Virus record (IMG/VR): IMGVR_UViG_3300030117_006470
Coordinates: 1-32,493 of that record
Length of the DNA stretch: 32,493 bases
Strand: one strand, 5' to 3'
From: a virus
The translations under genes and the position numbers were made by a program. Positions 1 through 32,493 of the stretch are shown here, in pieces (within the stretch, counting starts at the first letter, position 1; the number at the start of each line of letters is the position of its first letter). The notes below the pieces were generated by a model. It made no database searches and was not told the DNA's origin. It was given only the letters and a program-made list of their open reading frames with translations.

Positions 1-1193
1 AAATTGAAAAGAAAGAGGATTTTTTAAAAAAAGGTGGATCTTTGCTGGAATCCATCGACATCTTAAGCTTAAGCAAACAGAAAGAAGAGGCTGACGAACT
101 ACAAGATAGAGTAGAAAGATTGTTACGAGAACAAGAGAAACAAGAAAGAGAGAGGGAGACAAGCCTTCGACAGATCAAGATACTAACGGATATCCCGTGT
201 GGTGACAAATATCTAACTTCTTGTAAGTTTATTAAAGATGCTCATGGGGCCAAACAAGATTTAACGATTACACAGAAAGTTCTATCGGAGGTTGAGAATA
301 AATTAAAACTAAAATCGGGCGAACTATCAGATATTGATGTTAACAAAGTTAGTAAGACAATCAACAACTGGAATCAGTTGACACAAAAAATAAAAGATGA
401 GCAAAACAATGTAGCTAATCTAAATTTAGAGTTGGAAAGAACTAATTCATTTATCCAAAAGTTAGAGAATGAAATCAAGCAGTTGAATGAAACAGCGGAC
501 TACTATGAAGAGCACAAAGAAGTGTTAGAGAATATGGAAAAAGTCGTTTCAGAAGTGGAGTTGGCCAGAACTAATAAAGAGAGAACTGAACAAGAATTAC
601 AGGATTGTGAGGATCGAATTTATCAACTTGTTGGTAAAGAGGGTGCTTTGGAACAAAAACTACAAAACTTAAAAGACCTCAAAGAAGAAAGGTTTCGGTT
701 AAATGCGGAGTACTCAGCTTACGACCTCTTTATGAGATGTATGCACTCTAACGGTATTGCTTTTGATGTTATTAAGAAAGCCCTGCCAGTTATCAACACA
801 GAGATTGCAAAGGTGTTGTCGAATATCGTTGACTTTGAGGTTTTCTTTGAGAATAGTGAAAACAAGTTAAATATTTTAATCAAACACCCAAAGCACGACC
901 CACGACAACTTGAAACTTGTTCGGGAGCAGAGAAAACACTTGCCGCTGTCGCCATTAGAATTGCCCTGCTAAATGTAAGTAATATGCCGAAGAGCAATCT
1001 GTTTATCCTCGATGAACCGGGAACTGCTTTAGATGCTGAAAATATGGAGGGCTTTGTCCGAATCTTAGATCTTGTGAAGGGGTATTTTGACGTTACTTTA
1101 CTAATTACTCACATAGAGAGTTTGAAAGATATTGTCGATATGACAGTCGAAATCTCTAAAACAGATGACGGATATGCATTTGTTAATCAATGA
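1..1193 (+). CDS. gp46/Rad50/SbcC-like recombination ATPase, 3' part (5' end outside window)
   Basis: The reading frame is already open at base 3, so the gene begins upstream; the TTG at 42 is only an internal codon. The visible protein is a long Glu/Lys-rich coiled coil, a hook-like apex with cysteines at bases 198-200 and 222-224 (C-x7-C, in PCGDKYLTSC), a second coiled coil, then the C-terminal half of an ABC ATPase head. The head shows the signature loop CSGAEKT (about 916-936), Walker B LFILDEPGTALD (about 999-1034) with the catalytic Glu, and the H-loop His at 1110-1112 (LITHIE). In T4, gp46 pairs with the gp47 nuclease to resect DNA ends for recombination-dependent replication. The classical zinc hook is CxxC, so the wider spacing here is unusual. 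The family is confident; exact orthology to gp46 is inferred from the T4-like neighbourhood. Confidence 0.85.
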   Translation, partial: IEKKEDFLKKGGSLLESIDILSLSKQKEEADELQDRVERLLREQEKQERERETSLRQIKILTDIPCGDKYLTSCKFIKDAHGAKQDLTITQKVLSEVENKLKLKSGELSDIDVNKVSKTINNWNQLTQKIKDEQNNVANLNLELERTNSFIQKLENEIKQLNETADYYEEHKEVLENMEKVVSEVELARTNKERTEQELQDCEDRIYQLVGKEGALEQKLQNLKDLKEERFRLNAEYSAYDLFMRCMHSNGIAFDVIKKALPVINTEIAKVLSNIVDFEVFFENSENKLNILIKHPKHDPRQLETCSGAEKTLAAVAIRIALLNVSNMPKSNLFILDEPGTALDAENMEGFVRILDLVKGYFDVTLLITHIESLKDIVDMTVEISKTDDGYAFVNQ

Positions 1194-1203
1194 GGATAAA
1201 AAA

Positions 1204-1266
1204 ATGTGTGGATGTGATAATTGTAAATGTGAAAATAACTGCGGCTGCGATTGCTGCTGCGGTTAA
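1204..1266 (+). CDS. 20-residue cysteine-rich micropeptide (9 Cys)
   Basis: Bases 1204-1266 encode a 20-residue peptide starting MCGCDNCKC and ending CGCDCCCG. Nine residues are Cys, at positions 2, 4, 7, 9, 13, 15, 17, 18 and 19; the rest are mostly Gly, Asp, Asn, Glu and one Lys. A Shine-Dalgarno TGAGGA (1191-1196, overlapping the stop of the previous gene) lies 7 bases before the ATG, and another lies downstream before the next gene, so the peptide occupies its own slot in the operon. The CxC and CC spacing resembles metallothioneins and other soft-metal binding peptides, but it is shorter than known metallothioneins. Function is unknown; metal or cluster binding is an inference from composition. 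Confidence 0.6.
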   Translation: MCGCDNCKCENNCGCDCCCG

Positions 1267-1287
1267 TAATTAACCAGAGAGGATAAA

Positions 1288-1482
1288 ATGGTGGCAGCAG
1301 TAAAAGCATTTGCCGATAGGCACTTAGAAAGATTTGTATCAAAGAAACTTTTGGTATGGCTAACAACAACAGGACTACTTCTTGCTGATAAAGTAGATTC
1401 CGAGCAGTGGGTAATCATTGCTTCAGCTTATGTCGGCACACAAGGTTTCGTTGATGTTGTAGCTCGTTTTAAGGGTAAATAA
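1288..1482 (+). CDS. Small membrane protein, holin-like
   Basis: A 64-residue protein preceded by AGAGAGG about 8 bases before the ATG. It has two hydrophobic stretches, about residues 20-34 (LLVWLTTTGLLLA) and 41-57 (WVIIASAYVGTQGFVDVV), joined by a short polar turn, with a basic N-terminal amphipathic segment (VKAFADRHLERFVSKK) and a basic tail. Size and topology match small phage holins, which permeabilise the inner membrane at the end of infection. The WVIIASAYVGTQG-type segment is, from memory, common in small phage membrane proteins of unproven function. Neighbouring membrane-anchored genes at 1722 and 2578 would fit a lysis cluster, but no endolysin is visible, so holin is only a working label. 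Confidence 0.5.
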   Translation: MVAAVKAFADRHLERFVSKKLLVWLTTTGLLLADKVDSEQWVIIASAYVGTQGFVDVVARFKGK

Positions 1483-1485
1483 ACA

Positions 1486-1713
1486 ATGAAAATTGCAAAA
1501 GAAAAACTAAAACAAATTATTAAAGAAGAATTAGAAGTCACTTTAAATGAAGCTCACGGACTTTCAAAATCTGATCTTAAAAAGCTCAAGAACTTTGTTA
1601 GCAAGGTTGAAGAAAAAGAGATTAAAAGAATACTTAAATTTATCATTACATCAAATGTTCTTGTTGATAAGACACAAGATGTAACTAAAATGAAGGATAA
1701 GAAAGACAAATAA
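1486..1713 (+). CDS. Small Lys/Glu-rich protein with capsid-targeting-like N-terminus
   Basis: A 75-residue, highly charged protein. The first 22 residues form an amphipathic helix (MKIAKEKLKQIIKEELEV...) ending in Leu-Asn-Glu followed by Ala-His-Gly. Leu-x-Glu|Ala is the cleavage pattern of T4-type prohead protease gp21, and T4 internal proteins carry a short N-terminal targeting peptide removed at such a site. This protein could therefore be an internal head protein cleaved between residues 22 and 23; that is inference. The remainder is helical with a very basic tail (TKMKDKKDK), which would suit a DNA-associated role. AAGGG lies 11 bases upstream. It is 3 bases downstream of the holin-like gene and 8 bases before the next. 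Confidence 0.65.
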   Translation: MKIAKEKLKQIIKEELEVTLNEAHGLSKSDLKKLKNFVSKVEEKEIKRILKFIITSNVLVDKTQDVTKMKDKKDK

Positions 1714-1721
1714 GAGGAAGA

Positions 1722-2126
1722 ATGACTTGGCTAACAGCTAAACATATTTTAAAGAAAATTTGGATTTATGTAAAAAACTATTGGTGGGCAGGCGCTTTAA
1801 TAATAATTGGCTTTGTCCTCCATAAGTTTTTTGTAAAAGATGAAGATTATTTCAGAAGCCTCTACGAAGGTAAGGTTAAACAGAACGAAGAAGAGATCAG
1901 AGTTCTGAATGACTCCCATAAAGAAGAGGTTAAAGAGAAAGCCAGAGCACAGCATGATTTTAAGGTTGCTGTTCAGGCAGTCGATGAAATGAAAAAAGAA
2001 AAGGGCGAGAAAATAAAGCGACAAGAAAAGAAAAGAATAAAAGAGATCGTTGCTATGCCCGAAGAAGAAAGATTACATACTTTAGCCGATGAATTTGGTT
2101 TGGAGATTGTCGAGGTCGAAGAATGA
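1722..2126 (+). CDS. Membrane-anchored coiled-coil protein, possible inner-membrane spanin
   Basis: 134 residues with one N-terminal transmembrane helix (about 20-37, YWWAGALIIIGFVLHKFF) preceded by basic residues, then a strongly charged coiled coil (about 45-112) and an acidic C-terminal tail. This is the architecture of inner-membrane spanins such as Rz, which span the periplasm and help fuse the two membranes of Gram-negative hosts. No sequence motif proves it, and any small anchored coiled-coil protein would look the same. The start has a strong GAGGA 7 bases upstream. The stop overlaps the next start by ATGA, so translation is probably coupled. Confidence 0.6.
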   Translation: MTWLTAKHILKKIWIYVKNYWWAGALIIIGFVLHKFFVKDEDYFRSLYEGKVKQNEEEIRVLNDSHKEEVKEKARAQHDFKVAVQAVDEMKKEKGEKIKRQEKKRIKEIVAMPEEERLHTLADEFGLEIVEVEE

Positions 2127-2581
2127 AAAAGTTGTTTGAAAACTTTCATAAGTATTTGAAAGAGAGGCAAGAAGAAATTGAAGTCAATATAGTTGATAAT
2201 GTCGATTTAGAAAAGGTACTCCCACAAGAAGTATTAGACGGCAAAGAAGATTTTGATGAAGAAAAGGGAGAAGAAGGTGTCTTAGTAACAAACATTCCCA
2301 TGAAGGCACTTAGTATGCTTGACGAACAAGGGAAAGGTATTATGGCTGACATCGATCGCGGTGAACTTAGCATGACCGAAGGGTTGCCAGTTCTTTTTTA
2401 CCACACAGAGAAAAAGCAACTTATAGTTGATGACGGAAACCACAGAATCTTTCAAAGATGGTTAGCCGGTCAGGACACTTTTGATGCGTATGTATATAGC
2501 GGATCTTACAGCAGTTATCTCAGACACGTCCACGATGGCGAAGAAGAGTTTGATTGGAGTGAGAAGTATAGAGAAGAATGA
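2123..2581 (+). CDS. ParB/sulfiredoxin-fold-like protein
   Basis: 152 acidic residues. The N-terminus (MKKLFENFHKYLKERQEE) is an amphipathic helix. Residues about 88-125 contain LPVLFY, then LIVDDGNHRIFQRWLAGQ, then a hydrophobic strand. The DGNHR motif at 104-108 followed by a helix and Gly is the core pattern of ParB/Srx-fold domains, which bind nucleotides and in some members cut DNA. I do not see the rest of a partition ParB, notably no helix-turn-helix, so this is a stand-alone domain of unknown role. ATGA overlaps join it to both neighbours, so it is expressed with the putative lysis genes. The fold is a tentative recognition from one motif. Confidence 0.6.
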   Translation: MKKLFENFHKYLKERQEEIEVNIVDNVDLEKVLPQEVLDGKEDFDEEKGEEGVLVTNIPMKALSMLDEQGKGIMADIDRGELSMTEGLPVLFYHTEKKQLIVDDGNHRIFQRWLAGQDTFDAYVYSGSYSSYLRHVHDGEEEFDWSEKYREE

Positions 2582-3015
2582 GAACTACAGCGATCATCTT
2601 GTTAATAACTTTTATACCAGCCTTTTGTTTTGCTAATGGCAAAATCGCCGCAATAAAGAAAGGTCAAAGAGCACCATTCAGCGGTATACTGTTAGATAAA
2701 AAAGCAGAGGCAACAATAACAGCGAAGAGAGAGAGTGCTGTTAAGATTTGCGAGATGAATAAAGACTTCTCAATAAAAAAGATTACAGCCGAATGTAATT
2801 TTGAAAAAAGACTTATTACTATTGAGAGAGACACAGGCAAGAAAAAGTTTGATGAGCTTATGAAACTCAAGAATGCCGAAGTAAAAAGATTAGAAGAAGT
2901 TATTAAAAAATCACAGAAACCAGATTATACTAAGTTATGGTTTGTTGGTGGCTTTGTTGCCGGTGTGGGTTTATCCATCGGTATCTTTTATGCCGCAGCC
3001 CAGGCAAGTAAATGA
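2578..3015 (+). CDS. Secreted, C-terminally anchored protein, possible spanin-like
   Basis: 145 residues. The N-terminus is a signal peptide (MRTTAIILLITFIPAFCFA, probable cleavage after FA; the Cys does not sit in a good lipobox). Mature residues include KKGQRAPFSGILLDKKAEA, a segment resembling a GxxAPFxGvLL motif I associate with phage envelope proteins in lysis regions. A charged coiled coil follows (about 85-115), then a C-terminal transmembrane helix (about 119-140, LWFVGGFVAGVGLSIGIFYA). Such a protein would span the periplasm, as unimolecular spanins do. It is coupled to both neighbours through ATGA overlaps. The lysis assignment is inference from topology and context. Confidence 0.6.
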   Translation: MRTTAIILLITFIPAFCFANGKIAAIKKGQRAPFSGILLDKKAEATITAKRESAVKICEMNKDFSIKKITAECNFEKRLITIERDTGKKKFDELMKLKNAEVKRLEEVIKKSQKPDYTKLWFVGGFVAGVGLSIGIFYAAAQASK

Positions 3016-3392
3016 AGAAAGATTTAAATTATATTGCAGGGCTTGAAAAAGCTATTTCTAAAAAGTACGGTGAAGAAGCAGTTCAAAACCCTTCTGCCAA
3101 TTGGACACCAGAAAAAGAAAAAGAATATTTACAACAATTAAAAGAAAATAAAATCAAAGAGATGACTAAAGATCGAGTCGAAGAACGCGAGGGCTTTTTA
3201 TTCTCTGCAAAACTAATTAAGAAGGATAGTAAGAATATTTGTGATGTATGCTCAAATATTTTAAAACAGCAAGACATGCTGTACGAAACAAAATACGAAT
3301 GCTGTCGGAACTGTTATGTTCAATACGTTGAGCACCGAGAGGAAAGATGGCTAAAAGGATGGAGACCAGATAATGTCTATAGAAGCACTTGA
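3012..3392 (+). CDS. Zinc-ribbon protein of unknown function
   Basis: 126 charged residues. The N-terminal half is helical and Lys/Glu rich (EKEKEYLQQLKENKIKEM). The C-terminal half has two CxxC knuckles, C77/C80 (CDVC) and C98/C101 (CRNC, with an additional C97), about 18 residues apart, typical of a zinc ribbon. The last residues are basic and Trp-rich (EERWLKGWRPDNV). It lies two genes before the terminase large subunit, where T4 has the small terminase gp16, but I see no similarity to gp16 and do not assign that role. The ATG overlaps the previous stop (ATGA). The end overlaps the next gene by 20 bases. Confidence 0.6.
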   Translation: MKKDLNYIAGLEKAISKKYGEEAVQNPSANWTPEKEKEYLQQLKENKIKEMTKDRVEEREGFLFSAKLIKKDSKNICDVCSNILKQQDMLYETKYECCRNCYVQYVEHREERWLKGWRPDNVYRST

Positions 3393-3885
3393 AGTTTACA
3401 GAGGAATTAGCCAAGCAATGGGCTATGCTTATGACGGAGCTATCGATGAAGATGGCAAACCAATTGAAATTGGTCTAAAAAGGGATGTCAAAAATTCGAC
3501 AACTCAATCAAGACAGGGCGATATGGATGGCTTTGGTGTCAAAATGTATGGCAACAAATTGATTGTCAATTACCAGTCTGAGGCTCCGATGCCAGAGGTT
3601 CATAGAAAGGGACCAAGCGCATTCGAAGCTGAAGTTGAAATGCGCTTCGCTAACATCGCTAAATTTCTTAAAGAAAGATATAAAAAGGCTACTGGCAAAA
3701 CACTTTCTTTAAATCCAGACGGCGATGCAGATATTCTTTTACAATACATGAACCGTAAAAGAAGCTGGATCCAGGCAACAAAGTGCTACACAATTGGTGG
3801 TTTGGGCGACAGTATTGTTGAACCAGAAAGAAAGCCATTTGATCTTGTAAAAGACTTTTTGCAGACACATAAATATGGTAAGTAA
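3373..3885 (+). CDS. Unknown protein directly upstream of terminase
   Basis: 170 residues, no signal peptide or membrane segment. It begins MSIEALEVYRGISQAMGYA, has a mixed strand/helix middle (FGVKMYGNKLIVNYQSEAPM), a helix EMRFANIAKFLKERYKK around residues 90-110, and a C-terminal QATKCYTIGGLGDSIVEPERKPFDLVKDF. I do not recognise the family. The start lies inside the end of the preceding gene, with AAGGATGGAGA just upstream acting as ribosome site. The stop shares one base with the terminase ATG (TAATG), so its product is made with the packaging motor. A role as packaging accessory or neck component is possible from position only. Confidence 0.6.
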   Translation: MSIEALEVYRGISQAMGYAYDGAIDEDGKPIEIGLKRDVKNSTTQSRQGDMDGFGVKMYGNKLIVNYQSEAPMPEVHRKGPSAFEAEVEMRFANIAKFLKERYKKATGKTLSLNPDGDADILLQYMNRKRSWIQATKCYTIGGLGDSIVEPERKPFDLVKDFLQTHKYGK

Positions 3886-5474
3886 TGGCTCGTGGTTTAA
3901 CCAAGACACAACTAAAAAAAGAGATAATCTCTTGCGGTAAAGATCCAGCATACTTTATTAACAACTACGGAAAAATCGCTCACCCAATGAAGGGCACCAT
4001 CCCTTTTGCGATGTATCCATTCCAAAAAGACGTTGTAAAAGACTTTCAAGATAACCGTTTTAATATTATTCTTAAAGCAAGGCAGTTGGGTCTTTCAACG
4101 GTTTCAGCGGTTTATATTGCATGGTTCGTACTTTTTCATAAAAATAAGAATGTTGTCGTAATGGCAACGAAGCTCTCAACCGCTGCGAATCTGGTGAAGA
4201 AAGTAAAGTTCGCCCTTAAAGCAATACCCGAATGGATGAAAATATCCGAATTGGTAACTGATAATAAAAACTCTTTTGAACTTTCCAATGGTTCCCAAGT
4301 CAAAGCGATCTCAACATCTGGAGATGCAGGTCGTTCAGAAGCTCTTTCTTTACTTGTTATTGACGAGGCAGCGATTATTGAGGGTCTTGATGACCTTTGG
4401 GCAGGCTTGTATCCCACGCTGTCAACTGGTGGTGACTGCATTATTATTTCCACACCAAAGGGTGTTGGCAACTTATATCACAAATTGTACTCAGAGGCAG
4501 AACAAGGATTAAACGATTTCAATCCAATTAATTTGCCATGGCATGTCCATCCAGATCGTGACCACAAATGGTTTGAGAAAGAAACAAAAAACATGTCAAA
4601 AAGAGAGATTGCACAGGAGCTAGAGTGCAATTTTAATATGTCTGGAGACACTCTTATCCACGGCAAAGATTTAATACGCATCCAAGATGAAGAATTGAAA
4701 GAGCCTGAATATAAAACTGGCTTTGATAGAAATCTTTGGATTTGGAAAAATGCTGAAGCTGATAAAAAATATCTTATGGTAGCTGATGTTGCAAGAGGCG
4801 ACGGCAAAGACAACTCAACCTTTTATGTATTTGAGGCAGATACAATGGAGATTTGTTGTGAATATCAGGGGAAATTACCTCTAGATAGTTTTGCACGCTT
4901 AATCCACGATACATCTAAAAGTTATGGCATGTGTCTAACAGTAGTTGAGAATAACTCAGTTGGAATGACGGTTTTAACAAAATTAAAAGATTATAACCAT
5001 CCAAACATTTATCATTCTAAAAAATCAACTCATGAATATGTAGAGGCAACTTATACAGAACAAACATCTGTGGTCCCTGGCTTTTCGACAACTGTTAAAA
5101 CCAGACCAATGATTATTGCCAAATTAGAAGAATTTATTCGTAATAAAGTATTAAAAATCAGATCGAGAAGGTTGTTTAACGAATTAAAAACATTTATTTG
5201 GAATAATGGCAAGGCAGAAGCTATGCGCTCTTATAATGATGATTTAGTTATGGCGTGTGCCATAGGCTGTTGGGTAAGAGATACTGCCTTAACAGTAAAT
5301 CAGCAAGAAATTCAGTATAAAAAGTCTATGTTATCTGCTATAATGACAAGTAATAAATCACTTGATACAAGAATTGTTGGGATGGAAAGAAATCCGCAAG
5401 ATAATTATATCTATGGTGGCAACGCGAAACAGAAAACAGTAACAATACACAAACTACCGTTTTTTATCAAATAG
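3885..5474 (+). CDS. Terminase large subunit (gp17-like)
   Basis: 529 residues: the DNA packaging motor, with an N-terminal ATPase that pumps DNA through the portal and a C-terminal nuclease that cuts concatemers. ATPase motifs: adenine/Q-like region YPFQKD (44-49); deviant Walker A KARQLGLST (64-72); Walker B LSLLVIDEA with D160/E161; coupling motif STPKG (189-193). Nuclease motifs: D301 in VADVARGDG, E355 in VVENNS and D452/D453 in YNDDLVMA, the RNase H-like acidic triad. Where T4 gp17 has RQLGKTT, the Walker A lysine position is Leu70; K64 at the start of the loop may substitute, as in other deviant terminase P-loops. Length is slightly below T4 gp17 (610). The ATG overlaps the previous stop by one base. 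Confidence 0.93.
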   Translation: MARGLTKTQLKKEIISCGKDPAYFINNYGKIAHPMKGTIPFAMYPFQKDVVKDFQDNRFNIILKARQLGLSTVSAVYIAWFVLFHKNKNVVVMATKLSTAANLVKKVKFALKAIPEWMKISELVTDNKNSFELSNGSQVKAISTSGDAGRSEALSLLVIDEAAIIEGLDDLWAGLYPTLSTGGDCIIISTPKGVGNLYHKLYSEAEQGLNDFNPINLPWHVHPDRDHKWFEKETKNMSKREIAQELECNFNMSGDTLIHGKDLIRIQDEELKEPEYKTGFDRNLWIWKNAEADKKYLMVADVARGDGKDNSTFYVFEADTMEICCEYQGKLPLDSFARLIHDTSKSYGMCLTVVENNSVGMTVLTKLKDYNHPNIYHSKKSTHEYVEATYTEQTSVVPGFSTTVKTRPMIIAKLEEFIRNKVLKIRSRRLFNELKTFIWNNGKAEAMRSYNDDLVMACAIGCWVRDTALTVNQQEIQYKKSMLSAIMTSNKSLDTRIVGMERNPQDNYIYGGNAKQKTVTIHKLPFFIK

Positions 5475-5484
5475 GAATTGATCG

Positions 5485-7464
5485 ATGGCAGACAACAAAA
5501 ACAATCCAAGAAATCCAAATAGCCCTTTGTTCCAGAGACTAACAAGGCTGTTTTCAGGACCAATTGTAAACTACAAAGCACAACAAGTAAGAAATAATCG
5601 TAAATATTCAGTGGATAAATATGCTTCAAAGTTTAGATCTGTCGGTGGGCAGTCTTTTCAAAGAAAGTCATACAATCCATATGAATCAATTTCATCAGCG
5701 ATGATGAATAATTTAAATCGTACAGAGAGATATGCAGACTTCGATCAAATGGAGTTCATGCCAGAGTTGGCTTCTGCATTAGACGTTTATGCAGACGAGA
5801 TAACAACTCACTCTGAATTTCACAAGTCTCTTATTGTTGATTGCCAGAACGAAGAAATCAAAGATATTTTAGAAACACTATTTTTTAAAGTTCTAAATGT
5901 GGACTCAAACCTCTTTGGTTGGGTTCGCTCCATGTGTAAGTATGGAGACTTTTTTGGATATTTGGACATTGATGAAGACATTGGCATTAAATCTTTAATT
6001 GGACTGCCAGTCAGTGAGATCGAAAGGATGGAAGGCTCAGACCAGACCAACCCAAATTATGTGCAATATCAATGGAATGTAGGCGGCTTAACTTTTGAAA
6101 ATTGGCAACTTGCCCACTTTAGAGTATTGGGCAATGATAAATATGTACCATATGGAACATCCGTCTTAGACCCAGGTCGCAGAATTTGGAGACAATTGAC
6201 TCTACTTGAAGACGCGATGATTGCTTATAGAGTTGTTCGTTCTCCACAGAGAAAACAATTTAAAATCGATGTTGGCGGTATTGCCCCAGAAGAGGTTGAG
6301 CAGTACATGCAAAAAATCATTACTACAATGAAACGCCATCAGGTTGTTGACGACAAAAGTGGTAGAGTAGACCTCAGATACAACCCATTGTCAATCGAAG
6401 AGGACTACTATATCCCGACAAGAAATGGACAATCTTCAGTAGATATTTCAACAGTGCAAGGTGACACTTGGGGCACCGCCATTGAGGATATTAAATATTT
6501 GCAAAACAAGTTGTTCGCAGCAATCAAAATTCCAATGTCTTATCTCGTAAGAGGTGAGGGTGCATCCGAAGAGCAGGCTGCATTAGCACAGAAAGATATC
6601 CGTTTTGGCAGAACGATCCAAAGATTGCAGAGGGCAGTTGTCGCTGAATTAGATAAAATGGCGACAATCCACCTATACACGCTAGGGTATAGAGGAAACG
6701 ATTTAATTAATTTTGATTTAAGATTGCACAATCCATCTAGAATCTCAATGATGCAAGAAATTGAGGCATTAAATAACAAATTGGATGTTGCTGCAAAAGC
6801 TACTGGATATGTTTATAGTAACCGTTGGGCAGCAAAAAACATTCTAGGATTATCAGAGGAAGAACTTGTTAGAAATATTAGAGAAAAATTCTATGATAAA
6901 CAGCTTGAAACTGCGCTAGCCAAAGTTGCTGAGACTCAAGGTGAAGGCTTGGCGGCAGAAACCTTGACAGGCACAGGCTTCGGCGGTGCTGGAGATTTGA
7001 ATCTTGGTGGGACAGAAACTCTCGATGCCGCAGGACCTGTAGAGACGGACTTGGACATAGATACAACAGCAGAACCAGAAGAGGCAACGCCAGAAATCGA
7101 AACCCCGGCAGCAGAGCCAGCCGCTGAGGGTGGTGATGATGTTCTTTTAGCAACTCCAGAAGGTGGCGCAAAAGCAGGCAACGACAGAGCAGCGGCAATA
7201 TACACAGAATATGAAGATGGTTCCCACACAACCAAAGGATCTAGAGGAAAAAAATATTGGTCCGTTAAACACGATAAGCGCAGAGAGGCTGGTAAAAAAG
7301 AGTCCTGGGGTGTGGGAAAGCCTAGAAAACCACGCAATGTTTTTAAGGCAATGTCAATAGGTACGCTTGTTAAGGAAAACAAATCTAATTATAGTGAAGA
7401 TTTTGAAAATAGAATGTCTTCGTTGAATGAGGAAATGGACAGAATACTGTCAGAGGATTTATAA
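5485..7464 (+). CDS. Portal vertex protein (gp20-like) with long C-terminal extension
   Basis: 659 residues. Residues about 1-470 match the gp20 portal family: FDQMEFMPELASALDVYADE near the N-terminus, the WRQLTLLEDAMIAYRVVRSP segment, then the RAPQR/FKIDVGG-like stretch, and VDISTVQGDTWGTAIEDIKYL with the clip/stem helices after it. Twelve copies would form the ring through which DNA enters and leaves the head and onto which the neck attaches. T4 gp20 is 524 residues. Here an extra tail of about 180 residues begins near residue 480 with an Ala/Gly/Glu/Thr-rich low-complexity linker, then a basic segment (GSRGKKYWSVKHDKRREAGK), and ends in an acidic helix (FENRMSSLNEEMDRILSEDL). Start chosen with AGGA 7 bases upstream. 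Confidence 0.92.
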   Translation: MADNKNNPRNPNSPLFQRLTRLFSGPIVNYKAQQVRNNRKYSVDKYASKFRSVGGQSFQRKSYNPYESISSAMMNNLNRTERYADFDQMEFMPELASALDVYADEITTHSEFHKSLIVDCQNEEIKDILETLFFKVLNVDSNLFGWVRSMCKYGDFFGYLDIDEDIGIKSLIGLPVSEIERMEGSDQTNPNYVQYQWNVGGLTFENWQLAHFRVLGNDKYVPYGTSVLDPGRRIWRQLTLLEDAMIAYRVVRSPQRKQFKIDVGGIAPEEVEQYMQKIITTMKRHQVVDDKSGRVDLRYNPLSIEEDYYIPTRNGQSSVDISTVQGDTWGTAIEDIKYLQNKLFAAIKIPMSYLVRGEGASEEQAALAQKDIRFGRTIQRLQRAVVAELDKMATIHLYTLGYRGNDLINFDLRLHNPSRISMMQEIEALNNKLDVAAKATGYVYSNRWAAKNILGLSEEELVRNIREKFYDKQLETALAKVAETQGEGLAAETLTGTGFGGAGDLNLGGTETLDAAGPVETDLDIDTTAEPEEATPEIETPAAEPAAEGGDDVLLATPEGGAKAGNDRAAAIYTEYEDGSHTTKGSRGKKYWSVKHDKRREAGKKESWGVGKPRKPRNVFKAMSIGTLVKENKSNYSEDFENRMSSLNEEMDRILSEDL

Positions 7465-7465
7465 G

Positions 7466-8263
7466 ATGAACCATAATAAAAGAAGAAATACTGCTTTTTT
7501 ATACGAGGCATTAGTTAGGGAGTTAACTAAGAGTGTTGTTAATAAAAATGAAAAAAGAAAAGCTGCTGTTGTAGCAGTAATTAAAGAGTTTTTTAATAAT
7601 GAAACTGCTCTAAAGCAGGATTTGGGATTCTATAAAGAGATCATTGAAACTCGTGGAGTTAATCCTCAAGTGGCAGAAAAAATTATTGGATATGTTAAAA
7701 AGGGTCGTGAGACACTAAACGTAGAAAAACTTTTTGAGGAACAGACAAACCTGATTAATAAAATCCACAATACATTGAGCGAAGATGTATTATCTAATTT
7801 TGTACCAAACTATAAAGCACTTGCCAGCATTTATCAAATGTTTTCACCCAACACAAGAATAAAAAATAAAGTTTTAATGGAAAATGTTGTAGTGCGTTAC
7901 ATGTCTACCGACAGTGAAAAACTCACTGAAGATAAAAGAATAAACAACGCAACCATGAGAATTTTTTCTTCAAAATTCAATAATCATTATAAAGGATTGT
8001 TAGAAGAACAAAGAGTTCTGTTGTCGAAATATATTTCATCTTTTACAGACAATGGTCTAGAGTTAAAAGTGTATCTTAACGACGAGTTAGAAAGAATTAA
8101 GGAATCTGTTGCTAAGACCAATTTCAATGGGGAGCTACAAGAGAAGGTTAATGCGGTTTTTGCTGTAATTGATGGTTTCAAAGGCGAAATGATTAACGAA
8201 GAAATGTTAAAACAAATCATGAAAATGCAGCAGCTTGCAAGAGAGGTCGGTGACAATGATTAA
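7466..8263 (+). CDS. Unknown prohead-region helical protein
   Basis: 265 residues from the ATG at 7466, which follows the portal stop by one base and has AGAGG 8 bases upstream; an in-frame start at 7427 would lie inside the portal gene and is less likely. The protein is almost entirely helical and charged. The N-terminus contains NTAFLYEALVREL, in which Leu-Tyr-Glu|Ala (14/15) fits the prohead protease pattern. The C-terminus is acidic and Met-rich (INEEMLKQIMKMQQLAREV). In T4 the genes between portal and protease encode prohead core proteins gp67 and gp68; this protein sits in that slot but is much larger and I see no direct similarity. Prohead core function is an inference from position and composition. 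Confidence 0.7.
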   Translation: MNHNKRRNTAFLYEALVRELTKSVVNKNEKRKAAVVAVIKEFFNNETALKQDLGFYKEIIETRGVNPQVAEKIIGYVKKGRETLNVEKLFEEQTNLINKIHNTLSEDVLSNFVPNYKALASIYQMFSPNTRIKNKVLMENVVVRYMSTDSEKLTEDKRINNATMRIFSSKFNNHYKGLLEEQRVLLSKYISSFTDNGLELKVYLNDELERIKESVAKTNFNGELQEKVNAVFAVIDGFKGEMINEEMLKQIMKMQQLAREVGDND

Positions 8264-8855
8264 TATCGATGAAGTTAAAATCAAGATAGACGACAGCCAG
8301 GAAGATAAAATCACCATATCTGTTGTAGAACCAAAGATTACTTCAATTGAGGTCGGGGTTGAACCAATCCCATCACAACCTATTTCATTAGATATCCGCC
8401 GCACCCTTGATAATAATTACATTATTTACGATCACCCGTTGTTTGACATTGTGATAAACCCAGATAAAAAGAAAGTTATGACTTTTGTCAAAAAGAAATC
8501 AAAGACCTCTGCTTATCCACATCAAGATGCTTTTTTTGAGTACCTTAAAAGAAGGGGTGTGATTTTATCTGACACAATTAAAGGTGGGAATATCTTCGGA
8601 AGTCTTGAAGCGACATATCCAGCAAATAAAAAGATCGATGTTGTTAAAGTTATTCTTTTAAATATCTTTATGTTCTTCAGTGAAGAATTGCCCGGTTTGA
8701 AAAAAGCACTTGACTATGATTTTGAAACCGATAAAATGATGGTTGATCCTGACACTGGTGATAGCACTGAGTATGGTGAGGTCCCACAACAAAAAAAGAA
8801 GGGCACAATGGACCCCTTTTATACACAATACTACGGCTTGCTTTACAGGATATAA
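8256..8855 (+). CDS. Unknown protein between portal and prohead protease
   Basis: 199 residues from the ATG at 8256, overlapping the previous gene by 8 bases; GAGAGG at 8241-8246 is the ribosome site and argues against the upstream TTG at 8235. The N-terminal 60 residues are strand-rich and repetitive in character (VKIKIDDSQEDKITISVVEP, then KITSIEVGVEP), followed by a mixed domain with YDHPLFDIVINPDKKKVM and a basic patch, a hydrophobic helix (VVKVILLNIFMFFSEEL) and a C-terminal aromatic tail (MDPFYTQYYGLLYRI). No family recognised. The position within the head cluster suggests assembly or structural use. The stop is directly followed by the next ATG. Confidence 0.65.
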   Translation: MINIDEVKIKIDDSQEDKITISVVEPKITSIEVGVEPIPSQPISLDIRRTLDNNYIIYDHPLFDIVINPDKKKVMTFVKKKSKTSAYPHQDAFFEYLKRRGVILSDTIKGGNIFGSLEATYPANKKIDVVKVILLNIFMFFSEELPGLKKALDYDFETDKMMVDPDTGDSTEYGEVPQQKKKGTMDPFYTQYYGLLYRI

Positions 8856-9152
8856 ATGTCTTTAATATATTTTATTTTAGTGTGTTACGGTTTAACACAA
8901 ATTTTAGTATATGGTTCAATTTTTAATGAATGGCGACCCACAAAAGGATTTTTTGGAGACATGCTGAAATGTCCTATGTGTTCAGGGTTCTGGGTTGGCT
9001 CATTTGTTTTTTTAATTTCACCGTGGACCGAACTAATTACTTTTGAGTACAGCCTAATAAACATGCTTATATGCGGTTGGTTAAGTTCTGGAACATCATA
9101 TGTGTTCTGTACTCTTTTTGGAGACGAGGGAATAAATGTCAAAGGCAATTAA
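8856..9152 (+). CDS. DUF1360-like small membrane protein
   Basis: 98 residues. An N-terminal hydrophobic helix (about 2-22) is followed by FGDMLKCPMCSGFWVGSFVF, where C39 and C42 form the CPxCxGFW motif typical of the DUF1360 membrane family, found in some phages and bacteria. Two further hydrophobic segments (about 45-56 and 66-86) follow. No activity is established for the family as far as I know; the CxxC could bind metal or be redox active. The ATG follows the previous stop directly (TAAATG). Its end overlaps a possible 33-residue peptide gene by 17 bases. A membrane protein in the middle of the head operon is unexpected, since prohead assembly in T4 begins on the inner membrane. Confidence 0.7.
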   Translation: MSLIYFILVCYGLTQILVYGSIFNEWRPTKGFFGDMLKCPMCSGFWVGSFVFLISPWTELITFEYSLINMLICGWLSSGTSYVFCTLFGDEGINVKGN

Positions 9153-9237
9153 CAATTTCGTAGAAACCAAGTGGATGCTCCAGCCTCCACGACTTTGCTG
9201 TAAAGGAAGCTGTATCGGGCGGTTGATGACCGCTTAG
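9136..9237 (+). CDS. Possible 33-residue peptide with CC/CxGxC-type cysteines
   Basis: An ATG at 9136 with GAGGG (9126-9130) 5 bases upstream opens a 33-codon frame that ends at TAG 9235-9237, just before the Shine-Dalgarno of the next gene. It fills exactly the 94-base gap between the DUF1360-like gene and the gene at 9247, overlapping the former by 17 bases. The peptide is basic, begins MSKAINNFVETKWML and contains QPPRLCCKGSCIGRL, with three Cys in seven residues. The fit between ribosome site, stop and gap supports a real gene; the short length leaves doubt. Function unknown. Confidence 0.5.
   Translation: MSKAINNFVETKWMLQPPRLCCKGSCIGRLMTA
9219..9233 (+). other. Small hairpin before the ribosome site of the 9247 gene
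   Basis: GCGGT (9219-9223) and ACCGC (9229-9233) pair perfectly around a TGATG loop, and the GGAG ribosome site of the next gene starts five bases later. There is no T-tract, so it is not an intrinsic terminator. It may stabilise the mRNA or tune translation of the following gene. It also lies inside the possible 33-residue peptide gene. Confidence 0.35.
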
Positions 9238-9246
9238 GAGATTATA

Positions 9247-9624
9247 ATGAATCTAAATGATATTAAAAAAATGGTAGTCAATTCTCTAATCCAAGAAAGG
9301 GTTGGATATTATGGTGCTATGGACGGTGATGCTGGAGGACCAGCCGACCCACCGGACATCCAAGATATTGTAGACAACTCAGAACAGGAAATGAAACAAC
9401 TGCTTGCGGCTCAGGATAATATCCTAGATGCAGTTGCAGCAGAAATCGCTGAACTCGCCGCCCCAGCTTTAGTCCAAGCAGGAGTCCCCGGCGACTTTGT
9501 TGTAGAAATGGTGGCAGACTTTTTAACTCAAATGCACACCGCCGTTGAGAAAGCAAAAGAAAAGAGAAAAGAGGCATCTGTAGACTTGGCGATTCCAACA
9601 GATACCGCTGCGGAGGACAAGTGA
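9247..9624 (+). CDS. Acidic Ala-rich protein upstream of prohead protease
   Basis: 125 residues, strongly acidic and alanine-rich. The N-terminus is an amphipathic helix (MNLNDIKKMVVNSLIQERVG), followed by a Gly/Asp/Pro-rich linker (GDAGGPADPPD) and a helical region (AVAAEIAELAAPALVQAG and TQMHTAVEKAKEKRKE). TAGGAG lies 5 bases before the ATG. It occupies the position of the T4 prohead core proteins gp67/gp68 immediately before the gp21 protease, and its acidic helical composition resembles core proteins, but I cannot show homology. Leu-Ile-Gln-Glu|Arg near residue 17 is only a partial match to the protease site. Confidence 0.65.
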   Translation: MNLNDIKKMVVNSLIQERVGYYGAMDGDAGGPADPPDIQDIVDNSEQEMKQLLAAQDNILDAVAAEIAELAAPALVQAGVPGDFVVEMVADFLTQMHTAVEKAKEKRKEASVDLAIPTDTAAEDK

Positions 9625-9625
9625 T

Positions 9626-10246
9626 ATGTCAGAAAAAGTATTATTGCAGGAATATTACGCTCTTTGTGAAGGTGGGTTCTGTAGAGATCTCTTAACAGAA
9701 GCTGAAAAAAAAGAAGTAAACGAAGGCAAAGCGTTTTATTTGACTGGTATTCTACAAAAGGGCAACACTGAGAACGGAAATAGAAGAAAATATCCAACTC
9801 GCGTCCTTGAAAGAGAAATGAAAAATTATGAGATGCTCATTAAGCAAAGAAGAGCATACGGCGAATTAGACCACCCAGACACGTCGGTTGTTGATTTGAA
9901 GAATGCTTCCCACATGGTGACTCGTTACTGGATGGAAGGTGAAAAGGTGATGGGAGTTATTAAGCTCTTGGAAACCCCAGCAGGAGAAATCGTAAAGGGC
10001 ATCATTAGATCCGGCGGACAAATTGGTATTTCGTCAAGAGGTCTTGGCTCAGTGGTTAATGAATCAAATGGTGTGAGCATGGTTCAAGATGATTTTCAAT
10101 TAATCTGTTTTGATATTGTTGCAGATCCATCAACACCGGGTGCTTTTATGAACCCAAAAAGAATTAGTGAATCAAAAGAAGTAAAGGTTCATGATAGGGA
10201 TTATCGTGTTAATTCCCTACTAAACTCAATTATAGATCAAAAATGA
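9626..10246 (+). CDS. Prohead maturation protease (gp21-like)
   Basis: 206 residues, close to the 212 of T4 gp21, a serine protease (herpesvirus-assemblin-like fold) that digests the scaffold and trims capsid proteins inside the prohead. Family features: FYLTGILQKGNTENGNRRKYP near 37-57; His83 in YGELDHPDTS; the nucleophile Ser in IGISSRGLGS (S136/S137); and FDIVADPSTPGAF (D163/D167) after it. The N-terminal propeptide contains Leu-Leu-Thr-Glu|Ala (25/26), a plausible self-cleavage site. Two bases separate it from the previous gene, and it overlaps the next by ATGA. The assignment is firm; the exact catalytic acid is not certain from sequence alone. Confidence 0.92.
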   Translation: MSEKVLLQEYYALCEGGFCRDLLTEAEKKEVNEGKAFYLTGILQKGNTENGNRRKYPTRVLEREMKNYEMLIKQRRAYGELDHPDTSVVDLKNASHMVTRYWMEGEKVMGVIKLLETPAGEIVKGIIRSGGQIGISSRGLGSVVNESNGVSMVQDDFQLICFDIVADPSTPGAFMNPKRISESKEVKVHDRDYRVNSLLNSIIDQK

Positions 10247-10671
10247 AGAAAGAACAATTTAAAAAATTAATTAAACCAATCATCCAAGAGTGTCTTCAAG
10301 AGGCTCTAGTTGAATCTAATTTACTATCAGGAATTATTTCTGAAGTTGTGAGAGGTTATGCTGCGCAACCACCGGTAGAGAAAATCACTGAACAAAAAGA
10401 AAAATATGAAAGTGATGCCGCCGCCGAAGCACGCCGCCTTAAAAAGCAACAGAAATTAAAGGAAACAAGAGAGGCGCTCTTGGGTGCAATTAATAAGGAT
10501 GCCTACGGCGGCGTTGATTTATTCGAAGGAACAACCCCAATGTCAAGCCAAGGTTCTACAAAATCCGCATCTGCGCAGTCGTCACTGTCCGGTGTTGATC
10601 CGAACGATGCGGGTGTTGATATATCAGGCATTCTCAACATTGGCGGTGACAAATGGTCAAAATTAGTATGA
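10243..10671 (+). CDS. Prohead-region protein with cleavable-looking N-terminus
   Basis: 142 residues, coupled to the protease gene by an ATGA overlap. It begins with an amphipathic helix (MKKEQFKKLIKPIIQECLQE) ending in Leu-Gln-Glu|Ala (20/21), again the protease pattern, then a hydrophobic helix (LLSGIISEVVRGY), a Lys/Glu-rich stretch (EARRLKKQQKLKETREALL), and a Ser/Gly/Ala-rich low-complexity tail (SSQGSTKSASAQSSLSG) ending in DISGILNIGGDKWSKLV. I recall similar LIK...LKE...LLSGIISEVV N-termini near prohead genes of marine T4-like phages, without known function. Likely a core or internal head protein; inference only. Confidence 0.65.
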   Translation: MKKEQFKKLIKPIIQECLQEALVESNLLSGIISEVVRGYAAQPPVEKITEQKEKYESDAAAEARRLKKQQKLKETREALLGAINKDAYGGVDLFEGTTPMSSQGSTKSASAQSSLSGVDPNDAGVDISGILNIGGDKWSKLV

Positions 10672-10678
10672 GGTTATT

Positions 10679-10909
10679 ATGAGTGTGGTCCATATCCATG
10701 TCCAAGCTAGAAGAAATGAAACTGGCGAGGCATTAATTAAAAGATTCAGCAGGAAAGCTAAAAGAGCCGGTATCGCAGAAGAGTGTAAAAAAAGGATGTA
10801 TTATGAAAAACCTTCTGTTAAGAGAAGAAGAGATAAATTAAAGAGAAAAAGAGTGTTAAAGAAACTATTTATGAAACAAAACGGAGAAAAAGATGTCAAG
10901 CACCCCTAA
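10679..10909 (+). CDS. rpsU: Ribosomal protein bS21 homologue encoded by phage
   Basis: 76 very basic residues. The order matches bS21: a short N-terminal strand (VVHIHVQARRNETG), the ALIKRFSRKAKRAGIAEE helix corresponding to the bacterial LRRFKRxxEKAG segment, and the diagnostic YYEKPSVKRRRDK (41-53) followed by a Lys/Arg helix (LKRKRVLKKLF). bS21 binds the 30S subunit near the anti-Shine-Dalgarno of 16S rRNA and aids initiation. Phage-encoded bS21 is known from some aquatic phages and is thought to replace the host protein and bias translation. It lies between prohead protease and decoration genes, with GAGG 5 bases upstream, and its last 17 bases overlap the next gene. A candidate late promoter lies in its 3' end. 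Confidence 0.85.
   Translation: MSVVHIHVQARRNETGEALIKRFSRKAKRAGIAEECKKRMYYEKPSVKRRRDKLKRKRVLKKLFMKQNGEKDVKHP
10863..10871 (+). promoter_or_regulatory. Candidate late promoter element AACTATTTA (copy 1)
   Basis: AACTATTTA at 10863-10871 lies inside the 3' end of the bS21 gene and 21 bases before the ATG at 10893. The same nonamer precedes the genes at 12227, 15490 and 18298 at similar distance. A start a few bases downstream would give a short leader holding the GGAG at 10883-10886. Confidence 0.45.
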
Positions 10910-11351
10910 CGAAAAATTTGCAGACCAAAGATTTAAATACCCAAGCCCCGGTATCGGTGCAGTTGGACAATATCAGACAAGTGGCATTCCATTCTTGTCA
11001 TCCTCATTTATAGTACCAGATATTTTAGAAGGTCCTGGTAATTTTTTAGAAATGAATTTTCCGTATGTTACTAAGTTTGTAACAGTTATAAATGAACACA
11101 GTGGTTCATCTGTAAAAATGAGAGTTGGCTTTAGTGCTCTTGGCATTACAGGCTCAGGTGCTCCATCGCAAAATGGGGATAACTATTTTGTCTTAGACAA
11201 TGGTGAATCATACACTGGAGAGTTTAGAGTATCATCGCTTTTCATCGCAGGTGTTGAAGGGGTTTGTACAGCATCTGTCATCGCTGGAATGACTGGCATC
11301 CCAGCAGGCAAGCTAAGTACCAACTGGTCAGGTACCTCTGGAGTAGGCTAG
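10893..11351 (+). CDS. Probable virion decoration/structural protein
   Basis: 152 residues, Gly/Ser-rich and predicted mostly strand. It begins with a polar segment then PSPGIGAVGQYQTSGIPFLS, a pattern I associate with small head-region structural proteins of T4-like marine phages. A beta-rich domain follows (MNFPYVTKFVTVINEHSG, VKMRVGFSALGITG, FVLDNGESYTGEFRVSSLFI). There is no signal peptide or membrane helix. It starts within the bS21 gene with GGAG 6 bases upstream and ends TAG sharing a base with the GTG of the next gene. Composition and position suit a capsid decoration protein; the role is inferred. Confidence 0.65.
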   Translation: MSSTPNEKFADQRFKYPSPGIGAVGQYQTSGIPFLSSSFIVPDILEGPGNFLEMNFPYVTKFVTVINEHSGSSVKMRVGFSALGITGSGAPSQNGDNYFVLDNGESYTGEFRVSSLFIAGVEGVCTASVIAGMTGIPAGKLSTNWSGTSGVG

Positions 11352-12172
11352 TGAAAAGTGGCTTTGGTGGAAAACAAGGTTCTCTTAACAGCCGGACAAA
11401 GGGCAAACTAAACATTGTTGATCGAGCAGGCTCAAAACGTTCATTAATAAGGTCTATTGCAGGCGAAGACTTATTAACTTGGATTGACGCTACCAGAACC
11501 AAAAATACATTAGGTGCAGATTTAACAGATGCTACAATTGATACCGTTGCTGGGACAGAATCAACTGTTGGTAGTAACGAACCAACAACAATTCTTAGCG
11601 CCCCATTAAATACAACTGCGTACTCTTTTGCGACAAACCAAACTTTAGAGTGGGCAAACAACCTTTTTCCTAGTAACCAAACAGAGGCTACAATCGCAAC
11701 TAGATTTGCCATTCCCGGCACTCTTACAGACCATATCATATTTGAACTTGGTAACGCATCTGGCTATGCAGCAGTTAACGGTGGACTTGTCCAAGGCGTT
11801 CTTCGTAACAGTGGCGACAGCAATAAAACTAGCTTTTGGTCCGGTATTGGTGACGGTGGCTCCGCTGATACATTTTTCTTAAATGTTAGGGTGACACAAA
11901 ACGCAGCGACTACAATGGTTTCAACTTACAATACAGCAACTAACCCAGATGCAATAACTGTTTCTGCTGATGGTGCAGTCTTGCCGCAAGCTGGCACTTT
12001 AAACAAAAACACCTCTCACGATATTATAAGATCAAATAAATCTTATTTAGGGGCTAGAAATGATGGCGCATCGGCACCTTTAAATGGTCATGTTTCAGAC
12101 TTTATTATATTGACCAGATTACTTACTAATAGCGAATCAAGCAGACTATCATTAGCCTTATCCCTACAGTAA
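11351..12172 (+). CDS. ConA/LamG-like beta-sandwich structural protein
   Basis: 273 residues from GTG 11351, one base overlapping the previous stop (TAGTG) with GGAG 8 bases upstream; the longer frame from 11264 would overlap the previous gene entirely and reads as out-of-frame sequence. After a basic N-terminus (KSGFGGKQGSLNSRTKGK) comes a Thr/Asn/Ser-rich beta-strand protein. The C-terminal GHVSDFIILTRLLTNSESSRL resembles the closing strand and helix of concanavalin-like/LamG sandwiches (strand, R-L, T/S-x-E-x-x-x-L). Such domains on phage heads or fibres often bind glycans. Position before the scaffold and capsid genes suggests a head decoration or surface-binding protein. The fold call rests on this C-terminal pattern only. 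Confidence 0.6.
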   Translation: MKSGFGGKQGSLNSRTKGKLNIVDRAGSKRSLIRSIAGEDLLTWIDATRTKNTLGADLTDATIDTVAGTESTVGSNEPTTILSAPLNTTAYSFATNQTLEWANNLFPSNQTEATIATRFAIPGTLTDHIIFELGNASGYAAVNGGLVQGVLRNSGDSNKTSFWSGIGDGGSADTFFLNVRVTQNAATTMVSTYNTATNPDAITVSADGAVLPQAGTLNKNTSHDIIRSNKSYLGARNDGASAPLNGHVSDFIILTRLLTNSESSRLSLALSLQ

Positions 12173-12191
12173 GTCATTTTACCTTTTTTAT

Positions 12192-12200
12192 AACTATTTA
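12192..12200 (+). promoter_or_regulatory. Candidate late promoter element AACTATTTA (copy 2)
   Basis: AACTATTTA followed by TTGTAGCGTAAATTAGGAG, 26 bases before the scaffold ATG at 12227. The downstream sequence is closely matched by the copy before the sheath gene (CTGTAGCATAATTGGGAG), so similarity extends past the nonamer. It lies in a 54-base intergenic gap, one of the few in the window. Confidence 0.55.
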
Positions 12201-12226
12201 TTGTAGCGTAAATTAGGAGTATTCTT

Positions 12227-13546
12227 ATGTCATCAATGTTAGATCAAGCAATTATCGACGCAACAGCCTTGCGAGAAGCTGCAATTAAAAGTGCAGAACA
12301 GGCAGTTGTTGAGAAATATTCAACAGATATTAAAGAGGCTGTTGAGAAATTAATGGAAGAAAATGATTTCGAAGAAGACAAGTCTGTAGATGAGCAGATT
12401 GTCGAGGCAGACAAAAAGGGCGAGGGCTATGCCTTTGTCGAAAATACTGAGTTGAGTGATCTAAAGCAAGATGATTTGGTTGAAATTGATGTTAAATCTT
12501 TATTTGAAGAAGTTCAGCAAGAACAAACAGAAGAATCACTTACAGAAGAATTCGAAGTAACAGAAGAACTAATTGAGCAATTAATAGAAGAAGTAATGGA
12601 AGAAGAAAAAAAGCCGGGTAAGGTTGAAAAGAAAAAAGACGCAGCGAAGAAAAAAGCAGAATTAGAAAAAGCCCGTCAAGAAATGAAAAGACGCCTTGAT
12701 GCAATCGAAAAAGAGATGCAAAAAGCCAAAGACGAAGCTGAAAAAGAATTTAAACCAATCCCATCCCCAACAAACGAAGGGCATTGTGAAGATCATGCTC
12801 GCAAAGAGGGCAAAAAAGACTTTGGTTTTGTAACCGAAGACGAATTAGAAGAAACTCTAGAAGAAGAGTCTTCCATGGATAAATGCCCCAAGGGTTACAA
12901 AGCAATGAAAAGCACAGATGGCAAAATTGTTTGTGTGATGCCCGTTGGTGATGCTCGCCCTAAAGGTAAGATGGAAGAAGAAATCAACTTCGATTTTGAG
13001 CCAGTTGTAGTTGGTCAAACAACCGGTTTTGGCGCGACAAGAGCACAGCAGGCAGAGCAAGCCATGTTAATGGACGTAATGCTCGCCGTTGAAGAGCAAA
13101 ACGCCAACTTGGAAACAAAAAACGAATCTTTGATTAAGACTAACTCAGATTTAAATGAGACTAATCAAAAACTAAAAGAAACCGTGAAGAATATTGCTGC
13201 AAAGTTTGAGGAAATCAAACTAATGAACAGCAAGTTATTCTACACAAACCAAACTTTAATGGACGACTCCCTGAATGAGCGACAAAAGGGTAACCTTGTC
13301 GAGTCTATTAATAATGCTCAGACTTCTGAGCAAGCGAAGATTGTCTATGAAACTCTTAAAAACACAGTGGGCAATGCTACACACAAGCAACCGGAATCTC
13401 TGAGTGAGGCAGTAGGCAAGCGATCTTCAACATCTTTATTGCTAAAAGCACAAAAAAGTGACGATAAGCCAAAGGTAAACGAAAGTAATATCTTAGCTGA
13501 TCGTATGCAGGCTTTAGCAGGCATTAAATATCATAAGGAGGATTAA
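12227..13546 (+). CDS. Prohead scaffold/core protein (gp22-like)
   Basis: 439 residues, very acidic and helical; T4 gp22 is 269. The N-terminus has a helix with Ala-Leu-Arg-Glu|Ala (17/18), followed by a long Glu-rich region (TEESLTEEFEVTEELIEQLI), a Lys/Glu coiled coil (EKARQEMKRRLDAIEKEMQK), a short Cys-containing insert (DKCPKGYKAMKSTDGKIVCV), and the recognisable gp22-type C-terminus: coiled coil NLETKNESLIKTNSDLNETN, then MNSKLFYTNQTLMDDSLNER and an ESLSE|AVGKRSS site (394/395). The Leu-x-Glu|Ala sites fit digestion by the prohead protease, which removes the core before packaging. It precedes the capsid gene directly, as in T4. It is larger than usual because of the acidic N-terminal half and the Cys insert. 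Confidence 0.85.
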   Translation: MSSMLDQAIIDATALREAAIKSAEQAVVEKYSTDIKEAVEKLMEENDFEEDKSVDEQIVEADKKGEGYAFVENTELSDLKQDDLVEIDVKSLFEEVQQEQTEESLTEEFEVTEELIEQLIEEVMEEEKKPGKVEKKKDAAKKKAELEKARQEMKRRLDAIEKEMQKAKDEAEKEFKPIPSPTNEGHCEDHARKEGKKDFGFVTEDELEETLEEESSMDKCPKGYKAMKSTDGKIVCVMPVGDARPKGKMEEEINFDFEPVVVGQTTGFGATRAQQAEQAMLMDVMLAVEEQNANLETKNESLIKTNSDLNETNQKLKETVKNIAAKFEEIKLMNSKLFYTNQTLMDDSLNERQKGNLVESINNAQTSEQAKIVYETLKNTVGNATHKQPESLSEAVGKRSSTSLLLKAQKSDDKPKVNESNILADRMQALAGIKYHKED

Positions 13547-13549
13547 AAC

Positions 13550-15394
13550 ATGTCAAACATAGTCGAAAGATTAACAGAAAACATCGTTGCTCGTGATCTC
13601 CAAAAAGAAGGCGCTGCCCTAGTTTCCAAATGGGAAAAAACAGGTCTACTTGAAGGACTCGGTAACGATAGAACAAAGGACAACATGTCCCGTCTCTTAG
13701 AGAACCAAGCTAAGGAACTTCTTCGTGAAGCTTCCACAATGGCTGCTGGTGATGTCGAGGGCTTCGCAGCCGTCGCATTCCCAATCGTCCGTCGTGTATT
13801 CGGCGGTCTACTCGCTAATGATCTCGTTAGCGTTCAACCAATGAGTCTCCCAAGTGGACTCATCTTCTTCTTGGATTTCCAGAAGACAAACACCCGCGTT
13901 GGCGACGTTGCTGGCGATTCCGTTTACGGTGGTGGCGTCGTTGGTCAACAGATCACTGGTGGTGTAAACCTAACTGGTGTTAACGCTGAGAAGAGTCTTT
14001 ACAACCTAAACAATGGTTATTCTTCACCAGTTTCCGGTGGTCTCACCTCTACTGCACTTAGAACAATCGTTGCTTCAGGTGCTTTTGACGCTAACGGTGA
14101 GTTCCAACTCATGGCAACAAGTCCAGTAACTGCTAACGCAATTACTGCTGCTCAAGCAAGAGAAATCTTGCGTTACGACCCAGATATCGCTTCTGGTACA
14201 CCAGTAATCATTGTCAGCATTGACGTTGAGAATGAATTGCCACAACTAAACAAAGATGACTTGGTTTCAATCACCTTTGGTGAGAAAGCAGGCACACCAC
14301 TTAGTGGTGCCGTTGGTTCACAGGGTGCTCTTATTCAGGCTCGTCGCTTGACTACTTTCCTAGATGCTGACACCGCTCGTGGAACTGCTTACGCCGTTCT
14401 CGTTGGTACCGGCACAATCGCCGTCAACGGTCCTGCAAGTACTGGATTAAATGATAAGCTACAGGAAGCAGTCGATGAAGTTGCTGACGCATTGGCTTAC
14501 ATGGAGCATGCTACTGCTGACGCTTTTGCTACTGGTTTAGGTAATCCTGGTTCAGTTGCTGGTACTTCAAACTGGCTCCTAGAGTCAACATCCACAACTG
14601 TAAGTGGTAACTTCGGTGACGTTGCTGGTGCAATCCCAGAAATCGACATCAAAGTTGATAGTGTTGCTGTTACAGCAATGACTAAGAAGCTCCGCGCTAA
14701 GTGGTCACCAGAGTTAGGTCAAGACCTTAACGCTTACCACAACTTGGACGCTGAAGTCGAGTTAACTGGTATTCTTTCTGAGCAGGTCGCTCTAGAAATC
14801 GATCGCGAGATCCTAGAAGACCTCATCAAGAGAGCAACTGCTGGTACACTCCACTGGTCACGCAATCCTGGTAAATTCCTCAACCGTGAGACAGGCGCTG
14901 CCCTAGAGGATGCTTCAAGCTCAACTGGTTACCCAGAGTTTACTGGTACTGTTTCTGAATGGTACGAGACTCTCATTGAGACTGTCAATGATGTTTCTGC
15001 TCGTATCCACAGAAAGACACTTCGCGGCGGCGCAAACTTCATCGTTTGCTCACCAGAAGTTGCAAACCTACTTGAGTTCACTGCTGGTTTCCGCGCAAGC
15101 GTCAGCGTTGACTCAAATGGTACAGCCGGTGCTGTAAATGTTGGTTCAATCTCCAAGAAGTACGACGTTCACGTCGATCCTTACTTCCCACGCAACGTAT
15201 TGTTGGTTGGTCGCAAGGGTAACAGCTTCCTAGAGAGTGGCTACGTCTACGCTCCTTACGTCCCACTACAGGTCACACCTACCATCTTTGGTACAGAAGA
15301 CTTCGCACCACGCAAGGGTGTGTTGACTCGCTACGCCAAGAAAATGGTTCGTTCTGACATGTACGGTCTAGTAATCTGCCACGATTTGGTATAA
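13550..15394 (+). CDS. Major capsid protein (gp23-like)
   Basis: 614 residues (T4 gp23 521). Family hallmarks: NMSRLLENQAKELLRE near the N-terminus, then FPIVRRVFGGLLANDLVSVQPMSLPSG (about 77-103) and LIFFLDFQKT, and the C-terminal EDFAPRKGVLTRYAKKMVRSDMYG. The Leu-Leu-Arg-Glu|Ala at 60/61 matches the gp23 maturation site (E65|A66 in T4), so about 60 residues should be removed by the protease. It has the strongest ribosome site here (AAGGAGGA) and distinct codons: by hand count 22 of 28 arginines are CGT/CGC, while neighbours mostly use AGA, as expected for the most abundant product. A strong terminator follows. The middle is Gly/Ala/Thr rich with more residues than T4 gp23, probably insertion-domain sequence. 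Confidence 0.95.
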   Translation: MSNIVERLTENIVARDLQKEGAALVSKWEKTGLLEGLGNDRTKDNMSRLLENQAKELLREASTMAAGDVEGFAAVAFPIVRRVFGGLLANDLVSVQPMSLPSGLIFFLDFQKTNTRVGDVAGDSVYGGGVVGQQITGGVNLTGVNAEKSLYNLNNGYSSPVSGGLTSTALRTIVASGAFDANGEFQLMATSPVTANAITAAQAREILRYDPDIASGTPVIIVSIDVENELPQLNKDDLVSITFGEKAGTPLSGAVGSQGALIQARRLTTFLDADTARGTAYAVLVGTGTIAVNGPASTGLNDKLQEAVDEVADALAYMEHATADAFATGLGNPGSVAGTSNWLLESTSTTVSGNFGDVAGAIPEIDIKVDSVAVTAMTKKLRAKWSPELGQDLNAYHNLDAEVELTGILSEQVALEIDREILEDLIKRATAGTLHWSRNPGKFLNRETGAALEDASSSTGYPEFTGTVSEWYETLIETVNDVSARIHRKTLRGGANFIVCSPEVANLLEFTAGFRASVSVDSNGTAGAVNVGSISKKYDVHVDPYFPRNVLLVGRKGNSFLESGYVYAPYVPLQVTPTIFGTEDFAPRKGVLTRYAKKMVRSDMYGLVICHDLV

Positions 15395-15418
15395 TTACTA
15401 CTGCGTAGTTAAGAGTTG

Positions 15419-15455
15419 CCCCTCATCCGTTTCGACGGGTGGGGGGTTTCTCTTT
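15419..15455 (+). terminator. Intrinsic terminator after the major capsid gene
   Basis: A 12-bp stem: CCCCTCATCCGT (15419-15430) pairs with ACGGGTGGGGGG (15435-15446) with two G-T wobbles, closed by the very stable TTCG loop (15431-15434), followed by TTTCTCTTT (15447-15455). It ends the capsid transcript just before the candidate promoter at 15461. A small imperfect inverted repeat (ACTAC-TGC-GTAGT, about 15397-15409) lies just upstream. Confidence 0.9.
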
Positions 15456-15460
15456 AATAA

Positions 15461-15469
15461 AACTATTTA
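15461..15469 (+). promoter_or_regulatory. Candidate late promoter element AACTATTTA (copy 3)
   Basis: AACTATTTA at 15461-15469 lies directly after the terminator and 20 bases before the ATG at 15490, with TAGGAG at 15475-15480. A terminator immediately followed by this element is what is expected of a new late transcription unit, here the neck genes. Confidence 0.55.
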
Positions 15470-15489
15470 GATAGTAGGAGATTATGTGA

Positions 15490-16776
15490 ATGTCAGTACC
15501 AACTTTAACACCGTCAAGTAATTCAAGCAAAGTCATTTTGCCAATTACCGGAACCCCTGATAATGTAAATGCCGCAAGCAACCCATTGCCATTTGGTTTT
15601 TACATGCAAGGACCGGATTACCAAGCTTTTGCGTCAGGTGCCGCAGATCAGGTAAGCTTTGTATACAAAAAATTAGGTGGCGATGTTTTAGATATTGAAT
15701 TGACTCAATATAATGTTTACGCAGCTTATGAAGAGGCAGTTTTAGAATACTCATACTTAGTAAACATACATCAAGCAAAAAACTCATTAAACAATCTACT
15801 TGGCGCTACAACGGCTTCTTTTAATGAAGACGGGCAGATTGTCGTCGGAGATGCTTTAAGTGGCTCTAACGTCGAAATGACGCTTCCTAGATATACGTTT
15901 GATTATACAAGAAGAGTAGCCGAAGGTATTTCCTCTGAGGCAGGTGCAGGAGGTGGGTTAAACTACTATACAGCATCTTTTGTCCCAACGGCAAGCGTAC
16001 AAGATTATGATTTACAGGAAATTGTTAGTTCATCGATCACAAACGGCGAATTAACATTGGAAAGTGGAGATACGGTAGGTAATAATAAAATTACTATTAG
16101 AAACATGTATTATAAAACTCCGAGAGCGATGTGGAGATTCTTTGCATACTATGGGGGATTAAATGTTATTGGTAATATGTCTTCCTATGGTCAATATGCA
16201 GATGATTCAACATTTGAAGTTGTGCCAACTTGGCAAAACAAACTTCAAGCCATGGCGTATGAAGATTCAATTTATACTAGGACTTCTCATTACTCATACG
16301 AAATTATTAATAACAAATTAAGACTATTCCCAACGCCGCAGACAACTTCGCCGGATCGTTTTTACTTTAGATTCACTGTAAAGAAGGATTCATTTGAAGA
16401 ATATGGCGACCGTAAAAATGGTGGGCGCGGTGTTAATAACATGAACAACTTGCCATTCCAGAATATTCCATACTCATCAATCAACTCGATTGGTAAGCAA
16501 TGGATCAGAAGATTCGCGTTGTCGTTATGTAAAGAGATGCTAGGACAGATCAGAGGTAAGTTAGGAAATGTTGTACCACTCCCAGGCGGCAATGTCTCAC
16601 TAAATGCAACAGCACTTTTAGGAGAAGCTTCAAAAGAGATGGGCGAATTGAGAACTGAACTTAAGACTGTCTTAGACGAATTAACTTATGAGAAATTATT
16701 AACGAAAGACGCTAATATGACAAAAACAACTGCTGATACTTTAAGCAAAGTACCAGTTCCATTATTTGTAGGATGA
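15490..16776 (+). CDS. Neck protein (gp13-like)
   Basis: 428 residues (T4 gp13 is 309). Recognisable neck-protein features are the AYEEAVLEYSYLVNIHQAKN segment (about 78-97), YYKTPRAMWRFFAYYGGLN in the middle and the C-terminal SIGKQWIRRFALSLCKEMLG, QIRGKLGNVVPLPGG, then TELKTVLDELTYEKLL, a pattern shared by gp13-like neck proteins of marine T4-like phages. With gp14 it forms the collar that seals the packaged head and receives the tail. It starts a transcription unit after the terminator. An ATG at 15484 is followed at once by a stop, so 15490 is the start. Confidence 0.8.
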   Translation: MSVPTLTPSSNSSKVILPITGTPDNVNAASNPLPFGFYMQGPDYQAFASGAADQVSFVYKKLGGDVLDIELTQYNVYAAYEEAVLEYSYLVNIHQAKNSLNNLLGATTASFNEDGQIVVGDALSGSNVEMTLPRYTFDYTRRVAEGISSEAGAGGGLNYYTASFVPTASVQDYDLQEIVSSSITNGELTLESGDTVGNNKITIRNMYYKTPRAMWRFFAYYGGLNVIGNMSSYGQYADDSTFEVVPTWQNKLQAMAYEDSIYTRTSHYSYEIINNKLRLFPTPQTTSPDRFYFRFTVKKDSFEEYGDRKNGGRGVNNMNNLPFQNIPYSSINSIGKQWIRRFALSLCKEMLGQIRGKLGNVVPLPGGNVSLNATALLGEASKEMGELRTELKTVLDELTYEKLLTKDANMTKTTADTLSKVPVPLFVG

Positions 16777-16782
16777 TAATCA

Positions 16783-17268
16783 ATGGCTGATGATAAATGG
16801 ACAAGACCGGACGCCCCGCCACCCCCACTTTTTACAGGGCAAAAAGAAGCTGATTTCGTTAAACAAATTAACGATGAAGTAATTGAACGGGTTGTTGGAC
16901 AACAAGTTCTTTATTTCCCAGTTTCAAGAGAACACTCCAATTATCACCCACTCTATGGCGAGGCAATAGAAAAAACTTATTTGCCACCAATTAGAGTGTA
17001 CAGCCGTGTAAGCTGGAAAGGAACTAAAACCGAATTCACTAAATACGGAATTGACAGAAGACCACAAATTGTGATTGATTTTCAGAAAAGGCGTTTAACT
17101 GAAGATCAAAACCTGTATGTCAGAGTTGGCGACTTTGTTCGATATGGCGAATTTGATTATGAAATTGTAGAACTTAGTGAGCCAAAACTGCTCTTTGACC
17201 AGACCGACAAAAGTTTTGAGGTGAGTGCAACTTGCATATTGGCAAGAGAAGGAAAATTTAACCCGTAG
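16783..17268 (+). CDS. Neck/head-completion protein (gp14-like)
   Basis: 161 residues. After a Pro-rich N-terminus (RPDAPPPPLFTG) it has KEADFVKQINDEVIERVVGQ and QVLYFPVSREHSNYHPLYGE, which parallels the start of T4 gp14 (a helix leading into an iYG.dVfYLPR-type strand). A beta-rich domain follows (IRVYSRVSWKG, PQIVIDFQKRR, YVRVGDFVRYGEFDYEIVEL). It is shorter than T4 gp14 (256). It lies between gp13-like and gp15-like genes, the expected order of the neck module. Homology is judged by pattern and synteny. Confidence 0.65.
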   Translation: MADDKWTRPDAPPPPLFTGQKEADFVKQINDEVIERVVGQQVLYFPVSREHSNYHPLYGEAIEKTYLPPIRVYSRVSWKGTKTEFTKYGIDRRPQIVIDFQKRRLTEDQNLYVRVGDFVRYGEFDYEIVELSEPKLLFDQTDKSFEVSATCILAREGKFNP

Positions 17269-17277
17269 GAATATTAG

Positions 17278-18246
17278 ATGTTACCAAAGTACATTGAAGA
17301 AAATTATAAATTTAACAACTTTAGAGACGCTTTAAAGAAAGCCGAGGATTTAAGTTGTGTTGGTACCCACACTGAGAATGGTCAATTCTATCCTTGCAAG
17401 AATGCAGATGCGCTGTTTAAAGCAGCGTATCCGGTGCAGTATGACACTCTTAAACCCTCAACTTTTGAAACGGTAGACATGGCTTTGTACGAATGGTTAA
17501 ATCAAACTATTGATGTATTCGCAACAAGAAACGATGGCTGGAAGAAAGTTCCAATTATTTGGTTAACACAAGAGCGTGCGTTTCAGATTAAAGATGATAG
17601 AGAAATGCGTGAGCTAGGTACAGAATCATTAAAATTTCCGATGATCTCTGTTGAAAGAACATCTGTTAAAAAGACAGCAACAAACGATTGTCCGATTCCT
17701 GCTAGATTATTTGCCGATGGAGATGGAACAACATTAGTTATTTCCAAAAAGGTTAAACAGTCTAAAAGCAAAAATTTTGCCAATGCGACAAGTTTAAGAT
17801 TATACAAACAAAATAATTTTAAATTTGATAATAAAAAAGTTGTTTATGAATACGCTACAGTCCCGCTGCCAATTTATCATGACATGAGCTACACTATTAA
17901 CCTTAGAGCAGAGTATCAACAACAGATAAACAATATGATCCAGCCGTTTGCTACTTTTAATAATAACATAAATCAGTTTATGATTAGTGAAGAAGGGCAT
18001 AGCTATGAGGCTTTTATTGAGACTGATTATTCAATTTCAAATAATATAAGCAACTTGGGTAATAACGAAAAAGTTTATGAATCAAAAATTCAAGTGCGTG
18101 TTATTGGGTATGTCATGGGAGCCGGTCCAAATCAGAGAGGACCACAAGTAGCAAGAAAAGAAAACTTGGTTGAAGTACGCTTCCCAAGAGAACACGTTAT
18201 GTTGGGTGATATTAATGATTTCTCTGACGACGGATACAGACCTTAG
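17278..18246 (+). CDS. Tail completion / sheath terminator protein (gp15-like)
   Basis: 322 residues (T4 gp15 272). The C-terminal half carries VYEYATVPLPIYHDMSYTIN, LRAEYQQQINNMIQPF, a pattern equal to the T4 gp15 segment (iYELsIft.Y.ddm.qiveqilPyF), followed by the SKIQVRVIGYVMGAG strand. An N-terminal extension of about 100 residues contains CVGTHTENGQFYPCKNADAL with two Cys. gp15 forms a hexameric ring capping the tail tube and sheath and docking to the neck. It sits directly upstream of the sheath gene. TAGGA is 7 bases before the ATG. Confidence 0.75.
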   Translation: MLPKYIEENYKFNNFRDALKKAEDLSCVGTHTENGQFYPCKNADALFKAAYPVQYDTLKPSTFETVDMALYEWLNQTIDVFATRNDGWKKVPIIWLTQERAFQIKDDREMRELGTESLKFPMISVERTSVKKTATNDCPIPARLFADGDGTTLVISKKVKQSKSKNFANATSLRLYKQNNFKFDNKKVVYEYATVPLPIYHDMSYTINLRAEYQQQINNMIQPFATFNNNINQFMISEEGHSYEAFIETDYSISNNISNLGNNEKVYESKIQVRVIGYVMGAGPNQRGPQVARKENLVEVRFPREHVMLGDINDFSDDGYRP

Positions 18247-18263
18247 TTTTTAGACTATTTCAA

Positions 18264-18272
18264 AACTATTTA
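18264..18272 (+). promoter_or_regulatory. Candidate late promoter element AACTATTTA (copy 4)
   Basis: AACTATTTA followed by CTGTAGCATAATTGGGAG, 25 bases before the sheath ATG at 18298. The whole 27-base block is nearly the same as the one before the scaffold gene at 12192. A related GACTATTTC lies at 18253-18261, half a turn upstream. Confidence 0.55.
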
Positions 18273-18297
18273 CTGTAGCATAATTGGGAGATGTTTT

Positions 18298-21273
18298 ATG
18301 AGTGCCAGAAAATTTAAGTTTATTTCACCCGGTGTTTTCCTAAACGAAATTGACAATTCACAACTACCAAACGAACCAAGAGAGATTGGTCCGCTTTTTA
18401 TTGGTAGAGCAAAATATGGTCCAGCAATGAGACCAGTAACCGTTGATTCTTTCGCAGAGTTTGTTCAGCTTTATGGTGAGCCAATTCCTGGTGGAAAATC
18501 TAACGACGTTTGGAGAAATGGAAATGAACAAACTCCAACTTATGGTGCGTATGCTTCACAAGCTTGGTTAAGAAACTCATCAACTTGCACTTACATGCGT
18601 CTCTTGGGGTCACAGAACGTAAATGCTTCTACTGCTGGCAAAGCAGGTTATCGACTTGAAGCGACTTCCCCTCTAGGTTTAGACATTCAGGGTACCCCTG
18701 ATTTTGAAGCAGCGGCTAGTGGAAATCCAACTGGCTCAGCCTATGGCTTGTTCGTATTCACAAACCAATTAAGCGGTACCTTGGGTGCTCAAGCGACTGG
18801 TTCATTGGTTGCCACTTGGTATGTAGCAGACGGAATGGTTGGTCTAGTTGGTAACGAATCCTCTGGCGTACCAATTAGTCGTAGAGCAGTCGGCAGTGGC
18901 AGCGCCCGTCTTATTGCGGCTGACTCAAATGATCGCTTTACAGTTATGATCTCGGGGTCTGAAGGTAGCTACACAAGAAACCGTGTTATAAGCTTCTCAT
19001 TGTCGGAGGCAAATCAAGACTACATAAGAAATGTATTTAATACAAACCCAACTCTTACAAATGCAACAATCACAAAGGCAAATCAGCGAGAGAGATACTG
19101 GTTAGGCGAGACATACGCTACTGAATTCCTTCAGAAAACAGCAAGAAATGTTGTTAGCGGCTCTGGCTTTTCAGGCAGCTTTGGCGACTCAAGCTACGTC
19201 GGCGTCGTTCTACCACTAGCTACTGGTTCTTCAGCTAGGCACAGTAATCGTCAGATCCCATTTGAGAATGGGGCAACCAGGAACAACCCAGCAACTGGGT
19301 ATGTGTTTGGACAAGACTTAGGCGGTGCTTCAGCAGCGGGCGTATACGAATATGATAAAATGACTAAGTTGTTTAGAATCCATGCACTAGATCACGCAGA
19401 GTGGGCGCAAAACAACATTAAGATCTCTATCGCAAATATTAACTACTCACAAGACCAATTCAATAAGTATGGTACTTTTGACGTCTTAGTCCGTCGTGCT
19501 AACGATACAGACGCAGCGCCGATAGTTATTGAAAGATTTAGCAACTGTAATTTGGACGCGAACTCTCTAGATTATGTTGCAAGAAAAATAGGTGATCAGC
19601 ACTTGCAGTTTAATACTACTACAAGAAGACTGCAAACACGCGGAGAGTATCCAAACAATTCTAAGTACATTCGAATTGAAATGGAGTCTGACTCCTTTGA
19701 ATCAACAGAATTGCTGCCATTTGGCTTTTATGGTCCATTAAAGTACAAAGACTTTTCAATCGCACCTGCAACAAACTTAAGTCTAACAAACTTTGGTGAG
19801 GGAGTTATGGCACTCGGTGCTAAAAACTTTTTAGCAGCAAATATTACAGGTTCAACCACAGACTTAGTTCTAACCGGTTCAGGGCTAAAATTCCAGAATG
19901 GTGCAGGTCCAGAACTTAAGTTCCTTTACCCATCACATGAATTAAGAATCTCAGGCAATCAAGATGGTCTCGCAGACCAAACTGATGCTTTCTGGGGAGT
20001 CTGGACTGGTATTTCCAAGACAAGCGGTAAGTTTAACCGTGATTATGCAGACTTAAATAGAAATAGATCAGACATCATCACAGCACCGTTAACAGACACC
20101 GCTTATAGTGAGCACCAATTTGTGTTTACTTTAGATGAGCTTAGTGGCAGTTCTGCTATTAGCGCAGCAACTGCTTGGGTATCAGGTTCACGAAAATCAG
20201 GTGCAGCGATTAGTTCAAAAACTGGCAATACATACAAAAATGTTATTGACTTGGGGTTTGATCGTTTTACAATGCCAATGTTCGGCGGCTCAGACGGTCT
20301 AAACATCACAGAAAAAGACCCCTTCAGAAATACTTACTTGGACGATGGTGGTAATTCTGCTGAAGATAACTACGCATACAACACAATTAAGGAAGCAATT
20401 GACATTGCTAGAGATCCAGAGTTTGTACCATACAATCTAATCTCAGTTCCTGGTGTTACCAACGAACAGTTAACAACTCACTTAGTTAACACTGCCGAAG
20501 CAAGAGCCGACGCATTGGCGGTTATCGACCTTAAAGGTGATTTCCAGCCAGCACACGAAGCAACAGCAAAGGTATACCCTGACTTAAGCACTACCGTAAC
20601 AAACTTGAAATCACGTCAGATCAATTCAAGCTATGGTTGCGCTTACTATCCCTTCGTTCAGATTAGAGATACTCTCAAGGGACAATTGGTATACATGCCA
20701 GCCTCTGTAGCTGCTATTGGAGCCTTCTCATACACAGATAGAGTAAGAGCCCCATGGTTCGCCCCAGCAGGCTTTAATCGTGGCGGTCTATCAAGCGGTG
20801 TAGCAGGCTTACCAGTTGTTAATGTAACTGAGAAGTTAACTGCACAAGATAGAGACACACTCTACGATGCGAACATCAACCCAATTGCTTCATTCCCAAA
20901 TGAGGGTATTGTGATCTTTGGTCAGAAGACCTTACAAGTTACAAGAAGTGCATTAGACAGAATTAACGTTCGCAGACTGCTTATCTTCATTAAGAAGGGT
21001 ATTTCAAATATCGCAGCCGGTGTCTTATTTGAGCCTAATGTTCGTGCCACATGGGCAAGATTCATTGGTCAGGCTAATCCTTTCCTTTCCGATGTTCAAG
21101 CAAGATTTGGCTTAGATGAATTCAAGCTAGTCTTGGACGAAACAACTACGACACCAGATTTAATCGATAGAAACATTCTATATGCAAAGGTTTACTTAAA
21201 GCCAACCCGCGCAATTGAATTCGTAGCTGTTGATTTCATTATCACTAATACGGGTGCATCTTTTGAGGATTAA
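18298..21273 (+). CDS. Tail sheath protein (gp18-like), enlarged
   Basis: 991 residues against 659 for T4 gp18. The N-terminus SPGVFLNEIDNSQLPNEPRE and IGPLFIGRAKYGPAMRPVTV is the conserved sheath handshake region. The C-terminal 180 residues (RVRAPWFAPAGFNRGGLSSG, LTAQDRDTLYDANINPIASF, GQKTLQVTRSALDRINVRRL, KPTRAIEFVAVDFIITNTGA) are the core contractile domain. The middle, about residues 110-780, is a long Gly/Ser/Thr/Asn-rich beta region, longer than in T4, so extra domains on the outside of the sheath are likely. The sheath polymerises round the tube and contracts to drive it through the envelope. It begins a transcription unit with its own late-promoter candidate. Confidence 0.93.
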   Translation: MSARKFKFISPGVFLNEIDNSQLPNEPREIGPLFIGRAKYGPAMRPVTVDSFAEFVQLYGEPIPGGKSNDVWRNGNEQTPTYGAYASQAWLRNSSTCTYMRLLGSQNVNASTAGKAGYRLEATSPLGLDIQGTPDFEAAASGNPTGSAYGLFVFTNQLSGTLGAQATGSLVATWYVADGMVGLVGNESSGVPISRRAVGSGSARLIAADSNDRFTVMISGSEGSYTRNRVISFSLSEANQDYIRNVFNTNPTLTNATITKANQRERYWLGETYATEFLQKTARNVVSGSGFSGSFGDSSYVGVVLPLATGSSARHSNRQIPFENGATRNNPATGYVFGQDLGGASAAGVYEYDKMTKLFRIHALDHAEWAQNNIKISIANINYSQDQFNKYGTFDVLVRRANDTDAAPIVIERFSNCNLDANSLDYVARKIGDQHLQFNTTTRRLQTRGEYPNNSKYIRIEMESDSFESTELLPFGFYGPLKYKDFSIAPATNLSLTNFGEGVMALGAKNFLAANITGSTTDLVLTGSGLKFQNGAGPELKFLYPSHELRISGNQDGLADQTDAFWGVWTGISKTSGKFNRDYADLNRNRSDIITAPLTDTAYSEHQFVFTLDELSGSSAISAATAWVSGSRKSGAAISSKTGNTYKNVIDLGFDRFTMPMFGGSDGLNITEKDPFRNTYLDDGGNSAEDNYAYNTIKEAIDIARDPEFVPYNLISVPGVTNEQLTTHLVNTAEARADALAVIDLKGDFQPAHEATAKVYPDLSTTVTNLKSRQINSSYGCAYYPFVQIRDTLKGQLVYMPASVAAIGAFSYTDRVRAPWFAPAGFNRGGLSSGVAGLPVVNVTEKLTAQDRDTLYDANINPIASFPNEGIVIFGQKTLQVTRSALDRINVRRLLIFIKKGISNIAAGVLFEPNVRATWARFIGQANPFLSDVQARFGLDEFKLVLDETTTTPDLIDRNILYAKVYLKPTRAIEFVAVDFIITNTGASFED

Positions 21274-21304
21274 ACTAATTAATAGGAAAGCAGGAGAATA
21301 AATA

Positions 21305-21862
21305 ATGGCTGTAAACAAAGCATCACCAATTCCACCATGGGCATCAGTTAAGATTGAGCCAAAGAGGCAATTTAAATTTATCTTGACCATAGGAGATATT
21401 CCTGCTTGGGTTGTAACCGAATGTGATAGACCAAACCCTAACTTTGCCGGTGCTGTAAATCACGAATTTTTAGGACATCAGTTCAAATATCCAGGTAAGT
21501 TACAATGGTCAGATGTCAATGTAACGCTCGTTGAACCAGTTGATCCTGATGTATCTGGTCAAGTCTTAGATGCAGTTATCAAGGCGGGCTATAACCCACC
21601 ATCAACTTGGACCGCAGATAATGAAGGTTGGAGAACTACTTTCTCAAAAGAAAGATTCGTAACTGGAAACTTCGGCAATATCGCAATCAAAGTTTTAGAT
21701 TCTGATGGCAACGAAGTTGAAACCTGGACATTGTTTAATTCTTTTGTTTCAGACGTAAATTATTCTAAACTTCAATACAGCGGTAACAGCATTAATACCG
21801 TTAGTTTGAAATTTAGTTATGATTATGCTACTGTTAACATTACGGAAATTAACCAAAATTAA
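21305..21862 (+). CDS. Tail tube protein (gp19-like), first paralogue
   Basis: 185 residues (T4 gp19 163). Features: EPKRQFKFILTIGDIPAWVV, CDRPNPNFAGAVNHEFLGHQ, FKYPGKLQWSDVNVTLVEPV and VETWTLFNSFVSDVNYSKLQ, the standard T4-type tube pattern. Hexamers stack to form the DNA conduit inside the sheath. It follows the sheath gene with a 31-base gap and CAGGAG 8 bases before its ATG. The next gene is a divergent paralogue of identical length, so one copy may form the tube and the other a specialised ring. Confidence 0.9.
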   Translation: MAVNKASPIPPWASVKIEPKRQFKFILTIGDIPAWVVTECDRPNPNFAGAVNHEFLGHQFKYPGKLQWSDVNVTLVEPVDPDVSGQVLDAVIKAGYNPPSTWTADNEGWRTTFSKERFVTGNFGNIAIKVLDSDGNEVETWTLFNSFVSDVNYSKLQYSGNSINTVSLKFSYDYATVNITEINQN

Positions 21863-21883
21863 TAATTAACATAATTATTATAG

Positions 21884-22441
21884 ATGTCAGATATAAATTA
21901 CATACAAACAGTTAGATCTTCGCTGCAAAGCAATTTTCGGTTCCTGTTAAGGATTGACGATATTCCATTTGCTATGATCTCAAGCGTGACAAGACCAAGC
22001 CCAAATTTTGGTTCACCTAAAGAGTTTCAGCTTTTAAACTGGAAGTTCAAAAATCCAACCGGAATTGTTAGTTGGGGCGATGTAACTTTTAAAATAGTCG
22101 AAAGTTTTGACAATGAAAAGTTTGATAGTATTTCAGGAATGCTGTTGAAAACATACAAAACTCTTGGATATGACAACCCAAATCAAATTAACCCATCAAA
22201 TCTTAAAGACATGAACAAAAAAGATTTAATAAATTCTATAGGAACTGTTAAAATAGAAGTGTTAACACCGGAAGGAGATGTTTATGAAACATGGCAATTG
22301 TTTAATGCATTTGTTTCTAAGATTGATTTTGAAGGGTTAAACTACACAGGAGCTTCCATACTTGGAGCTTCTGTCTCATTGGCATATGACTGGGCGGCTA
22401 TGACTTATAGAACCGCCGCAGGCAAAGAAACAACTTATTAA
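21884..22441 (+). CDS. Tail tube protein (gp19-like), second paralogue
   Basis: 185 residues sharing the layout of the preceding tube protein: QSNFRFLLRIDDIPFAMISS, TRPSPNFGSPKEFQLLNWKF, TGIVSWGDVTFKIVESFDNE and VYETWQLFNAFVSKIDFEGL. Identity with its neighbour is modest by eye, with conserved RP-PNF, W-DV and ETW-LFN-FVS motifs. It has no Shine-Dalgarno; the ATG is preceded by ATAATTATTATAG, similar to the sequence before the starts at 24805 and 28981. Different translation signals suggest lower or differently timed expression than the first copy. It could form a minor tube ring near the neck or baseplate. Confidence 0.85.
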   Translation: MSDINYIQTVRSSLQSNFRFLLRIDDIPFAMISSVTRPSPNFGSPKEFQLLNWKFKNPTGIVSWGDVTFKIVESFDNEKFDSISGMLLKTYKTLGYDNPNQINPSNLKDMNKKDLINSIGTVKIEVLTPEGDVYETWQLFNAFVSKIDFEGLNYTGASILGASVSLAYDWAAMTYRTAAGKETTY

Positions 22442-22452
22442 AAGAGGCAATA

Positions 22453-23244
22453 ATGCAAAAATTTGATATGGTGAGCGATAACCGCGCATCTGAACTTAGT
22501 GGGGCAACCTTTTTTGTTGATTTACCAACAAGAGGATTTCCATACCCAAAAGGTCATCCATTCCACAATAAAGAATCAATAGAAGTTAAAATGCTTACGA
22601 TGAAAGAGGAAGAGATCTTACTAAATACTTCTTATTCAGAAAAAGGTATTGTCGTTGAGAAGCTTCTTGAAAGTATCGTATTGGAAAAAGGCTTCAATCC
22701 GAAAGAAATATTAGAATCAGATCAGTTGGCTATCTTATTAGCTGCCAGAGCCGATGCTTATGGTGAAGATTATCAAGTTATCGTAACTTGCTTGTCCTGT
22801 GAAAAAGACTATGAACAGGAAGTAAACCTAACAACAATCATGAACAATGTTAAAACTCCTGAAATAGAAATGGGAGAGGACGGGAGTTATTTAATCGAAC
22901 TCCCTAAATCAGAAAAGGTTGTAGAATATAAAATTCTATTACCAAATGAAATGCAATCAATCAGAAAGACTGTTGAAAAAATGAAGAAGATGAATATTAA
23001 GACTTCTGAGAATAAAGAGTTTTTTAAAAGAATAATTTTAAGCGTAGACGGCACAACGGATAGAGAATACATTTCAGAATTTATAGACAACTTAAGGATC
23101 TTAGATTCCAGATTCCTAAGTAGCAAGTACGCACAGACCATACCAAGTTTGGACCTTAACTTTGGGTCCACCTGCTCACATTGTAACCATGAGCAGGAAG
23201 GGGGCTTGCCGATCCAGGCGAACTTTTTTTTCCCTGAACTCTAG
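22453..23244 (+). CDS. gp26/T4_baseplate-family protein, candidate tail assembly chaperone
   Basis: 263 residues. LPTRGFPYPKGHPFHNKESI followed by EVKMLTMKEEEILLNTS (about 24-60) is the signature of the T4 gp26-like family. Two CxxC pairs, C113/C116 (CLSC) and C241/C244 (CSHC), may bind zinc. Classical genetics places T4 gp26 in baseplate hub assembly. Here the gene lies between the tube genes and a probable tape-measure gene, where most long-tailed phages encode a two-part tail assembly chaperone made by frameshifting. The 3' end has a run of eight T (23224-23231) and a second frame continues beyond the stop. AGAGG is 6 bases upstream of the ATG. Confidence 0.8.
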   Translation: MQKFDMVSDNRASELSGATFFVDLPTRGFPYPKGHPFHNKESIEVKMLTMKEEEILLNTSYSEKGIVVEKLLESIVLEKGFNPKEILESDQLAILLAARADAYGEDYQVIVTCLSCEKDYEQEVNLTTIMNNVKTPEIEMGEDGSYLIELPKSEKVVEYKILLPNEMQSIRKTVEKMKKMNIKTSENKEFFKRIILSVDGTTDREYISEFIDNLRILDSRFLSSKYAQTIPSLDLNFGSTCSHCNHEQEGGLPIQANFFFPEL

Positions 23245-23395
23245 TTATATACACAGTGTCTATGAGAATATTATGTTCTTGACACAATCTGGTTGGAGCT
23301 ACTCTGAGATATCAAAATTTCCAATAAAAAAGAGAGATTGGATTTTTGAGATGTTTATAACGATAGCTACAACAGAGGTGCCCGAGGAGAACTAA
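23189..23395 (+). CDS. Overlapping small baseplate/chaperone protein, possibly a frameshift extension of the gp26-like gene
   Basis: This frame is open from 23162 to the TAA at 23393-23395. The conserved-looking part is SVYENIMFLTQSGWSYSEIS and FPIKKRDWIFEMFI, which resembles small proteins following gp26 in marine T4-like phages (…GYSYTEI…MP…RxW…). No start codon with a ribosome site fits: the ATG at 23189 has none and begins with sequence that is just the gp26 frame read out of phase; the ATG at 23273 leaves only 40 residues with a weak site and truncates the conserved part. A +1 or -2 shift at the T8 run would join it to the gp26-like protein, giving about 313-314 residues. The start given here is therefore provisional. 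Confidence 0.6.
   Translation: MSRKGACRSRRTFFSLNSSYIHSVYENIMFLTQSGWSYSEISKFPIKKRDWIFEMFITIATTEVPEEN
23224..23231 (+). other. T8 run, candidate programmed frameshift site
   Basis: Eight consecutive T lie 11 bases before the stop of the gp26-like gene, reading AAC TTT TTT TTC. A +1 or -2 shift enters the overlapping downstream frame. Homopolymers of this length permit slippage by ribosome or polymerase. A sequencing or assembly error in the run is the alternative explanation. Confidence 0.5.
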
Positions 23396-23396
23396 T

Positions 23397-24785
23397 TTGC
23401 CACCTGATGATAACCAAAAAGCCGCATTAAATGCACTCGCGGCATCAATCCCAGCACTTGCCCGAGTCAACACCGAGCTTAAGGCTACAAGGGGTTTCCT
23501 AAATACAATTGGTCAGGACATTGAGACATCATCTTTAAAAGTCTTATCGTTTTTTAATGAGATCCAAGAACTCCAAAAGAAGGCAGTGAAAGAAATAGGC
23601 TTTACAGACTTCAATACTCAAATTGACCGGTCTATAAACCTTTTTAAAGAACTAAATAGCGAAACTAATGATTTTGCCATTTTGCAAGAAAATATTACAC
23701 AAACTATTTTTGATCTCTCAGCAGCGTTTGAGGCGACTGGCATCAATCTTGGCAATTTAGATAAGGGCATCGCAGCGAATTCCAATCTAGTTGAAAGATC
23801 AAAGTTGGTTGATTTTGTTAGAGACCTGAGTTTTCAACAAAAGGAAGGGTCTCAGATTGCTGGGCAGTTTACTAATAGGCTGATTGGTTTGTCTGTAGCT
23901 TTAAAGAGACCACCTGCGGAACTGTTAAATCTAACCCAGGGTCTTCTAAGCAGTAACGCTACTTTTGCCCAGTCGGAGAGAGTCTTAGAAAGACTAGCAA
24001 TTCGATCAACCGAGGTGGGCAGAAGGTTTAATACAACCACCGACTCACTCAACAAGGCACTGGATGTAACATTTACAATTCAGCAGAGACAACAACAGGC
24101 GAGTAGGATTAGCCAAATTGCCGGTAGATTAAATATTGCTCCTGACACATCTGGCTTAATGAGTTCTGATCCTGAGACAAGACAAAGGGCGATCGTCAAA
24201 ATCATTTCGCAATTAAACCAAAGAGCACAAAGTTTAAACCCATCCATGAGAGCCGCCCTTGTCGCAGCCCTTGGGCAAACAGTAATTGGTACCGCCCTAG
24301 GACCAAAGGGACTCCGTACTCTTGGTCAGAGGAGCTTTAATGTAAGGGATATCGAAGCTCGCGCTACTGCAACATCTCCCACCGATATCGACACCTTGCG
24401 TCGTGGAGCGGCTACAACTAGAGATGTCTTAACGGCAAGAACCAGAGCCAAAGAAATTGCCGCAGCCCAAGAACAACTCGCAGTCGTCGCTAGGCAGTTA
24501 AACAAGAATAATGTAACTTTAGCTAGCTCAACAGAGGCACTTGGTCAATTAATGAAAGATCAGACAGCCGCCTTCACAAAAATGGCAGGAGAGTTCGCTG
24601 AAAAAACTGCTAGCCTAGTTGTTAAATTAAGTGCAATTGTTCTGAGGTTTGCTGGTGTAATTGACAAGCTGCCAGCAAGTGCAAGGGGTCCTCTCATGAA
24701 AGACTTGAACGATATGAAAAGGATCGTTGGAGAACTAGTGAATGCTAGTGGTGGAATTGTCTCTGGTCAAGGCATCAGAAAATAA
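23397..24785 (+). CDS. Tape-measure candidate (gp29-position helical tail protein)
   Basis: 462 residues from TTG 23397, with GAGGAG 7 bases upstream; no ATG is better placed. The protein is almost wholly helical, Ala/Leu/Gln/Thr rich, with basic and acidic helices in alternation (SRISQIAGRLNIAPDTSG, EIAAAQEQLAVVARQLNKNN) and a C-terminal hydrophobic amphipathic stretch (TASLVVKLSAIVLRFAGVID). Composition and position after the gp26-like chaperone and before the tube initiator fit a tape measure, which sets tail length. It is shorter than T4 gp29 (590). At about 1.5 angstrom per residue it would specify a tail near 70 nm. I see no direct motif, so the role is inferred. Confidence 0.6.
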   Translation: MPPDDNQKAALNALAASIPALARVNTELKATRGFLNTIGQDIETSSLKVLSFFNEIQELQKKAVKEIGFTDFNTQIDRSINLFKELNSETNDFAILQENITQTIFDLSAAFEATGINLGNLDKGIAANSNLVERSKLVDFVRDLSFQQKEGSQIAGQFTNRLIGLSVALKRPPAELLNLTQGLLSSNATFAQSERVLERLAIRSTEVGRRFNTTTDSLNKALDVTFTIQQRQQQASRISQIAGRLNIAPDTSGLMSSDPETRQRAIVKIISQLNQRAQSLNPSMRAALVAALGQTVIGTALGPKGLRTLGQRSFNVRDIEARATATSPTDIDTLRRGAATTRDVLTARTRAKEIAAAQEQLAVVARQLNKNNVTLASSTEALGQLMKDQTAAFTKMAGEFAEKTASLVVKLSAIVLRFAGVIDKLPASARGPLMKDLNDMKRIVGELVNASGGIVSGQGIRK

Positions 24786-24804
24786 ATAAGTTGATAATTA
24801 TAGT

Positions 24805-25635
24805 ATGGCAATTAATTTAGGAAACGATTATCTTACAAGTCTTGTGGACACCGGTCTATCTGCGATTGATGGTGCGTTTGCCAGCAATGTAGGCTCAGAT
24901 ACGACAATAAAAACGGCGCTGCCAGCAGAAGCTGGCATTAGAAACTCATTAAGTTTTTCTAATATTAGAATTAGTTTCCCGACAAGAGAGGGAAACATAC
25001 CATTTCTTAGTGCGCTGACAACGAATTCCCTTTATTTCCCAGCTTACATAAAAAGTTTTGAAGATAATTATTCAATTGGCGTGACCGGCGAACAGGTGTT
25101 TGGACGCACAGATCCTACTCCAGTATATAAGGGGGTTACCAGAACAATTAGTGTTGGTTTGGAAATCCCATGTTTTGATGCAGCAGACGCTAATGAAAAT
25201 ATGAAAAAGATAAATAAGTTTATACACAATTTATATCCATCATACAACAGTTTCAAAGGGGATTTAGTTATAAGCTCATCACCTTTGATTCGTGTAAAAT
25301 TTGCAAATCTGATTTCGAATCAACTCAGAGGTTCAGGCGGTCTTCTGGGGTATGTAACAAACTTTAAATATGATTTCACACCATCAGATGGATTTTACTT
25401 TTCTAGTAAAGATGGACAACAAAATTCAACAAATATCTTTTTTAGAAGCTACTCTTTAACATTCACGTTCTCTGTTTTACACGAAGATGTCGTTGGTTTT
25501 GTTGATGGTAGATCAAACTCCTCAAGAGATTTTCCTTACAAAACAAACGTGGATAGATTTAATCCAACTGAAGTTTTCTATGGCAGGAATGCTCCAATTA
25601 GCCAAGAGGCTTCAGAGGAGCAGCAATTAGGCTAG
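24805..25635 (+). CDS. Baseplate tube-initiator protein (gp48/gp54-like)
   Basis: 276 residues. The central segment FPAYIKSFEDNYSIGVTGEQ, then FGRTDPTPVYKGVTRTISVG and an IPCFDAADANENMKKINKF helix leading to LYPSYN, is the pattern of T4-like tube-initiator proteins gp48/gp54: a tube-fold protein with a GRxDPxxxYxGxTR motif. They sit on the baseplate hub and nucleate tube polymerisation. T4 gp54 is 320 residues and gp48 364, so this is slightly shorter. Only one such gene is visible here. The start lacks a Shine-Dalgarno and is preceded by TTGATAATTATAGT. Which of gp48 or gp54 it equals cannot be decided from sequence. Confidence 0.75.
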   Translation: MAINLGNDYLTSLVDTGLSAIDGAFASNVGSDTTIKTALPAEAGIRNSLSFSNIRISFPTREGNIPFLSALTTNSLYFPAYIKSFEDNYSIGVTGEQVFGRTDPTPVYKGVTRTISVGLEIPCFDAADANENMKKINKFIHNLYPSYNSFKGDLVISSSPLIRVKFANLISNQLRGSGGLLGYVTNFKYDFTPSDGFYFSSKDGQQNSTNIFFRSYSLTFTFSVLHEDVVGFVDGRSNSSRDFPYKTNVDRFNPTEVFYGRNAPISQEASEEQQLG

Positions 25636-25647
25636 TAGGGTAATAAT

Positions 25648-26001
25648 ATGGCAATTTCAAGATATTCTAAAACAAGCACAGAAAATTTAGATGACAGAGA
25701 TTATAAACAAGTTTATAAAGAAAAGTTTGATGAGCATAGAAAAAAGTTTATTGCTAAAAAAGCAACTTTAAATTTAGATTACCCAAACTTCAATGAAAGT
25801 TTGTCTTATAGATATGAACTGCATGTTTGGTCGATGGGTGACCACTATTATAAATTAGCAGAAAGATTCTATGGCGATCCAAGCTATTGGTGGATTTTAG
25901 CTTGGTTTAATAAGAAACCAACAGAAAGTCATATTGCAACTGGTGATGTGATTAGAATTCCAATGCCTTTGGGTCAAGTCTTAACAGATTTAGGATTTTA
26001 G
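25648..26001 (+). CDS. LysM-like baseplate wedge protein (gp53-like)
   Basis: 117 residues. The C-terminal HVWSMGDHYYKLAERFYGDP, then SYWWILAWFNKKPTESHIAT and GDVIRIPMPL is a LysM-like fold: GD-xxxxxLAxxxYGDPxxWWxIxxxN…GxxIxIP. This matches T4-like gp53, which contains a LysM-like domain joining wedge to hub, and the small LysM proteins of other contractile systems. The N-terminus is a charged helical segment (DRDYKQVYKEKFDEHRKK). It is shorter than T4 gp53 (196). A short AGGG lies before the ATG, and the next gene begins one base after its stop. Confidence 0.75.
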   Translation: MAISRYSKTSTENLDDRDYKQVYKEKFDEHRKKFIAKKATLNLDYPNFNESLSYRYELHVWSMGDHYYKLAERFYGDPSYWWILAWFNKKPTESHIATGDVIRIPMPLGQVLTDLGF

Positions 26002-26002
26002 T

Positions 26003-28945
26003 ATGGATTTATTCTTTCCAGCAAAACTGGCAACAGTAGATAAGAAAAGCTCTCTGGACCAAGCCTTTTTGATTCAGAGCTTGCTTCCTCATATTGCCAA
26101 CTCTAAAAATAAAAATAAAATTTATAAATTTTTTAAAGAGCAGCACAAACAGCAAATTGAAAAAGACTTTGAACTTAATAAAAGAACGATCTCTTTAAAC
26201 ACATCGTATGGTTGTGATTTTGAGTCCGGTCTTAGATTTGCATCAGTGGATGAAAGACAGGCACATATTAAAATGATGCAGAATCTAACAACTGTACAAA
26301 AGGCTGCTTTGGTACCATACATTCGAATGTACTTGGTCCCAAATCCATATACAAAAACAGAATTAGATTTTAAGAGAGGCGCAGTTCCTCTAGCCTTTGG
26401 AAAAAGTTTTGATTTGGATTTTTATTTAGATAAGGTCCAAGGAGGTAGTATTAATGATAGAGTCACAGGTAGGTTGCAATCCACATTTACTAACGGCTCA
26501 AATATTAAAGCTGCCAGTCGAGGCGAGTTAGCTGCTATCCAATCAATGACAGTAAACCGGGTTTACAATCAGACAAACATTTTTGATCCGATTAATATTG
26601 ATATGAGTTTCTATTTCTCATCTTTCCATGTATTTGCCCATAAACCTGCGATAGAGATCTCCAGTGGTTTAAACACTTATCTCAACAGACTCTCCCAAGG
26701 TGGTGGTATTAGCAGCTTTTTTTCTGATATAAAAGATCTAAGATATACAGAGTTAATAACGTTACAAAACAAAGATTACAAATTAGTGGTTGAATATGGT
26801 TGGAACGTTGATGACGCAGTTTCCGATCAGGTCCTAAGTTTTAAAGATAAAGCAAGAATTAAAAAGTTTGAAAAGACTTTTTATCTAATGAACCCTAATG
26901 ATCATAAAATTAATTTTAACGAGGATGGCAGTTTCGTAATGAATGTTAGTTACGTCCCCTCGACAGTTGATAGCATATTTAAATCAACAGACTTTAAGAC
27001 AGGTATCTTTTTCAATGAGAAGGTCTATAAAAAAATTAAAGGAGCTACAACGGAAAACATCCGTGAAAAGGTTACAAAAATTAAGAAATTAGATTCTGTA
27101 ACTTTTTACGATCAGCCACAAAAAGAAATTGAAAGGTTAAAAGAGATGTCTGTTTTAAAAGAGGAGCTATCGAATTTAAAACACACAAGTTACATAGATT
27201 TGTTTGAAAAATTTTGTGAAGATAGCGACTTAATATATAATGCTTCAATCACTACTACAAAAACAAAAGATAAAAAGTACACATTGAAAACTAAAATTAC
27301 AAAAAAACTTAGATTTTCATCTGACACATCACAAGAACCAATCCCGGTGGATGGCAAAGAGGTGGTGACTTCTACAACTTATGATGCGGATAGCGTTAAG
27401 AGAAGCGTTCTACAAATAAGAGAAAAGTCAAAACTTAAAACTTCTATCTTGTCAGATAAACAGAAATTAAAAACAATTGATTTTCTAGGGTTATCAGACA
27501 AATTTGATTATGAGCCAGGAACCACAGTCGCAGCATATGCTAAAAAGTTCCTGGATGATTTACAGGAAGAGATCTTTAGTGATCTATTGGTGAGCCTGCC
27601 GGGTTTAAAAATCGTTAGTTTTATGTTGTTTAGGGACATTTTAAATGTTATAACCCAATTAGCGAAGGCGACTGGTGAAAAAGACGAAATCCCATACTTT
27701 GTTTTAGGAAATTTTCCCATGCCAATGACTAATGGTAAAAAGTACTGGTGTAATGTTGGCGATATCCCAATTGAGATGAAAATGGTTAAGTCTACATTGC
27801 GAGCTTTTTTCAACCAAAGACCAAAGGCTTCTTTCAAAGATTTCTTATATTATTACTTGCATGACGTATTCCCATCGTTAGTTGTTCAAAAAGAACAACG
27901 CGCTGCCCTGCCATCAATATGTTTTCCCTATTTTCATTTTAACCAAAAAAAGTGGAAAAACAACTCGGCATTGAACAAAAACTATTTTGATTTGATTGAC
28001 GGCAACAAAAATGCGATTAAGAGCTTTGCAAAAGATTATTTTAATGATAGTGAGTTTGACAGTTCAATCGGCTGTCTATTTGTGGGTCAATCCCCCAGGC
28101 TAAGTTCAGAAAATTCTGGATTCTTTTTAGGCAGGAACGTAAAAATTGCGTCCGATGCATTCTTAAAGGATGATACTCAGCTATTAGATGCCGGAATTGG
28201 TAAAATGGTTGTTGGCGCTTCAAATGGACTTGTGAAAAATTTAACTTTTAATTCGTCTGGTGATCAATACATCAATAACTTAAATTATGAATTAAATAAG
28301 CAAAAGCCAGGGGTTGGTCCTATTCTTATCTCATCTGCATACCAATACACTGTTAATGCTACTTTATATGGCAATCGTATTCATGAATTCTCAAACCTCA
28401 TATATATCCCTGCCGGGAGTCTTGGTTATAGTCCGCTTTCTCCAAAAGACGCTTTGAAAAGAGTGGGCTTTGAAGATTTTGAAATTGGTGGGTTGTATAC
28501 TATCAATTCAATAACAGATCAACTGGACATGAAAAACGGAATGTACACAAAGACCATTAATGCATCTACGGTAAAAAGAGAGTCTCAGTTGGTTTCCTTT
28601 GCGTTGTCCTTGGCTGAAAAGAGCACTGACAAGGAAGTCTTGTTCCCTACAAACGGTATGCTGTATTCTTTTCCACAATATGTTTATGATAATACAGAGG
28701 CAATCGATAAAACGTATAGAATAAAAATAGCTAATATCGAAGATAAAATATTTGAAGAAGACATTCTCGATGAGGCACTTGCTACACAAGAACTTGAAGA
28801 ATCAGGGCTTCTTGAGCTTGCTGATCAAACTGGCGCACAAGTAGATTTTGAGCAACAGCAACAAATCTCATCCACAGCTATAGGACCTACCGGGACAGAA
28901 AGACCACAGTCAGTATCTCCACAACCACCCTTATCAGGAATCTAG
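26003..28945 (+). CDS. Very large baseplate hub candidate
   Basis: 980 residues, far larger than T4 gp27 (391). The last third has features of hub proteins of the gp27/gpD type: SSAYQYTVNATLYGNRIHEF followed by FSNLIYIPAGSLGYSPLSPK, and GGLYTINSITDQLDMKNGMY with TKTINAS, the 'yxVxsvxhxfxxgxfxTxl' strand pair. The N-terminal third contains helical then beta segments (FYFSSFHVFAHKPAIEISSG), and the middle a charged coiled coil (QKEIERLKEMSVLKEELSNL). The C-terminus is a Gln/Pro/Ser-rich disordered tail. Location after the tube initiator and LysM wedge genes supports a central baseplate role. No lysozyme or peptidase motif is seen. Hub is an inference from the C-terminal patterns. Confidence 0.6.
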   Translation: MDLFFPAKLATVDKKSSLDQAFLIQSLLPHIANSKNKNKIYKFFKEQHKQQIEKDFELNKRTISLNTSYGCDFESGLRFASVDERQAHIKMMQNLTTVQKAALVPYIRMYLVPNPYTKTELDFKRGAVPLAFGKSFDLDFYLDKVQGGSINDRVTGRLQSTFTNGSNIKAASRGELAAIQSMTVNRVYNQTNIFDPINIDMSFYFSSFHVFAHKPAIEISSGLNTYLNRLSQGGGISSFFSDIKDLRYTELITLQNKDYKLVVEYGWNVDDAVSDQVLSFKDKARIKKFEKTFYLMNPNDHKINFNEDGSFVMNVSYVPSTVDSIFKSTDFKTGIFFNEKVYKKIKGATTENIREKVTKIKKLDSVTFYDQPQKEIERLKEMSVLKEELSNLKHTSYIDLFEKFCEDSDLIYNASITTTKTKDKKYTLKTKITKKLRFSSDTSQEPIPVDGKEVVTSTTYDADSVKRSVLQIREKSKLKTSILSDKQKLKTIDFLGLSDKFDYEPGTTVAAYAKKFLDDLQEEIFSDLLVSLPGLKIVSFMLFRDILNVITQLAKATGEKDEIPYFVLGNFPMPMTNGKKYWCNVGDIPIEMKMVKSTLRAFFNQRPKASFKDFLYYYLHDVFPSLVVQKEQRAALPSICFPYFHFNQKKWKNNSALNKNYFDLIDGNKNAIKSFAKDYFNDSEFDSSIGCLFVGQSPRLSSENSGFFLGRNVKIASDAFLKDDTQLLDAGIGKMVVGASNGLVKNLTFNSSGDQYINNLNYELNKQKPGVGPILISSAYQYTVNATLYGNRIHEFSNLIYIPAGSLGYSPLSPKDALKRVGFEDFEIGGLYTINSITDQLDMKNGMYTKTINASTVKRESQLVSFALSLAEKSTDKEVLFPTNGMLYSFPQYVYDNTEAIDKTYRIKIANIEDKIFEEDILDEALATQELEESGLLELADQTGAQVDFEQQQQISSTAIGPTGTERPQSVSPQPPLSGI

Positions 28946-28980
28946 AAGTGCAACAATACTAAGTTTGTTATAATTATTAT

Positions 28981-30531
28981 ATGCCAGTTATCAACATAAA
29001 TAATTTAGAATTTAAAACCACGGAGAAAAAACGTGCTGCTCGTGATGTTGACGTCCGAGATATAAACAATTCATCTCCTGCTTCAGAGGTCTATGAAAGC
29101 CGTGCCTCTTACAAAAAACAGGTCAATCAAAAAAACTTGCCACTTAAAAACAAAAATAAAAACGATGTGAGTCTAAGGAACCAACTTGACCTTTGGTATA
29201 AAGATCTATTTTATGGTAAAAAAGATTATGCAAACAGACTTATTACTGTCAATTTTAACGATGATAATTTTAAAGAAATCGCTGGTACAAAGATTCAAGC
29301 TCTGAATTTTGTTGCCGACGCTGTAGAGAATTTTTTAGTGGATTACAATGTGAAAAGGAGAACCCATCCAAAGAGCATTTTAAACAATATAAAGATAATC
29401 CGAGGATATTCGTCAAGCCGCGATTATCAAGTATACTTTAGAGAGCTTTATAGCTTATTCTTTGCTGACGTCCTAAATGATATAAAATTTACAGACAAGA
29501 TAAAAAACATAGATGACTTTATAAATTTATTTTTCTTGTGGTCATTGACTACAAATAACCCAATAACTGAAACAGGGTTTTTCAAAAGCCAGGAATACAA
29601 TATCTATAATACTGGATTTGCGGTTGATTTTATTACAATAAACAGTGAAAAAGATAAACAAAAAATCCTCAACGACCCGAGATATGGTGCTTTAAACTAT
29701 ACTGCGAAAATGAACGGATTAAAAATTGATCCAAACTATCCAGGCAGATTGATCGCTGACGTTGAATCAAGTGTTCTATTGGAAAAATACGTTTCAAACT
29801 ATTTCCCAGTCCCTGAACTACAAGACTTGCCAGAACTTATTTATAAAAATTATTTCATTAGGAGAAATTTTTATACTTCGTCGGAAAGTTTAATCTCAGA
29901 TTTCATAGGGAATATTATAAAAATTTACAATTCTTTTATTAAGAAATACCAATACAGGTCAGAATTTTCAACTAATGGAGATTTAAGTCAGAAGTTTGCA
30001 AGGAAGTTCAGTACAAACAGGATAGAAAGAGAAAAAGGTGATTTATCTCAATTTTTTATTGAGGACGCCGCTGGTAAAGAAGTTATAGCCAAAAAAGCTT
30101 TGGTTACATACGCTAAGTTCAGAGCAAAGGAAGAAGGGTGTCTTTTAGAGAAGGAAGAGTTGTCTGTATTAACAAACAACATGAACAGTCTTGCTAAATT
30201 AGATAGTAGCACTGCTTATGTGGAAAATTCAAAATTTAATCAAGAAAAATTCTTATTGCAGTCACAGTCAATTAATTACTTGGAGAACTTCTTGTTTAGT
30301 AAGAATAATATGGATAAAACTAACACAAGAGACTTTATTTACTTTTGGACCCGTGGTAGAGAGTATACTGATAAATTTACAACTTTTTCCGAGCAAGAAG
30401 CTTTATTCTCTTATTTGCTAGCTGCTTTAGACGCTAAAAGAATAAAGTGTGATGGTGTACATCAGATGGAAAGTGGCTTGTTTATGCCTTGTAAGTCCCA
30501 CCAAAAATATGAAGCCTTGACAAAAAAGTAA
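28981..30531 (+). CDS. Unknown protein, probable virion/baseplate component
   Basis: 516 residues. The N-terminal 70 residues are basic and disordered (KKRAARDVDVRDINNSSPAS). A globular region follows with LDLWYKDLFYGKKDYANRLI (about 70-90) and, around 235-275, DPRYGALNYTAKMNGLKIDP with NYPGRLIADVESSVLLEKY; the latter resembles a GFxVDxNxPWRLxADl motif I recall from conserved structural proteins of marine T4-like phages. The C-terminus has Cys/His residues (KCDGVHQMESGLFMPCKSH). The start lacks a Shine-Dalgarno and is preceded by TTTGTTATAATTATTAT. No enzymatic motif is seen. A baseplate or fibre-attachment role is possible from position only. Confidence 0.6.
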   Translation: MPVININNLEFKTTEKKRAARDVDVRDINNSSPASEVYESRASYKKQVNQKNLPLKNKNKNDVSLRNQLDLWYKDLFYGKKDYANRLITVNFNDDNFKEIAGTKIQALNFVADAVENFLVDYNVKRRTHPKSILNNIKIIRGYSSSRDYQVYFRELYSLFFADVLNDIKFTDKIKNIDDFINLFFLWSLTTNNPITETGFFKSQEYNIYNTGFAVDFITINSEKDKQKILNDPRYGALNYTAKMNGLKIDPNYPGRLIADVESSVLLEKYVSNYFPVPELQDLPELIYKNYFIRRNFYTSSESLISDFIGNIIKIYNSFIKKYQYRSEFSTNGDLSQKFARKFSTNRIEREKGDLSQFFIEDAAGKEVIAKKALVTYAKFRAKEEGCLLEKEELSVLTNNMNSLAKLDSSTAYVENSKFNQEKFLLQSQSINYLENFLFSKNNMDKTNTRDFIYFWTRGREYTDKFTTFSEQEALFSYLLAALDAKRIKCDGVHQMESGLFMPCKSHQKYEALTKK

Positions 30532-30551
30532 AAGCTTGATACAATGTAGGC

Positions 30552-31739
30552 ATGTTTTTCTCAAAAATTGATACAAAAAATAATTGCAAGAGCATTTATG
30601 CGGACAACAAAATCTTCTCAGACTATGAAGAAAATATGAAATACACCTGGACTTACCAGGAAGATCTTCCTCTAGACGTAAAATTTGTTAAGCTGTTCTG
30701 TGGTGGAAAGGATTATACCGAAGTGTTGTCTGATCGAGATCGCAAAGAATATAAATCGCTTGAAGACAAAATTAAGAACACACTTAAATCATATGGCGTG
30801 TGCGGATACGACCCGCGAGACTTCTGTTTGGATGAGTTAGTAGGACCGTCGTTCATTGAGGACTATTTCAGTCTTAAAAACAAGGCAATGCGTTTAGCCG
30901 TTGAAAATTATAAAGAACCAAAAAACTATACTCAACTGGAAAATATTGAAAAATTAACATATTCAATCTCAAAACGTCCATTGAACTTAGATTTATCAAG
31001 CGTGTATACAGCCGCAAACGATAATCGGATAAAGAAAATTATTAAAAGATATTCAGCGAGTCCTGCGTTTATCCACTATAACACCTTCGGGACTATCACG
31101 GGGCGGTTATCTACTACCCCTGCCTCGTTTCCCCTCCTCACCCTCAATAAAGAATATCGCACGATGATCAAACCAAATAACGGTGTTTTTGTTGAGTTTG
31201 ATTACAATGCCTTTGAATTGCGTGTTCTTTTGGCTCTGGTTGGACGAGAACAGCCGAAAGAGGATATGCACGACTGGAACATCAAGAATATATTTAAGGA
31301 CGGTACAGAGCGATCTGAAGCGAAAAGGAGAATGTTTGCGTGGCTTTACAATCCAAATTCCGATGATAAGCTTTTATCTCGTGAGTATGACCGAGAAAGT
31401 TTACTAAAAAAATATTTTTCTGATGGCAAAATTACAACTGATTTTGATAGAGAGATTGAAACAGATAATTACCATGCACTCAATTATCTTGTTCAAAGTA
31501 CAGCATCTGATTTATTTTTAGAGCAGGCTTATAAGGTTCATAAGATTTTGGAGGACAATAACGCCAAGTCTTATGTTTCCATGCTTATTCATGACAGTAT
31601 GATTTTGGACTTTGATAGGATGGATTATAAACTACTTAATCAGATTAGAGATGTATTCAAACAAACAAGGTACGGTGAGTTTAAATTAAATATCCAGGTA
31701 GGAAAAACACTTGGTGGGTTAGGAACACAATGGAAATAA
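30552..31739 (+). CDS. Compact family A DNA polymerase, no exonuclease domain
   Basis: 395 residues carrying the complete set of family A polymerase motifs but none of the 3'-5' exonuclease. Motif 1/TGR at FGTITGRLSTTP (179-190); motif A VEFDYNAFELR with catalytic D217 and E222; DMH at 238-240 equals Pol I DIH; O-helix (motif B) with R254, K258, F262, Y266 in the Rx3Kx3Fx3Y spacing; QSTASDLFL (315-323) equals QGTAADI; motif C LIHDSMILDF with H347 and D348. Pol I has about 600 residues in its Klenow part. The fingers and the stretch between B and C are reduced. T4 uses family B gp43, so this is a different replicase. Start ATG 30552 lacks a good ribosome site. The next gene overlaps its end by 10 bases. 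Confidence 0.85.
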   Translation: MFFSKIDTKNNCKSIYADNKIFSDYEENMKYTWTYQEDLPLDVKFVKLFCGGKDYTEVLSDRDRKEYKSLEDKIKNTLKSYGVCGYDPRDFCLDELVGPSFIEDYFSLKNKAMRLAVENYKEPKNYTQLENIEKLTYSISKRPLNLDLSSVYTAANDNRIKKIIKRYSASPAFIHYNTFGTITGRLSTTPASFPLLTLNKEYRTMIKPNNGVFVEFDYNAFELRVLLALVGREQPKEDMHDWNIKNIFKDGTERSEAKRRMFAWLYNPNSDDKLLSREYDRESLLKKYFSDGKITTDFDREIETDNYHALNYLVQSTASDLFLEQAYKVHKILEDNNAKSYVSMLIHDSMILDFDRMDYKLLNQIRDVFKQTRYGEFKLNIQVGKTLGGLGTQWK

Positions 31740-32493
31740 TAGGTATTGGCAACGCAGGTCGTGAAATATGTAAACTTTTTGATGAAAAGGGGTACAAAAC
31801 ATATTCTATTGATACACACAAAGACGCTTTTGTAAAATTCCCTAAAGTAAAGACGATCGAAGCGGCTGAGAAGGTTCAAATTGACCTGAGCGAACTTAAA
31901 AATAGTATAAAATCAAATGAAATCTTGTGTGTTATGGCAGGTTCAGGCGTTATAACTGGGGCTTGCCTAAAAATTCTAGAAAATTTTAAAGATAAGTCAA
32001 TAGGGTTTCTTTATATCCAGCCAGATACTTCTTTTATGAACAACAATGGTAAGGAAAGAGAACGAGTTGTAAGGAATATCCTACAAGAATTTGCACGATC
32101 AGGACTATTCAATAAAATGTGGATGGTTTCAAACAAAAGTATCTCTAACTTATCGTCCGATATATCAATTGGCAACTATTTTCAGAAGGTCAACGAAAAA
32201 ATTGTTGACATGTGGTGTCTAATGGAGTATTATGGACAGGCATCTGCGTTGATGGGAAACTTAGAAGAACCAGAAGAGCAGAATAGGATCGCAACTTTTG
32301 GACTGTACAGTCTTAACGATGAGGCAGAACAAAAGTTTTATGAACTAAGTGGAGTAAGGGAAAAGCACTTTTACTTTACTTTTAGCGAAGAAACATTAGC
32401 AGAAACAGGCAATGTTTTGGATTTAGTATCTCGTAAGTTAAAGAAGGCGGAAGAAAATGAATTTCAGCAAGTATCTTACGGCTTTTTCCCATC
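31730..32493 (+). CDS. Tubulin/FtsZ-like GTPase, 3' end outside window
   Basis: Open to the window edge: 254 full codons. ATG 31730 overlaps the polymerase end by 10 bases; AGGA 5 bases upstream. The order of features follows FtsZ/tubulins: T1 loop IIGIGNAGREIC (3-14); a short strand YSIDTHKDA (25-33); T4 glycine loop VMAGSGVITGA (68-78), degenerate compared with GGGTGTG; strand FLYIQPDTSFMNNNGKERER (93-112) like FtsZ VTKPFxFEGxxR; a helix RNILQEFARSG; strand KMWMVSNKSIS (129-139) like the FtsZ IPNDKL; and H7 ISIGNYFQKVNEKIVDMW (145-162). Phage tubulins (PhuZ, TubZ) position phage DNA or plasmids. The C-terminal half is incomplete here. The family is a good fit by feature order; function is open. 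Confidence 0.7.
   Translation, partial: MEIIGIGNAGREICKLFDEKGYKTYSIDTHKDAFVKFPKVKTIEAAEKVQIDLSELKNSIKSNEILCVMAGSGVITGACLKILENFKDKSIGFLYIQPDTSFMNNNGKERERVVRNILQEFARSGLFNKMWMVSNKSISNLSSDISIGNYFQKVNEKIVDMWCLMEYYGQASALMGNLEEPEEQNRIATFGLYSLNDEAEQKFYELSGVREKHFYFTFSEETLAETGNVLDLVSRKLKKAEENEFQQVSYGFFP

Follow-up and report, generated by a model that had tools for sequence, protein, structure and literature searches.

The last gene of the window, which is the whole 32,493-base virus record analysed here, encodes a protein predicted to belong to a compact and divergent FtsZ-fold family that is not related to PhuZ by sequence. The gene appears to be a core part of the replication block, inherited with it, in a large uncultivated clade of T4-type phages. 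From the fold, the gene order and the conservation pattern, we infer that the protein acts as a replisome-associated scaffold or accessory. The explanation that we prefer, plausible though tentative, is that of a compact FtsZ-fold protein fixed in the replication block, where it may serve as such a scaffold or accessory with a guanine nucleotide as ligand. If this is correct, the tubulin superfamily would gain a new job and a case of a pseudo-GTPase or of a nucleotide switch; a core gene of the replication block in a widespread uncultivated clade, coding for an FtsZ-fold protein that lacks the catalytic loop, would also receive a name. Of phage proteins with this fold, PhuZ, TubZ and two labelled proteins of uncultured phages are already known. 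Among the titles and abstracts brought up by searches of the open literature, which reached only a minority of subscription papers and preprints, none describes a protein of this fold from a replication block of T4 type. Neither of two Far-T4 phage papers (PMC4360716, PMC7198788) names FtsZ in its main text, and FtsZ is also missing from a survey of virioplankton polA neighbourhoods.

Fold and superfamily membership

The gene (31730–32493, +) starts with ATG and is cut at its 3′ end, so that the window holds 254 codons (to 32491) of a protein of about 281 aa. The missing 3′ sequence, which the original prediction had called for, was supplied by close IMG/VR relatives (81–91% identical), in which the full-length protein has 281 aa. 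All of the elements previously named in the translated frame are present and in the order given, namely, the T1 loop, the T4 loop, the FLYIQPDTSF strand, the GKERER helix and an H7 helix. Relatives are encoded by at least 481 viral contigs; the alignment was built outward via distant relatives, and the best 80 of these contigs with confirmed relatives were taken. AlphaFold2 with 51 aligned relatives yielded a model with pLDDT of 90.5 and pTM of 0.88, whereas 8 close sequences gave only a poor model (pLDDT 52), a deep alignment being required. The predicted structure comprises a Rossmann-like GTPase domain, the central helix H7 and a C-terminal domain, the arrangement of the tubulin/FtsZ superfamily. 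The elements follow each other in the order S1, H1, S2, short helices, S4, T4 loop, H4, S5, H5, S6, H6, H7, S7, S8, H10, S9 and S10, with secondary structure read from L001, a relative 91% identical to the window protein, and elements named by analogy with FtsZ. Among the PDB fold matches of the model, the best 50 listed are FtsZ throughout (E of 1e-12 to 7e-11, TM of 0.60–0.68), and both domains are aligned over 300 columns at 12–15% identity; the RMSD of approximately 5–6 Å indicates real divergence. The tubulin/FtsZ fold proposed from the sequence is thus supported by the model, C-terminal domain included, and among the matches listed neither a fold unlike tubulin/FtsZ nor another Rossmann-like family lacking the tubulin C-terminal domain came to the fore, FtsZ being matched over both domains.

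At the level of sequence profiles, no score exceeded the cut-off of either PF00091 or TIGR00065. The best E value for Pfam PF00091 was 0.0064, under the cut-off where scores are shown, and the NCBIfam model with the most members matched was ftsZ TIGR00065 (7 of the 51, best E 0.0091). The hhalign comparison with FtsZ (E 0.026) is not significant, yet it is collinear from T1 to H7 and scores better than comparisons of FtsZ with control families from the same operon. Searches of PDB, Pfam and PHROGs with single sequences or close relatives returned only noise. Because the profiles remain below threshold, the claim of an FtsZ fold rests on structure prediction, backed by the consistent register. 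The N-terminal region invites a different interpretation, an NAD-type Rossmann protein with an extra domain and no kinship to tubulin: the GxGxxG motif, together with Asp/Asn28 ending strand 2, recalls the NAD fingerprint, and dehydrogenase models match the N-terminal region weakly (TIGR00872, best E 5e-5). However, these matches span only about the first 90 residues of the member shown, the T6 Asn and the H7 aromatic residue and Asn are conserved, and the top PDB fold matches listed are all FtsZ over both domains. We rejected this interpretation, which is highly improbable, on account of the two-domain fold match.

The known phage tubulins, PhuZ and TubZ, form filaments by which DNA is moved or centred. 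Like the protein studied here, the PhuZ of phiKZ-like jumbo phages is phage-encoded, has the tubulin/FtsZ fold and is of similar size (phiKZ PHIKZ039, CDS of 984 nt). However, the phiKZ PhuZ frame matched the family HMM only at the level of noise (E 2.8), the PhuZ gene does not adjoin a polymerase in phiKZ, and it is FtsZ, not PhuZ, that heads the fold search among the PDB matches listed. The TubZ cassette is tubZ-tubR-tubC, whereas the neighbours of the gene studied here are replication genes. A kinship with PhuZ or TubZ, to which the original prediction had pointed, is accordingly not borne out. The best matches among viral models are A0A6J5RW92 (E 1.7e-12) and A0A8S5UFG9 (E 1.4e-8), two proteins of uncultured phages that already carry the label FtsZ or cell division protein; these are longer (387–452 aa) and only 8–14% identical to the FtsZ-fold protein.

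Nucleotide pocket and the opposite face

Compared with bacterial and archaeal FtsZ (TIGR00065; PF00091 plus the C-terminal domain), the protein shares the two-domain fold, the element order, the GxG of T1, the T6 Asn and the aromatic residue and Asn of H7. It differs in its length of 281 aa, a degenerate T4, the lack of the T7 NxDxxD motif, of H8 and of the C-terminal linker and tail, an identity of merely 12–15%, and in being a phage family of a replication operon rather than of a division cluster. Conservation was counted over 118 non-redundant relatives. In the T1 loop IIGIGNAG (residues 3–10; 31736–31759, +), G5 and G7 are invariant (118/118). The T4-like loop AGSGVITG (residues 70–77; 31937–31960, +) is placed opposite the FtsZ T4 by hhalign but departs from the GGGTGTG signature of FtsZ proper: G71 and S/T76 are mostly retained (110/118 and 107/118, respectively), and the other positions vary. 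The FLYIQPDTSF segment (residues 93–102) corresponds to strand S5, with P98 kept in 103 of the 118 relatives, and the GKERER helix that follows it is H5. Asn135 of T6 (32132–32134, +), opposite N165 of Escherichia coli FtsZ in the hhalign register, is present in 110/118. Helix H7 (residues 147–170; 32168–32239, +; from the secondary structure of L001) carries an aromatic residue at 150/151, position 150 being Tyr or Phe in 109/118, and Asn155 (112/118). The positions corresponding to N135 and N155 touch the guanine in FtsZ and tubulin. Conservation of this kind speaks against a chance resemblance to FtsZ, and the fold comparison settles the point. Most relatives thus possess the set of guanine-contact residues, that is, the T6 Asn, the H7 aromatic residue and the H7 Asn, and a small set is without them.

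The stretch between H7 and S7 (residues 171–186; 32240–32287, +) contains neither the T7 acid motif nor helix H8 of FtsZ proper, since these residues form no helix and show no conserved pair of acids. Nor was a C-terminal linker or an FtsA/ZipA-binding tail found among the 51 aligned proteins, which stop less than about 15 residues past Q272 and have no tail in common. As the T7 acids and H8 are absent, GTP hydrolysis of the FtsZ type is unlikely. Under the preferred explanation, the nucleotide that the protein binds, GTP or GDP, would have a structural or switch role and would not be hydrolysed by the FtsZ route.

Once the T1 glycines are set aside, the positions of highest invariance fall outside the pocket: Q119, R123 and S124 (each 118/118), H163 (115/118) and N166 (112/118). 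The first three belong to a motif particular to this family, Q119-E-F-A-R123-S124, where H5 ends (32084–32101, +). Judged from the topology, H5 and H7 would both end on the side away from the nucleotide, corresponding to the lower face of an FtsZ protofilament. The window protein has Q119, R123, S124 and R186, but its positions 163 and 166, His and Asn in most relatives, are Cys and Glu; the H163/N166 part of the patch is therefore not universal. Subunits might pair through the conserved face bearing Q119, R123 and S124, possibly into head-to-tail dimers or short oligomers. Six members (L134, L137, L141, L148, L169 and L175) lack the H7 Asn155, and most of these also lack the T6 Asn, yet Q119, R123 and S124 are retained. 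That the two Asn residues are mostly lost together is what one would predict were they in contact with a single ligand and the opposite face more important. The losses hint, at the level of sequence, that nucleotide contact may be dispensable in some lineages. They correspond to only 2–3 separate events, and the co-loss is less striking than it looked.

These features bear on two further explanations. In the first, the protein would form a cytomotive filament to position or segregate the replicating phage DNA in the manner of PhuZ or TubZ, its location in the replication block reflecting timing. The tubulin/FtsZ fold and the mostly conserved nucleotide pocket are what such a filament would have, and the two conserved regions, the pocket and the end of H5/H7, would suit head-to-tail assembly. 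However, the guanine-contact residues are lost in a subclade, the coupling to polA suggests a polymerase-like dosage, and the T7 acids, H8 and the C-terminal tail are missing, which makes this explanation unlikely. Of the replication-linked or DNA-positioning filament originally envisaged, the link to replication stands, whereas a GTP-driven filament is doubtful in view of the missing elements. In the second explanation, the protein would act as a decoy by which the FtsZ ring of the host is capped or poisoned; as a subunit offering a nucleotide face but no T7 or H8, it would terminate host protofilaments. Blocking FtsZ is a strategy known from phages, and the loss of T7/H8 and of the tail is what a chain terminator would need. 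On the other hand, with 12–15% identity to FtsZ the contact face is not copied, and the position in the replication block is fixed across the clade, whereas host-takeover genes are usually sporadic; we regard the decoy as improbable.

Replication block and the short polymerase

Across 174 distinct loci, the gene order is baseplate gene, unknown gene, polA, FtsZ-fold gene, gp32, uvsX, exonuclease and DnaB-type helicase. A polA gene lies upstream in 161 of the 163 loci with room for it, and a gp32-like gene lies downstream in all 155 with room. To avoid circularity, polA was also used alone as bait: of at least 555 polA loci, the 80 nearest were taken regardless of the FtsZ-fold gene, and all 79 of these with room carry it, although the farther loci may differ. 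The link to replication suggested in the original prediction is borne out by these three counts, and far more strongly than the window alone could show. The FtsZ-fold gene is present as a single copy in 11 large contigs, the largest contig among the relatives being 204 kb. In the window, two conserved upstream genes without PHROG matches were recognized by synteny, the immediate upstream neighbour of polA (28981–30531, +) and a large gene (26003–28945, +) that adjoins the baseplate wedge gene. Some relatives have an FKBP-like gene inserted between gp32 and uvsX (L024:6785–7285, L053:7835–8278, L082:7838–8281), and in L086, L152 and L196 approximately 2.5 kb of additional DNA separates polA from the FtsZ-fold gene.

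The partner gene (30552–31739, +) encodes a short family A DNA polymerase of 395 aa without an exonuclease domain (PF00476, E 1.1e-14). Its stop codon (31737–31739) lies inside the FtsZ-fold frame, giving a 10-nt overlap (31730–31739), in agreement with the coupling to a polymerase gene claimed earlier, and the polymerase carries its catalytic motifs: R and K of motif B and HD of motif C are kept in all 111 relatives. Overlap is found in 109 polA/FtsZ-fold pairs, 61 of them overlapping by 4 nt. In 9 contigs of 103–204 kb, the short PolA is the sole family A or B polymerase found. The use of the fold in a virion or assembly protein, suggested by the baseplate genes upstream of polA, is disfavoured by this context: gp32 follows in every locus with room, then uvsX, the exonuclease and the helicase where the locus is long enough, and the gene usually overlaps polA. 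The structural use that the original prediction had allowed for is accordingly very improbable.

A tblastn search with four members against 50,697 phage records detected no relative (a match to MW202753 with E of 2 was taken as chance), prokaryote genome contigs contained none, and the HMM found none in the whole genomes of RM378, immuto and Mel-JY01. The nearest cultured phages by terminase (gp17, 41%) are Flavobacterium phage immuto and Microcystis phage Mel-JY01. Both display the same order of short family A polymerase, X, gp32, RecA, exonuclease and DnaB. In contrast, their slot X opens with another protein of about 130–151 aa, an FtsZ-fold gene was found in neither, and both possess a second, full-size polymerase. 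The small protein in the slot after polA is a family common to the two phages (L200:1346–1801, L205:1674–2063), and in both of them the counterpart of the short polymerase (such as L200:1–1326) has YD, not HD, at motif C.

In this contrast, which comprises two lineages, the FtsZ-fold protein seems to go with the short polymerase when the latter is the sole polymerase, which favours a replisome scaffold or accessory. The FtsZ-fold protein would work with the short polymerase and gp32 in this capacity. Besides the block being kept without the FtsZ-fold gene in immuto and Mel-JY01, each with another, full-size polymerase, the preferred explanation is supported by the confidence of the fold, the single copy, the fixed gene order, the sole short PolA in the 9 contigs and the conservation of both the pocket and the Q119/R123/S124 motif. 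Gene order in the replication block does not, however, prove a shared activity. A stricter version, in which the protein is an obligate partner of the exonuclease-less sole replicative PolA, as a processivity or accessory factor or as a replisome scaffold, with GTP in a structural role, is rather doubtful. The absence of matches to clamp and clamp-loader models (PF02916, PF09116, PF16790), considered as support for a processivity role, was dropped; this argument carries no weight because PF02916 is also blank in Mel-JY01, whose annotation includes a clamp loader.

T4-type virion genes of the window

The rest of the window agrees with the assignment to a T4-type phage made in the original prediction, as it encodes the T4-type virion set of terminase, portal, protease, major head protein, sheath, tube and baseplate wedge. 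The tail sheath gene (18298–21273) is very long, encoding 991 aa; as the best sheath profile match begins only at residue 383, a large additional N-terminal part or insert is present. It is followed by two adjacent, paralogue-like tail tube genes of 185 aa each, at 21305–21862 (matching phrog_4542) and 21884–22441. At the opposite end from the FtsZ-fold gene, a gene for an SbcC-like subunit (phrog_77; 3–1193) is cut by the window start.
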